From Erwinia sp. ErVv1 (GTDB lineage: Bacteria > Pseudomonadota > Gammaproteobacteria > Enterobacterales > Enterobacteriaceae): a stretch of 64,000 nt of DNA. Made by a program: the position numbers and the translations under genes. Below are positions 1 to 64,000 of this stretch, in pieces. How positions within the stretch are numbered: position 1 is the stretch's first letter; every line of letters begins with the position of its first letter. Where the stretch lies: NCBI RefSeq assembly GCF_900068895.1, contig NZ_CDPK01000003.1, positions 182,053 through 246,052 on the forward strand. The letters are read 5' to 3'. The notes under the pieces were generated by a model that was not told where the DNA came from, ran no database searches, and was given only the letters and a program-made list of their open reading frames with translations.

Positions 1-928
1 CAGGGATGTGCCGTCATGCCCGCTCCGAAAGGTCGACGAGCGGAGCGAAGGCACCGCGCAACGCGCGGCGCGAGGACCGCCTGGCACCGGGCACCACCCG
101 TTGGCGACACCCCAGGCCTGTGCAGCACCCGTAGGCGAATGCAACAGGCCTTTAGCTAACCAGGCCCCCATTGGCGATGGCACTGAGCCTTTACCTGGCA
201 AGGCACAACCCGCAGGCGACAGCACTGAGCCTTTAGCGCATCGTGCGCAACCCCCAGGCTACGGCCCTGAAGCTTTGGCACGGAGGTTGTCTTATTTGCA
301 GAGTTCTCTTTGCTTTAAACCTGCCCAAGAATCGCCTGTGACTCACGACACCGCCCGTAACCGCAGCCAGCAAAATGCAAAGGAGCAGACGGGTGGGGCC
401 CGGTGACAGGCATTCCGCAGCGCTGAGTGCAGAGAGGAAGACCCGGATGGGCCAGCAGGGATGCTGGCACAAGGGCATGCCGGGACAGGGATGTCCCGTC
501 ACTGCCCGCTCCGAAAGGTCGACGAGCGGAGCGAAGGCACCGCGCCACGCGCGGCGCGAGGACCGCCAGGCCCCGGGCCCCACCCGTTGGCGACACCCCA
601 GGCCTGTGCAGCACCGGGCTCCACCCGTTGGCGACACCCCAGGCCTGTGCAGCACCGGGCCCCACCCGTTGGCGACACCCCAGGCCTGTGCAGCACCGGG
701 CTCCACCCGTTGGCGACACCCCAGGTCTGTGCAGCACCGGGCTCCACCCGTTGGCGACACCCCAGGCCTGTGCAGCACCGGGCACCACCCGCAGGCGACA
801 CCCCAGGCCTGTGCAACACCGGGCACAACCCGCTGGCGACACCCCAGGCCTGTGCAGCATCAGGCACAACCCGCAGGCGACGGCACTGAGTCAATGCCGC
901 ATCGGCACTGTCGCTACATAATTTACGA
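1..928. repeat. 41-bp tandem repeat array within a larger direct duplication
   Basis: No gene is supported here. A GC-rich 41-bp unit containing CACCCGTTGGCGACACCCCA recurs at an exact 41-bp period, with unit starts at 581, 622, 663, 704, 745, 786, 827 and 868. The later copies are increasingly divergent. One clear copy lies at 105 and degenerate ones follow to about 290. The block at 3-130 is repeated almost exactly at 486-611, and both copies carry an inverted repeat GCTCC...GGAGC around a GTCGAC site. Because 41 is not a multiple of 3, open frames exist on both strands with repetitive Pro/Ala/Gly/Cys peptides. These are artefacts of the repeat, not genes. The array abuts the 3' end of the diguanylate cyclase gene. 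Confidence 0.9.
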
Positions 929-2473
929 CTACGCCTCACCGACCCGGTTTTTTCCCGACGCCTTCGCCCTGTAAAGTGCTTTATCCGCCAGACCGATCAG
1001 CGCCTGACGCGTGGCATCACCGCTGCCGCCCCCGATAACCTGCACCCCAACGCTCACGGTAACCAGCTTACTCTCTATATCGGTACTGGAATGCGGAATC
1101 GCCAGCGCTGCGATAGCGTCAACGGCATTATGGGCATAGCGCAGCGCTTCCTCGCGCTCGCTACCGGGCAGAATGACCGCAAACTCCTCACCCCCGTAGC
1201 GCGTAACGAGATCTTCAGGACCGCGCACCAGCTGCAACAGGGCGCTGCCGACCTGCTTCAGACACTCGTCTCCGGCCAGGTGTCCGTAGGTATCATTGAA
1301 ACGCTTGAAAAAATCGACGTCGATCATCAGCAGCGCAATCGGCGTTTTCAGCTTGTTAGCCCGCAACAGAGCACGATCCAGCCACAGATCGAACCGGCGT
1401 CGGTTGGCAAGCCCGGTCAGGCTATCGACCAGCGCCAGCGTTTGCAGCGTATGATTCATTGCGGTGAGCTGATCGCGAACCTGCGCCAGCTCCATTTGAT
1501 CCTGAATATGCTTGCTAAGATTGCGCAGCAGAAGGTAGCCCATCGCAACAATCACCAACAGCAGCATCACGCAGAGCACAAGATACATCACCAGATTGGC
1601 CATCAGGGCCTGCCGCAGCTGTGCACTGCCGTAGGCGACGGTCACAACCAATGGGTATCGCTTCAGCGTGGCATAGCCAAATATTCGCTCTACGCCGTCC
1701 AGAGTGGCCTTATAGGTGGCCGTACCGCTGGAGGCGCTTTTCAGCAGTCGATTAAACAGCGGACTATTGGAAATATTGAGGTTGATGGTATTGTCCGGGA
1801 AAGGACGCGCATATAGCACGGTGCCGTTGTTAAGCATCAGCGCCATCAGCCCCTGGTCGCCTATATTGTAATAGCTAAATATCTGCCGAAAATAATCAAT
1901 ACGCAGCGTGGCCAGCAGCACGCCGCGAAAGGAACCGTCCAGATTACTTAAGCGCATGGAGAGGGGGATAACCAGGTCGCCCGTCGAGCGGCTGCGAATA
2001 ACCTTACCAATATGCATTCCGGGATCGGTACTGCGTCGGTGGAAGCGAAAGTATTCGCGATCGCTGTTGTTACTGTGCTGCTGTAAAACCCCCTCGGAGG
2101 TCACCAGCCAGGTGCCTGTTGTATCGTAAATAAACAGGCCATGCAGCTGAGGCAGTGAATCTTTACGCTCACGAAGCAGGTTGGCAATATTTCTTTGCCG
2201 CTCGGTATCCAGCCCCATCAGATTAATGCGATCGCGGAGATCCTCGAGCGTCAGTTCCACCTGCAAAATGGAGTCTTCCGACTGTTTTGAAACTGACTGG
2301 GAAAGATTGCGTGCGTCATTTTCGGTCTCCCGTACCCCGCGCTGCCAGGTATCCATTATCATCCAGCCGTTCACCAGGATAACGGCCAGGCTGACGATAA
2401 ACAGAAAGGCGATCATTAATGTTCGCAGGCTGTTCATATTAACGTCAGGTGGCGATCGGGGTGGCGAAAACAT
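929..2473 (-). CDS. Membrane-bound diguanylate cyclase (GGDEF protein)
   Basis: Predicted to make cyclic di-GMP from two GTP at the inner membrane. An N-terminal membrane helix (about residues 17-38) is followed by a periplasmic sensor region of roughly 250 residues resembling a dCache domain. A second helix (about 305-330) and a short coiled linker lead to a C-terminal GGDEF domain. The active-site motif is GGEEF at about 427-431. The inhibitory I-site RxxD is not in its usual place: the upstream residues read RGPED, one position off, so product inhibition may be missing. The start at 2473 has a GGAG at good distance. An ATG at 2437 starts the typical MNSLRTL N-terminus but has a poor ribosome site. 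It occupies the neighbourhood where E. coli has the yliE/yliF cyclic-di-GMP genes. Its signal is unknown. Confidence 0.9.
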   Translation of the reverse strand: MFSPPRSPPDVNMNSLRTLMIAFLFIVSLAVILVNGWMIMDTWQRGVRETENDARNLSQSVSKQSEDSILQVELTLEDLRDRINLMGLDTERQRNIANLLRERKDSLPQLHGLFIYDTTGTWLVTSEGVLQQHSNNSDREYFRFHRRSTDPGMHIGKVIRSRSTGDLVIPLSMRLSNLDGSFRGVLLATLRIDYFRQIFSYYNIGDQGLMALMLNNGTVLYARPFPDNTINLNISNSPLFNRLLKSASSGTATYKATLDGVERIFGYATLKRYPLVVTVAYGSAQLRQALMANLVMYLVLCVMLLLVIVAMGYLLLRNLSKHIQDQMELAQVRDQLTAMNHTLQTLALVDSLTGLANRRRFDLWLDRALLRANKLKTPIALLMIDVDFFKRFNDTYGHLAGDECLKQVGSALLQLVRGPEDLVTRYGGEEFAVILPGSEREEALRYAHNAVDAIAALAIPHSSTDIESKLVTVSVGVQVIGGGSGDATRQALIGLADKALYRAKASGKNRVGEA

Positions 2474-2612
2474 TATTGAAACGCTCCAATTCCTCAGGGT
2501 ATTACCGCTTAAATATAGTGCCAGTGAGAGGAAATGTTCTGTTTACGCCTGAATTAGCTGAGAAATGCAGCAGTGATAACAAAACAGCCCCAGATCAGGA
2601 CCACAAACTTAT

Positions 2613-3371
2613 TTATGTGTGACCAGCACAGACTTCGCAGGCCGGGTCTTTTGCCACTTTCATGCTGCGGAACTGGAGCGTCATCGCGTCATACATCAGC
2701 AGCTTAGCCGCCGGACGCGCACCATAATCGGCCATAATGCGAATGGCCTCCATCGCCTGCAAGGATCCAATAACGCCAACCAGCGGTGCCATAACGCCAG
2801 CCTCCACGCAGCTCAGGGTTTCCGCTCCGAACAGCCTGCTGATACAGCGGTAGCAGGGCTCGCTCTCCTGCCAGCTGAAAACGCTGAGCTGCCCCTCCAT
2901 CCTGATTGCCGCTCCGGATACCAGAGGGACTTTGCTGGCATAGCACAGCCGGTTGAGCTGTTCGCGCGTCTCTACGTTGTCGGTGCAGTCGACCACCACC
3001 TGATGCTCTGCAATCAGCGCGGCCATTTCTGCGTCATCTAAGCGGGCATGAATGGCGCGCAGGCTGATATGAGGATTCAGGGCGCTAAGACGCTGGCGGG
3101 CAGAGTCAACCTTCGGCTGACCGATATCCGCATCGGTATGCAGCGTCTGTCGCTGCAAATTGGAAACGGAGACGGTATCAAAGTCCAGCAGGGTCAGATG
3201 CCCGGTTCCGGCGGAGGCCAGATAGGGGCTGGCCGCGCAGCCCAGGCCGCCCAGGCCGACTACCAGCGCTTTTGCGGCCTTCAGACGCTCCTGCCCGTCG
3301 AAGTCAAATCCGCGCAGCACAATCTGGCGGTTATAACGCAGGATCTCATCGTCGTGCAGTTCGGGCAGCAT
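2613..3371 (-). CDS. moeB: Molybdopterin-synthase adenylyltransferase MoeB
   Basis: Adenylates the C-terminal glycine of MoaD so that it can be thiolated and carry sulfur to molybdopterin, a cytosolic step of molybdenum cofactor synthesis. It is 252 residues, close to the 249 of E. coli. It shows the nucleotide-binding GLGGLG motif near residue 38, the adenylation-domain DFDTVSVSNLQRQ segment, and two zinc-binding pairs (CYRC and CEVC). The conserved SCVEAGVMAP loop holds the catalytic cysteine region. The start at 3371 gives the usual N-terminus and lies 1 base after the moeA stop, with GGAGG inside the moeA end, so translation is probably coupled. A longer open frame into moeA is not the real start. 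Confidence 0.97.
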   Translation of the reverse strand: MLPELHDDEILRYNRQIVLRGFDFDGQERLKAAKALVVGLGGLGCAASPYLASAGTGHLTLLDFDTVSVSNLQRQTLHTDADIGQPKVDSARQRLSALNPHISLRAIHARLDDAEMAALIAEHQVVVDCTDNVETREQLNRLCYASKVPLVSGAAIRMEGQLSVFSWQESEPCYRCISRLFGAETLSCVEAGVMAPLVGVIGSLQAMEAIRIMADYGARPAAKLLMYDAMTLQFRSMKVAKDPACEVCAGHT

Positions 3372-3372
3372 C

Positions 3373-4605
3373 CTATCCCTCCAGCAGCGCGTTAAAGGGT
3401 TCAACCTCAACCCATTCGCCATCCTCTACGCTGCCGCGCTCGCGCTCCAGCACGATAAAGCAGTTGGCCATACTGAATGAGCTAAACACATGCGAACCCT
3501 GGGGACCAGTGCTACGCACTTCAGGCTCGCCGCGATCGTTGCGGCTAAGGATCCCGCGCTGGAAATCCAGCCTGCCCGGCGTTTTTTTCAGCCTACCGGC
3601 CAGCTTCACCCGCTGGCGCGGCGGCAGGGCAGCGGTCTGCTGGCCGCTTAGCTTCGCCAGCAGCGGCTGGACCAACTGATAAAAGGTCAGCACGGCGGAT
3701 ACCGGATTGCCCGGGAGTCCGCAGAACCAGCTGTTTTTGAGTCGTCCAAATGCGAAGGGCTTGCCAGGCTTGATCGCCAGCTTCCAGAAGGTGACTTCGC
3801 CGAGTGTTTCCAGCATACGTTTAGTGTAATCGGCCTCGCCAACGGACACGCCACCGCTGCTCAGGGTGACGTCGGCACGGCTGTCTGCCTGGTCAAAGGC
3901 CGCACAAAGCGCATCCGGGTCATCGCGGATAATGCCCAGATCGATAACCTCGCAGCCCAGCTTAGCGAGCATCAGCTTTACCGCCAGGCGGTTGGTGTCG
4001 TAGATTTGGCCCGGTGCCAGCGGCTGGCCCGGGGTTTGCAGCTCGTCACCCGTGGAGAAAACGGCGACGCGAAGCCTGCGCAGCACCTTAACCTCCGGTA
4101 CGCCCAGCGAGGCCAGCAGCGGCAGCTCCGCCGCGCCCAGGCGCGTACCCGCACGCAGCACACTGTCACCTTCGCGGATATCTTCCCCCGGCAGGCGGAT
4201 ATTTTGCCCGGCGGTAACGGTGGCCGTCAGACGGATCGCTTCGCCCTGCCGTTCGGTCTCCTCCTGCATGACTACCGCATCCGCACCCTCAGGAACGGGA
4301 GCGCCGGTCATAATGCGTATGCAGCTACCTGCTGGCCAGCTGCCGCTAAACGGCACCCCGGCGAAGGCCTTTCCGGCGACAGTCAGCGTGTCGGCCTGCG
4401 CATCGGCCAGGCGAAGGGCATAGCCGTCCATCGCCGAGTTGGCGAAGGGGGGAACGTTTACCGGTGAGACCACGTCGGCGGCGGTAATGCGGCCAGCGGC
4501 CTCAATCAGAGGCAGCGTTTCACTTTCGCTGACCGGGGTAATTTGTGCCAGCATGGTCGCCAGCGCATCGTCCAGGGAGATCAGTCCCGCAGTAAAGGAT
4601 TCCAT
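3373..4605 (-). CDS. moeA: Molybdopterin molybdotransferase MoeA
   Basis: Inserts molybdate into adenylated molybdopterin, the last common step of molybdenum cofactor synthesis. The protein is 410 residues, against 411 in E. coli, and is alignable end to end. It has the NSAMDGYA segment near residue 60, [11 protein letters not shown] near 100, the [14 protein letters not shown] substrate loop, [11 protein letters not shown], and the C-terminal [11 protein letters not shown] domain. The ATG at 4605 is preceded by GGAG. It is the first gene of a moeA-moeB operon on the minus strand, as in E. coli, and is divergent from iaaA. Confidence 0.97.
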
Positions 4606-4890
4606 AGTGTCTCCGGCACACCCCATCGGGGGCGGCAGTAAAAGCAGAAGGCAATATTATGGCGCGAATCCATGCCAGGGTCACGTAAACGGCGGAAAGG
4701 ATATGCATCGTCCGGCAGCAGTAAGCGCACCGGCAGTTATGAGATAGAACTTTTCGTTATTATCAGCCAGCGAACATTCCGCTTTACATCACTTTATTGC
4801 CTGCCTATAGTCAAAAACGTCCTAATATTAAATAAAATCATCCTAACTCAGTGTTTTCCATGCTGATTTGGCACTCAGGGTAAACCGGCT

Positions 4891-5980
4891 ATGGTCAGAG
4901 CAGTTATCGCCATCCACGGCGGAGCAGGAGCGATTGCCCGCGCCAGTATGCGCGCAGAGCAGGAACGTCACTACACTCAGGCGCTGGCAGATATCGTTGC
5001 CCGTGGTCAGGCGGTGCTGGCCGCAGGAGGAAGCGCACTGGATGCGGTGACCGAAGCGGTACGCCTGCTGGAGGAGTGCCCACTCTTCAACGCGGGCAAA
5101 GGGGCGGTCTTCACCCACGAGGGAACGCACGAGCTGGACGCCTCTATTATGGATGGCCGCTCGCTTGAGGCTGGCGCCGTTGCCGGCGTTCGCCATATTC
5201 GTAATCCGATCCTCGCCGCGCGGGCGGTGCTGGATAACAGCCCGCACGTTCTGCTCATTGGAGACGGGGCGGAGACGTTTGCCGCCGGGCAGGGGCTGGA
5301 GCAGGTTGCGCCTGACTTCTTTTCCACCGCCGCACGCTGGGAACAGCTTGAGCGTGCGCGCAACACCCATCAGGTGCTACTCGATCATGGCGGTGCCGCA
5401 GCGGGATATCGCGAGTCTGACGAGGGCGAAAAAGCCGGCTGGCCGCGCGACAACGCAGGCGTGGCCGGAGACGTGGCGCGAGAAGCGGGCGCCATGGCCG
5501 GAAGCGCGGGCGAGCCGCTCGACGCGGATCGCAAATTAGGTACCGTGGGGGCGGTTGCGCTCGACCTGGAAGGGAATCTGGCCGCCGCCACCTCAACCGG
5601 GGGGATGACCAATAAACAGGCGGGCCGCGTAGGTGACTCGCCGATTGTCGGGGCGGGCTGTTATGCCAACAACGCCACCGTTGCCGTCTCCTGCACCGGC
5701 ACCGGTGAGGTCTATATGCGGCTGCTGGCTGCCTATGACATTGCCGCGCAGATGGAATATGGCGGGCTGACGCTGGCGCAGGCCAGCGATCGCGTTATTC
5801 TGCACAAGGTTCCCGAACTCGGCGGTAGCGGCGGCGCGATAGCCATTGACCGTACCGGTAACGTCGCGCTGCCGTTTAACTGCGAGGGAATGTATCGCGG
5901 TTACGGCTATGTCGGCGAGGCGCCTGTTACCAGCATCTATCGGGAAGAACCTGGCGCGGAGAACAATAAGGAGCAGGAGG

Positions 5981-5991
<11 letters not shown>
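4891..5991 (+). CDS. iaaA: Isoaspartyl peptidase / L-asparaginase (Ntn hydrolase)
   Basis: Plant-type asparaginase that removes isoaspartyl residues from damaged peptides and hydrolyses asparagine. Such precursors cleave themselves into alpha and beta chains at the nucleophilic threonine, here Thr218 in LGTVGAVA. The AIHGGAGA start, [23 protein letters not shown] and GTGEVYMR motifs are all present. At 366 residues it is about 45 longer than the E. coli enzyme. The excess is a Gly/Ala-rich linker (about 165-215) just before the cleavage site and a short acidic tail. It overlaps the start of gsiA by 11 bases, so it is the promoter-proximal gene of the glutathione import operon, as in E. coli. 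Confidence 0.95.
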
Positions 5992-7837
<1,846 letters not shown>

Positions 7838-7879
7838 ATTGCAGCACAACAATAAGAAGGGACAGGAGATGAATGCAAA

Positions 7880-9418
7880 ATGATGATAACCCGCAAACGT
7901 AAAATACTGTTAACTGCCGGACTTCTGGGCAGCCTGGCGGCGCTACCGGCCTGGGCGGCAAAAGATGCGGTGATTGCCGTGGGATCGAACTTCACCACCC
8001 TCGACCCCTACGACGCCAACGATACGCTGTCCCAGTCGGTTGCCAAATCCTTCTATCAGGGCCTGTTTGGCTTTGATAAAGAGATGAAGCTGACTAACGT
8101 GCTGGCCGAGAGCTACCAGGCCAGTCCCGACGGCCTGACCTATACCATCAAACTGCGCCCGGGCATTAAATTCCAGGACGGCACCGACTTTAATGCTGAA
8201 GCGGTGAAGGTGAATCTTGACCGCGCCAGTAACCCGGATAACCATCTCAAGCGCTACAACCTGTTTAAGTCGGTTGGCACCACGGAAGTGGTCGATCCCA
8301 CCACGGTTAAAATCACCTTAAAACAGCCGTTCTCCGCCTTTATCAATACGCTGGCCAGCCCGGCGGCAGCGATGATCTCGCCTACCGCGCTGAAGAAATA
8401 CGGCAAGGATATCGGCTTCCATCCGGTGGGTACCGGGCCGTTCGAGCTGGAAACCTGGAATCAAACCGATTTTGTGAAGGTGAAGAAATTCGCGGGCTAC
8501 TGGAAGTCGGGCTATCCGAAGCTGGACACCATCACCTGGCGTCCGGTAGTGGATAACAACACCCGCGCGGCGATGCTGCAAACCGGCGAAGCCAATTTTG
8601 CCTTCCCCATTCCCTATGAGCAGGCGAAGCTGCTGGAGAAAAATCCGAAGCTGGATCTGGTGACCTCACCGTCCATTATGCAGCGCTATATCAGCTTCAA
8701 TGTTACCCAGAAGCCGTTTGATAATCCTAAAGTGCGCGAAGCCATTAACTACGCCATTAACCGTCAGGCGCTGGTGAAGGTAGCTTTCTCTGGCTACGCT
8801 ACCCCGGCTACCGGCATTGTGCCGCCTGCCATTCAGTATTCCCACGCCTATCCGGCCCCTGAGTACAACCCGGCTAAGGCGCGCGAACTACTGAAGGAAG
8901 CGGGCTTCCCGAACGGGTTTACCACCACGCTCTGGTCTTCACATAACCACAGTACCGCGCAGAAGGTGTTGCAGTTTACCCAGCAGCAGCTGGCTCAGGT
9001 CGGTATCAAGGTTAATGTCGTGGCGATGGATGCCGGGCAGCGCGCGGCGGAAGTGGAGGATAAAGGTCAGAAAGAGAGCGGCGTACGCATGTTCTATACC
9101 GGCTGGTCTGCCTCTACCGGCGAAGCTAACTGGGCGCTGACGCCGCTGTTTGCCACCCAGTCCTGGCCGCCAACCATCTTTAATACCGCTTTTTACAGCA
9201 ATCCGCAGGTGGATAAAGATCTGACCGATGCGCTGAATACCACCGACGGCGATAAAAAAGCGTCGCTGTATAAGGATGCGCAGGATCGTATCTGGAAGGA
9301 TCAGCCCTGGGCCCCGCTGGTGGTAGAAAAGCTGGTTTCAGCCAATACTAAAAACCTGACGGGTTTCTACGTCATGCCTGACACCTCGTTCAGCTTTGAC
9401 GACGCCTCTCTGAAGTAA
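7880..9418 (+). CDS. gsiB: Glutathione-binding periplasmic protein GsiB
   Basis: Periplasmic solute-binding protein (SBP family 5) that delivers glutathione to GsiCD. A basic, hydrophobic signal peptide ends at AWA near residue 26. The mature part shows family features such as [10 protein letters not shown], the YKLRPGIKF-like segment and [10 protein letters not shown]. It is 512 residues, the normal size. There are two adjacent ATG codons (7880, 7883), with AGGAG about 12 bases upstream of the first. A perfect stem-loop follows the gene, which would help keep gsiB message in excess over the membrane genes. Confidence 0.95.
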
Positions 9419-9433
9419 CCCGCCGATACACGC

Positions 9434-9460
9434 CCGCACCTTCCACACCGGAAGGTGCGG
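9434..9460 (+). other. Intercistronic stem-loop gsiB-gsiC
   Basis: A perfect 11-bp stem (CCGCACCTTCC / GGAAGGTGCGG) with a 5-base loop sits between the binding-protein gene and the first permease gene. There is no T-run, so it looks like an mRNA stabiliser or weak attenuator rather than a terminator. Confidence 0.6.
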
Positions 9461-9483
9461 CTGTCTGAGGCGCAGGATAACGC

Positions 9484-10404
9484 ATGCTCAATTATTTTAT
9501 CAGACGTTTACTGGGACTGATCCCCACGCTGCTGATTGTGGCGGTTCTGGTGTTCCTGTTTGTTCATATGCTGCCGGGCGATCCGGCTCGCCTTGTGGCA
9601 GGGCCTGAGGCCGATGCGACGGTGGTAGCGCTGGTGCGCCAGCAGTTAGGGCTGGATCAGCCGATTACCCATCAGTTCTGGCACTTTATCACCCACGCGC
9701 TACAGGGCGATTTCGGGCAGTCGATGGTGACTAAGCGGCCGGTGTCCACCGAAATCGCGCAGCGCTTCTTCCCCACGCTCTGGCTGACGTTAAGCAGTAT
9801 GGTCTGGTCGGTGATTATTGGTATGGCCATCGGTATTACGTCGGCAGTATGGCGCAATAAATGGCCGGATAAACTGGGCATGACGCTGGCCGTATCGGGC
9901 ATCTCCTTTCCGGCTTTTGCCCTCGGCATGCTGCTAATGCAGGTATTTTCCGTTCAGCTGGGCTGGCTGCCAACGGTGGGTGCTGACGGCTGGCGGCACT
10001 ATATTTTACCGTCGATAACCCTGGGTGCGGCGGTAGCGGCGGTCATGGCGCGTTTTACCCGCGCATCCTTTGTCGAGGTCATGCAGGAAGACTATATGCG
10101 TACCGCGCGGGCGAAAGGCGTGCGGGAGACGTGGGTGATTGTCAAGCACGGCCTGCGCAATGCGATGATCCCGGTGGTGACGATGATGGGTCTGCAGTTT
10201 GGTTTCCTGCTGGGGGGCTCGATCGTCGTCGAGGTAGTGTTTAACTGGCCGGGCCTGGGACGGCTGCTGGTGGATTCGGTTGAAATGCGCGACTACCCGG
10301 TGGTACAGGCCGAAGTGCTGCTGTTCTCGCTGGAATTTATTCTGATTAACCTGATTGTCGATATGCTCTATGCCGCAATCAACCCTGCGATTCGCTATAA
10401 ATAA
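9484..10404 (+). CDS. gsiC: Glutathione ABC importer permease GsiC
   Basis: Inner-membrane permease subunit of the DppB/OppB type, 306 residues with about six membrane helices. The N-terminus [17 protein letters not shown] and the GDPARLVAG segment are typical. The cytoplasmic EAA loop, which docks on GsiA, is seen around residue 200 ([11 protein letters not shown]). It is followed after 9 bases by gsiD, with which it forms the channel. Confidence 0.95.
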
Positions 10405-10413
10405 GGACCCGCG

Positions 10414-11319
10414 ATGAAAAACTGGCGACGTAACGCGGCGCTGTCCGCGATGCCGACTATAACGCAGCATCGCGTGCGCACCCCCTGGCATGAGTTCTGG
10501 CGGCGCTTCCGCCGTCAGCCGGTGGCGATAGCGGCAGGTCTGTTTGTGCTGCTGCTGATTGTGGTGGCGGTGCTGGCTCCCTGGCTGGCCCCGTTTGATG
10601 CTGAAAACTATTTCGACTACGACAGGCTGACGGAAGGCCCGTCGCTGATGCACTGGTTCGGCGTGGACTCGCTTGGGCGAGATATTTTTAGCCGCGTGCT
10701 GCTGGGTACGCGGCTGTCGCTGATTTCCGGTTTCGTCTCGGTGGCGATAGGTGCTGCGATCGGCACGGCGCTGGGCCTGCTGGCGGGTTATTACGAAGGC
10801 TGGTGGGATCGCATTATCATGCGCATCAGCGATGTGCTGTTTGCCTTCCCCGGCATTCTGCTGGCGATTGCGGTGGTGGCGATCATGGGCACCGGCATGT
10901 CGAATGTGATTATTGCCGTCGCGATCTTCAGCATTCCGGCCTTTGCCCGCCTGGTGCGGGGCAATACCCTGGTGCTGAAGCATATGACCTATATTGAGTC
11001 GGCACGCAGCATCGGCGCATCGGATCTCACCATCCTGGTTCGCCATATTCTGCCCGGCACCCTCTCTTCGATTGTGGTCTATTTCACCATGCGAATCGGC
11101 ACCTCGATCATTACGGCGGCCAGCCTGTCGTTTTTGGGGCTGGGCGCGCAGCCGCCAACGCCGGAGTGGGGGGCGATGCTTAATGAAGCCAGGGCAGATA
11201 TGGTGATGGCGCCACACGTGGCGGTATTCCCCAGCCTGGCGATATTTCTCACCGTTCTGGCTTTTAATCTGCTGGGTGATGGCCTGCGTGATGCGCTGGA
11301 TCCTAAGCTAAAGAGCTGA
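10414..11319 (+). CDS. gsiD: Glutathione ABC importer permease GsiD
   Basis: Second permease subunit, DppC/OppC type, 301 residues. It has a cytoplasmic N-terminal tail, about six membrane helices, the [15 protein letters not shown] motif near residue 85, and the EAA loop ([11 protein letters not shown]). The C-terminal [10 protein letters not shown]-like region ([11 protein letters not shown]) is conserved in the family. It ends the gsi operon proper; the DUF4385 gene begins 4 bases later and is probably cotranscribed. Confidence 0.95.
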
Positions 11320-11323
11320 TCTG

Positions 11324-11773
11324 ATGAAAGAATTCGATTACGAACAGGACTTTAAGAGCATTGATTTCCGCCAGCATCCTGAGCTTTATCAGGTAGGACG
11401 CGGCGAGCAGGGTGTGTTGATGGTGGAGCCTTATAAGGGTGAGATCCTCCCCCACTGGCGCTTTCGCACGCCTGAAATCGCCCGCGCCTCGGCTGACGAA
11501 ATTATGAAACTGTTTGAGGCTTACCGCGCCAGCGATGATTTTGTCGGCATGGATATGGCGCGTAAGTTTATTCAGATGGGGTATACCCGCGCCAGACGCT
11601 ATGCCAATCACAAGGGCGGCCGCAAGTATGATAAGGATCGCCTGGTACTCCCGCGTGAGCTGAACGAAGAGAAGGCCGCGGCTGCTGCTATTTTTAAAGC
11701 GGAGTGGGACAAGCTGCGGGCCGATGCGGACTATCTGGCCCGGAAGAAAGCGCACCAGGCGAAATATGGCTGA
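11324..11773 (+). CDS. DUF4385 family protein
   Basis: Small soluble protein of 149 residues with no signal peptide or membrane helix. It resembles the DUF4385 family: an N-terminal FDYEQDFKSIDFR segment, the conserved YQVGRGEQGVLMVEPYK, and the ARKFIQMGYTRARRYANHKGG block. It is rich in Lys/Arg at the C-terminus. The function of the family is not known to me. Its start lies 4 bases after the gsiD stop, so it likely rides on the gsi transcript. That position suggests, but does not show, a link to peptide or thiol metabolism. Confidence 0.85.
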   Translation: MKEFDYEQDFKSIDFRQHPELYQVGRGEQGVLMVEPYKGEILPHWRFRTPEIARASADEIMKLFEAYRASDDFVGMDMARKFIQMGYTRARRYANHKGGRKYDKDRLVLPRELNEEKAAAAAIFKAEWDKLRADADYLARKKAHQAKYG

Positions 11774-11775
11774 GC

Positions 11776-11851
11776 CTGGCCGCGTCAGGTGTAATGGGCT
11801 AAACCCTGCCGCGTCATGTGTAGCTGGCTAAAGCCAGCCGCTTCACCTGAG
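11776..11851. repeat. Short imperfect intergenic repeats downstream of DUF4385 gene
   Basis: Two and a half imperfect units of about 29 bases, each opening with GCCGCGTCA or GCCGCTTCA and containing GGCTAAA. The second unit contains a 7-bp hairpin (GCTGGCT/AGCCAGC, 11823-11838). There is no T-run, so it is not a clear terminator. Confidence 0.55.
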
Positions 11852-11861
11852 GTTGTCGATA

Positions 11862-11888
11862 CAAAAACCGCCGGTCGAAACCGGCGGT
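11862..11888 (-). terminator. rimO terminator
   Basis: A perfect 9-bp stem ACCGCCGGT / ACCGGCGGT closes a TTCG tetraloop when read on the minus strand. It is followed by a run of T. It lies just downstream of the rimO stop. Confidence 0.85.
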
Positions 11889-11905
11889 GAGCAGGAGAAT
11901 AGAGG

Positions 11906-13234
11906 CTAGATTCTAGATGCCCACAGGTCGTATTCGTCGGCGTTATCCACCTTCACGCGGATAATGTCACCGGGCTTCACGCTAAACTCTCCGTTCAGAT
12001 AGACCGCGCCGTCTATTTCAGGGGCGTCGGCCATGCTGCGGCCAATCGCGCCTTCCTCATCCACTTCGTCGATAATCACCAGAATCTCACGACCAATTTT
12101 CTCCTGCAGACGCTCAGCAGAAATAGCCTGCTGTAGCTGCATAAATCGATCGTAACGCTCCTCTTTTACCGACTCCGGCACCGGGTCCGGCAGCTGGTTG
12201 GCCGTTGCACCTTCGACCGGGCTGTATTTGAAGCAGCCAACGCGATCCAGCCGCGCTTCCTTAAGGAAATCCAACAGCATCTGGAACTCTTCTTCCGTTT
12301 CGCCGGGGAAGCCGACAATAAAGGTCGAGCGAAGCGTCAGTTCAGGGCAAATTTGACGCCAGCGCTTGATACGCTCCAGCGTACGCTCTACGGCACCGGG
12401 TCGCTTCATCAGCTTGAGAATGCGTGGGCTGGCATGCTGAAGCGGAATGTCGAGATAGGGTAGCAGCTTGCCCTCTGCCATCAGCGGGATCACATCGTCA
12501 ACGTGCGGGTAAGGGTAGACGTAGTGCAGTCGCACCCATACGCCCAGCTTCGCCAGCTGTTCGCACAGGCTGACCATACTGGTTTTAACCGGCTGACCGT
12601 TCCAGAAGCCGGTACGGTGTTTAACGTCGACGCCATAGGCCGATGTATCCTGCGAGATCACCAGCAGCTCTTTGACCCCGGCTTCCGCCAGACGACGGGC
12701 CTCGTCGAGCACCGAGCCGATAGGGCGGCTGTCCAGATCGCCACGCATAGAGGGGATGATGCAGAAGGTGCAGCGATGGTTGCAGCCTTCGGAAATTTTC
12801 AGATAGGCATAGTGGCGCGGCGTCAGCTTCACGCCCTGTTCCGGCACCAGGCTGGTGAACGGATTATGCTGTGGCTTAGGCACGTAGCGATGCACGTGGG
12901 ACAGCACCTGCTCATAGCTGTGAGGGCCGGTAATTTCCAGCACTTTCGGATGCACTTCCCGGATCTGGTTCTCCTTCGCGCCCAGGCAGCCGGTAACAAT
13001 GACCTTACCGTTCTCATTCAGCGCTTCGCCAATCGCTTCCAGCGACTCCTGCACCGCGCTGTCGATAAAGCCGCAGGTGTTAACGATAACGATTTCCGCA
13101 TCGTCATAGCGCGGCACAACTTCATATCCTTCCGTACGCAACTCGGTGAGGATCCGTTCAGAGTCGACCAGGTTTTTTGGGCAGCCCAGCGAGACGAAAC
13201 CGACCCGTGGTGCCATTGTTGTAGTTTGCGACAT
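11906..13234 (-). CDS. rimO: Ribosomal protein uS12 methylthiotransferase RimO
   Basis: Radical-SAM enzyme that methylthiolates Asp89 of ribosomal protein S12. It is 442 residues, against 441 in E. coli. The N-terminal UPF0004 domain holds three cluster cysteines (SLGCPKN, NTCGF, TGCLG). The radical-SAM CxxxCxxC motif is in CNHRCTFC near residue 150. A TRAM domain at the C-terminus (after about 375) binds the substrate. The start at 13234 fits the family. In E. coli, bssR and yliI follow; here the accessory island lies upstream of rimO instead of bssR. Confidence 0.97.
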
Positions 13235-13368
13235 AGCTCATTTCCAGTTCAGCACAGCAATTTGCGCGGGATTTTACCGGGGTCGAAGCAAAATTTATAC
13301 AGCAATGTTAATAACAGAGGGGATAAAAGGGGCTAGAGTCCTTCAGGGAGGCTTGGAATTGCTATGGC

Positions 13369-13525
13369 CTTACCCGGCAATAGTGGATACGCCGCTAAGT
13401 GAGTAAACCCTCGATCAGACGTCGCTCATATGACAATGTCCGTATCAACTAACAGGAAGCCAGGTAAACAGCACAGGGCCCAGTTTCGTCAGGAGGTACT
13501 GAAGCTTGACAACAGCATTGGGCAG
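13369..13525 (+). mobile_element. Remnant of IS3-family element: left end and 5' part of orfA
   Basis: The end-like sequence TTACCCGGCAATAGTGGATA followed by CGCCGCTAAGTGAGTAAAC recurs in inverted form at 14558-14623. At 13430 an ATG opens a frame whose first 30 or so residues (MTMSVSTNRKPGKQH then FRQEVLKL) match the N-terminus of the IS3-family transposase OrfA as I know it. The similarity is lost after about 13525, so the transposase is truncated and dead. It marks the left edge of the accessory island. Confidence 0.7.
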
Positions 13526-13649
13526 TTCAAAGAGTCTTATTACTGGCAAATAGTTACAGCTGCTTTTAAGCAAAGAGAAAGCTTTATTTGTGGCGCTATC
13601 TCGTTTTTCCATCCAGGCTAAATCCTTGATCGTAGTTAGAATGAGTGTG

Positions 13650-13667
13650 TATACTTCCTTAAGTATA
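13650..13667. promoter_or_regulatory. Inverted repeat upstream of effector gene
   Basis: A perfect 7-bp inverted repeat TATACTT/AAGTATA with a CCTT centre ends 24 bases before the start of the effector gene. It could be part of its promoter or a repressor operator. No regulator can be named. Confidence 0.35.
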
Positions 13668-13691
13668 GGGATTACAGGAAAGTAATACATA

Positions 13692-14222
13692 ATGATTCAA
13701 ATGAGTATGACCTATGATGATGATGCCAGACGTTCAGGCAAGGCAGTACTTACAGTGTATGGGATAGGTACATTCTCAGTACTTTCTGGACGTGAGAAAT
13801 TCATCAATAACATTAATTGTTCCTATATCACTGATTACGGTTCGATCCCAGTTGGGGATTACTGGATAGTCAAAATGCCGTCCTCAGGTTTTGCCAACAC
13901 AGTGCTACGCGAGTTAAAGGATCTTGTTAACCACACAAACCACGATGAATGGTTCGGCCTGTTTAGTGCTCAAACCATGTCAGATAGCGTTTTTGTAAAT
14001 GGCGTAAAGCGTGGACAGTTCAGATTACATCCGTTAAGGCCAGATGGCTCAGGTGAATCATGGGGATGTATAACTTTCTTCAAGGTTAGTGATTTTCAAC
14101 AAGTCAGAAGGGCATTACTTCGCACCCAGCAGTTTAAAGTACCGGGATCTCGTACTGGTCTGATGGCTTACGGAAAAGTATCTGTTAAAGGAGTGCCGGA
14201 TTTTGCGAAGTGTAATGTTTAG
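13692..14222 (+). CDS. Type VI effector, DUF2778/Tlde1-like L,D-transpeptidase-type toxin
   Basis: Predicted periplasm-acting antibacterial toxin of 176 residues without a signal peptide. The family attacks peptidoglycan tetrapeptides by an L,D-carboxypeptidase or D-amino-acid exchange reaction. The N-terminal part has GIGTFSVLSG and IPVGDYWIV, typical of DUF2778 proteins. The catalytic part has RLHP with His113 and ESWGCITF with Ser123 and Cys126, matching the His...SxGC L,D-transpeptidase signature. The next gene overlaps it and encodes a small membrane protein that fits an immunity role, and an hcp gene lies close by. Base composition is clearly AT-richer than the flanks. Delivery by a type VI system is inferred; the structural cluster is not in this window. 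Confidence 0.85.
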   Translation: MIQMSMTYDDDARRSGKAVLTVYGIGTFSVLSGREKFINNINCSYITDYGSIPVGDYWIVKMPSSGFANTVLRELKDLVNHTNHDEWFGLFSAQTMSDSVFVNGVKRGQFRLHPLRPDGSGESWGCITFFKVSDFQQVRRALLRTQQFKVPGSRTGLMAYGKVSVKGVPDFAKCNV

Positions 14223-14466
14223 AATAATTACCGCGATAGTATGTTTAATATTGGCATTCTGTGTTACCGCATGGATCAAACCAGTAAACCAACTTTATTT
14301 ATGGTCTTCTTCAGAACTGTTTGATGTCTTGCGATCAAATAATATTATTACAAAGGACTATGAATGGGGTATGGACCCGGCAAGCAATATCATGCTGGTA
14401 ATCTTCATTGTCGTTATAGCGATAGTACTTTCAGTCCTATTCGGATTTGTTCGAAAAAAAATATGA
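14215..14466 (+). CDS. Probable immunity protein for the Tlde1-like effector
   Basis: An 83-residue protein with an N-terminal hydrophobic helix (about 3-20), a short middle segment, and a second hydrophobic stretch (about 60-78) ending in RKKI. This layout places the middle segment in the periplasm, where it could block a peptidoglycan-cleaving toxin. The ATG at 14215 overlaps the effector stop by 8 bases, and a TTG at 14203 is also in frame. Overlap with the toxin and small size argue for an immunity partner. No sequence motif proves it. A decayed relative is present at 16779-16955. Confidence 0.7.
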   Translation: MFRIITAIVCLILAFCVTAWIKPVNQLYLWSSSELFDVLRSNNIITKDYEWGMDPASNIMLVIFIVVIAIVLSVLFGFVRKKI

Positions 14467-14824
14467 ATGTTGTCTATTAATTTTAATTAGTTGATGTGAT
14501 GATTTATTGAAAGAGCTATGTATACTGTTGTCGCCCTGTATGCGTCACGGGAATTGTTATGAGTCACCTCTGGTTGAGAGTTTACTCACTTAGTCGCGTG
14601 TCCACTATTGCTGGGTAAGATCAAAGTTCGGTGACCGCCTGAGCGATCACCTTTAATGCGGTGGCAATTTCACAGAATTATTTACAGGGTCTGGAAGTAC
14701 TGACATAAATCATGGGTCGCGAGAACCAGGATAACGACCTTCAGTACTTACCAGACGCATTCTAACGGCCTGGAATGTCAGTACAACCGTTATTTTTAAC
14801 CACATAGAATGCGTCTTATGCAGC
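14467..14824. other. Non-coding stretch with IS remnant and nested inverted repeats
   Basis: No gene is supported. It holds an inverted copy of the IS3-type end (14558-14623) and several inverted repeats: GTACTGACAT (14697-14706) with ATGTCAGTAC (14775-14784), and AGACGCATTCTA (14753-14764) with TAGAATGCGTCT (14805-14816). The last pair lies just downstream of the hcp stop and could fold in its 3' untranslated region. No T-run marks a standard terminator. Confidence 0.6.
14558..14623 (-). mobile_element. Inverted IS3-type end remnant
   Basis: Read on the minus strand this is TGATCTTACCCAGCAATAGT, then GGACACGCGACTAAGTGAGT, then AAACTCTCAACCAGAGGTGA. It matches the end at 13369 at most positions. 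It has lost the transposase: the frame breaks right where orfA should begin. Together with the copy at 13369 it brackets the effector-immunity pair in opposite orientation. Confidence 0.65.
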
Positions 14825-15304
14825 TTATTCGCGGTTTTCTTTAATGTTCCAGCTTGATTGGGTTTCTGGTCCTTTACCGCCAGTAGTCGATTGTTCCCAG
14901 TACTGAGTTTTGACCTTCGCAGCCTGGAACTGGTAAGTCATGCCAACAAGATCACGCTGACTTGCACCATTGAACATTGCATCAACGATTAGCACATCCT
15001 CAAGAGTAATACGGCAGTACTCAATCTGAGTTCCTCCGGCCTTACAAATTGCCAGCTCAACCTTGCTGATGTGTTTACCGTTGGAGACATAACGCATAAT
15101 TGCAGGGATAGCCTTGTCGATGCTGGCGTGTACTGTAAGATCACGGTACTGAACCTTTCCAGCTCCGCCACCACCGCCCACACTCATGTTTCCTGCCTGG
15201 CTTGCCCCCCAGGAGAAGGAGTCAATATTGATCCAGCCCTTATGGTTAGAATCCTGTGACTCGCCGTTGATGCTATCAATTCTCAGGTAAAGATCGGTAC
15301 TCAT
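14825..15304 (-). CDS. Orphan Hcp, type VI secretion tube protein
   Basis: Hcp hexamers stack into the inner tube of the type VI secretion machine and carry small effectors in their lumen. The protein is 159 residues with the family start MSTDLYLRID, the DSFSWGASQ segment, VHASIDKAIPAI and the YQFQAAKVKTQYWEQ end. ATG at 15304 follows GGGAG at 8 bases; an in-frame TTG at 15310 is less likely. No sheath, baseplate or VgrG gene is nearby, so this is an orphan copy accompanying effector cargo. It is transcribed divergently from the DUF4225-like gene with 78 bases between them. Confidence 0.93.
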   Translation of the reverse strand: MSTDLYLRIDSINGESQDSNHKGWINIDSFSWGASQAGNMSVGGGGGAGKVQYRDLTVHASIDKAIPAIMRYVSNGKHISKVELAICKAGGTQIEYCRITLEDVLIVDAMFNGASQRDLVGMTYQFQAAKVKTQYWEQSTTGGKGPETQSSWNIKENRE

Positions 15305-15382
15305 ATTCAAAACTCCCTTTGATTACTCAATACTATCTGTTTAAATAAAGTACTGATCATATGATGACACAAAGGCACGGTT

Positions 15383-16195
15383 ATGGACAACTACGTGAAT
15401 CCCAGAAGGTTTTCAGACTACTATCTGACAATGGCAAACCTTCAGGCAAATCAATTGTATAGCATTGCTAATACACTATCCTTGCTGCATATCCAGGACG
15501 CGCTGTTAAGGATAAATTTTAAAGATGAAATTCAATCATTTATCACTCTTCAGCTTGATGTTATTCGCTCTGCGAGTACCGATAATGAGTGCCAGGCTTG
15601 CATACAGAATCTCAAGCAAGAGCATGAATATTTGACCATACAAGACAGGATGCTACGTTCAGGTCATGCAGTAGTTTCTGCTTCTGTTCAGTTCTACCAT
15701 GATCATGAAAAAATCATCGGTTATGTCATAGAGGGTATAGGTGTTGTACTGGGTGGGTTGCAGATGGTTGCAGGTGCGACTTTAATTGCAGGCTCTGTAG
15801 CGACTGGGAATGTAATCGGAGTTGTAGCTGGGGGTAGTCTGGTTCTGAATGGTGCTGGTTCAGCTATAGAAAGTACGGAAAAACTTCTTGGACGTGCTAA
15901 TCCAACAAGCTTCATGCGAAATGCATATGAAGATGTGGCTGAATTTATGGGCTTTGACAAAAAATTGGGGTTTTTAGCTTATCAGGCTATTGATTTTACA
16001 ACATCGTATTATGGGGTTTTGAAGTTAACTTTGAAACCTGAGTCCTGGAGACTATTCAACTATCTTCCTTCCGATTATTACAGGAAAGTTCAGGCAATGA
16101 GTAAACCAGCTCTCATACTCAAAGGAACTGGTGCAGCAAAGAAAGGTATAGATATTGGAAAAAATCTTAACGATATGAATACTGACCACAAGTAA
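15383..16195 (+). CDS. Putative membrane-active effector (DUF4225-like)
   Basis: A 270-residue protein with a helical N-terminal half, then a long glycine-rich hydrophobic segment (about 111-164, with GIGVVLGG, GATLIAG, GVVAGGS) typical of glycine-zipper hairpins, then a mixed C-terminal part. There is no signal peptide. It resembles the DUF4225 family from memory; the match is not certain. Placement beside an orphan hcp and tail-to-tail with a small two-helix membrane protein suggests a pore-forming or membrane-inserting type VI effector with its immunity. The alternative is an unrelated membrane protein of the island. Composition is AT-rich like its neighbours. Confidence 0.6.
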   Translation: MDNYVNPRRFSDYYLTMANLQANQLYSIANTLSLLHIQDALLRINFKDEIQSFITLQLDVIRSASTDNECQACIQNLKQEHEYLTIQDRMLRSGHAVVSASVQFYHDHEKIIGYVIEGIGVVLGGLQMVAGATLIAGSVATGNVIGVVAGGSLVLNGAGSAIESTEKLLGRANPTSFMRNAYEDVAEFMGFDKKLGFLAYQAIDFTTSYYGVLKLTLKPESWRLFNYLPSDYYRKVQAMSKPALILKGTGAAKKGIDIGKNLNDMNTDHK

Positions 16196-16198
16196 TTT

Positions 16199-16516
16199 TT
16201 ACTTTTTCTTAGCTATATAGCGATGTGCTTTCCATGCCAATTTAATTGGGGTGACGATATAAATAACCGTCACTCCAAAACAAATAACTAACAGGTAGAT
16301 GAAAAAGTTTTCCGCTGTGTCATATATTCTGCCAAACAAGGCAATAACTACCATTAGTAACATCCCAATGACACCACCCCAAAAACGCTTGCTTAGGTCA
16401 AGTACTATGGAAGCTAACGTCTGATCCTTCGTTGGAACATTCGCAACTATTGCTCTTAAGCGAGTTATATCTTTCTCAGTGAAGCCGTTCGCCTTAAGAT
16501 CATTTACAAAATCCAT
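16199..16516 (-). CDS. Small two-helix membrane protein, possible immunity partner
   Basis: About 105 residues. A soluble N-terminal part (FVNDLKANGFTEKDITRLR) is followed by two hydrophobic helices (about 50-70 and 76-98 from this start) and a basic tail HRYIAKKK. It converges on the DUF4225-like gene with 3 bases between stops. Inner-membrane immunity proteins of pore-forming toxins often look like this, so that role is inferred. An upstream in-frame GTG at 16537 would add 7 residues; neither start has a strong ribosome site. Confidence 0.55.
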   Translation of the reverse strand: MDFVNDLKANGFTEKDITRLRAIVANVPTKDQTLASIVLDLSKRFWGGVIGMLLMVVIALFGRIYDTAENFFIYLLVICFGVTVIYIVTPIKLAWKAHRYIAKKK

Positions 16517-16689
16517 ATCGTTCAAAATTGACCCCACTTATAAAATTTAACCAATTAGTGTCATTCTAACATACATTTTTTAATGTAGAAACCTGAAATA
16601 TATGATCAAGATGCGCATTATATGGCTAAGATTACGATTGGTATGGGTGGGAATATTAATCTTGAAGGCGTGAGTCTTAGATGATATAT

Positions 16690-16777
16690 ATCACATCGCC
16701 CTGCATGCTCTTCGGGAATGATTCTGCAAAAATTTTTGCATCAGGGTAACCTGATCTTACCCGCATAATGTGGACAC
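16690..16777 (+). mobile_element. Third, degraded IS3-type end
   Basis: TGATCTTACCCGCATAATGT followed by GGACAC (16752-16777) matches the IS end found at 14623 with one small gap. The bases just before it (TCGCCCTGCATGC, then CGGGAATG, from 16697) also resemble 14531-14553. It directly precedes the immunity pseudogene. Confidence 0.5.
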
Positions 16778-16778
16778 A

Positions 16779-16955
16779 GCACTGTTTTACTTTTTGAGAA
16801 CAAATCAGTTTATCATGAGGGATGACGAATGGCGTATGGAACCTGCAAGTAATATTACGTGAGTCATCTTCGTTGTGGTTATAGCGGCAGGAATTTCTTT
16901 ACTTTTTGGTTCGTTAATAAAAAGATATGATTCCCATCTAATAAAATTGAAATAA
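16779..16955 (+). pseudogene. Decayed second copy of the effector immunity gene
   Basis: Translated in one frame, this gives ALFYFLRTNQFIMRDDEWRM, then EPASNIT, a TGA stop at 16860-16862, and VIFVVVIAAGISLLFGSLIK. It aligns with the intact immunity protein (ELFDVLRSNN...YEWGMDPASNIMLVIFIVVIAIVLSVLFG). The stop replaces a leucine. The 5' half is missing, cut by the IS end. No effector gene accompanies it, so it is a relic of a former or exchanged effector-immunity pair. Confidence 0.75.
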
Positions 16956-17229
16956 TGAGATGTAATGATTTGTATAAATAGCTGCGAAGAGTGGGGTAAA
17001 GTTTTTATAGCATGCCGATAAAGATTAATCCCAAACAATAATCCTCGCTGGGCTATAAAATGTGAGCTTATGGGGAATCGGGTGATATGGGCATCGGATA
17101 GTCAAAATACTTATCCGATCCCAAACAACCCCGACGGCCCCTGAACCCCCGATTAATGTTTTGTAAAACTTCCACGCGCTTTGACACCTTTTACTAGATT
17201 TATCTGATGCTTCCCATCAGGAGAAAGGT
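16956..17229. other. Intergenic region upstream of yliI
   Basis: No gene seen. The first part resembles sequence after the intact immunity gene (GATGTAATGATTT against GATGTGATGATTT). A TTGACA at 17181 could be a -35 element for yliI, but no good -10 follows. The gene has a strong AGGAGAAAGG ribosome site. Confidence 0.4.
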
Positions 17230-18357
17230 ATGTCCCGATTCGTTAAAATGAGTTTGCTGGCCGTCGCGCTGACCCTGAGTCAGGGGGCAGCGGCGCAGAA
17301 AGTGACCGTAGAAGAGCTGCAGAAAGGATTGGATCACCCCTGGTCGCTGGCGTTTATGCCGGATGGCCAGAGTATGCTGATTACCGAACGTGCGGGACAG
17401 CTGCGCTTTTGGCAGCCCGGAAAGGGGTTGTCACAGCCGGTTAGCGGCGTGCCGAAGGTGTGGGCGCAGCGTCAGGGTGGCCTGCTTGACGTGGCGCTGG
17501 CGCCGGACTTTACGCAGAGTCGTCGCGTCTGGCTTACGTGGACCGAAGCGGACAGTCAGGGCAGGGCAGGTGCTGCGGTGGGCTACGGGTCGCTAAGCCA
17601 GGACAGCCGCCAGCTTACAGATTTTCGGGTGGTCCTTCGCCAGCAGCCGAGGCTCTCCAGCGGTGCTAATTTGGGATCCAGGCTGGCCTTTGATGATAAG
17701 GGATATCTCTATATTACCTTTGGCGATAATTTCCACGCTGAAACGGCTCAGGATCCCGCGTCACTGACCGGCAAAGTAATACGGCTGAATGCCGATGGCA
17801 GCGTGCCGAATGATAATCCTTTTGTCGGCAAAGCCGGGGCGCGGAGCGAAGTCTGGACCTGGGGGATGCGTAATCCTCAGGGGCTGGCGCTAAACCCCTG
17901 GACGCATGAGATGTGGGAAAGTGAGCACGGACCGCGCGGTGGAGACGAGGTTAATATCCTCAGCAAGGGCAAGAATTACGGCTGGCCGCTCGCCACCTGG
18001 GGCATTGACTACAGCGGGGAAAAAGTCCCGGGATCGAAAGGGGGCAGGGTGGCAGGCACCGAGCAGCCTGCGCTTTGGTGGAAGGTGTCACCCGCCATCA
18101 GCGGCATGGCGTTCTATAACAGCCCGCGCTTTCCGCAGTGGAAAAATGGCTTATTTATCGGCGCGCTTAAGCAGCAGAGCCTGATCCACCTGACGGTGGA
18201 CGGCAAAAACATTGAGGAAAAAGAGCGCTTGCTGGCCGATCGTAAGGAGCGTATCCGTGACGTGAGAACGGGGCCGGATGGCTACCTGTATGTGCTGACG
18301 GATGAGAACGACGGCAAGCTGCTTAAAGTTGGTCTGGCGGAGTCATCCGGCCAGTAG
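17230..18357 (+). CDS. yliI: PQQ-dependent aldose sugar dehydrogenase YliI
   Basis: Soluble periplasmic beta-propeller enzyme that oxidises aldose sugars with pyrroloquinoline quinone. A signal peptide of about 22 residues ends at AAAQ. The GSDH-fold motifs are present: HPWSLAFMPDG, the catalytic-type GSRLAFDDKGYLYITFGDN, WTWGMRNPQGLALNP, ESEHGPRGGDEVN, NYGWP and DVRTGPDGYLYVLTDE. It is 375 residues, close to the E. coli 371. The gene follows the accessory island; in E. coli it follows bssR. Confidence 0.93.
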   Translation: MSRFVKMSLLAVALTLSQGAAAQKVTVEELQKGLDHPWSLAFMPDGQSMLITERAGQLRFWQPGKGLSQPVSGVPKVWAQRQGGLLDVALAPDFTQSRRVWLTWTEADSQGRAGAAVGYGSLSQDSRQLTDFRVVLRQQPRLSSGANLGSRLAFDDKGYLYITFGDNFHAETAQDPASLTGKVIRLNADGSVPNDNPFVGKAGARSEVWTWGMRNPQGLALNPWTHEMWESEHGPRGGDEVNILSKGKNYGWPLATWGIDYSGEKVPGSKGGRVAGTEQPALWWKVSPAISGMAFYNSPRFPQWKNGLFIGALKQQSLIHLTVDGKNIEEKERLLADRKERIRDVRTGPDGYLYVLTDENDGKLLKVGLAESSGQ

Positions 18358-18362
18358 CGCGC

Positions 18363-18528
18363 TGTGGAAGCCGCTCTCTGACCGGTGTCACATTTCTCCG
18401 CTATGGTCCTGAGAAGCAGTTCTCTGACCCAGCGTTACATTTCTCCGCCATGGTCCTGAGAAGCGGCTCTCTGACCCGGCGTAATATCTCACCGCCACGC
18501 CCGGCAGAAGGGGTTATCTGACCCAGTT
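18363..18528. repeat. About 47-bp tandem repeats, three units and partial ends
   Basis: Units beginning at 18376, 18422 and 18469 read CTCTGACC...TTTCTCCGC...GGTCCTGAGAAGC, the third being more diverged. A fourth partial unit starts at 18516. It runs into the 3' end of the HAD phosphatase gene, whose last three codons and stop lie in the repeat. The first partial unit begins right after the yliI stop. Confidence 0.7.
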
Positions 18529-19170
18529 GCACACTTCCCAGCCACGTTGCTGTGCCAGGGTGTGCAGGGGCTGGGCCGGGTTTATAACCCAGGCGTGATC
18601 GGCGTGTTCCAGCATCGCCAGGTCATTTAACGAGTCGCTGTAGGCCCAGGTGCGGTTAAATTTCCCTTTCTGCTGGTCGTTAAGCCACTCCTGCAGGCGA
18701 GTGACTTTGCCCTCTTTATAGGTCATTGTGCCGTAGGTTTTTCCGCTGTAGCGGTCATCCACAATCTCAACGCCAATGGCCAGTGCATCATGAGCGCCAA
18801 GCTGCTGCGCGATAGGCGTCACCAGATGTTCGCCGCTGGCTGAAATGACCAGAATGGTATCACCGCGCTGCTGATGCCAGCTCATGCGCTCGCGGGCAGC
18901 GGGGTAAACGCGGGGAAGGATATCGCGATGAACAAACCGACGAACCCAGCCGGAAACGGTTAACGTACCCATGCCGGCTAGCGGTGCCAGGATGGTCTGC
19001 ATATAGGCTTCTATCGACAGCGAGCCCGCATAGTATTGTTCCATCAGTGCCTGCTCCTGCTCGATCAGCTCAGGTGGAGCAAACCCCTGGGAGACCAGCC
19101 AGCGTAGCCACAAACCGGTGCTGTCTTCACTAATAAGGGTTTCATCAAGGTCGAAAAGGGCTAAATCCAT
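18514..19170 (-). CDS. HAD-family (SerB/IB-type) phosphatase
   Basis: Cytosolic haloacid-dehalogenase phosphatase of 218 residues. Motif I is DLDET with nucleophile Asp7 and Asp9. Motif II is the SASGEHL serine, motif III lies near KEGKVTR, and motif IV is YSDSLNDLAML. An inserted helical cap lies between motifs I and II, as in subfamily IB. The substrate is not evident: phosphoserine-like or lipid phosphates are possible. ATG at 19170 follows TAGGAG; a longer frame from 19302 has no support. Its end lies in the tandem repeats. Confidence 0.85.
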   Translation of the reverse strand: MDLALFDLDETLISEDSTGLWLRWLVSQGFAPPELIEQEQALMEQYYAGSLSIEAYMQTILAPLAGMGTLTVSGWVRRFVHRDILPRVYPAARERMSWHQQRGDTILVISASGEHLVTPIAQQLGAHDALAIGVEIVDDRYSGKTYGTMTYKEGKVTRLQEWLNDQQKGKFNRTWAYSDSLNDLAMLEHADHAWVINPAQPLHTLAQQRGWEVCNWVR

Positions 19171-19444
19171 GGTGTTGCTCCTAAGCCAGATTGACCTCAG
19201 GGTAACGGAATTATGTGATGCACTTAACTGTTTTGGAAAAATTCGGAATTTAGCCTGGTTTCGCTGGCGGTGAAGGCGAAAAAACCGCCACTTCGATGTC
19301 ATTGTCAGGTTATTATCTAATAAACTCTAAAAATCTTTACTCTACTGCTGTTCAAATTTGAGCATAGAAACGATAGCGTAGCAGGACATGTGCCCGTCAT
19401 CGCTGTGAAAATTCTTACCTTTCAAATGGATATCTGGTCCCACC

Positions 19445-20647
19445 ATGAAGAAATCGCTCATCTCCGTAAGCTACACGCTCTCCGCCTCCGCGTCATTAAT
19501 GCTGCTAACCTTATCTTTTGCCCATGCAGAAGAGGCACCGGCTCCGCCCGAAATCAATGCGAAAGCCTGGATCCTGATGGATTACAACAGCGGCAAAGTG
19601 CTGACGGAATCTCATGCTGACGATCGTCTCGATCCCGCCAGTCTGACCAAAATGATGGCCAGCTATGTGGCCGGACAGGCGCTCAGGTCGGGAAAAATTA
19701 CCAACGACGATATGGTCACCGTGGGCAAAGATGCCTGGGCAACGGGCAATCCTATCCTGCAGGGCTCGTCGCTGATGTTTCTGAAGCCTGGCGATCGCAT
19801 TCCGGTCTCCGAGCTGAATAAGGGCATTATTATCCAGTCCGGCAACGATGCCAGCATTGCGCTGGCCGACTATGTGGCGGGTAGCCAGGATGCATTTGTC
19901 GGGCTGATGAACAATTACGTTAAGGCGCTGGGCCTGCAAAATACCCATTTCAAAACCGTGCATGGCCTGGATTCTGACGGGCAGTACAGTACCGCGCGCG
20001 ATATGGCGCTGATTGGCCAGGCGCTAATTCGCGACGTCCCGGCAGAGTACGCCCTGCATAAAGAGAAAGAGTTCACCTTTAACCATATTCGTCAGTACAA
20101 CCGCAATCGCCTGCTGTGGAGCACTAACCTTAAGGTAGACGGCATTAAAACTGGCCATACCAACGGCGCGGGAAATAATCTTGTCGCCTCGGCGACGGAT
20201 GGCGATCAGCGACTGATATCCGTGGTGCTGGGCGCGGCGACCGACGGTATTCGCTTTCGTGAGAGTGAAAAGCTGCTGACCTGGGGCTTCCGTTTTTACG
20301 AAACCGTTACGCCGATCAAGGCCGACAAGCCTTTTTCCACCCAGCGGGTCTGGTTTGGCGATAAAAAAGAGGTCAATCTCGGCGTTGCGAAGGATGCAGC
20401 GATTACTCTGCCTAAGGGACAGATGAAAAATCTGAAGGCCAGCTTTACGCTCTCTCAGCCGCAGCTCACCGCGCCGCTTAAGAAAAATCAGCAGGTTGGC
20501 GTCATCGACTTCCAGCTCAACGGCAAGACGATTGAACAGCGGCCGCTGGTGGCGATGGAGGCAGTCGAAGAGGGGGGCTTCTTCAGTCGCGCCTGGGATT
20601 TCGTAATGATGAAACTGAGTAGCGCGTTTGGGAAGTGGTTTTCCTGA
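19445..20647 (+). CDS. dacC: D-alanyl-D-alanine carboxypeptidase DacC (PBP6)
   Basis: Removes the terminal D-Ala from peptidoglycan pentapeptides in the periplasm. It has a signal peptide to about residue 28 (SFAHA). The penicillin-binding motifs are SLTK with the catalytic Ser, SGN and KTG (KTGHT), followed by the all-beta C-terminal domain. A C-terminal amphipathic anchor ([18 protein letters not shown]) resembles that of PBP6. It is 400 residues, the normal length. The E. coli neighbour deoR is absent here. Confidence 0.93.
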
Positions 20648-20672
20648 CCGGCAGCAATAATGGTGAGTAAGA

Positions 20673-20699
20673 AAGAGCGGCCTGCGTGGCCGCTCTTTT
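20673..20699. terminator. Bidirectional terminator dacC / sdaC
   Basis: A 10-bp stem AAGAGCGGCC / GGCCGCTCTT with a TGCGT loop lies between the convergent genes, followed by TTTG on the plus strand and TTTC on the minus strand. Confidence 0.85.
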
Positions 20700-20706
20700 G
20701 TTACAG

Positions 20707-21990
20707 CTAAAACAGGTCCCAGGCGATGGCAGAGATGGCAATCAGACCCACCAGCACCACAAACAGGTTGCTGATTTTACCGCTGTACTGGCGCATGGCC
20801 GGCACCTTATGGATGGCATACATCGGCATCAGAAACAGCAGAATCGCGATAATCGGGCCGCCCAGGGTTTCAATCATCCCCAGGATGCTCGGGTTTAGCG
20901 TTGCCACCAGCCAGGTGGTCAGCAGCATAAAGAGGGCGGTGATTCTGTTCAGCTTATGCTCGGAAAGATCCTTCCCTCGTTTGCCAAGCGATTTTACCAT
21001 CAGGCCGTTAAAGCCTTCCCGCGCGCCAAGATAGTGCCCAAGAAAGGATTTAGTGATTGCCACCATCGCAATAACGGGCGCCAGCCAGGCCATCAGCGGG
21101 GTATCGAAATGGTTAGCCAGGTAGGAAAGAATCGAAATATTTTGTGCTTTCGCTTCGGCAAGGTTCGCTGGTGACAGGCTGAGTACGCAGCTGAAGACGA
21201 AAAACATCACCGTTAGCACCATCATCAGATGGCTGCGGGCAAGAATGCGCGAACACTTCTTCTCAGCGTAGTCGCCATACTCTTCACGTTTTGCAACGGC
21301 GAAGGCGGAGATAATCGGCGAGTGGTTAAAGGAAAAAACCATCCCCGGAATGGCCAGCCACAGCGTCATCCACAGCCCTTTACCGCTGCCCGCCATGCTG
21401 ACATGCTGGAATATAGAGCTGTTCCAGTGCGGGATCAGACAGAGTGCCAGCGCCATCAGCACCAGCACAAAAGGATAGACCAGCACGCTCATGGTCTTCA
21501 CGATCATCTCTTTACCAAAGCGCACGATGGTCATCAGCCCGACGATCAGGATCAGCGCCAGCAGCGCCCTCGGCGGAGCCGTTAGGTGTAGCTGGTGGGT
21601 GAGAAAGCTCTCCACGGTGTTGGTGATCGCCACGCTATAGACCAGCAGGATAGGGTAGATGGCAAAGAAATAGAGCAGGGTCAGCAGCTTCCCGGCACCG
21701 GCACCAAAATGCTCTTCCACCACCCCGGTGATGTCTTCGCCGCGGCTTTTACCGGAGAGAACAAAGCGACACAGGCCGCGGTGAGCAAAAAAGGTCATGG
21801 GAAATGCCAGCAGCGCCATGATGACCAGTGGGATAAGTCCGCCAATACCGGCGTTGATCGGTAGAAAAAGTACGCCTGCTCCTATTGCCGTCCCGTACAG
21901 GCCCAGCATCCACATCGTATCGCTTTTGCGCCAGGCCGCAGCCTCTTCTGCTACCGGCACATTAAGCGTGGCCGCCTTAGATGATTCCAT
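20707..21990 (-). CDS. sdaC: Serine/H+ symporter SdaC-like (HAAAP family)
   Basis: Inner-membrane permease of 427 residues with about 11 helices, predicted to import L-serine with protons. It matches E. coli SdaC closely along its length: AWRKSDTMWMLGLYGTAIGA, EDITGVVEEHFG, VYSVAITNTVESF, FSFNHSPIISAFAVAKREEY and KSFLGHYLGAREGFNG. ATG at 21990 is preceded by TGGAGA; upstream in-frame ATGs have no ribosome site. In E. coli the gene sits with sdaB, so it is out of its usual context here and is flanked by bidirectional terminator signals. Confidence 0.9.
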   Translation of the reverse strand: MESSKAATLNVPVAEEAAAWRKSDTMWMLGLYGTAIGAGVLFLPINAGIGGLIPLVIMALLAFPMTFFAHRGLCRFVLSGKSRGEDITGVVEEHFGAGAGKLLTLLYFFAIYPILLVYSVAITNTVESFLTHQLHLTAPPRALLALILIVGLMTIVRFGKEMIVKTMSVLVYPFVLVLMALALCLIPHWNSSIFQHVSMAGSGKGLWMTLWLAIPGMVFSFNHSPIISAFAVAKREEYGDYAEKKCSRILARSHLMMVLTVMFFVFSCVLSLSPANLAEAKAQNISILSYLANHFDTPLMAWLAPVIAMVAITKSFLGHYLGAREGFNGLMVKSLGKRGKDLSEHKLNRITALFMLLTTWLVATLNPSILGMIETLGGPIIAILLFLMPMYAIHKVPAMRQYSGKISNLFVVLVGLIAISAIAWDLF

Positions 21991-22382
21991 AATGATCTCC
22001 ATATTAAAAACAGTGAAGTAAACCGCTCCTGCCTGCGATATCACCTGATGCGGTCGCGCAATTTAGTTCACTCTTTTCCCGAGACGGCGACACTCTACCA
22101 CCAGAATGAGAAGAAGGAAGAGGGCAGAAGGGAGTTTCTGGCGATCCTAATCACAGTTATGACAATGTTTCTGGGGTTATATACTGGTCGCGCGTTATTG
22201 ATGGGGTTTAATCGCTGGCTGGACGGGGTTTTACTGGTATATAAAACTGAGTTATCGACGGGTTTGATTGATTAAATCGTGGGCTGTTTGCGGATTTTAT
22301 CAGCGGGCTACATCGTAACCCGCTAATATCATGCGGAGAAGAAAGCTGAGGGTGAAAGCCTGTTCCACCCTTTTTTATCACG
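21991..22382. other. Intergenic region sdaC-ybjG
   Basis: No gene is firmly supported. It must contain the sdaC promoter. A plus-strand frame at 22048-22275 would encode 75 residues with one hydrophobic helix (FLAILITVMTMFLGLYTG) but has no ribosome site. A weak plus-strand hairpin AGGGTG/CACCCT followed by a run of six T (about 22347-22376) could end a short rightward transcript. Confidence 0.35.
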
Positions 22383-22991
22383 TTAGTCGCGCACCCAGCC
22401 TTTACGGATAGGGAACGCAAAGACTACGCGATAGAGCCAGGAGATATTTTCCAGCAGTCGTCTGCCGCAGAAATACCAGGCCACCTGAGCGAACAGGCAG
22501 GAGAGCATGCCAACCAGCAGGCCGCCGAGCATATCCATCGGCCAGTGTACGCCGAGATAAATTCGTGACCAGGCGATGGCCGCCCCGATCAACATCAGCA
22601 TGATGCCGGACCAGACGCGATGCCAGCACATAAAGGCAATGGCAAAGGTAAAAATTGCCGTGCCGTGATCGCTTGGATAAGAGTCATCGGGCGCATGATG
22701 CAGAAACTGATAGCCCAGGCCGATCATAAAGGGACGCGGATGCGGGTACAGATTGCCAATACACCATGAGATAGTGAGCGCATAGCCCAGTGCAATACCG
22801 GTTTTCAACACCAGTTCGCGCTGAGAGTTCAGCTGGCCTTTGGGCCCCCAGAGCCACAGTGCAACGATAAGCACTGGCACGATTGCAATCAGATCGCGGG
22901 CAATAAGGGTTGCCAGGGTGATCAGCCATCCGGGCGACTCTGGTGTGGCGTTGATCCAGAGAAACAGCGTCCGGTTTAGCTCTTCCATCAT
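22383..22991 (-). CDS. ybjG: Undecaprenyl-diphosphatase YbjG (PAP2 family)
   Basis: Membrane phosphatase that recycles undecaprenyl pyrophosphate for cell-wall synthesis, with its active site facing the periplasm. It has 202 residues and about five helices. The phosphatase motifs are seen: HPRPF, PSDHGT with the catalytic-type His, and SRIYLGVHWPMD. The C-terminus FAFPIRKGWVRD is identical in kind to E. coli YbjG. The upstream PAP2 gene ends 2 bases before its start, so the two are likely cotranscribed. Confidence 0.93.
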   Translation of the reverse strand: MMEELNRTLFLWINATPESPGWLITLATLIARDLIAIVPVLIVALWLWGPKGQLNSQRELVLKTGIALGYALTISWCIGNLYPHPRPFMIGLGYQFLHHAPDDSYPSDHGTAIFTFAIAFMCWHRVWSGIMLMLIGAAIAWSRIYLGVHWPMDMLGGLLVGMLSCLFAQVAWYFCGRRLLENISWLYRVVFAFPIRKGWVRD

Positions 22992-22993
22992 GA

Positions 22994-23743
22994 TTATTTC
23001 CTCGTCATATTAAGCAGATACGAAACGCATCCGAAAGTAAAACACTGGCTTAGCCAAACCCACCAGCCAGCCCATAAATTGTGAGACAAAAAGTGCGCGC
23101 CGCGCATAATCTGACCAAAACCCATTAGCATCCCCAGCGCAGCGCCGACAAAAAAACAGAGCCAGGCCAGTTTTGGCCGCTGTGGCCAGAACCAGAAAAA
23201 TAGCGCCATCACGCCAAAGCCGCTTGACGCATGACCGCCCGGGAAACAGTCACCCGGGCCGCTCCCCGGCGGTATGGCCGAAAACAGCGGGTAAGAGACT
23301 GCCTTGCCGCCAAATTCGATCAGATCCCAGGGGCAGGAGTGCGCGCTGGTCGCTTTAAGGATCCCGACAACCAGCGGGCCGACGCCGATCAACACCGTGA
23401 CCAATATCAGTCTGCTGTTCCGCCTGACGATACCCGCCATCAGGGCCACCACCGCCAGCACAATCACCGTATCCTTCAGCAGCGTATGGTTTATCAGATT
23501 GAGCCAGCGATTCTCCTTTAGCGGAAACTGCTGCGTGAGCGGGTCGAACCATTCACGGCTGATAGCCATATCCCAGCGGCCATCTCGCGATATCCACGTA
23601 AACAGGACGGCGGCAATCGCGAGCCATAACAGCTGGATAAGGTAAAAGCGAACAGGTAAAAGGTAAACAGACCTATTCCTAATTGGTAAAACGGTTGTGC
23701 GTTTGTTAAGGATCAAGGGCAGTGACATAAGCGAGTTTTTCAT
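22994..23743 (-). CDS. PAP2-family membrane phosphatase
   Basis: A second PAP2 phosphatase, 249 residues, of a different branch from YbjG. It has about six helices. The motifs are KATSAHSCPWD, PGGHASSG and RGAHFLSHNLWAG. Related enzymes act on lipid A phosphates, phosphatidylglycerophosphate or isoprenoid pyrophosphates; the substrate here is not evident. It is the first gene of a two-gene unit with ybjG. The start is uncertain because there are ATG codons at residues 1 and 6. Confidence 0.85.
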   Translation of the reverse strand: MKNSLMSLPLILNKRTTVLPIRNRSVYLLPVRFYLIQLLWLAIAAVLFTWISRDGRWDMAISREWFDPLTQQFPLKENRWLNLINHTLLKDTVIVLAVVALMAGIVRRNSRLILVTVLIGVGPLVVGILKATSAHSCPWDLIEFGGKAVSYPLFSAIPPGSGPGDCFPGGHASSGFGVMALFFWFWPQRPKLAWLCFFVGAALGMLMGFGQIMRGAHFLSHNLWAGWWVWLSQCFTFGCVSYLLNMTRK

Positions 23744-23815
23744 GAAGACAAAAATGCATGGTGCTGAAATGCGATTAAGGAAACATTAAGAACAGGGAGG
23801 GGGATGAGTGGCAGA

Positions 23816-23848
23816 AAGAAAAAAACCCGCTAATCATTCGATTAACGG
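23816..23848 (-). terminator. ybjL terminator
   Basis: On the minus strand, a 10-bp stem (CCCGTTAATC / GATTAGCGGG, one mismatch) with a GAAT loop is followed by a long T-run. It lies about 90 bases after the ybjL stop. Confidence 0.8.
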
Positions 23849-23939
23849 GCTCCACAATTTGGGGATTTCAAAGAAAAGCAGTGGCACTAATTAGGACTGC
23901 GCGCTTAATTAAAAGTTCTCAGAAATTCCTAAATATTTT

Positions 23940-25628
23940 TTAACCGCCTGCCATTGGCCAGATTATAACGATTAGCGTCCCGGCTAAGGTGAGCAAAACG
24001 TTAGCAATGGCATAGGTACCGGCGTAGCCAAGGGCAGGAATGTTACTGCGGGCGGTATCACTGATTATTTCCATTGCCGGGGCGCAGGTGCGGGCGCCCA
24101 TAATGGCACCAAATAGCAGGGCGCGGTTCATTTTAAGCACCCAGGCGCCGAACATAAAGCTGATAACCACCGGCAGCAGACTCACCACCAGGCCCGCCCC
24201 CAGCATCAGCAGGCCGGTATCTCCCAGGCCATGCGACAAGCCGCTTCCTGCACTCAGTCCCACGCCCGCCATAAAGACCATTAGGCCAAACTCCTTCACC
24301 ATCGTCAGCGCCCCCTGCGGGATATAACCGAAGGTGGGATGGTTGGCGCGCAGAAAGCCGAGCAGGATCCCGGAAAATAATAACCCGGCGGCATTACCAA
24401 TACTAAAATTAAAGTTACTGAATTGCAGAGTGATCATACCAATCATCAGCCCGATAATAAAAAAGGCGCAAAAGGCGAGAAGATCGGTGACCTGACTGTG
24501 AATTGAGATAAATCCTATGCGGTCAGCGACGGACTTAACGCGTCGTGCCTCACCGCTTATTTGTAAGACGTCGCCTTTATTCAGAATAATACTGTCGTCT
24601 ATTGGCATTTCTATCTGGCTGCGAATAACCCGGTTAAGAAAGCAGCCGTGATCGGTTAGCTTGAGCTGGCTAAGACGTTTATTCACCGCATTATTATTTT
24701 TAACCACGATCTCTTCATTAACGATCCGCATGTCCAGCAGATCGCGATCGAAGACTTCTTTGCCATTGCGAAAGCTGGGATCAAGGCGGGAGTGCGCATC
24801 GGGATAGCCTACCAGAGAGATCTCATCGCCCTGTTGCAGCACGGCGTCACCGTCCGGACTGGCGAGAATGCCGTTACGTCTGATGCGTTCGATATAGCAG
24901 CCCGTATGGCGATAGATACCGAGTTCACGCAGATTTTTGCCATCGGTCCAGGCGACCAGCTCAGGGCCGACGCGGTAGGCGCGGATGACAGGCAGATAAA
25001 CTTTGCGCTGACTGTCAGGGTCCAGGCCGCGTTCGCGGGCAATCTGCTGAGCACTGGTAGGAAGATCCTGATGCTGCATCTTCGGCATATAGCGTGCGCC
25101 AACGATCAGACTCACCAGCCCCACCAGGTAGGTGAGCGCGTAGCCGAGGCTAAGATTATTTTGCGCCTGAGTCAGCAACGGTCCGGCGTGCAGCGTTTGT
25201 CGCAGCGTATCGCCCGCGCCGACCAGCACCGGCGTGGAGGTCATTGAGCCTGCCAGCATACCGGCAGTCAGTCCGATGTCCCAGCCAAACAGTTTTCCCA
25301 GCCCAAGCGCAATAATGACTGCGCTGCCAACCATCACCGTAGCCAGCATCAAATAATTTTTGCCGTCGCGGAAGAAAATTGAGAAAAAGTTAGGTCCGGC
25401 TTCGACGCCAACGCAAAAAATAAATAACATAAAGCCCAGATTAAGGGCGTTGGTATTGATACCAAAATGCTGCTGGCCGAGCAGAAGAGAAACCACTAAA
25501 ACGCCAATGGAATTGCCCAGTTGGACAGAGCCAAGCCGCAGTTTACCCAGGCATAGCCCAAGAGCCAGAACGACAAATAATAACAGAATGTCATTTCCAC
25601 TTAACAACTCTGCGACGTTTATATTCAC
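23940..25628 (-). CDS. ybjL: Putative transporter YbjL (AspT/YidE family)
   Basis: Inner-membrane protein of 562 residues, against 561 in E. coli. Two membrane blocks, each with the AspT/YidE duplication ([18 protein letters not shown] and [17 protein letters not shown]), flank a cytosolic middle (about 205-375) with two TrkA-C (RCK) domains. The C-terminal [21 protein letters not shown] segment is highly conserved. The family includes aspartate/alanine and succinate exchangers; the substrate of YbjL is not established. A terminator follows. Confidence 0.93.
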
Positions 25629-25860
25629 GGTTTAACTTCTTATTTACTAGTAACGTGTTGAAAAAAAGGGTTTTTTGCGCTAGATTTAACGCGCTGCCGT
25701 CAGAGCAGCGGCAACGTTCAGGATTATCCGCGTATTACAGTTCAGCATCTGTAAAACGGTCGCCATTTTAATCGCTTCACTCTTTTTCAGCCAGTAAAAG
25801 CCGCGCTCATTTACGCGGTTCTTTGTAACTTCTTTAACAGAGACAAGGCGGTGGACTATT

Positions 25861-26274
25861 GTGGCCAGCATACGAGATAAATTGCCGGGAGAAGATCCTG
25901 TGGTGTTTAAAGGTGTGTCCTGGATGGGCGTGGCAGGCTGTTTTATCCTTTATTGCGTCATCTTTCTGGCGGTACGTTATGAAATGGGTAGCGAAACGCA
26001 CGCCTATTCTCATGCGCAGCTGGGTCTGCTGATGTTTGCTATCCCCGGTGCGATTGCGGCGCTAACCACCAAAGAATCTCCGCTGACGGTAGCCCTGCTA
26101 GGCCCGCTGCTGGCGACGCCATGCTGCATGCTGATTCTGCATCTGCGTCATTTTAGCGGATGTATCGCGCTGCTTCAGGAGCTGGCGTTTATGACCAGCG
26201 GGGTGTTCTGGTGTGGTTCCGGGGCGCTTGTCGTGATGCTGTGTCGTTCATTGATTACGCATCAGCACGATTAA
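25861..26274 (+). CDS. ybjM: Inner-membrane protein YbjM
   Basis: A 137-residue protein with four predicted helices, similar in layout to E. coli YbjM (125 residues): GCFILYCVIFLAV, LGLLMFAIPGAIA, LLGPLLATPCCMLIL and FWCGSGALVVML. Its function is unknown. The GTG start at 25861 is uncertain; an internal ATG at 25924 is possible but would cut into the first helix. Gene order ybjL-ybjM-grxA matches E. coli, with ybjL divergent. Confidence 0.85.
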   Translation: MASIRDKLPGEDPVVFKGVSWMGVAGCFILYCVIFLAVRYEMGSETHAYSHAQLGLLMFAIPGAIAALTTKESPLTVALLGPLLATPCCMLILHLRHFSGCIALLQELAFMTSGVFWCGSGALVVMLCRSLITHQHD

Positions 26275-26319
26275 CCGTCCCGGACGGGCAAAGATATGCA
26301 CTCAGGGCAGTTAAGGCGT

Positions 26320-26358
26320 AAAAAAAGAGGGCCGATACGGTATCGGCCCTCTTTTTAT
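26320..26358. terminator. Bidirectional terminator ybjM / grxA
   Basis: A perfect 12-bp stem AGAGGGCCGATA / TATCGGCCCTCT with a CGG loop is flanked by A6 on the left and T5 on the right. It serves both convergent genes. Confidence 0.92.
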
Positions 26359-26399
26359 GGCTGCCCCGTCAGCGCGGGGCGCAGCGGAATTCTGCGTGA

Positions 26400-26663
26400 T
26401 TACTGGAACAGGCCCAGGTTCTCTTTGGCGTAGGCTTCAAACTCTGTGCAGCCGCCGATATGGGTCTGATCGAGGAAAATCTGCGGCACGGTTTCAACCG
26501 GCTTACCCACGGTTTTCTCCAGGTCGGCTTTGGTGATCCCCTCAGCATGGATATCCACATAGCGGAAGTTGAAGTCTTCACGCTCTTCGGTAAGTTTCTC
26601 TGCCAGCTCTTTCGCACGTACACAGTATGGGCAGGCCGGGCGTCCAAAAATGACTGCAAACAT
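26400..26663 (-). CDS. grxA: Glutaredoxin 1
   Basis: Glutathione-dependent disulfide reductase of 87 residues that reduces ribonucleotide reductase and other thiol proteins in the cytosol. The active site CPYC is at residues 11-14, followed by the family's TVPQIF cis-proline loop and the GGCTEFEAYA glutathione-binding end. In E. coli the gene is induced by OxyR. No clear OxyR site is visible here, but a near-ideal CRP box lies 30-45 bases upstream of the start. Confidence 0.96.
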   Translation of the reverse strand: MFAVIFGRPACPYCVRAKELAEKLTEEREDFNFRYVDIHAEGITKADLEKTVGKPVETVPQIFLDQTHIGGCTEFEAYAKENLGLFQ

Positions 26664-26692
26664 CTGTTTCTCCTCAGGGTCGAAATTTTATA

Positions 26693-26708
26693 TGTGATGT
26701 AGATCACA
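26693..26708. promoter_or_regulatory. CRP-binding site upstream of grxA
   Basis: TGTGATGTAGATCACA fits the consensus TGTGA-N6-TCACA in both halves, and the flanks (ATA... and ...TCTT) extend the symmetry. It lies 30 bases upstream of the grxA start and about 230 upstream of divergent nfsA. Whether it activates or represses depends on the transcription start, which cannot be placed. Confidence 0.7.
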
Positions 26709-26938
26709 TCTTATAGGTCGCTGGTGCCTATGATGCCCGCATCAAATGGATAAGGGAAGAAGGTATTGCCTGTCGCATTGATTTGCACAGGCTATAGGGC
26801 GATTGGCGGGGGCTGCGGCGGTTTGACAAGGAATTATACATTTTCAACGTTACCCGTAACCGCTGCACCTGCTACCCTTGGTCTCCTCAGTGTATCAACG
26901 CTTTCACTACGCCGTCGGGCGTAAAACAGGAGTGCACC

Positions 26939-27661
26939 ATGACGCCAACCATCGAGCTGCTTTGCTCCCACCGCTCAATTCGCGCCTTTACGGACAAACC
27001 CATTGCAGATGACCAGCGCGAGGCGATTCTTAATGCGGCACAGTCGGCTTCAAGCTCCAGCTTTTTGCAGTGCTCATCGATTATCCGTATCACCGATCCG
27101 CAGCTGCGCGAACAGCTGGTTACGCTGACCGGCGGTCAGAAGTATGTCGGCCAGGCAGCGGAGTTCTGGGTGTTCTGCGCCGATTTCAATCGTAATCAGC
27201 AAATTTGCCCGGACGCGCAGCTGGGGCTGGCTGAGCAACTGCTGCTTGGCTGCGTCGATACCGCCTTGATGGGGCAAAATGCCATGGTCGCCGCCGAGTC
27301 ATTAGGGCTGGGCGGCGTATTTATCGGCGGCATTCGCAATGCCATCGCCGAGGTGACCGAGCTGCTGGGCCTGCCTAAATATGTTCTGCCGCTATTCGGT
27401 CTCTGCCTCGGCACCCCGGATCAGGCTCCGCAGCATAAACCACGGATGCCGACGGCGATGCTGGTCCATGAAAACCGCTATCAGCCGATCGATCCTCAGG
27501 TGCTGGCGGACTACGACAACGCGCAGGAAGAGTATTACCTCACGCGCGAAAGTAACCCGCGTCGCGAGAGCTGGAGCGAGCATATCCAGAAGACGATTAT
27601 CAAAGAGAGCCGTCCGTTTATGCTGGCGTATCTGCATCAGCAGGGCTGGGCAACGCGCTAG
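26939..27661 (+). CDS. nfsA: Oxygen-insensitive NADPH nitroreductase NfsA
   Basis: FMN-binding reductase of nitroaromatics and quinones, 240 residues as in E. coli. The HRSIRAFTDKPI start, the ASSSSFLQ segment with FMN-contacting serines, GGVFIGGIRN and the GLCLGTP loop are family hallmarks. A strong ribosome site AGGAG is present. The E. coli genes ybjC (before it) and rimK (after it) are both absent here, so ybjN is the next gene. Confidence 0.95.
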   Translation: MTPTIELLCSHRSIRAFTDKPIADDQREAILNAAQSASSSSFLQCSSIIRITDPQLREQLVTLTGGQKYVGQAAEFWVFCADFNRNQQICPDAQLGLAEQLLLGCVDTALMGQNAMVAAESLGLGGVFIGGIRNAIAEVTELLGLPKYVLPLFGLCLGTPDQAPQHKPRMPTAMLVHENRYQPIDPQVLADYDNAQEEYYLTRESNPRRESWSEHIQKTIIKESRPFMLAYLHQQGWATR

Positions 27662-27803
27662 TAGTGAAAATCGTCTGAGAGGAGCGCCCTGGTTTCTGTC
27701 TGAAAACGCGCGAGCGAGTGCTTATTTACGTCGCAGTCGTGGTGTTTGACCGCATTTTTCCGTAAGCTAGGGCGCAATTTTAAGGCGGTATGAGACAAAT
27801 CAC

Positions 27804-28289
27804 ATGGATTCACTCGTCGTTCCAGATATTGACGTAATACGACGTTGGCTGGATCAGCAAAGCATCACCTGGTTTGAGTGTGACTCATGCCAGGCGCTCC
27901 ATCTGCCGCATATGCAAAATTTTGATGGGGTATTTGATGCCAAGCTCGATCTGATGGATGGCGTCATCCTGTTTTCCGCGCTTGCAGAAGTTAAACCGAC
28001 CGCGCTTATCCCGCTGGTAGGCGACCTGTCACAAATCAATGCATCCTCGCTGACCGTAAAGGCTTTTGTCGATATTCAGGATGATAATCTGCCCAAGCTG
28101 ATTGTCTGTCAGTCGCTGAATGTCACGGTGGGGGTGACCTATGGCCAGTTCGCGCACTTTATGAAGCAGAGTGAAGAGCAGATTTCAATGGTGGTGCTGG
28201 AAGCCTTTGCTAATCAGCTACTGGTGGTCGGCGATGACGACGAAGAGGATCGCAGCGCGATTGTCAGCTCACACGCGCTACTCCATTAA
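27804..28289 (+). CDS. ybjN: YbjN domain protein
   Basis: A 161-residue acidic cytosolic protein of the YbjN family, a fold related to type III secretion chaperones. The conserved part includes CDSCQALHLPHMQNFDGVFD and the C-terminal LVVGDDDEED acidic stretch. In E. coli it affects stress tolerance and motility by an unclear mechanism. It is probably monocistronic: rimK, which precedes it in E. coli, is missing. Confidence 0.92.
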   Translation: MDSLVVPDIDVIRRWLDQQSITWFECDSCQALHLPHMQNFDGVFDAKLDLMDGVILFSALAEVKPTALIPLVGDLSQINASSLTVKAFVDIQDDNLPKLIVCQSLNVTVGVTYGQFAHFMKQSEEQISMVVLEAFANQLLVVGDDDEEDRSAIVSSHALLH

Positions 28290-28710
28290 CCGGTCCGCTT
28301 AGTCATCCTGTACGCCTTACTCTCTGTCTAACCGCCTTCTTTTAGCAGGCGGTTAACTCTAATCTTCACGCCAGCCTGCACCGTTCCTGCCTTAAACCCT
28401 TTTTTATCCTGCCGAATGCCCTTTACTACCAGATATTTATCGTCACTCAGGCCGGGTCTGGCCGATCCCGTAGAGGGAAAGTGCATGAAAATTCGATAAA
28501 TGCTGTTTTTTACGCCAGGGGCTGGCCTCCAGTGCCACTGAGGACTATTCTTGCGAAGCAACGTTATATGCATGACGTGGACTGGGCTGGCGTTTTTCAT
28601 CCCGGCGGCAGAGTGAATAAACATTCACTGATTGCCCCTGCCGTGCCGGGCGTCTGCCGTTTTGCTTGTTTGAAAAAGCTGTGGTTACCTTGGTGCGGAG
28701 AATGGAAAAT
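28290..28710. other. Intergenic region ybjN-potF
   Basis: No gene supported. A 9-bp hairpin TAACCGCCT/AGGCGGTTA (28329-28355) follows ybjN, without a T-run. A minus-strand frame at 28328-28624 has no ribosome site or familiar sequence. The potF promoter should lie here; nothing close to consensus stands out. Confidence 0.4.
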
Positions 28711-29820
28711 ATGCTTAATCAACCTAAAAAGTGGCTGTCGGGCGTGGCGGCTGCCGTGCTGCTGGCCGTTTCAGCGGGTGCTGGCGCGGCCGATAAGACG
28801 CTGCACGTGTATAACTGGTCTGATTATATTTCACCCGATACGGTTCCCGGCTTTGAAAAGCAGAGCGGGATCCACGTGGTGTATGACGTTTTTGACTCTA
28901 ATGAAGTGCTGGAAGGCAAACTGATGGCGGGCAGTACCGGCTACGATGTGGTGGTGCCTTCGTCCAGCTTTCTCGCCCGTCAGCTTCAGTCCGGGGTATT
29001 TCAGCCGCTGGATAAAAGCAAGCTGCCAAACTATAACAACCTCGATCCCGATTTGCTGAAGAAGCTGGAACAGCACGATCCGGGTAATAAATTCGCCATT
29101 CCCTACCTGTGGGCGACCACGGGCATTGGTTACAACGTTGATAAGGTGAAGGCCGCGCTGGGTAAAGATGCGCCGGTTAACAGCTGGGATCTGGTGCTTA
29201 AGCCGGAAAATCTCGAAAAACTGAAAAGCTGCGGCGTCTCATTCCTGGATGCGCCGGAAGAGATTTTTGCCACCGTGCTTAACTACCTCGGTAAAGATCC
29301 TAACAGTAGCGATGCCAAAGATTACTCGGGGGCGGCAACGGATCTGCTGATGAAACTCCGGCCTAATATTCGCTACTTCCACTCGTCTCAGTATATAAAC
29401 GACCTTGCCAACGGGAATACCTGTGTGGCGATCGGCTGGGCCGGGGATGTATTGCAGGCGAAGAAACGCGCGGCTGATGCGAAAAACGGCGTCAATATTG
29501 CCTACAGTATTCCAAAAGAGGGGGCGCTGGCCTTCTTCGATACCCTGGCTATTCCTAAAGATGCTAAAAATGTCGATGAGGCCTATCAGTTCCTGAATTA
29601 TTTACTGGAACCAAAGGTCATTGCCGACATCTCCAATAAGGTGTTCTACGCTAATGGTAATAAGGCATCGCTGCCCTTTATCAGTGCGGATATCCGCAAT
29701 AATCCGGGCATCTTCCCCACGCCCGAGACGATGGCGAAACTCTTTGTGCTGAAGGTACAGGATCCGAAACTGGACCGCGTACGCACCCGCGCGTGGACGC
29801 GCGTTAAAAGCGGCAAGTAA
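28711..29820 (+). CDS. potF: Putrescine-binding periplasmic protein PotF
   Basis: Periplasmic receptor for putrescine that delivers to PotHI. It is 369 residues with a signal peptide ending near residue 27 (GAGA). It shares most of its length with E. coli PotF: LHVYNWSDYI, VYDVFDSNEVLEGKLMAGST, ATTGIGYNVDKVKA, FLDAPEEIFATVLNYLGKDP and RVRTRAWTRVKSGK. The ATG at 28711 gives the usual N-terminus; another at 28702 and a longer frame are less likely. A stem-loop follows before potG. Confidence 0.94.
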   Translation: MLNQPKKWLSGVAAAVLLAVSAGAGAADKTLHVYNWSDYISPDTVPGFEKQSGIHVVYDVFDSNEVLEGKLMAGSTGYDVVVPSSSFLARQLQSGVFQPLDKSKLPNYNNLDPDLLKKLEQHDPGNKFAIPYLWATTGIGYNVDKVKAALGKDAPVNSWDLVLKPENLEKLKSCGVSFLDAPEEIFATVLNYLGKDPNSSDAKDYSGAATDLLMKLRPNIRYFHSSQYINDLANGNTCVAIGWAGDVLQAKKRAADAKNGVNIAYSIPKEGALAFFDTLAIPKDAKNVDEAYQFLNYLLEPKVIADISNKVFYANGNKASLPFISADIRNNPGIFPTPETMAKLFVLKVQDPKLDRVRTRAWTRVKSGK

Positions 29821-29883
29821 AGGCCGCCCGGGCAACGCTCATATAACGCGGCAGATAACCGCCGCCAGCGTAAAGCTCACACC

Positions 29884-29907
29884 GCAGAGGCGTTAAATAG
29901 CCTCTGC
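29884..29907 (+). other. Intercistronic stem-loop potF-potG
   Basis: A perfect 8-bp stem GCAGAGGC/GCCTCTGC with an 8-base loop sits between the binding-protein gene and the rest of the operon. A pyrimidine-rich run follows, not a clean T-run. It likely gives partial termination or protects potF message. Confidence 0.5.
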
Positions 29908-29964
29908 CCTCTCTTTCATACGGCGTACTGGCCGTAATCCTCAGAGTGCCGGAGAGTTAAGTTA

Positions 29965-31098
29965 GTGAATGAGGCTATTGTCCGTCCGCAACCTAAAGCA
30001 GCCAGGGCCCTGACCCCGCTGCTTGAGATCCGCAACCTGACTAAATCTTTCGATGGGCAACACGCGGTAGATGATGTCAATCTGACCATTTATAAAGGCG
30101 AAATTTTTGCACTGCTCGGCCCGTCTGGCTGCGGGAAATCAACGCTGCTGCGGATGCTGGCGGGCTTTGAACCGCCGACCTCCGGCCAGATTGTGCTGGA
30201 CGGGCAGGATCTTTCACACGTACCGCCCTATCAGCGGCCGGTTAATATGATGTTTCAGTCCTATGCGCTTTTTCCGCATATGACCGTTGAGCAGAACATT
30301 GCCTTCGGCCTGAAGCAGGACCGCCTGCCGAAAGAGGAAATTGCCAGCCGGGTGGCAGAGATGCTGGCGCTGGTGCATATGCAGGAGTACCGCAGCCGCA
30401 AGCCGCACCAGCTCTCAGGTGGACAGCGTCAGCGGGTCGCACTGGCCCGCAGCCTGGCTAAGCGGCCTAAGCTGCTGCTGCTGGATGAGCCAATGGGGGC
30501 GCTGGATAAAAAGCTGCGCGACCGTATGCAGCTTGAAGTGGTTGATATCCTTGAGCGCGTGGGCGCCACCTGCGTAATGGTCACCCACGATCAGGAAGAG
30601 GCGATGACCATGGCCGGACGCATCGCGATTATGAATCGCGGCAAGTTTGTGCAGATTGGTGAGCCGGAAGAGATTTATGAGCACCCGACCACGCGCTTCA
30701 GCGCCGGATTTATTGGCACGGTGAATCTGTTTGAGGGCCTGCTCCGCGAGCGCCAGCCCGATGGTCTGCTGATCGATTGTCCGGGACTGCTTTCACCGTT
30801 AAAAGTCAGCACTGATGCTTCGGTGGTGGATGGCGTGCCGGTTCACGTTGCGCTTCGCCCGGAAAAAGTGATGCTGTGCGATGAGATCCCTGCTGAGCAG
30901 AGCAATGTGGCAGTGGGGGAGGTGGTACACATCGCCTACCTTGGCGATCTCTCGGTCTATCACGTCAGATTGCGCAGTGGCCAGACCGTCATTGCCCAGC
31001 TACAGAATGCCCATCGCTTCCGCCAGGACGTTCCAACCTGGGGCGATGAAGTGCGTCTCCGCTGGGATGCCGACAGCTGCGTCGTACTGACGGTATAG
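29965..31098 (+). CDS. potG: Putrescine importer ATPase PotG
   Basis: ATP-binding subunit of the putrescine importer, 377 residues. Walker A is GPSGCGKST near residue 53, the signature is LSGGQRQR, Walker B is LLLLDEP, and the switch His is in VTHDQEEA. A C-terminal TOBE domain (from about 290) carries HVALRPEKV. The start is GTG at 29965, giving MNEAIVRPQ, the same type of start as in E. coli. The stop lies 8 bases before potH. Confidence 0.95.
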   Translation: MNEAIVRPQPKAARALTPLLEIRNLTKSFDGQHAVDDVNLTIYKGEIFALLGPSGCGKSTLLRMLAGFEPPTSGQIVLDGQDLSHVPPYQRPVNMMFQSYALFPHMTVEQNIAFGLKQDRLPKEEIASRVAEMLALVHMQEYRSRKPHQLSGGQRQRVALARSLAKRPKLLLLDEPMGALDKKLRDRMQLEVVDILERVGATCVMVTHDQEEAMTMAGRIAIMNRGKFVQIGEPEEIYEHPTTRFSAGFIGTVNLFEGLLRERQPDGLLIDCPGLLSPLKVSTDASVVDGVPVHVALRPEKVMLCDEIPAEQSNVAVGEVVHIAYLGDLSVYHVRLRSGQTVIAQLQNAHRFRQDVPTWGDEVRLRWDADSCVVLTV

Positions 31099-31106
31099 GG
31101 GGCACG

Positions 31107-32060
31107 ATGGCTGAACCTGAGATGAAACACGCCGCCCGTCCGCAGGGCCGCTTCGGCATTATCGTTGATCGCCTACAGAGGCGGCAGGGGCGACGGCTGG
31201 TAATTGCCCTGCCGTGGCTCTGGCTGGTGCTGCTGTTCCTGCTGCCCTTCCTGATTGTGCTTAAAATTAGCTTTGCCGATATCGCCCGCGCGATCCCGCC
31301 CTATACCGATCTGGTCACCTGGGCAGACGGCCAGCTCCAGATGGTGCTGAACGTTGGCAATTATCTGACCCTGACTGACGATCCACTGTATGTGGATGCT
31401 TATCTACACTCATTGCAGGTGGCGGCGGTGTCGACGATTATCTGCCTGCTGATCGGTTATCCGCTGGCGTGGGCTGTCGCACATAGCGCACCTGGCACCC
31501 GTAATATTCTGCTGCTGCTGATTATCCTGCCCTCCTGGACCTCGTTTCTGGTACGGGTATATGCCTGGATGGGCATTCTGAATAATAATGGCATTCTTAA
31601 TCGTTTTCTTATGTGGACAGGTATTATCGATCATCCGCTGGCCATTCTTTACACCAACCTCGCAGTCTACATTGGCATTGTTTACTGCTACCTGCCGTTT
31701 ATGGTGCTGCCGCTGTACACCGCGCTAACGCGTATCGACTATTCGCTGGTGGAAGCTTCCCTGGATCTGGGCGCCCGCCCGCTGAAAACCTTCTTCCAGG
31801 TGATTGTGCCGCTGACGAAGGGCGGCATTATTGCCGGATCGATGCTGGTATTTATTCCCGCCGTTGGCGAGTATGTGATACCCGAACTGCTGGGCGGCCC
31901 TGACAGCATAATGATTGGGCGCGTGCTCTGGCAGGAGTTTTTCAACAATCGCGACTGGCCGGTCGCCTCCGCGCTGGCGGTGATTATTCTGCTGATCCTC
32001 ATCCTGCCTATCATCTGGTTTCACAAGCATCAGAATAAAGAGATGGGGGAAAAGGGATGA
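31107..32060 (+). CDS. potH: Putrescine importer permease PotH
   Basis: Inner-membrane permease, 317 residues, six helices plus a cytosolic N-terminal tail. The binding-protein-dependent EAA loop is near residue 215 (SLVEASLDLGARPLKTF). It resembles PotB/PotH throughout. The stop overlaps the potI start by 4 bases (ATGA), so the two channel subunits are translationally coupled. Confidence 0.95.
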   Translation: MAEPEMKHAARPQGRFGIIVDRLQRRQGRRLVIALPWLWLVLLFLLPFLIVLKISFADIARAIPPYTDLVTWADGQLQMVLNVGNYLTLTDDPLYVDAYLHSLQVAAVSTIICLLIGYPLAWAVAHSAPGTRNILLLLIILPSWTSFLVRVYAWMGILNNNGILNRFLMWTGIIDHPLAILYTNLAVYIGIVYCYLPFMVLPLYTALTRIDYSLVEASLDLGARPLKTFFQVIVPLTKGGIIAGSMLVFIPAVGEYVIPELLGGPDSIMIGRVLWQEFFNNRDWPVASALAVIILLILILPIIWFHKHQNKEMGEKG

Positions 32061-32902
32061 GCAGCCTGCCAACAATCCGCTCGCCGTGGCGTACCGCGAT
32101 CCTGATAGTGGGCTTTTTTTTCCTGTATGCGCCGATGGCACTGCTGGTCTTCTATTCGTTTAATTCATCGCAGCTTGCCGCCTGGGAGAGTTTCTCGCTG
32201 CACTGGTATCAGGTTCTGTTTCACGATGACGCGATGATCGATGCCGTGGCGCTAAGCCTGAGCATTGCCGCGCTGGCGGCGACGGCGGCGCTGCTGTTAG
32301 GCACCCTTGCTGCCGTGGTCATCGTGCGCTTTGGCCGCTTTAAAGGGTCTACCGGCTTCGCCTTTATGCTTACTGCACCGCTGGTGATGCCGGATGTGAT
32401 AACCGGCCTGTCGCTGCTGTTGCTCTTCGTGGCAATGGGACATGCCATTGGCTGGCCCGCCGACCGCGGGATGCTGACCATCTGGCTGGCCCATGTGACC
32501 TTTTGTACGGCCTATGTGGCGGTAGTGATTAATGCCCGCCTGCGCGAGCTGGATCGCTCGATTGAGGAGGCCGCGATGGACCTGGGCGCTGCGCCGCTTA
32601 AGGTTTTCTTTGTGATAACGCTGCCCATGATTGCGCCAGCGATGGTAACCGGCTGGCTGCTGGCGTTTACGCTGTCGCTGGACGATTTGGTGATCGCCAG
32701 CTTTGTCACCGGACCAGGGGCGACCACGCTGCCGATGCAAATTTTTGCCACCGTGCGCCGGGGCGTGAATCCGGAAATTAATGCGCTGGCGTCGCTGATC
32801 CTGTTTGTCGTCGGCATCGTCGGTTTTATCGCCTGGCGATTTATGGCGTACGAAGAGAAGCAGCGGCTGAGGGATATTCAGCGGGCGCGCAGGGGCGGGT
32901 AA
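32057..32902 (+). CDS. potI: Putrescine importer permease PotI
   Basis: Partner permease, 281 residues, six helices, with an EAA loop near residue 170 (SIEEAAMDLGAAPLKVF). It is the last gene of potFGHI. The E. coli downstream genes ybjO and rlmC are not found; the convergent artJ-like gene ends 50 bases further on. Confidence 0.95.
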   Translation: MSSLPTIRSPWRTAILIVGFFFLYAPMALLVFYSFNSSQLAAWESFSLHWYQVLFHDDAMIDAVALSLSIAALAATAALLLGTLAAVVIVRFGRFKGSTGFAFMLTAPLVMPDVITGLSLLLLFVAMGHAIGWPADRGMLTIWLAHVTFCTAYVAVVINARLRELDRSIEEAAMDLGAAPLKVFFVITLPMIAPAMVTGWLLAFTLSLDDLVIASFVTGPGATTLPMQIFATVRRGVNPEINALASLILFVVGIVGFIAWRFMAYEEKQRLRDIQRARRGG

Positions 32903-32952
32903 GTGCAGGTACGGGTAAACGTAGGGACGGGTAAACTGTAGGAGGGCCGCTG

Positions 32953-33696
32953 CTACTCCTGCTGCGCGGGCTCAAACCAGTGCAGCGCCAGCCGGCGTAC
33001 GGTACCGTCCCCGGTCAGGCTCTGGAGGGCCTGATTCAGGGCGTTTAGCAGTTCGTCATCCCCTTTGCGCACTGCGATGCCCATCCCGTTATCGAAGTAG
33101 CGACTGTCGGAAATCTCCCCTCCCACCGTCGCCAGCTGCGGATGCACTTTCAGCATGCTTCTAATCACTACCGTATCGCCGATGATCCCATCCAGCCGAT
33201 GCTTACTGATATCCAGCAGAGCATTCTGGTAGCTATCGTAGGTCACCGCAATAATCTCAGGCCATCTGTCCCGCAGGTAGGCCTGCTGCGTGGAGAGATT
33301 GCGTACCCCCACGCGTTTGCCTTTGAGCTGGGCAATTTGCCAGAAGCGTCCTTTTGGCACGACCATCAGGCTTGAGTTACCTATATAGGGCTGGGTAAAG
33401 TCAACCTCGTTCTGGCGCTCATCGGTTATATCCATACCGGAGATAATGGCATCATCGTGATGATATTTAAGAGAAGGCAGCAGGCGGTCAAAGGTATTAT
33501 TGGTAAAGAGGCAGCTTCTCTTCAGGCGCTGACAAAGCGCGTTTGCCAGATCGATATCAAATCCCACCAGCTGATTACGGTCGTTCAGATACTCAAAAGG
33601 AGGGTTGTTACCGGAAGTCGCGAAGCGCAGAGAAGACCCGGCTTCTGCCTGGATGCTGAGACAGGCAAGCACCAGGGCCAGAGCGATTTTAAGCAT
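32953..33696 (-). CDS. artJ: Arginine-type periplasmic binding protein (ArtJ position)
   Basis: Family-3 solute-binding protein of 247 residues with a signal peptide ending at AEA near 19. It has PPFEYLNDRNQLVGFDIDLANALC, FDRLLPSLKYHHDDAIISGMDIT and the DGIIGDTVVI segment. It is about as close to ArtI as paralogues usually are, and sits where E. coli has artJ, which binds arginine. Some residues differ (for example NNP for the usual YPP near the start), so another basic ligand is possible. It is separated from artM by a hairpin. Confidence 0.82.
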   Translation of the reverse strand: MLKIALALVLACLSIQAEAGSSLRFATSGNNPPFEYLNDRNQLVGFDIDLANALCQRLKRSCLFTNNTFDRLLPSLKYHHDDAIISGMDITDERQNEVDFTQPYIGNSSLMVVPKGRFWQIAQLKGKRVGVRNLSTQQAYLRDRWPEIIAVTYDSYQNALLDISKHRLDGIIGDTVVIRSMLKVHPQLATVGGEISDSRYFDNGMGIAVRKGDDELLNALNQALQSLTGDGTVRRLALHWFEPAQQE

Positions 33697-33796
33697 GGGG
33701 TAACGGTCCTTGCGTTATTTCAGCGACCCAGTATGCCGCAGGCGGAAAGGGAGCTATCCCAGGATTAGCCCACAAAGAAGGGCTTTTACCCGACGA

Positions 33797-33820
33797 TTCC
33801 CGGTGGCTACCCACCGGGAA
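33797..33820 (-). other. Stem-loop downstream of artM
   Basis: A perfect 10-bp stem TTCCCGGTGG/CCACCGGGAA with a 4-base loop starts 3 bases after the artM stop. No T-run follows at once, so it may protect the transcript end rather than terminate by itself. Confidence 0.5.
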
Positions 33821-33822
33821 GG

Positions 33823-34491
33823 TTAGTTACGGCGTTCAAAGGCCAGCGCGCGATGCTCGATAAACCGCATAAGCAGCGTCAGCAGGCCATTGACACACAG
33901 ATAAATCAGGCCCGCTGCGGCAAACACAGTGACGTCATAGGTGCGACCATACAACAGCTGACCCTGGCCCATGACCTCCATCAGCGTAATGGTATAAGCC
34001 AGTGACGTCCCTTTGAATACCAGCACCACCTCGTTTGACCAGGAGGAGAGGGCGCGTTTCAATGCATACGGCAGCAAAATACGCAGCGTATTTTTGCGAT
34101 CCATTCCCAGCGCCGCGCAGGATTGCCACTGACCGGCGGGAATAGCGCGTACGGCACCATAAAACAGCTGGGTGGTGTAGGCCGCACTGTTGAGAGAGAG
34201 TGCCAGCAGGGCGCAAAGCCAGGGCTGGGACAGAAAATGCCATAGCCAGGGGATTGACTGGAGTGACGGGAACTGACCGGGGCCGTAGTAGATCAAAAAG
34301 ATCTGCACCAGCAGCGGTGTACCGGTAAAGAGAGTGATATAGCCGCGCACCAGCACGCTTAGCACCGGTGTTTTAAGCGCAAGCACCACCGTAAACAGCA
34401 GGGCTAAAAGCAGCGCCAGCGCCAGCGAGGCGGCGGTTAGCGTCAGGCTGGTATGCAGTCCTTTCAGCAGGTCAGGCAGATAGCTCATCAT
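33823..34491 (-). CDS. artM: Arginine importer permease ArtM
   Basis: Inner-membrane permease of the His/Glu/Arg type, 222 residues, about five helices. It has LFTGTPLLVQIFLIYYG and the EAA-like loop GQWQSCAALGMDRKNTLRIL. It overlaps artQ by the ATGA arrangement and closes the artPIQM operon. Confidence 0.94.
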   Translation of the reverse strand: MMSYLPDLLKGLHTSLTLTAASLALALLLALLFTVVLALKTPVLSVLVRGYITLFTGTPLLVQIFLIYYGPGQFPSLQSIPWLWHFLSQPWLCALLALSLNSAAYTTQLFYGAVRAIPAGQWQSCAALGMDRKNTLRILLPYALKRALSSWSNEVVLVFKGTSLAYTITLMEVMGQGQLLYGRTYDVTVFAAAGLIYLCVNGLLTLLMRFIEHRALAFERRN

Positions 34492-35207
34492 CAGATATTC
34501 TCCTGCTCAAAACGCGTGGCGCGCGCATCAAGGCGTTTCAATACCTGCTGACTCAGCAGGGTCACCACCAGATAAATTGCTGCGGCAACCAGATACCAGG
34601 TAAAAGGCTGCTGCGTGCGGGCTGCAATACTTTTGGTCTGCAACATAATGTCATTGACGCTTATCAGCGAAACCAGCGCAGTATCCTTCAGCAGCACCAG
34701 CCACTGATTGCCCAGGCCCGGCAGCGCATGTCGCCACATTTGCGGCAGGATCAGCCGGAAAAAAATCGCCGCTCTTTTCATGCCCAGCGCCTGACCCGAC
34801 TCCCACTGCCCCAGCGGTACCGCTTTCAGCGCGCCGCGCAGGGTCTGCGAGGCATAAGAGGCGTAGAGCAGGGAAAGCGCAATGACCCCGCAGAGAAACG
34901 GACTGACGTTGAAATTCTCAATCTGCACCTGGACGGGCAGCCTGAAGAAGCCAAAATTGAGCGTAAAGCCGTCCGACAGCGTCAGCAGCAGCTGGGAAGC
35001 ACCGAAATAGACAAACAGCACGACCAGAATCTCTGGCAGGCCACGAAACAGGGTCATCAGCCCCGTGCCGATCCAGGCGAAAGGACGCCAGCGAACCGAT
35101 TCCCAGGCAGCAAATAGCATCGCCAGTATCAGACCGAGGATCAGCGCAGAAACAGCAAGGCCGACGGTCATACCGGCGGCGCTTGCGAGAGGATAGAGTT
35201 CGCTCAT
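34491..35207 (-). CDS. artQ: Arginine importer permease ArtQ
   Basis: Partner of ArtM, 238 residues, five helices, with [18 protein letters not shown] and the loop [20 protein letters not shown]. It starts 7 bases after artI ends and overlaps the artM start by 3 bases. Confidence 0.94.
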
Positions 35208-35214
35208 TCAGGAA

Positions 35215-35946
35215 TTACTGCTGGAACCATTTGCTGTAGATCGTCTTGAAGGTACCGTCGGCTTTGATTTTCTCGAGCGCGGCGTTGAATTTACCCTGTA
35301 AGTCGGTATTTCCCTGGCGCACGGCAATGCCGAGACCCGTGCCGAAATAGGCTTTATCGGTAACCTTATCGCCGACCGAAGCCAGAATGGCATTCTGCTT
35401 CAGCCACTCATTTACCACGGCGGTATCACCGAATACCGCATCAATGCGACCGTTTTTCAGGTCGAGAACGGCATTCTGGTAGCTGTCGTAAGGAACGGTG
35501 GTGACGCCGCTCATTTTATCCGCCAGATAGCGCTGATGGGTGGTGCCATTCTGTACGCCAACGCGCTTGCCTTTCAGGGCTTCGACGGAAGCCACTTTGC
35601 CTTTCTGCGCAATAAACAGCGCAGAATTATCGTAATAGGGCTTAGTGAACAGCACCTGCTTTTCGCGCTCGGCGGTGATGTCCATCCCGGCCATTACGGC
35701 ATCAAAACGGCGAAATTTGAGGCTTGGGATCAGGCTGTCAAAAGCCTGATTGGTAAAGGTGCAGGTCGCGTTCATTTCGCGGCAGAGTGCATTTGCCAGA
35801 TCGACGTCAAATCCCTGGATCTTGTTATCAGAGTCGACAAATTCAAACGGAGGATAGGACGCCTCAGTGGCAAAACGAATAGTTTCTGCGGCGGTAGCAC
35901 TCAGGCTTAAACCCGCTAACAGCGCGGCAAGTACGATTTTTTTCAT
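35215..35946 (-). CDS. artI: Arginine-binding periplasmic protein ArtI
   Basis: Family-3 binding protein, 243 residues, with a clear signal peptide ending at ATAA near residue 19. Motifs are RFATEASYPPFEFVD, IQGFDVDLANALCREM, AVMAGMDITAEREKQV and VFGDTAVV. ATG at 35946 is preceded by AGGAC. It is the second gene of artPIQM. Confidence 0.94.
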   Translation of the reverse strand: MKKIVLAALLAGLSLSATAAETIRFATEASYPPFEFVDSDNKIQGFDVDLANALCREMNATCTFTNQAFDSLIPSLKFRRFDAVMAGMDITAEREKQVLFTKPYYDNSALFIAQKGKVASVEALKGKRVGVQNGTTHQRYLADKMSGVTTVPYDSYQNAVLDLKNGRIDAVFGDTAVVNEWLKQNAILASVGDKVTDKAYFGTGLGIAVRQGNTDLQGKFNAALEKIKADGTFKTIYSKWFQQ

Positions 35947-35960
35947 TATGATGTCCTGCA

Positions 35961-36689
35961 TTAATGCGAGAGATAGTGGGCAAACTCATCGGTCTGCGGC
36001 TGTGAAAAACGATTGGCATCACCCTGTTCAACAATAAAACCATTTTCCATATAGACCACGCGGGTGGCGGTTTTACGGGCAACTTCAACCTCATGGGTCA
36101 CAATCACCTGAGTGATCCGGGTCTGGGCCAGCTCCTGAATGATGGAGACAATTTGCGCGGTAATTTCAGGATCCAGCGCGGCGGTCGGCTCGTCGAACAG
36201 CAGCACGGCTGGCTCCATCATCAGCGCCCGGGCAATGGCTACGCGCTGCTGCTGGCCGCCAGAGAGGTGCAGCGGGAAGCGATCGGCAAATTTTGTCAGG
36301 CGCAGGCGCTCAAGCAGCTTATCCGCCCGGGCTCGCGCTGCGTCTTTACCCAGCCCCAGCACGCGGCAGGGGGCTTCAGTCAGGTTCTGCATCACCGTCA
36401 GATGCGGCCACAGATTATATTGCTGGAATACCATTCCCACATTCTGACGCAGCTCGCGGATAGCATTCTCAGACGGGGGTTTACTGAAGTCGAAGTGATT
36501 ACCGGCAATGCTCAGGGTGCCGGAACGGGGCATCTCCAGCAGGTTAAGCACGCGCAGCAGGGAGCTCTTACCGGCACCGCTTGGACCCAGCAAAACCAGC
36601 GTCTCGCCCTCGGGGCAGGTGAGCTGAATATCGAACAGTGCCTGGTGGGCACCGTAAAAGCAGTTAATTCCGTTAAGTTGAATACTCAT
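35961..36689 (-). CDS. artP: Arginine importer ATPase ArtP
   Basis: ATP-binding subunit, 242 residues: [20 protein letters not shown], Walker [10 protein letters not shown] near residue 35, signature LSGGQQQR, Walker B VLLFDEP and switch His in VTHEVEVA. The start at 36689 gives the family N-terminus; the frame is open up to 36776 but without support. It is the first gene of artPIQM, and an ArgR-like box lies just upstream. Confidence 0.94.
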
Positions 36690-36697
36690 GCGCAATA

Positions 36698-36715
36698 AGT
36701 GAATAGCAATTGATT
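36698..36715. promoter_or_regulatory. Possible ArgR box upstream of artP
   Basis: TGAATAGCAATTGA (36700-36713) differs at one base from the ArgR half-site pattern TGAAT-N4-ATTCA. It lies 11-24 bases upstream of the artP start. Arginine repression of art genes is known in E. coli. A second box at the usual 21-base spacing is not evident, which lowers confidence. Confidence 0.4.
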
Positions 36716-36944
36716 CTGCGAATCTTAACGTTGACGGCATAGTTATGCAATCATTGTGCAGATATAGAGTTAACATCCGCTATAAAAGGGCAGTCATTTA
36801 GAGCGAATGCCCAGGCAACGGATGTGGGACGGCAGGGAACAGGAACCGTCGACTGGCGGGTGCAGACAGGGAAATGGGAACACTATGCTGATGGATGAAC
36901 AGGTCAGTAATACCCATGCCGCCAGGCGGCGGCATGGAGCAGAA

Positions 36945-37487
36945 CTATTTCAGCAGTCGCTGGCTTAATGATCCACCGTCCAGGTGGGGAGCCTGACTGG
37001 TATAGCGAATATCATCAACCGCCCAGCAGGTGCCTTCACGCACCATCAGCACTTCATCCTGCCATTCCACCGGCTTGCTACCGTTGCGGCTAAGTGAGAC
37101 GCGCAGCGGAATATTACGTGCATCAGTATTCGGAATGGTTGAGGCATCAGCCACGCTGGCTGAATCCGGTCCGGCTGGCAGACTGGAGAAGATATCTCCC
37201 TGCATCAGGGCGGGATCCCTGCCGTTTTCACCACTGGCTTTCAGCAGCGTCTGATACAGCTTGTCACTGAGATAGGGGCGATATTTTGCCAACAGCTGGG
37301 CATCAGGTAAGCCCTGGGTTGGCTGCCCGGTGCGCAGGTCATAGAATTTCTGCGCTACGGTATCCGGGCCACCATCAACGCAGGGACTCATCCGGGTTCC
37401 GATATCCTTGTACGCCGGTTGTACCGTGGTACAGGCACTCAGCAGCAGCGCCAGCGGAGCCAAAACGGCGATCGCCTGGTATTTCAT
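36945..37487 (-). CDS. ybjP: Lipoprotein YbjP
   Basis: A 180-residue predicted lipoprotein with lipobox LLSAC (Cys19). It contains a DUF3828-like region (YDLRTGQPTQGLPDAQLLAKYRPYLSDKLYQTL) and the end EVLMVREGTCWAVDDIRY. The function is not established. It is divergent from amiD, with a tandemly duplicated 24-bp element between them. Confidence 0.9.
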   Translation of the reverse strand: MKYQAIAVLAPLALLLSACTTVQPAYKDIGTRMSPCVDGGPDTVAQKFYDLRTGQPTQGLPDAQLLAKYRPYLSDKLYQTLLKASGENGRDPALMQGDIFSSLPAGPDSASVADASTIPNTDARNIPLRVSLSRNGSKPVEWQDEVLMVREGTCWAVDDIRYTSQAPHLDGGSLSQRLLK

Positions 37488-37516
37488 CTTATTTTCCTTA
37501 TTGTTTCGGGATGATG

Positions 37517-37564
37517 TTGTTTTAGCATAAAGTAATGACGTTGTTTTAGCATAAAGTATAGACG
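37517..37564. repeat. 24-bp tandem duplication in the ybjP-amiD promoter region
   Basis: TTGTTTTAGCATAAAGTAAT plus GACG (37517-37540) is repeated immediately (37541-37564) with two changed bases. It lies in the 128-base gap between divergent starts and may duplicate a promoter element or protein site. Confidence 0.8.
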
Positions 37565-37615
37565 CTTACGAAGCCGCTGGGTTACCGCCGGAATCAACAT
37601 CCAAAGGTAGGGAAA

Positions 37616-38458
37616 ATGAAATTTTTAATGCCCCTTTTGCTGACAACTCTGGCCCTGATGCTGAGTGCCTGTAGCCCGACGGGGCTGGAGCGGCACGCGG
37701 GATACGTGGTGGATTCGCGTCAACACGCTCTGGGGGCACGACCGCGTATCAAAATGCTGGTGATCCACTATACCGCGCAGGATTACCCCACTTCACTGGC
37801 TATCCTGACCGATCGCGAGGTCAGCGTACATTACCTGATCGCTGCGGCTCCGCCATGGAAGGGGGGGCAGCCGACCGTATCCCAACTGGTTCCTGAAGAG
37901 CTGCTGGCATGGCATGCAGGCAGCAGCTACTGGCGCGGAGCAACCCGCATAAACGATACCTCGGTGGGGATTGAACTGGAGAATCAGGGCTATCATCGCT
38001 CGGCGCTCCACGGACGCGAGTGGTATCCGTTCGCAGCCCCGCAAATCGCGGCGCTGGTGCCGCTGTCGCGGGATATCATCCGTCGCTACGGCATTTTGCC
38101 GCAAAACGTGGTGGGGCACAGCGATATTGCCCCGCAGCGCAAGCAGGACCCCGGCCCGCTGTTTCCCTGGCAGTGGCTGGCGAGCCAGGGCGTGGGTGCC
38201 TGGCCAGACGCCGATCGGGTCGCGTTCTGGCTTGCAGGCAGGCCGCCTGAGCAGGCGGTTGATGCGGGACCATTGCTGACGTTACTGGCGCGCTACGGCT
38301 ACCAGGTCACGCCCGGCATGTCAGCACAGCAGCAGCAACAGGTGATTGCTGCCTTCCAGATGCACTTCCGGCCGGAGGACTATCGGGGCCTGCCGGACGC
38401 CCAGAGCGAAGCCATTGTTAAGGCGCTGCTGGATAAGTATGGCTCGGAGCAGGCGTAG
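37616..38458 (+). CDS. amiD: N-acetylmuramoyl-L-alanine amidase AmiD
   Basis: Outer-membrane lipoprotein that cleaves the amide between MurNAc and L-Ala in periplasmic peptidoglycan, including anhydro-muropeptides. It is 280 residues. Lipobox LMLSACS gives lipidated Cys19. The Amidase_2 domain (about 45-190) has zinc ligands in VIHYTAQD and VVGHSDIAPQRKQDPG. A C-terminal peptidoglycan-binding domain (about 215-276) follows. Its last 41 bases overlap the end of ltaE on the other strand. Confidence 0.94.
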   Translation: MKFLMPLLLTTLALMLSACSPTGLERHAGYVVDSRQHALGARPRIKMLVIHYTAQDYPTSLAILTDREVSVHYLIAAAPPWKGGQPTVSQLVPEELLAWHAGSSYWRGATRINDTSVGIELENQGYHRSALHGREWYPFAAPQIAALVPLSRDIIRRYGILPQNVVGHSDIAPQRKQDPGPLFPWQWLASQGVGAWPDADRVAFWLAGRPPEQAVDAGPLLTLLARYGYQVTPGMSAQQQQQVIAAFQMHFRPEDYRGLPDAQSEAIVKALLDKYGSEQA

Positions 38459-39485
38459 CGGGGTGGACAGTTTGTCCCGGAGGCTGCTGCGCCAGGAAAG
38501 CCTGCCAGTGGTCTGTCAGCTTCTCCAGGGCGGGACGATCGATATTCAGATGCGTAACCAGGCGGGTGACCGGCCCGGTGCTTAGCACAATGTCGTGCTC
38601 GCGCATCCAGCTTTTAAGCGGGGCCACCTGTGCATCCGGCAGGCGGACAAACACCATATTGGTATCCTGACCCATCACGTTCACGCCGATCCCCCGCAGC
38701 TGCTCAGCCAGCCAGGCGGCATTATCGTGGTCCTCCCGCAGGCGCGTGACGTTATGCTCAAGCGCATACAGGCCCGCCGCCGCCAGAATCCCCACCTGTC
38801 GCATGGCGCCGCCGGTCATTTTGCGCCAGCGGCGCGCGCGTTGAATATAGTCGGCGCTGCCGCACAGCAGCGACCCGACCGGGGTTCCCAGCCCTTTCGA
38901 CAGGCAAATGGTCAGCGTATCGCAGTAGCGGGTAATGTCGGTCAGCGGCACGTTCAGCGCCACGCTGGCGTTGAAAATACGTGCACCGTCGATATGCAGC
39001 GCCAGGCGGTGACGTCGCGTAAATTCCCAGGCCTGCGCCAGATAGCTTAGCGGCAGCACCTTGCCATTATGGGTATTTTCCAGGCTGAGCAGTCGGGTGA
39101 TAGCAAAGTGGAAATCGTCCGGCTTGATAAACTGCTCCACTACATCGAGTGGCAGGGTACCGTCAGCAGCGGCCAGAATGGGCTGGGGCTGAATACTGCC
39201 CAGAACGGCGGCTCCACCCGCTTCATACTTATAATTATGCGCCAGCTGTCCGACAATATACTCTTCCCCGCGCTGACAGTGGCACAGCAGCGCCACCAGA
39301 TTGGCCTGGGTTCCGCTGGGCATAAACAGCGCGGCCTCTTTCCCGCTAATCGCGGCGGCTTTCGCTTCCAGCGCACGCATCGTTGGGTCATCGCCGTAAA
39401 CGTCATCGCCGGTTTCGGCAGTCATCATGGCAGACAGCATCGGCTGGCTCGGTTGAGTGACGGTATCACTGCGTAAATCAATCAT
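38418..39485 (-). CDS. ltaE: Low-specificity L-threonine aldolase LtaE
   Basis: PLP enzyme that splits L-threonine and allo-threonine to glycine and acetaldehyde. It has the MIDLRSDTVTQPS start, PSGTQANLVAL, AHNYKYEAGG, LENTHNG, and the Schiff-base lysine in CLSKGLGTPVGSLLCG. It is 355 residues against 333 in E. coli. The extra residues after AHWQAFLAQ-type sequence (QPPGQTVHPATPAPS and so on) are Pro/Ala-rich and come from reading on into the antisense of amiD. This looks like loss of the ancestral stop codon. Confidence 0.94.
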   Translation of the reverse strand: MIDLRSDTVTQPSQPMLSAMMTAETGDDVYGDDPTMRALEAKAAAISGKEAALFMPSGTQANLVALLCHCQRGEEYIVGQLAHNYKYEAGGAAVLGSIQPQPILAAADGTLPLDVVEQFIKPDDFHFAITRLLSLENTHNGKVLPLSYLAQAWEFTRRHRLALHIDGARIFNASVALNVPLTDITRYCDTLTICLSKGLGTPVGSLLCGSADYIQRARRWRKMTGGAMRQVGILAAAGLYALEHNVTRLREDHDNAAWLAEQLRGIGVNVMGQDTNMVFVRLPDAQVAPLKSWMREHDIVLSTGPVTRLVTHLNIDRPALEKLTDHWQAFLAQQPPGQTVHPATPAPSHTYPAAP

Positions 39486-39502
39486 CTGTGCGTTCCTCTT
39501 AT

Positions 39503-39526
39503 GAAAACGGACGCCGTAGCGTCCGT
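39503..39526 (-). terminator. poxB terminator
   Basis: A perfect 8-bp stem ACGGACGC/GCGTCCGT with a 4-base loop, followed by TTTTCAT on the minus strand. It lies 24 bases after the poxB stop and just before ltaE. Confidence 0.65.
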
Positions 39527-39549
39527 ATAATAAAAGACCTGCAAATGTT

Positions 39550-41271
39550 TTACCGCAGCCAGTTGGTTTTAGCCAGTTCTACCACTTCATCGCCGCGACC
39601 ATTAATGATGGCCCGCAGCATATAGAGACTAAATCCTTTCGCCTGTTCCATTTTGATCTGCGGCGGCATCGCCAGCTCTTCCTTCGCAGTGATGACATCC
39701 AGCAGCACCGGGCCGTCAAAGGCCATCGCTTCCTGAATGGCGCCGTCAAGGTCAGAGGCGCGCTCCACGCGGAGACCTTTAACGCCGCAGGCCTGGGCAA
39801 TGGCAGCAAAGTCAGGATTTTCCAGCGTGGTACCATCGGTCAGGTAGCCACCGGCTTTCATCTCCATAGCGACGAATCCGAGCACGCTATTGTTGAAGAT
39901 CACCAGCTTCACCGGCAGCTTAAGCTGCGCAACGGTGAGGAAATCGCCCATCAACATGCTGAAGCCGCCGTCACCGCACATGGCGACGACCTGACGCTGC
40001 CTGTCAATAGCCTGCGCACCGAGTGCCTGCGGCATGGCATTGGCCATTGAGCCGTGGTTAAACGAACCGATAAGTCGGCGCTTTCCGTTCATTTTCAGAT
40101 AGCGGGCGGCCCAGACCGTTGGCGTGCCCACGTCGCAGGTGAATATCGCATCGTCGTCAGCGTAGCGGCTGAGCTGCTGGGCCACATACTGCGGGTGGAT
40201 CGCCTGATTATCATTGGCGTTAGCCAGGCTGTCGAGATCCTTTCGCGCATCGGCGTAGTGCGACAGCGCCTTATCCAGGAAGCGGCGGTCACTTTTGATC
40301 TCCAACTGGGGAAGCAGGGCGCTCAGCGTCGATTTAATGTCCCCCACCAGCGCCATATCCACGTGGCAGTGCGAGCCAATACTGCCAGGATTGATATCGA
40401 TCTGAATAATTTTGGCATCGGCAGGGTAGAACGCGCGGTAGGGAAACTGGGTGCCGAGCAGAATAAGCGTATCGGCGTTCATCATGGCGTGATACCCGGA
40501 CGAGAAACCAATCAGGCCGGTCATGCCGACATCGTACGGGTTATCGTATTCCACGTGCTCTTTGCCACGCAGCGCATGCACGATGGGTGCCTTCAGCGTT
40601 TCGGCCAGACGGACCACCTCGTCGTGCGCGCCCGCGCAGCCCGCACCGCACATCAGGGTGATGTTTTCAGCCTCGTTCAGCAGCGCGGCCAGCTTATCCA
40701 TTTCGCCTGCGGGCGGCTGAACAACCGGCAGCTGTGGCGGATACCAGTTAGCGGTCGCCCCTTCCGGTGCGGCCTGCAGAGCAATATCCCCCGGCAGCAC
40801 CACCACGGAGACGCCCCGGTTCAGAATGGCTTTCCGCATGGCGATTGCGAGCACCTGAGGCAGCTGCTCAGGATTTGAAACCAGTTCACAATAATGGCTA
40901 CATTCGCGGAACAGCTCCTGAGGATGCGTCTCCTGAAAATAGCCGCTGCCGATCTCGCTGGAAGGAATATGTGCGGCAATGGCCAGCACGGGAACGTGAT
41001 TTCGGTGGCAGTCGAAAAGACCGTTAATCAGATGGAGGTTACCCGGCCCGCAGGAACCCGCGCAGACGGCCAGCTCGCCGCTGATTTGTGCTTCCGCGCC
41101 GGCGGCGAAGGCCGCAACTTCTTCATGACGCGTGGGCATCCATTCAATGGTCCCCATGCGATTCAGGCTGTCGCTCAGGCCGTTCAGCGAGTCGCCGGTC
41201 ACGCCCCAGATACGTTTAACGCCGGCATTTTCTAATGTTTTAGCCACGAGGGCGGCAACGGACTGTTTCAT
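39550..41271 (-). CDS. poxB: Pyruvate dehydrogenase (quinone) PoxB
   Basis: Peripheral membrane flavoenzyme that oxidises pyruvate to acetate and CO2 with ubiquinone, mainly in stationary phase. It is 573 residues (E. coli 572). It shows the ThDP-activating Glu in [14 protein letters not shown], the ThDP-Mg motif [18 protein letters not shown] with FNNSVLG, and the FAD domain between. The C-terminal lipid-binding tail ELAKTNWLR is identical in type to E. coli. The hcp-hcr genes that lie beyond it in E. coli are missing. Confidence 0.96.
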
Positions 41272-41416
41272 CTGTAGCTCCTTTCTGGTGTCAGCAGGTC
41301 ACGTTCTGACAAATAATAAATACTGGAGCATAGTCGACAGGAGGCAAAGTGGCGTCTCAGCATGCCGGAAACCGCACGAATACGCCTGAGCGATAAACCA
41401 GGGCAGGCAGGAGCAG

Positions 41417-41436
41417 GCCTGAGCATGCACTCAGGC
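41417..41436. other. Hairpin and short repeats between lysO and poxB
   Basis: GCCTGAG/CTCAGGC forms a 7-bp stem with a 6-base loop. Nearby GAATACGCCTGAGCG (41378) and GAATACGCCTGTGCG (41442) are near-copies. It follows the lysO stop and may act in its transcript end; there is no T-run. Confidence 0.45.
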
Positions 41437-41462
41437 AGACAGGAATACGCCTGTGCGGTCAC

Positions 41463-42377
41463 TCAGGCAGAAAAGAAAGCGATCAGTACCGGGGCTAACA
41501 GGCTCAGCACAAAGCCGTGGACGATAGCCGCAGGGACTATCTCGTTTCCGCCGCTGCGCTGTAGTACCGGCAGCGTAAAGTCCATTGAGGTTGCCCCGCA
41601 GAGCCCGAGGGCGCTGGAGCGATGGTGAGCGATCAGAGCCGGGATCAGCATTATTGCCAGCAGCTCACGCAGCAGATCGTTAAAAAATGCCGCACTGCCG
41701 ATAACCGGTCCAAAGGATTCAGTCATCAGAATGCCCGAAAGCGAGTACCAGCCAAAGCCGGAGGCCATGGCCAGTCCGGTTTTTATCGGCAGGCCGAGGA
41801 TAAGCGCTGCTATTGCCCCGCCTGCCATCGCGCTGACGAAAACGACGATGGCGACAATCGTTCCACGGCGGTTAAGCAGGATTTGGCGCAGCGTCATTCC
41901 GCTGCCGCGCAGCTGAAGCCCCACCAGAAAGAGCAGGAAGAGCAGGGCGTATTCACTGGCCTGGCTGGCAAATTTCAGCAGCGGCCAGTGGCACAGCCCC
42001 AGCAGAAAGCCAGCAAGCACTACGCCGCACAGCTTGAGCGATTCCAGCGCCATATGCACACGCGAGGGCAGGGCCTGGCTCCGATGCGCATGCTGCCAGG
42101 GTCGACGTGATTCAAGCACGCGCAGCGCCAGCAGATTGCAAAGCAGAATGGCGGCGGCGCTGACCAGGCAGTAGTGGAAGATAGCCAGCAGATTGGTACC
42201 GAGGTTATCCAGAAAGGCGAGGCTGATGCCCATAAAAAACAAGATGATGTAAACCATCCAGCCCAGTAGTCGGTTGACCGCTTTTATGACTGTCGGGTTT
42301 TTTGACGGCAGCAGGTAGCCAGCGATGAGGGGCAACAGAATTGTTAACAGTCCGGAGTAGATCACCTGGTCATCCAT
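41463..42377 (-). CDS. lysO: Lysine exporter LysO
   Basis: Inner-membrane exporter of L-lysine (YbjE), with about eight helices over 304 residues. It matches E. coli along its length: LPLIAGYLLP, LLGWMVYIILFFMGISLAFLDNL, ALESLKLCGVV, LAMASGFGWYSLSGIL with the family's conserved FGWYS, and GATSMDFTLPVLQRSGG. The ATG at 42377 has no ribosome site. A GTG at 42365, giving the E. coli-like VIYSGLL start, is a fair alternative. Confidence 0.93.
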   Translation of the reverse strand: MDDQVIYSGLLTILLPLIAGYLLPSKNPTVIKAVNRLLGWMVYIILFFMGISLAFLDNLGTNLLAIFHYCLVSAAAILLCNLLALRVLESRRPWQHAHRSQALPSRVHMALESLKLCGVVLAGFLLGLCHWPLLKFASQASEYALLFLLFLVGLQLRGSGMTLRQILLNRRGTIVAIVVFVSAMAGGAIAALILGLPIKTGLAMASGFGWYSLSGILMTESFGPVIGSAAFFNDLLRELLAIMLIPALIAHHRSSALGLCGATSMDFTLPVLQRSGGNEIVPAAIVHGFVLSLLAPVLIAFFSA

Positions 42378-42543
42378 GAGGAGAAAAATGTCTCATTAAA
42401 TTAGCTAAATTTCTATATTGAGTAAAGCGCAGGACCAGATGGAAGTGGCATCAGGAAAAATAGCAGAAATAAGTCTGATTTCGCGGCCTTGAAATATGTC
42501 TCGGCATCCCAATCTTAGTAAAGTCGGTAAACGTAACAGATAG

Positions 42544-42570
42544 AAATGCCAGCCTGAGTTGCTGGCATTT
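42544..42570 (-). terminator. cspD terminator
   Basis: A 10-bp stem AAATGCCAGC/GCTGGCATTT with a 7-base loop lies 37 bases after the cspD stop. It has a short T-run on the minus strand and TTTTATT on the plus strand. Confidence 0.7.
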
Positions 42571-42606
42571 TATTCAAGGGTTAGTCAGAATGTGTTAAGG
42601 ATAAGG

Positions 42607-42834
42607 TCAGGCATCGACGGCCATCGCTTCTTCTACAGGAACGATCAGGCTGGCGTGATTGCCTTTTGGCCCCTGATGCACATCAAACTGGACTTGCTGT
42701 CCGGCTTTCAGCGTTCTGTAACCGTCCATCTGAATGGTTGAGTAGTGTGCGAAGATATCCTCGCCGCCGCTGACCGGACAGATAAAGCCGAAGCCTTTGG
42801 CATTATTGAACCATTTAACAGTACCCGTCTCCAT
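42607..42834 (-). CDS. cspD: Cold-shock-like protein CspD
   Basis: A 75-residue single-strand nucleic-acid-binding protein that inhibits DNA replication in stationary-phase E. coli. RNP1 is KGFGFI and RNP2 is DIFAHYS-type, in place of the VFVHFS of CspA, as expected for CspD. The C-terminal tail EEAMAVDA is longer than in CspA. ATG at 42834 gives METGTVKWFNN. It is divergent from clpS-clpA, as in E. coli. Confidence 0.95.
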   Translation of the reverse strand: METGTVKWFNNAKGFGFICPVSGGEDIFAHYSTIQMDGYRTLKAGQQVQFDVHQGPKGNHASLIVPVEEAMAVDA

Positions 42835-43152
42835 GCTTCTACATCCCTCGCAAGACATTCAATTGAGTGGGGTGGTGAGGCAGATAGCCTCAAAGCTGGT
42901 TAAAACGCATCCAGCTTATGCCTGTACTGTAGATAAATGGCTTAATGCGTCAAGCATCGGGGACGTTATGACGGCAACAAAATCATCAAAATATGAGGCA
43001 GTTAACGCTATTGACGATTTTGTGATGAAGGTCGCTAAGCACTATTTTGCGACAAAAACGCATCGGGCCGGGGCAAAATTCTGAGTGTGTTAAACTTACT
43101 CTGAATGATGCCGGGCTGGCGTGAGCAGACAACGTTTACAAACCGGGTACGT
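42835..43152. other. Intergenic region cspD-clpS
   Basis: Carries the divergent promoters of cspD and clpS. A 38-codon plus-strand frame at 42968-43084 (MTATKSSKYEAVNAIDDFV...) follows GGGGAC and could encode a small basic protein. I do not recognise it and it may be chance. Confidence 0.35.
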
Positions 43153-43473
43153 ATGGGAAAGACTAACGACTGGCTTAATTTTGAACAGCTTGCAGATGAC
43201 AAATTGCGTGAAGGCCTCAAGCCACCTTCGATGTATAAAGTTATTTTAAACAATGACGATTATACACCTATGGAATTTGTTATTGACGTACTGCAAAAGT
43301 TCTTTTCTTATGATGTAGAACGTGCAACGCAACTGATGCTTACGGTTCACTATCAGGGAAAGGCGATCTGCGGTGTTTTTACTGCTGAAGTGGCAGAAAC
43401 CAAGGTCGCTCATATCAATAAGTACGCCAGGGAGAATGAGCATCCGTTGCTGTGTACGCTGGAAAAAGCCTGA
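43153..43473 (+). CDS. clpS: ClpAP adaptor ClpS
   Basis: Adaptor that binds proteins with N-degron residues (Leu, Phe, Tyr, Trp) and hands them to ClpA. It is 106 residues as in E. coli. A flexible N-terminal part is followed by the core [21 protein letters not shown] with the NDD pocket, and [15 protein letters not shown] at 43153 gives [10 protein letters not shown]; upstream in-frame ATGs give an unsupported extension. It lies 28 bases before clpA. Confidence 0.95.
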
Positions 43474-43501
43474 ATAAGGCGATCTATTGGGGGAGGTGCC
43501 T

Positions 43502-45778
43502 ATGCTCAATCAAGAACTGGAACTCAGTTTAAACATGGCTTTCGCCAGAGCGCGCGAGCACCGTCACGAGTTTATGACCGTCGAGCATTTGTTACTGGCG
43601 CTGCTCAGTAACCCGTCGGCCAGAGAGGCACTGGAAGCCTGTACGGTAGATATTGTGGCTCTCCGGCAGGAGCTTGAAGCCTTCATCGAACAAACCACCC
43701 CGGTCTTGCCGGTCAGCGAAGAAGAACGTGATACCCAGCCTACGCTGAGCTTCCAGCGTGTACTGCAACGGGCGGTTTTTCACGTCCAGTCATCCGGCCG
43801 CAGCGAAGTGGCGGGGGCAAACGTACTGGTCGCTATTTTCAGCGAGCAGGAATCCCAGGCTGCCTATTTGCTGCGTAAGCATGAGGTCAGCCGCCTTGAC
43901 GTGGTTAATTTCATTTCACACGGTACGCGCAAAGATGAACCTGGCCAGGCGCCGGGTGCGGAAAATCCCGTTAACGAAGAGCAGGCAGGGGGGGAGGAAC
44001 GTATGGAGAACTTCACCACCAATCTTAACCAGCTTGCTCGCGTCGGCGGAATCGATCCGCTGATTGGACGCGATAAAGAGCTGGAGCGTACCGTTCAGGT
44101 GCTGTGCCGCCGTCGCAAAAATAACCCGCTGCTGGTGGGTGAATCCGGCGTAGGTAAAACCGCCATTGCTGAAGGGCTTGCCTGGCGTATCGTCCAGGGC
44201 GAAGTGCCGGAAGTGATGAAGGATGCCACCATCTATTCGCTGGATATCGGCTCTCTGCTGGCCGGGACTAAGTATCGCGGCGACTTCGAAAAACGCTTTA
44301 AGGCGCTGTTAAAGCAGCTCGAGCAGGATAACAGCAGTATTCTGTTTATCGATGAGATCCATACGATCATCGGGGCGGGTGCCGCATCGGGTGGGCAGGT
44401 TGATGCCGCAAACCTGATTAAACCGCTGCTTTCGAGCGGGAAAATTCGGGTAATGGGCTCCACCACCTATCAGGAGTTCAGCAACATTTTCGAAAAAGAT
44501 CGTGCGCTGGCGCGTCGTTTCCAGAAAATCGACATTACCGAACCGTCGGTGGATGAAACGGTGCAGATCCTTAACGGACTGAAGCCGAAGTATGAAGCGC
44601 ACCATGACGTTCGCTATACGGCGAAAGCCGTACGCGCCGCCGTGGAGCTGGCTGTTAAGTATATCAACGATCGCCATTTGCCCGATAAGGCCATTGACGT
44701 CATTGATGAAGCGGGCGCGCGGGCGCGTCTGATGCCGGTCAGCAAGCGTAAGAAAACGGTTAACGTGGCGGATATCGAATCGGTCGTGGCGCGTATTGCG
44801 CGTATTCCTGAGAAGAGCGTTTCCGCGACCGATCGCGACACGCTGAGAAACCTCGGCGATCGCCTGAAGATGCTGGTATTTGGTCAGGATAATGCCATTG
44901 AAGCGCTGACCGAAGCGATCAAGATGAGCCGTGCTGGCCTGAGTCAGGACCGTAAACCGGTGGGTTCTTTCCTGTTTGCCGGGCCGACCGGCGTCGGGAA
45001 AACCGAAGTGACGGTACAGCTGGCGAAGGCGCTGGGTATTGAGCTGCTGCGTTTTGATATGTCCGAATATATGGAGCGTCATACCGTCAGCCGACTGATT
45101 GGTGCGCCTCCGGGCTATGTCGGTTTCGATCAGGGTGGCCTGCTGACCGATGCGGTTATCAAGCATCCGCATGCGGTTGTGCTGTTTGATGAAATTGAAA
45201 AAGCGCACCCGGACGTGTTCAATCTGCTGCTTCAGGTCATGGACAACGGTATGCTGACCGATAACAACGGTCGTAAAGCCGATTTCCGCAATGTGGTCGT
45301 GGTAATGACGACTAATGCTGGCGTGCGGGAAACCGAGCGTAAATCCATCGGTCTGATCCATCAGGACAACAGCACCGACGCGATGGAAGAGATTAAGAAG
45401 ATCTTTACGCCGGAATTCCGCAACCGTCTGGACAACATTATCTGGTTCAAACATCTTGATACCGAGGTGATTCATCAGGTAGTGGACAAGTTCATTGTTG
45501 AACTTCAGGCGCAGCTGGATGCGAAAGGCGTGTCGCTGGAAGTCAGTGATGAGGCCCGTGACTGGCTGGCGGTGAAGGGGTATGACAAAGCGATGGGCGC
45601 GCGTCCGATGGCGCGTACCGTGCAGGAAAACCTCAAGAAACCGCTGGCGAACGAGCTGCTGTTTGGATCGCTGGTAGACGGGGGCTCTGTCTCTGTCGCA
45701 CTGGACAAAGAGAATAACAAGCTGACTTACCACTTCCTTAGCGCTGAGAAGCGTAAAACGGAAGGGACGGTTCACTAA
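43502..45778 (+). CDS. clpA: ATP-dependent Clp protease ATPase subunit ClpA
   Basis: AAA+ unfoldase of ClpAP, 758 residues as in E. coli. The N-domain (1-145) binds ClpS. D1 has Walker A GESGVGKT near residue 214 and Walker [10 protein letters not shown]2 has GPTGVGKTE near 495 and [12 protein letters not shown]. The IGL-type ClpP-docking loop is IGLIHQD near 617. The ATG at 43502 follows GGGAGG. A bidirectional terminator follows the gene. With ClpS and Aat it completes the N-degron pathway. Confidence 0.97.
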
Positions 45779-45810
45779 CAGAGCGCGAACTGCTTTAAAT
45801 GCAGATAAAT

Positions 45811-45840
45811 AAAAAGGCCGGTTTAAACCGGCCTTTTTTT
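45811..45840. terminator. Bidirectional terminator clpA / infA
   Basis: A perfect 22-base palindrome (AAGGCCGGTTT/AAACCGGCCTT) flanked by A-run and T-run serves both convergent genes. Confidence 0.93.
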
Positions 45841-45881
45841 ATGGGCGCTGCGGCAGATGCGGCAGCACGACTGAATGCGTA

Positions 45882-46464
<583 letters not shown>

Positions 46465-47157
46465 TCAAAAAAGGGTCTGCTGCTGCCAGCAGCCTTCAGC
46501 AAGTGAACGATCGGACAATGCATGAACAATTTGCAGGTAGTCGGCGCGGGGGATCTCCTCCGCGCCCAGCGAGGCGGTATGCGGATTCAACACCTGACAG
46601 TCAATCAGCTGGCCGCCCTGTTGTGCAAAATAGTGGCTGAAGACCAGCAGCGCGGTTTTCGACGCATTCTCACGCAGGCTGAACATTGACTCACCGCAAA
46701 AAATCTGACCCAGCGCCAGGCCGTACATGCCGCCAACCAACTCCCCGTCGAGCCAAACTTCCACCGACTGGGCGTGGCCCATCTCAAACAGACGTTGCCA
46801 GGCGCGCTTCACTTCCGGGGTGATCCAGGTACCTTCTTCACGATCGGTGGCGCAGCCTTCGATCACCTCAGCAAAGCGCTGATTCAGCGTCACCCGATAG
46901 GGCGAACGCAGGTGGAAACGCTTCATACTGCGGCTGAGGTGAAACCGTCCGGGATAGAGTACCGCGCGCGGGTCGGGTGACCACCAGAGTATCGGATCGC
47001 CAGGTGAGAACCAGGGAAAAATACCGCGATGATAAGCGTTGAGCAGGCGAGGGGGACTGAGATCCCCGCCCATTGCCAGCAGGCCGTTGGGCTCACGGAG
47101 GGCCATTTCAGGAGGAGGGAAGTTAAGCGACTCCCTCGAAAGCTGGATCAGACGCAT
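46465..47157 (-). CDS. aat: Leucyl/phenylalanyl-tRNA-protein transferase Aat
   Basis: Adds Leu or Phe from charged tRNA to proteins with N-terminal Lys or Arg, marking them for ClpS-ClpAP. It is 230 residues. Motifs are [21 protein letters not shown], the [25 protein letters not shown] block, and [19 protein letters not shown]. It is placed downstream of cydC with 30 bases between. Confidence 0.96.
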
Positions 47158-47187
47158 GATAAAATCTCTGTCGAACGAGAGGAGAAA

Positions 47188-48906
47188 CTATAGCGCAATC
47201 CGCTGGTGAAAATCCCAGTAGCGGCCGCGTTTTGAGATTAATTCGTGATGATTTCCCTGCTCAGCAATTTCACCGCTGTCCATAAGGCAAATTTTGTCGA
47301 AATGCTCCAGCCCCTGTAATCGGTGGGTGACCATGATCAGGGTTCTGTGTTGAGCTATCTGGCGCAGCAGCAGGAGAATATGCTGCTCTGTTTCCGCATC
47401 CAGTCCCTCGGTCGGCTCATCGAGCAGCATTAAGCCACCGCCGTGCAGCAGCGCACGGGCGATGGCCAGGCGACGAAGCTCCCCGCCAGAAAGCGCTCTT
47501 CCTCCTTCACCCAGCCACGCGTTTAGCCCCTGATCATCGTCGAGCAGGCCAGCCAGGCCAACCTGGCGAAGCGCATCGCAGAGCCGGGCATCGGTTGCCT
47601 CAGGTGCCGCCAGCAGAAGATTGCCGCGCAGCGTGTCGCTAAACAGGTGAACACGCTGTGTGACCACGCTAATGGCGCGGCGCAGGCTCTGCTCACTCCA
47701 GGCAGAAAGCGGCTGGTCATTGAGCAGGATAACGCCCTGCTGAGGATCCCAGGCACGGGTAAGCAGCTGAATCAGCGTCGACTTGCCACAGCCGGTACGG
47801 CCAAGCAGCGCGACATGCTCGCCTTTGGCGAGAGTCAGCGACAGGTTTTGCAGCGCCTGATGCCTGCCGTCGTAGCTGAAGCTGACGTTTTGCAGCTCAA
47901 GCTGTACATGTTCGCCAACGGACGGGCCGGCAGAGGGGAACTGGACGGCCGGCCGCTGACTGACAATCTGGGTCACGCGGCGGGCAGAGGCCATTACCTG
48001 TCCCAGATGCTGGAACGCGCCGCCCACGGGCGCCAGCGCCTCGAATGCCGCCAGGGTGCAGAAGACAAACAGGGCGATGGGTGCGCCCGGCAGAGCGGAC
48101 TCGCCGGCGGCCAGCCAGAATATCAGCACCAGGGTGAAACCGGTTATCAGGGTGAGCAGGGCAAGGGAGAGCCCGGAAAGACTGGCCTGACGACGCTGTG
48201 CGCGTAGCCATGCCGCTTCGGTGGTATCCAGCCTGCTGCGATACGCGGCCTCGCCGCCATAAAGCGTCAGCTCTGCCTGCCCGTTGAGCCAGCTGGTGAC
48301 CTCGGTGCGATAGCGGCTGCGCAGCTGGGTCAGCGCTTCTCCGGTGGGACGTCCGGCACGGTAAAACAGCGGCGGAAGCAGGATTAGCGTCAGCAGCATC
48401 AGGCCCCCCAGCGTCAGCGCCAGCCTCCCGTCCAGCCAGCTCAGCCCCCCCGTGACGGCGATGATAACAAAGAGTGCGCCAATAAGCGGGGAGATAACCC
48501 GCAGGTAAAGATGATCGAGGGTATCGACATCTGCAACCAGGCGATTCAGTAAATCCCCCTGGCGGAACGGAGCCAGCCCGGCGGGTGAAAGGGGGATCAG
48601 CCTGCTAAAGGTATAAACCCGCAAATGCTCAAGCACTCTGAACGTGCCATCATGACTGACCAGCCGCTCAAAGTAGCGCGCGGCCGTGCGGATGATGGCC
48701 GCGCCGCGAACCCCCGCCGCAGGCAGCATATAGTTGAAGCTGTAAAGTCCGGCGCTGCCCGCCAGGTAGGAGGCGGCCAGGAACCATCCGGAGAGCGTCA
48801 GCAGGCCGACGCTGGCCAGCAGCGTAAGGATCGCCAGCACAATACCTAGCGACAGACGCCAGAAATGACGACGATAAAGCGCGAAAAAAGGGGCCAGGGT
48901 AGTCAT
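47188..48906 (-). CDS. cydC: Cysteine/glutathione exporter subunit CydC
   Basis: Half of the CydDC ABC exporter, which moves cysteine and glutathione to the periplasm and is needed for cytochrome bd assembly. It has 572 residues: six membrane helices in the first 320, then the ATPase with Walker A GRTGCGKST, signature LSGGELRR and Walker B LMLLDEPTEGLD. It overlaps the cydD stop by 4 bases (ATGA). Confidence 0.95.
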   Translation of the reverse strand: MTTLAPFFALYRRHFWRLSLGIVLAILTLLASVGLLTLSGWFLAASYLAGSAGLYSFNYMLPAAGVRGAAIIRTAARYFERLVSHDGTFRVLEHLRVYTFSRLIPLSPAGLAPFRQGDLLNRLVADVDTLDHLYLRVISPLIGALFVIIAVTGGLSWLDGRLALTLGGLMLLTLILLPPLFYRAGRPTGEALTQLRSRYRTEVTSWLNGQAELTLYGGEAAYRSRLDTTEAAWLRAQRRQASLSGLSLALLTLITGFTLVLIFWLAAGESALPGAPIALFVFCTLAAFEALAPVGGAFQHLGQVMASARRVTQIVSQRPAVQFPSAGPSVGEHVQLELQNVSFSYDGRHQALQNLSLTLAKGEHVALLGRTGCGKSTLIQLLTRAWDPQQGVILLNDQPLSAWSEQSLRRAISVVTQRVHLFSDTLRGNLLLAAPEATDARLCDALRQVGLAGLLDDDQGLNAWLGEGGRALSGGELRRLAIARALLHGGGLMLLDEPTEGLDAETEQHILLLLRQIAQHRTLIMVTHRLQGLEHFDKICLMDSGEIAEQGNHHELISKRGRYWDFHQRIAL

Positions 48907-50672
48907 TGAGCGCGCTCCTGTCGGTGTGAAGCCAGTTCAGTGAAGGCACCCGGATACTGAACAAGCTGACCATGGGTGCCGCGCTGAATAATTTTCCCTT
49001 CGCGCATCAGCCAGATTTCATCCCAGCGATCCAGCTGTTCAAGCTGATGAGTGACCAGCAGCGTCGTCTGGTTGAATGACGCGTCGTGGAGCGCCTGATT
49101 GACCTGCTGTTCACTGTGGCTGTCCAGGCTGGCTCCCGGCTCATCCAGCAGCATCAGGCGGCAGGGTTTGTACAGCGCACGCGCGACGGCAATGCGCTGG
49201 GCCTGGCCTACAGAGAGATGCCGGGCGTGTTCACCGGTTTCGCTCTCCAGCCCGGCGGGCAGGTGCGGAAGAAACTCATCAACCCCGGCAAGGGCAGTAA
49301 CCTTACGCAGGCGATCCGAATGGTCGCTGCCGTCCATAACAATATTTTCACGCAGCGTACGGGCAGGGAGATGAGGATTCTGTCCTACCCAGGCAAGCTG
49401 CTGCTGCCAGAAGCCCGGCTCGATGTCGCGCAGCTCCACGCCGTTAATCAGCAGCGATCCCTGATAGGGTAAATGACCGAGAATAAGACCCAGCAGGGAG
49501 GTTTTCCCCGCTCCGCTCTGGCCAATTACGGCAACGCGCTGGCCTGCCGCAAGGGAGAAATTCAGCGGACCCGCCAGAACCTTACCGCTAATGCTGGTAA
49601 TAACGACATTGCGCGCCTCAAGGGCGATGCCCGGTGAAGGGTCAATGCGCGTTTTCCCCTGCCGGGCCGGGAGGGTGTCCGCGTTGCTGAGGAAGGTTTC
49701 CAGCGCATCAGCCCCGCCTACCGCCTGTGCTTTCGCGTGGTAGAAGGTACCCATATCCCGCAGGGGCTGAAAGAACTCGGGTGCCAGTATCAGCGCCAGA
49801 AATCCGGCGAAGAGCGTAATACCGGTGCCGTAGTGACCAAAATTAAGCTCGCCGAGGTAGGAAAAACCGAAATAAACCGCGACCACGGCGATTGAAAGCG
49901 AGGCGAAAAATTCCAGCACCGCCGAAGAGAGAAAGGCCAGGCGTAATACATCCATGGTGCGCCGGCGAAAATCGGCGGAGGCCTCACGGATCTGCGCGGT
50001 TTCGGCCGTTGCCCGATTAAACAGGCGCAGCGTTTCCAGCCCGCGCAGGCGGTCGAGGAAGTGACCGCTCAGACGAGCCAGCGCGCTAAAGTTGCGCCGG
50101 TTTGCCTCTGCTGCGCCCAGGCCCACCAGCGCCATAAACAGAGGGATAAGTGGCGCGGTGGCCAGCAGGATCAGCGCGGCGGCCCAGTTAACCGGGAACA
50201 GGGCAATCAGAATCGTGAGTGGGATAAACACCGCCAGTAACATCTGCGGCTGATAGCGGGCGTAATAATCCTGCATATCCTCGATTTGTTCCAGCAGCAA
50301 CGTCGCCCAACTGCCCGCGGGTTTTCCCTGAATACAGGCCGGGCCGAGCTGATGCAGCCTGTCCAGAATGGTACGACGAAGGCGTTGTCGAATGGCTTTG
50401 CCATACTCGAAGCCAACTTTTTCACGCCCCCAGGCCAGCAGGGCGCGCAGAAAGAAGCAGACCAACAACAGCATAAAGGGGCTGACCAGCGTGTCGCGTG
50501 GCTGGCCCGTCACGATCAGGGCCCGAAGCAGCGTAGCCAGCAGCCATGCCTGCCCGACCACCAGTACGGCGCTCAGCATGCCCAACAGCATGGAAAGGCG
50601 CAGCCAGCCTTTACCCTGTGCGCTCTGACTTCTTAGCCAGCGTAATAGATATTGTTGCCTTGTTTTGTTCAT
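48903..50672 (-). CDS. cydD: Cysteine/glutathione exporter subunit CydD
   Basis: Partner half-transporter of 589 residues (E. coli 588). The membrane domain is followed by an ATPase with Walker A GQSGAGKTS, signature LSVGQAQR (a slight variant of LSGGQ) and Walker B LMLLDEPGASLD. ATG at 50672 gives MNKTRQQYLLRWLRSQ as in the family; the frame is open to 50762 without support. It is followed by cydC, and trxB lies upstream behind a terminator. Confidence 0.95.
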   Translation of the reverse strand: MNKTRQQYLLRWLRSQSAQGKGWLRLSMLLGMLSAVLVVGQAWLLATLLRALIVTGQPRDTLVSPFMLLLVCFFLRALLAWGREKVGFEYGKAIRQRLRRTILDRLHQLGPACIQGKPAGSWATLLLEQIEDMQDYYARYQPQMLLAVFIPLTILIALFPVNWAAALILLATAPLIPLFMALVGLGAAEANRRNFSALARLSGHFLDRLRGLETLRLFNRATAETAQIREASADFRRRTMDVLRLAFLSSAVLEFFASLSIAVVAVYFGFSYLGELNFGHYGTGITLFAGFLALILAPEFFQPLRDMGTFYHAKAQAVGGADALETFLSNADTLPARQGKTRIDPSPGIALEARNVVITSISGKVLAGPLNFSLAAGQRVAVIGQSGAGKTSLLGLILGHLPYQGSLLINGVELRDIEPGFWQQQLAWVGQNPHLPARTLRENIVMDGSDHSDRLRKVTALAGVDEFLPHLPAGLESETGEHARHLSVGQAQRIAVARALYKPCRLMLLDEPGASLDSHSEQQVNQALHDASFNQTTLLVTHQLEQLDRWDEIWLMREGKIIQRGTHGQLVQYPGAFTELASHRQERAQ

Positions 50673-50760
50673 GACCTGCCGGTGCGACGGGAGGAGGGCA
50701 GAGCTGCACTCCATATCCCGGTAATAAACGGGGGGAATTTCCTGGGATTTTACCGTGCAC

Positions 50761-50792
50761 AAAAAGAAAAGGCGACCTGCAAAGGTCGCCTT
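50761..50792 (-). terminator. trxB terminator
   Basis: A 9-bp stem AAGGCGACC/GGTCGCCTT with a 6-base loop is followed on the minus strand by TTTTCTTTTT. It lies 30 bases after the trxB stop. Confidence 0.88.
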
Positions 50793-50821
50793 CCGGAAAA
50801 TTGAAGCAGTGTTTTAACAAC

Positions 50822-52311
<1,490 letters not shown>

Positions 52312-52806
52312 ATGGTAGACAATAAAAAACGACCGGGTAAAGACCTCGACAGAATCGACCGCAACATTTTAAATGAACTGCAGAAAGATGGCCGAATTTC
52401 AAACGTCGAGTTGTCTAAACGCGTGGGGCTATCGCCGACGCCATGCCTTGAGCGTGTTCGTCGTCTGGAAAGGCAGGGATTTATTCTGGGCTACACCGCT
52501 CAGCTCAATCCTCACTACCTCGATGCCTCGCTACTGGTATTTGTTGAGATTACTCTGAATCGTGGCGCGCCTGACGTATTCGAACAATTTAACGCCGCCG
52601 TGCAAAAACTTGAGGAAACTCAAGAGTGTCATCTTGTTTCCGGCGATTTCGACTATCTGTTGAAAACGCGTGTGCCCGACATGTCAGCCTACCGTAAATT
52701 GCTGGGTGAAACCCTGCTACGCCTGCCGGGCGTGAACGATACGCGGACCTACGTGGTGATGGAAGAAGTGAAACAAAGTAACCGCCTGGTCATTAAGACG
52801 CGGTAA
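52312..52806 (+). CDS. lrp: Leucine-responsive regulator Lrp
   Basis: Global DNA-binding regulator of amino-acid and nutrient genes, 164 residues and nearly identical to E. coli Lrp. The winged helix (about 12-70) includes DRIDRNILNELQKDGRISNV and GLSPTPCLERVRRLE. The RAM effector domain follows, ending SNRLVIKTR. ATG at 52312 gives MVDNKKRPGKDLDR. A terminator follows. Confidence 0.98.
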   Translation: MVDNKKRPGKDLDRIDRNILNELQKDGRISNVELSKRVGLSPTPCLERVRRLERQGFILGYTAQLNPHYLDASLLVFVEITLNRGAPDVFEQFNAAVQKLEETQECHLVSGDFDYLLKTRVPDMSAYRKLLGETLLRLPGVNDTRTYVVMEEVKQSNRLVIKTR

Positions 52807-52846
52807 CACAGGGCAGGTGCAAATTCTGTCGGATTTGGGTACACTC

Positions 52847-52862
52847 CTGTGAATTCATACAG
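52847..52862. promoter_or_regulatory. LexA box upstream of ftsK
   Basis: CTGTGAATTCATACAG fits the SOS consensus CTGT-N8-ACAG exactly. It lies 64 bases before the ftsK start and just before the lrp terminator, at the place where E. coli has the SOS promoter of ftsK (dinH). Confidence 0.85.
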
Positions 52863-52867
52863 GTTCA

Positions 52868-52892
52868 GCGTCGGGCTTGCCCGGCGTTTTTT
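52868..52892 (+). terminator. lrp terminator
   Basis: A GC-rich stem GCGTCGGGC/GCCCGGCGT (one G-T pair) with a tight loop followed by six T. It sits between the LexA box and the ftsK start, so SOS transcripts would need to start after it or read through. Confidence 0.75.
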
Positions 52893-52925
52893 CCTTCATA
52901 GTTTACGGGCACCTGGAGAGAACTC

Positions 52926-55900
52926 TTGAGCCAGGAATACACAGAAGATAAAGAAGTTTCCCTGCAACCTCTGAGCAGCGGGCGTCGCCTGCTGGAAGCG
53001 TTGCTGATTATTGTCGCTCTTTTCGCCATCTACCTGATGGTTGCGCTGGTGAGCTTCAATCCCTCCGATCCCAGCTGGTCACAGACTGCCTGGCATGAAC
53101 CTATCCATAACCTGGGCGGCGGTATTGGCGCATGGCTTGCGGATACGTTGTTCTTTATTTTCGGCGTAATGGCCTACGCCATCCCGCCGGTGATACTGGG
53201 CCTGTGCTGGATAACCTTTAGTCAGCGCCACTCTCAGGACTATATTGACTATTTTGCGGTCGGCCTGCGCTTGATTGGCGTGCTGGCGCTGGTAATCACT
53301 ACCTGTGGCCTGGCAGCGCTTAACGCGGATGATATCTGGTACTTTGCCTCCGGTGGGGTCATTGGCAGCCTGATTGTCAATGCAATGGCACCCTGGTTCA
53401 ACGGCGCTACCGGCACACTAACGCTGCTCTGCATCTGGGCCGCTGGGTTAACGCTCTATACCGGATGGTCATGGCTCACTATCGCCGAGAAAATTGGCGG
53501 CGCGGTGATGGGCGTGCTGACCTTCGCCAGCAATCGTTCACGTGACGATCGCCGCTGGCATGAAGACGACTACGAAGACGAAGACGCGGAGGAAGCGTCA
53601 TCTGTCGCTGCCCACTCACCAGCCGATCGACATGACGACGTGCTGCTGGGTTCCGCTGCCCGCCAGCCATCCGGTCATAATGATGACGACGTGCTGCTGG
53701 GTTCCGCTGCCCGTCAGCCGTCCGGACATAATGATGACGACGTGCTGCTGGCTTCTGCTGCCCGTCAGCCGTCCGGGCATAATGACGACGACGTGCTGCT
53801 GGGTTCCGCTGCCCGTCAGCCGTCAGGGCATAATGACGACGACGCGCTGCTGGCTTCTGCTGCCCGTCAGACATCCGTGCGAAATGATAACAATGCGCAG
53901 CTGGCTTCGACCGCCGCAGTAGCAACCGGTGCAGTAGCTGCTGCTGGGTCTACAGGTGCCGCGACCTTTGCACCTGTAAGAGAGGGCGCGTCCGTATACG
54001 ACACTGGCCCCGCCTCTGCTGCACAGGCAGAACCAGATCCAGAACTTTATCGCTTCGAGGTCCCGGCCGATACCCCAGCACCTTCAAGACCGGTAATGGA
54101 TGAAGACGATGGGCCGCAGATGGGTAACTGGCGTGAGGCTTCCTCTTCTTCACCCTTTGAGTTCACGGCCTCACCTGCCGTCCAGCCTGCTGATATCGCA
54201 GCTGGCCCGGCGGCGAATAATGCTGCGCCGCTGGCTACAACGGCAGCCTCGGCGGCAGCATTTATGCCCGGCTTTAGTGCCACCAGCGAGGGTCGCAATC
54301 CGCAGGTGAAGCAGGGGATCGGACCTTCGCTGCCCCGGCCAAACCCGGTTAAGCTGCCCACGCGGCGTGAACTGGCTTCCTATGGCATCAAACTGCCTTC
54401 TCAGCGTATTGCCGAGGAGAAAGCGAGAGAAGAGGAGCTGCGACAGCAGCAGGATGGGTCCGACTTACCGTTTGCCGCGCCTCAGAGTGAAGAGGCGATA
54501 CAGGAAGAAGCGCACCTGCGCGAAGCCTTTATGGCGCAGCAGCAGGTTCGTTATGGCGAAGAGTTGACCGGGGAGGATGAAGAGTCACAGCAGCAGGCCG
54601 CGCTGGCACGTCAGTTCAGTGAGCAGCAACAGCAGCGTTACGGTGAGGCTGCGGAACATCCGCAGTCGACCGCTAAGCTGAATACTGCTGGTGCCTTTGA
54701 TTTCTCTCCGCTTGACGATCTGGTGGATGATGGCCCACGCGAGCCCCTGTTCACGCTCTCAGCCATGCCGGAGTCAGAGCAGGAACAGCCGGCGGAACAG
54801 CCCCAGTGGCAGCAGCACAGTCAGCAGCCCGCTCAGCAAACCTCGGTTCCCTCGTGGCAGACTTCAGCCCCACAGGCTGAACCCGCTGCGCCACAGGCTG
54901 AACCTGCTGCGCCACAGCCGGAGCCCGTGGCGAAAGCGCCTGACAGCCTGTTCCATCCATTTTTGGTTCGCCATGAACAGCCGCTGGAGAAACCTACCAC
55001 GCCGCTGCCGACGCTGGATCTGCTTTCGGCTCCGCCCGTTGAGGCAGAGCCGGTTGATATGTTCGCTCTCGAGCAAACGGCACGGCTGGTTGAGGCACGT
55101 CTTGCCGACTATCGCGTCAAGGCGGAAGTGGTGGGTATCTCTCCAGGCCCGGTCATTACCCGTTTCGAACTGGATCTGGCGCCGGGCGTTAAAGCGGCAC
55201 GTATCTCTAACCTCTCCCGTGACCTTGCGCGCTCGCTCTCTGCCGTTGCGGTACGCGTGGTTGAGGTGATACCGGGTAAACCTTATGTCGGCCTGGAGCT
55301 TCCTAATAAGCATCGGCAGACGGTTTACATGCGTGAGGTGCTGGAGTGCGCTAAGTTCCGCGATAACCCTTCGCCGCTGGCGGTGGTGCTCGGTAAAGAT
55401 ATCGCCGGACAGCCGGTCGTCGCCGATCTGGCAAAAATGCCGCATCTGCTGGTCGCGGGTACCACCGGATCGGGTAAATCGGTTGGCGTTAACGCCATGA
55501 TCATCAGCATGCTGTATAAAGCCACGCCGGAAGAAGTGCGCTTTATTATGATCGATCCGAAAATGCTGGAACTGTCGGTCTATGAAGGTATTCCTCATCT
55601 GCTGACCGAAGTGGTTACCGATATGAAGGATGCGGCTAATGCGCTGCGCTGGAGCGTTGGCGAGATGGAACGCCGCTATAAGCTCATGTCAGCGCTGGGC
55701 GTACGTAACCTGGCCGGGTATAACGAGAAAATCGAGCAGGCAGAAGCGATGGGCCGACCGATTCCCGATCCGTTCTGGAAGCCGGGAGACAGCATGGATA
55801 TGACGCCGCCGGTGCTGGAAAAACTGCCCTACATCGTCGTGCTGGTCGATGAATTTGCCGATCTGATGATGGCGGTGGGTAAGAAAGTTGAAGAGCTGAT

Positions 55901-56480
55901 TGCCCGTCTCGCCCAGAAAGCCCGTGCGGCAGGTATCCACCTGGTCCTTGCCACGCAGCGTCCGTCGGTTGATGTGATTACCGGCCTGATTAAAGCTAAC
56001 ATTCCGACCCGTATCGCCTTTACCGTCTCCAGCAAGATTGATTCGCGCACGATCCTCGATCAGGCGGGCGCGGAATCCCTGCTGGGTATGGGGGATATGC
56101 TCTATATGCCGCCGAACTCATCAATGCCGGTGCGCGTTCACGGCGCTTTCGTCCGCGATCAGGAAGTGCATGCGGTGGTGCAGGACTGGAAGGCGCGCGG
56201 TCGTCCTCAGTACATTGAAAGCATTACCGCCGGTGAGGAGAGTGAAAGTGGTGGTCTGGGTCTGGACGGTGAGGAGGAGCTGGATCCGCTGTTCGATCAG
56301 GCGGTGCTGTTCGTGGTTGAAAAACGCCGGGCCTCTATTTCAGGCGTCCAGCGTCAGTTCCGCATTGGCTATAACCGTGCTGCACGGATCATTGAACAGA
56401 TGGAGGCACAGGGCATTGTTTCTTCTCCGGGCCATAACGGCAACCGCGAGGTGCTCTCCCCGCCGCCTCATGAAATGTAG
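52926..56480 (+). CDS. ftsK: DNA translocase FtsK
   Basis: Septal DNA pump that clears chromosomes at division and activates XerCD at dif. It has 1184 residues against 1329 in E. coli, the difference lying in the linker. Four N-terminal helices (about 25-190) anchor it at the septum. The linker (about 200-680) is rich in Gln, Pro and Ala and holds a 17-residue tandem repeat (236-330). The RecA-type motor has Walker A GTTGSGKS near 845. The winged-helix gamma domain at the end reads KOPS ([27 protein letters not shown]). The TTG start at 52926 follows GGAG, as in E. coli. Confidence 0.97.
53634..53915 (+). repeat. 51-bp tandem repeats inside ftsK (17-residue units)
   Basis: Four near-identical units [17 protein letters not shown] (G or A at position 6), then a degenerate unit ([16 protein letters not shown]) and a partial one. 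The codons of the units are almost identical, which shows recent tandem expansion. It lies in the linker, so copy number can change without touching the motor. Confidence 0.9.
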
Positions 56481-56510
56481 TCGTCGTTTTTAACCTTTTT
56501 GCCGCTACAG

Positions 56511-56534
56511 ACGGGCCAGGAAAACCTGGCCCGT
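56511..56534 (+). terminator. Likely ftsK terminator
   Basis: A perfect 10-bp stem ACGGGCCAGG/CCTGGCCCGT with an AAAA loop lies 30 bases after the ftsK stop. Only TGAGTTTCC follows, so termination may be partial, with read-through into lolA. Confidence 0.6.
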
Positions 56535-56677
56535 TGAGTTTCCTGCAGACGCCCCCATAACACTATTATTGCCAACGACCAGAATAATCTCCTGTTGTAA
56601 TCCTCCGGCCCTGGCTACAGTTATCCACGAATGCTTCCCCGCTTATGGGATAAAAAAGTTTTAATAAGGATGCCGTA

Positions 56678-57289
56678 ATGAAAAAACTGATGATTTCCTG
56701 CTGTGTGATGGCTGCTTTTGCATCGGCCAGCGTATTCGCCGATGCTTCTTCTGACCTGCAGCAGCGTCTGGATAAGGTCAAAAGCTTTCACGCCAGTTTC
56801 ACCCAAAAAGTGACCGATGGCAGCGGCCAGTCGGTGCAGGACGGCGAAGGTGAACTGTGGGTCAAGCGGCCAGATCTGTTTAACTGGCATATGACGGCAC
56901 CGGACGAAAGCACCCTGATTTCTGACGGTAAAACCCTGTGGTTTTACAATCCGTTCGTGGAGCAGGTAAGTGCATCCTGGCTGAAAGATGCCACCAGCAA
57001 CACGCCCTTTATGCTGATTGCGCGTAACCAGGGCAGTGACTGGAAGCAGTACAATATTAAGCAGCTGGGTGACAACTTTGAGCTGACGCCAAAATCTGCT
57101 GATGGCAATCTGAAACAGTTCACCATCAACGTCTCCACCAACGGTACAATCAATCAGTTCAGCGCGGTGGAGCAGGACGGTCAGCGCAGTAGCTACGCGC
57201 TTAAGAGCCAGCAAAATGGCGCAATCGCTGCCGATAAATTCCGTTTTACGCCGCCGAAAGGCGTAACGCTGGACGACCAGCGTAAGTGA
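56678..57289 (+). CDS. lolA: Outer-membrane lipoprotein carrier LolA
   Basis: Periplasmic chaperone that ferries lipoproteins from LolCDE to LolB. It is 203 residues with a signal peptide ending at VFA near residue 21. The mature sequence has [32 protein letters not shown] and the [11 protein letters not shown] segment, all typical. It lies 7 bases before rarA. Confidence 0.96.
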
Positions 57290-57296
57290 GGTCAGC

Positions 57297-58640
57297 GTGA
57301 GCACTCTGTCTCTGGATTTCTCCCATAATGAATTTCAGCCTCTGGCCGCCCGTATGCGGCCACGTACGCTGGCTGAATATATCGGCCAGCAACATCTGCT
57401 GGCGACGGATAAGCCGCTTCCCCGCGCCATAGAGGCGGGTCATCTGCATTCAATGATCCTGTGGGGGCCACCAGGTACGGGTAAGACGACGTTAGCCGAG
57501 ATTATTGGCCATTATGGTCAGGCCGATGTCGAGCGCATCTCTGCGGTGACGTCCGGGGTCAAAGATATCCGCGAGGCCATTGAACGGGCCAGGCAGAACC
57601 GTAATGCCGGGCGACGTACGATCCTGTTTGTTGATGAGGTCCATCGCTTCAATAAGAGCCAGCAGGATGCCTTCCTGCCGCATATTGAAGACGGCACCAT
57701 TACCTTTATCGGCGCCACCACCGAAAACCCCTCGTTCGAGCTGAATTCAGCGCTCCTGTCCCGTGCCAGAGTGTATCTGCTGAAATCACTCACCGATGAG
57801 GATATCGAAACGGTGCTGACGCAGGCGATGAACGACAGCGAACGCGGCTACGGCGCGGAAAATATTGAACTGCCGGAGGCAACGCGGCGCATGATTGCCG
57901 CGCTGGTGAGCGGCGATGCACGCCGTGCTCTCAATACGCTGGAGATGATGGCCGATATGGCCGAAGTCAACGCTCAGGGCAAGCGTGAACTGACGCCAAA
58001 GCTTCTGAATGAGGTCAGTGGTGAACGCAGCGCCAGATTCGATAACAAGGGCGATCGCTACTACGACCTTATCTCGGCGCTGCACAAATCGATTCGCGGT
58101 TCCGCCCCCGATGCGGCGCTTTACTGGTACGCCAGGATCATCACCGCCGGTGGCGATCCGCTGTACGTAGCCCGTCGATTGCTGGCTATTGCGTCGGAAG
58201 ATGTCGGCAACGCCGATCCGCGCGGCATGCAGGTTGCGATTTCGGCATGGGACTGTTTTACCCGCGTCGGCCCGGCAGAAGGCGAAAGGGCGATCGCGCA
58301 GGCGATCGTCTACCTGGCCTGCGCGCCAAAGAGTAATGCCGTCTACACCGCATTCAAGTCAGCGATGCGCGATGCGCGGGAAAATCCTGATTATGATGTG
58401 CCGGAACATCTGCGTAACGCCCCCACCCGACTAATGAAAGAGATGGGGCTGGGCGCGGAGTATCGCTATGCGCATGATGAACCCCATGCTTATGCGGCCG
58501 GAGAGGACTATTTTCCGGAGAAAATGGCCCATACTCGCTATTATCAGCCGACCTCTCGCGGTCTTGAAGGTAAAATTGGTGAAAAGCTCACCTGGCTTGC
58601 TGAGCAGGATCAAAATAGCCCGACAAAACGCTATCGTTGA
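57297..58640 (+). CDS. rarA: Replication-associated recombination protein RarA (MgsA)
   Basis: AAA+ ATPase acting at stalled replication forks, 447 residues as in E. coli. Walker A is GPPGTGKT near 57, Walker B is [15 protein letters not shown], and sensor motifs lie in [18 protein letters not shown]. The C-terminal tetramerisation part ends [20 protein letters not shown]. The start is GTG at 57297 with GTGAGG upstream. Confidence 0.96.
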
Positions 58641-58687
58641 CAGTGGCGTTGCGGTAAGGTTAGCAAGGAATTCAACGCATTCGCTGA

Positions 58688-60031
<1,344 letters not shown>

Positions 60032-60050
60032 CAGGATTAGCCTTGTTTAA

Positions 60051-60084
60051 AAGCCCGCTGGCAGCGATGCCCGCGGGCTTTTTT
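60051..60084 (+). terminator. serS terminator
   Basis: AAGCCCGC/GCGGGCTT stem with a 14-base loop, followed by TTTT and more T. It is placed 20 bases after the serS stop. Confidence 0.85.
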
Positions 60085-60205
60085 ATTGGCGGTTTGAGGC
60101 GTCCGCTGGCAAATCGTGCTGAGCGTGATTTAAGCCCATTGACATTAATTATGCCGGTGGCATTATGCGCGCAAAATCTCCCATATTTCTGGTTATTAAC
60201 TGACA

Positions 60206-61357
60206 ATGTCCACCTGGTCCCGCCCTGTCATTGTGCTGCTTTGCGGCCTGCTTTTGATGACCATTGCCATCGCCGTATTGAATACGCTGGTGCCGCTGTG
60301 GCTCACGCATGATGCCTTACCGACCTGGCAGGTAGGCGTGATCAGTTCGGCCTACTACACCGGTAACCTGGCGGGCACGCTAATTGCAGGGATAATCATT
60401 AAGCGGCTGGGATTCAACCGCAGCTACTATCTGGCTTCGGTGCTGTTCGCCATGGCAACGGCGGCGCTGGGGCTGGAGAGTGGCTTCTGGGCCTGGACGC
60501 TTTGGCGCTTCGTCGCCGGGATAGGCTGTGCCCTGATCTGGGTGGTGGTGGAGAGCGCATTGCTGTGCAGCGGTACCCTGCGCAATCGCGGCCAGCTGCT
60601 GGCCGCCTATATGATCGTTTATTATATTGGCACCGTTGTCGGACAGCTGGTGGTCAGCAAGGGAGGCACGGCGCTGCTAACGGTTCTCCCCTGGGTCACC
60701 GCCCTGGTGATTTCTGCCATGCTGCCGCTGGTATTTACCCGCATCACGGCGAAAGGGGATGATGAGGAGGCCGCTCCCGGACGTATGTGGCCGATGCTGC
60801 GTCGTCGCAGCGCGCGTCTCGGCATCAATGGCTGCATCATCTCCGGGATCCTTCTCGGTTCGCTTTATGGCCTGATGCCGCTCTATCTTTCGCATCAGGG
60901 CATGAGCGATGCCACGGTCGGATACTGGATGGCGCTGCTGGTCAGCGCCGGAATTGTCGGGCAGTGGCCGGTGGGCCGCCTGGCCGATCGCTATGGGCGC
61001 CTGCTGGTGCTGCGTGTGCAGGTATTCGTGGTGATCCTTGGCGCGCTGGCGATGATGAGCCACGCCGCAATGGCGCCGGCCCTGTTTATCCTCGGATGCG
61101 CCGGGTTCACCCTTTATCCGGTCGCCATGTCATGGGCCTGCGAGACCGTGGCGCATCATGAACTGGTGGCGATGAACCAGGCGCTGCTGCTGAGTTATAC
61201 CACTGGCAGCCTGCTCGGCCCGGCAATGACCTCGGTGCTGATGCAAAACTATTCGGATCGCGTACTCTTCGTGATGATTGCAGCCGTAGCCCTGGTCTAT
61301 CTGGTCATGCTACTGCGTAAAGAAGACAAGCAGGCTACGCCGGTGGCGCACGCCTGA
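60206..61357 (+). CDS. ycaD: MFS transporter YcaD
   Basis: Inner-membrane major-facilitator protein, 383 residues (E. coli 382), 12 helices. It has [61 protein letters not shown] and the [13 protein letters not shown] loop between helices 8 and 9. The substrate is unknown. The dmsABC genes that precede it in E. coli are missing. Confidence 0.92.
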
Positions 61358-61482
61358 GAAGGGCAGATAACAGAGAGGCCGCTGGCTGACTGCTCGTACT
61401 AAACGGCGACAAAGTCTGGCGGTAAAAACAGCGGTAGTGTCCGGCGACGCTGTAGAGCCTCACCGCCCAACCGCTTTTTCTG

Positions 61483-62223
61483 TCAGTACATGACCTTGTG
61501 GCCGTAGCCTTCAAGTATATGTTTTACACGGTCCATGGTCTCTGCTTTCGGTGGATGAACGCCATCAAGCTTATACTCTTCACCCATCGCAACCCATTTA
61601 TGCTTGCCCAATTCGTGATAGGGCAGCAGCTCAATCTTCTCCACGTTACCCATGTCGCGGGTAAATTCACCCAAGCGGTGTGCAGAGTCATCATCATCCG
61701 AATAGCCGGGCACCACCACGTAGCGGATCCAGGTGCGGATTTTCTTCTTCGCGAGGTAGTGGGCAAAATCAAGCGTGCGGTGGTTGGACACACCCACGAG
61801 GATCTGGTGTACGTCATCGTTCATCTGCTTCAGATCCAGCATCACCAGATCGGTGACCTCCAGCAGCTCATCAATGACCGGATCGTAGCGGCGAACGAAA
61901 CCGTTGGTATCCAGACAGGTATTAATCCCTTCAGCATGGCAGGCGCGAAACCAGTCGCGCACAAACTCCGCCTGCAAAATCGCTTCTCCGCCCGATGCGG
62001 TTACGCCGCCGCCGGAGGCATTCATAAAGTGGCGATAGGAAACGACATCCTTCATCAGCTCTTCAACGGTTATCTCTTTACCACCGTGCGTATCCCAGGT
62101 ATCGCGGTTGTGGCAATAGAGGCAGCGCATCAGGCAGCCCTGAAAGAAGGTGATAAAGCGGATGCCGGGGCCGTCGACGGTCCCGCAGGATTCAAATGAA
62201 TGGATGCGACCTTTTACTGACAT
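61483..62223 (-). CDS. pflA: Pyruvate formate-lyase activating enzyme PflA
   Basis: Radical-SAM enzyme that creates the glycyl radical of PflB in anaerobic cells. It has 246 residues, the normal length. The cluster motif CxxxCxxC is at Cys30, Cys34 and Cys37 (GCLMRCLYC). [11 protein letters not shown], the SAM-binding GGE-type segment, follows near residue 75. It lies downstream of pflB behind a terminator-like stem, as in E. coli. Confidence 0.97.
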
Positions 62224-62350
62224 TGCGATGAATTCTCCACGTTAGTCCCGCGCGGTGGCGGGTCGCAGTCTGTGAGCTGCGTTAAGTCTTTTTTGCCCGC
62301 AGTCTGAGAAGCGTAGAACCTGAAGGCGGCTGGCAAAGAAGACTGGAAAA

Positions 62351-62370
62351 GGCTCCACCGATGTGGAGCC
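62351..62370 (-). terminator. Stem-loop between pflB and pflA
   Basis: A perfect 8-bp stem GGCTCCAC/GTGGAGCC with a 4-base loop, followed by TTTT on the minus strand. It starts 20 bases after the pflB stop and probably sets the lower level of pflA by partial termination. Confidence 0.75.
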
Positions 62371-62389
62371 CTTATTCTCAGCGTAAACG

Positions 62390-64000
62390 TTACAGAGATT
62401 TAGTAAAGGTACGCGTAATCACATCCTGCTGCTGCTCTTTGGTCAGCGAGTTGAAACGTACCGCGTAGCCTGAAACACGGATGGTCAGCTGTGGATATTT
62501 CTCCGGGTTGTCCATCGCATCCAGCAGCATTTCACGGTTCATCACGTTAACGTTAAGATGCTGGCCGCCTTCAATGCTGGCTTCATGGTGGAAATACCCG
62601 TCCATCAATCCGGCAAGGTTGGCTTTACGTACATCATCATCTTTGCCCAGTGCGTTAGGCACAATGGAGAAGGTGTAAGAGATACCATCTTTCGCGTAGG
62701 CAAACGGAAGCTTCGCCACCGAGGTCAGGGAGGCAACGGCACCTTTCTGATCGCGACCGTGCATTGGGTTAGCGCCGGGTCCGAACGGCGCGCCTGAGCG
62801 ACGACCATCCGGGGTATTACCGGTTTTTTTGCCGTAAACCACGTTAGAGGTGATGGTCAGCACGGACTGAGTGGGCACCGCATCGCGATAGGTGTGCAGC
62901 TTCTGAATTTTCTTCATAAAGCGCTCAACCAGGTCACAGGCGATATCATCGACGCGGGAGTCGTTGTTACCGAACTGCGGGTATTCACCTTCAATTTTGA
63001 AGTCGACCGCCAGGCCGTCTTCATCACGAATGGTGGAGACTTTCGCATATTTAATGGCGGAAAGTGAGTCAGCCGCCACCGACAGACCTGCGATACCACA
63101 GGCCATAGTCCGGTAGACATCACGATCGTGCAGCGCCATCAGCGAGGCTTCATAGCTGTATTTGTCGTGCATGTAGTGAATCACATTCAGTGCGGTCACG
63201 TACTGTTTAGCCAGCCAGTCCATAAAGTGATCCATCCGGGCCATCACTTTATCGTAGTCCAGCACCTCATCCATCATCGGGGCTTCTTTTGGACCGACCT
63301 GCATTTTCATTTTTTCGTCCATGCCGCCGTTAATCGCGTACAGCATGGTTTTTGCCAGGTTAGCGCGGGCGCCAAAGAACTGCATCTGTTTACCGACGAT
63401 CATTGGGCTCACGCAGCAGGCGATAGCATAATCATCGTTGTTGAAATCAGGACGCATCAGGTCGTCGTTTTCGTACTGAACTGACGACGTGTCGATTGAG
63501 ACTTTCGCCGCATATTTTTTGAAGTTAAGCGGCAGCTTCTCAGACCACAGAATGGTCATGTTCGGTTCTGGAGATGGCCCCATGGTGTAGAGCGTATTCA
63601 GGAAGCGGAAGCTGTTTTTGGTCACCAGGGTGCGACCATCCACGCCCATTCCGGCCAGCGATTCCGTTGCCCAAATGGGGTCACCTGAGAACAGCTCATC
63701 GTATTCTGGGGTACGCAGGAAGCGCACCATACGCAGCTTCATGACCAGGTGGTCGATTAGCTCCTGTGCATCCTGCTCGGTGATTTTACCGGCCTGCAGA
63801 TCGCGTTCGATGTAAATATCCAGGAAGGTGGATACGCGACCAAAGGACATCGCTGCGCCATTTTGCGACTTCACCGCCGCCAGGTAGCCGAAGTAGGTCC
63901 ACTGTACGGCTTCCTGCGCGTTGGTTGCAGGTCCGGAGATATCGCAGCCGTATTTTGCCGCCATCTCTTTAATATGCTGCAGCGCCTGATGCTGGTCAGC
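62390..64000 (-). CDS. pflB: Formate C-acetyltransferase PflB (3' part; start lies outside the window)
   Basis: Glycyl-radical enzyme that converts pyruvate and CoA to acetyl-CoA and formate in fermentation. The window contains the last 536 codons of about 760. The adjacent catalytic cysteines are in [11 protein letters not shown]. The glycyl-radical loop [17 protein letters not shown] is near the C-terminus, which ends TRTFTKSL. It is almost identical to E. coli PflB, with differences around the loop [13 protein letters not shown]. The first part and the promoter are off the right edge. Confidence 0.97.

Follow-up and report, generated by a model that had tools for sequence, protein, structure and literature searches.

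The array of 41-bp repeats near the start of the window, the 64,000-nt stretch of the Erwinia sp. ErVv1 genome that was analysed, very probably forms the tail of an arm within a dispersed, REP-like element of two-arm design built on the TwoAYGGAY (RF01731) fold. What we describe is a known RNA family in a new, orderly genomic form, with the array explained as an iterated closing strand. An earlier note had described eight 41-bp units decaying toward one end only, and both observations hold: TRF reports an array at 573-881 (period 41, 7.5 copies, 94% matches, 0 indels, score 506), and when the eight units are walked from left to right, their identities to the 41-bp unit are 0.98, 0.98, 1.00, 0.95, 0.98, 0.90, 0.93 and 0.64, hence 0.95-1.00 for the first five and 0.64 for the rightmost. 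The suggestion that the array acts as a nucleic-acid structure was well founded, as each unit can base-pair with a strand that precedes the hairpins. A tie to the diguanylate cyclase gene in particular finds no support, since the array is the tail at one side of a two-arm element that recurs, in related form, at about 30 other loci; an effect on transcript ends is possible. The element sits between the cyclase gene, which is read on the minus strand and stops at 929, 48 bp past the TRF end of the array, and a convergent ABC-F gene. Non-coding remains the better reading of the array, but the argument offered for it, that the unit length is not a codon multiple, is weak, because both strands carry ORFs of 142-199 aa, in several frames, that cross the array. 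Elsewhere in the window, another tandem array lies between genes just past a stop codon (3.4 copies of 47 bp, positions 18367-18526) and is by eye unrelated to the 41-bp unit, and five in-frame 51-bp (17-aa) repeats (53632-53888) are found in the linker of a large FtsK-like ORF (52926-56480).

Table 1. Features of the element and its surroundings in window coordinates.
Feature	Position	Strand	Basis
Remainder of an upstream right arm with its second hairpin and closing stems, truncated at scaffold join	1..84	+	motif map; N before window base 1
Tail of truncated upstream arm: one clean 41-bp unit (0.98), then degenerate units; right boundary approximate	85..300	+	unit walk, sequence reading
Outer-stem 5' strand CGGGTGGGGCCCGGTG	390..405	+	pairs 13-16/16 with each array unit; fold of 385-600
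Arm body between two anchors conserved in Erwinia/Pantoea arms	415..564	+	sole anchor-pattern match in window; 0 in 100 shuffles
Rfam TwoAYGGAY (RF01731) match	445..512	+	45.5 bits, cut-off 43
Hairpin 1, loop AGGGAT	451..468	+	covariance model, fold
Hairpin 2, loop AGGGAT, contains ACAGGGAUGU	481..498	+	covariance model, fold; CsrA consensus (PMC7652899)
Third stem CGCTCCG ... CGGAGCG	507..533	+	fold
41-bp array: repeated outer-stem 3' strands, first at 571-586, then in 41-bp steps, with rightward decay	573..889	+	TRF, unit walk, pairing
Diguanylate cyclase gene (dCache + GGDEF), reading toward element	929..2473	-	ORF and domain search

The window arm spans 390 to approximately 890 and comprises the 5' strand of the outer stem, followed by two AGGGAT-loop hairpins, further stems and the array. 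It passes the covariance-model cut-off of TwoAYGGAY (45.5 bits against 43), a family published as a candidate RNA (PMC2864571). Read literally, the AYGGAY loop pattern fails in both window loops, whose second base is G; the model accepts them. Tandem G.A pairs in one stem, a trait of TwoAYGGAY (PMC4333381), are absent from both window hairpins in the fold; many arms from other genera show them on visual inspection. Rfam also places the RybB sRNA in the window (23817-23882, minus strand, 67.1 bits). Arms were further located with a pattern of two anchors 105-130 bases apart that holds no hairpin or GGA information. This yielded at least 110 stretches; among the matches listed, 79 of 80 titles are Pantoea or Erwinia and one is Enterobacter cancerogenus M004.

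The strand CGGGTGGGGCCCGGTG, which precedes the hairpins, is the exact complement of CACCGGGCCCCACCCG in the array. In the RNA fold of positions 385-600, an outer stem forms between 390-405 and the array (z = -5.44); the fold of 430-620, which leaves out the 5' strand, gives z = -3.07. With G.U pairs counted, window units 1 to 8 form 15, 16, 16, 16, 16, 15, 14 and 13 of 16 pairs with 390-405. In 70 right arms from two genomes, selected for two or more units and a 5' match of some kind (in a few, clearly not the true strand), units 1 to 3 form 14.8, 13.2 and 12.5 pairs against 11.0 for shuffled sequence, declining away from the head. Left arms have another sequence and follow the same rule: a 3' strand with at least 14 of 18 pairs was found in 53 of 54, and at least two such 3' windows occur in 41 of the 54, often spaced 45 or 57 bp apart. 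Some arms of P. coffeiphila and Erwinia sp. JUb26 repeat the closing strand too, as at L156, where five copies with 17-18 of 18 pairs follow each other in 56-bp steps. As the units pair with the arm's own 5' strand, the tail is the repeated closing strand of the arm.

The outer stem varies freely in sequence yet keeps pairing. For 28 distinct left-arm strand pairs, the Watson-Crick total of the arms' own strands is 441, compared with 415 ± 4.3 when permuted, and none of 10,000 permutations reaches 441. Unusual 5' strands (one arm in L098, both in L106) are accompanied by matching 3' strands (18/18), while the outer stem of another L098 arm pairs at 7 of 18 positions only. In two other species, P. 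coffeiphila and Erwinia sp. JUb26, 44 arms matching both anchors carry 43 different 5' strands, and own pairing is 16.2 of 18 against 8.4 for swapped strands (0 of 10,000), the own windows being the best within the flanks, with more offsets tried than for the swapped ones. With G.U counted, the same set gives 16.6 for own strands against 12.2 for the shuffled best; 40 of the 44 arms reach 15 pairs, and one stands at 11. When own and swapped strands were searched alike, using the 120 distinct arms with complete flanks among the matches listed, at least 15 of 18 pairs were obtained for 107 of 120 own and 131 of 1200 swapped combinations. These pairing figures and the apex counts given below ignore shared ancestry, and the 44-arm and 120-arm sets overlap in species. 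A cross-genus test on loose flanks, superseded by the anchored tests, was noisy (own flank first in 6 of 27), in part because copies within a species share stems. Mismatches in the outer stems of the 120 arms among the matches listed are purine.purine in 128 cases against 15 pyrimidine.pyrimidine, and G.T in 39 against 22 A.C. A smaller arm set gives 40 against 5 for the former comparison; its G.T to A.C count is 8 to 10, and the wobble signal is therefore weak.

For the two strongest hairpins per arm in the 120 arms among the matches listed, GGA occupies the apex in 211 of 231 and TCC in 5, compared with 19 of 121 for shuffled bodies, and the GGA-apex hairpins of this set carry 53 different stem strings. 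Inspection by eye of 22 cross-genus arms (20 genomes, 16 genus labels) found GGA in hairpin 1 of 21 and hairpin 2 of all 22, a count that is circular because these arms came via the Rfam model; a blind strongest-hairpin pass on the same arms often missed hairpin 2. Both strands of the arms fold well. The GGA apex, together with outer stems that are variable yet complementary, suggests that it is the fold of the GGA strand that is conserved. Taken with the outer-stem mismatches, these counts indicate that constraint acts on the GGA strand, though both strands fold.

The plan of the complete element was read from the loci of a same-species genome assembled in two contigs (G242): a tail of u units, left arm(s), a core, right arm(s) and a tail of t units. 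Left arms consist of the same parts as right arms, have another sequence and face away from them, and the window array is the tail t following the last right arm of the window. The TwoAYGGAY model gave no match to left arms of the element (L104). Both arm kinds are present in 26 of the 31 G242 loci fetched; of the other five, L106 carries a pair of left arms that face away from each other, and the remaining four hold a single arm or remnant. An arm can recur up to six times (L100), and tails reach up to 11 units (L096). The divergent arrangement recurs elsewhere, with 20 divergent, 1 tandem and 0 convergent arm neighbours within 800 bp (107 Rfam matches in eight other genomes) and 18 divergent, 6 tandem and 0 convergent in the P. 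coffeiphila and Erwinia sp. JUb26 loci. This two-arm layout appears to be new, as does a closing stem that is both iterated and hypervariable. In another congener (G003; L021, L033), the core between the arms holds long six-base runs (TTTGCC/TTTTGG), a third kind of tandem repeat.

The species has approximately 30 element loci. When other genomic copies of the unit were sought, as had been advised, array DNA was found to match 42 places in its own genome. TwoAYGGAY matches number 36 in that genome at E <= 0.001 and 44, 66 and 79 in three congeners, with no match in 7 of the 12 congeners searched; under stricter filters, the wider family has a match in 54 of 392 genomes. The elements lie downstream of genes, more than half of them between convergent pairs. 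Using a codon-score gene caller, which replaced an earlier crude-ORF pass, 18 of 31 G242 clusters were placed between convergent genes, compared with 8 of 47 adjacent gene pairs in the window (binomial p 3e-7). The P. coffeiphila and Erwinia sp. JUb26 loci give 10 of 19 between convergent and none between divergent genes (20 loci minus L161, which has no arm by the anchors). For arms located blind to GGA among the matches listed, the figures are 55 of 99 and 2, with 23 arms left out for want of a called gene within 3 kb on one or other side. Both flanking genes are co-oriented with the arm in 21 of these 99 arms among the matches listed and both opposed in 21; with both strands folding, gene context is neutral on the GGA strand, and strand choice by gene context was rejected as uninformative. 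On a plasmid of Pantoea sp. X85 (L068), a related arm lies in the gap of the facing genes clcA and ampR.

At the window locus, the cyclase and ABC-F genes stand face-to-face in six relatives with a called gap of at most 176 bp (36-176 bp in five; none is left in G005, whose called cyclase stop falls late), which is too short to hold the element. The two genes are 2419 bp apart in G242, and G002, G012 and G007 have another neighbour at this locus. The ends of the element are variable arrays, and the element-free relatives are too diverged at the gap to place these ends. In one of these, G006 (L077), the 36-bp gap is a hairpin with the loop AGGAGC, and the counterpart in G011 is a hairpin that lacks GGA.

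A G242 counterpart could be assigned by its flanks for all 28 stretches of the ErVv1 genome (G000) that were compared, so the element locations are old. Their content is not fixed. Comparing units between strains, again a suggestion of the earlier note, revealed that the two distal units of the window array are common to both genomes and that the head-proximal part differs: the clean units are replaced in G242 by other, mostly degenerate units and an arm remnant. The predicted variability in unit number is thus seen, as a different count and content at the same locus. Of 53 arrays, 49 are more uniform in the half near the head, and leaving out the last unit gives 25 of 32, as expected of local duplication beside the head. 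We infer that such duplication probably drives array growth: repeated local duplication, by slippage or template switching, would extend the array next to a very stable head, and because the duplication would occur beside the head, fresh units would adjoin it and old units drift outward.

Hairpin 2 of the window reads GGGACAGGGAUGUCCC and contains ACAGGGAUGU, which fits the CsrA SELEX consensus RUACARGGAUGU (PMC7652899). ANGGAN is the loop in NMR structures of RsmE, and SELEX hairpins mostly have at most 4 base pairs (PMC7652899); the stems of the element hairpins are longer than most of these. Like CsrA-sequestering RNAs, the arms repeat GGA in hairpin loops, and TwoAYGGAY has been predicted to bind CsrA (PMC4333381). 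The ErVv1 genome has one CsrA gene. No experimental test of any TwoAYGGAY function, CsrA binding included, was found in the open-licence literature, and searches of it for CsrA with REPs, Erwinia/Pantoea repeats and CsrA sponge repeats turned up nothing on these elements in titles and abstract openings. Predicted CsrA binding is the likeliest role, and we put it forward tentatively as the working one. Since the arms face apart, transcription through the whole element would yield an RNA with a GGA-strand arm whichever side it came from. Read-through transcription would in this way read one arm set in the GGA orientation, and the paired GGA hairpins would bind CsrA as a 3'-UTR site or a decoy. 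Internal outward promoters find no support: sigma-70-like sites in the cores are not above chance in three scans (1 against 4.6 ± 2.4 expected; 2 against 4.2 ± 1.9 in a second set; 0 against 0.5 in a third). Taken as a whole, an account in which a two-arm TwoAYGGAY element with a duplication-grown array presents CsrA-binding hairpins on read-through transcripts has, in our judgement, an even chance of being correct.

It is quite possible that the element is instead a passenger at the DNA level, a REP/MITE-like palindrome that survives at gene 3' ends, where insertion costs little, and whose hairpins serve its own spread or maintenance and whose stems and array are by-products of replication. 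Template switching at palindromes can restore stem pairing without selection, and would here maintain the stems. The cores show no promoter signal above chance, tandem arms and tails are plentiful, and the location bias matches that reported for REPs (PMC3733652). However, a GGA apex that persists across 53 different stems on one strand only (matches listed) is not expected from correction alone, and the excess of purine.purine over pyrimidine.pyrimidine mismatches among the matches listed likewise argues against it. All 28 compared loci are common to two strains and give no sign of recent movement, and the five Erwinia-group genomes with most copies have no Y1 transposase. Mobilisation of the REP/RAYT type was set aside: the ErVv1 genome has no Y1 transposase, and the 7 of 20 genomes that have one are not those with the highest copy numbers. 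Specifically, none was found in G000, G242, G003, G006, G011 and G040; G373 (29 copies) gave a weak match, and G047, G175 and G236 gave clear ones. The GTAG tag is absent from either 130-150-base arm consensus of the species. CGTC follows hairpin 2 of the right arm, and assignment to the CGTC-tagged REPs was rejected, the stems of these nearly always beginning with AT and their loops having 4-5 bases (PMC3733652).

An improbable alternative is a bidirectional 3'-end module, in which the arms end or protect the transcripts of convergent genes and the complement of the GGA strand is what matters. The tail-side gene does face the arm in 76 of 99 cases among the matches listed (median 104 bp), some tails begin within a few bases of a stop codon, and both strands fold; the strand-specific GGA apex and the purine.purine mismatch excess argue against such a module, and several flanking genes appear from their sequence to retain an ordinary terminator.

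The array itself is free of N. Close to the left edge of the window, outside it, there are N joins at C3:181364, 181665-181833 and 182052, the third of them directly preceding window position 1, so that the arm number, and perhaps the unit number, depends on the draft assembly. In G000 draft contigs (e.g. L048, L054, L058, L060), overlapping contig ends are N-joined inside elements, with copies duplicated or cut, which makes G000 arm counts unreliable. Although such joins with duplicated ends occur inside many copies, one of them right before window base 1, an assembly artefact is highly improbable, as the two-contig G242 has arms and tails at this locus with common distal units, and tails of up to 11 units elsewhere (L096).

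Under the preferred reading of a two-arm element, TwoAYGGAY gains an architecture, namely two divergent arms downstream of genes, a hypervariable paired closing stem and iterated closing strands, and named genomes of Erwinia and Pantoea supply more than 100 arms. The CsrA binding guessed at in print thereby becomes directly testable. If it is true, repeats dismissed as intergenic filler could affect a global regulator; if false, the elements provide a clean natural system for hairpin-bred tandem repeats in bacteria. The G242 loci hold 99 arms, and CsrA docking would place up to approximately 200 CsrA-type hairpins in the genome besides any CsrB/CsrC. A further step, that this is a dispersed, self-elongating family of CsrA docking elements whose tails serve as spare closing strands keeping a drifting outer stem formable, we regard as doubtful.

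Compared with TwoAYGGAY as known, the window arm likewise has two adjacent GGA-loop hairpins within an outer stem, but here two arms make up the element, each closing stem is specific to its arm, and tandem tails are attached. CsrB, CsrC and RsmX/Y/Z also present several GGA-loop hairpins, and ACAGGGAUGU fits the SELEX consensus; in contrast to a single sRNA gene, the copies described here are dispersed and intergenic and show no promoter signal above chance, and their CsrA binding is a prediction. REPs are intergenic palindromes that occur in oppositely oriented pairs and often lie between convergent genes (PMC3733652). The arms resemble REPs, BIMEs and REPINs in being intergenic palindromes, mostly downstream of genes, often oppositely paired and often between convergent genes, and differ in their 150-bp length, conserved GGA loops, variable stems, lack of GTAG and lack of a RAYT in the highest-copy genomes. 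As in VNTRs and minisatellites, near-identical tandem units vary in number between strains, but in this case each unit is complementary to a strand of the adjoining fold, and related arrays are found at many loci.
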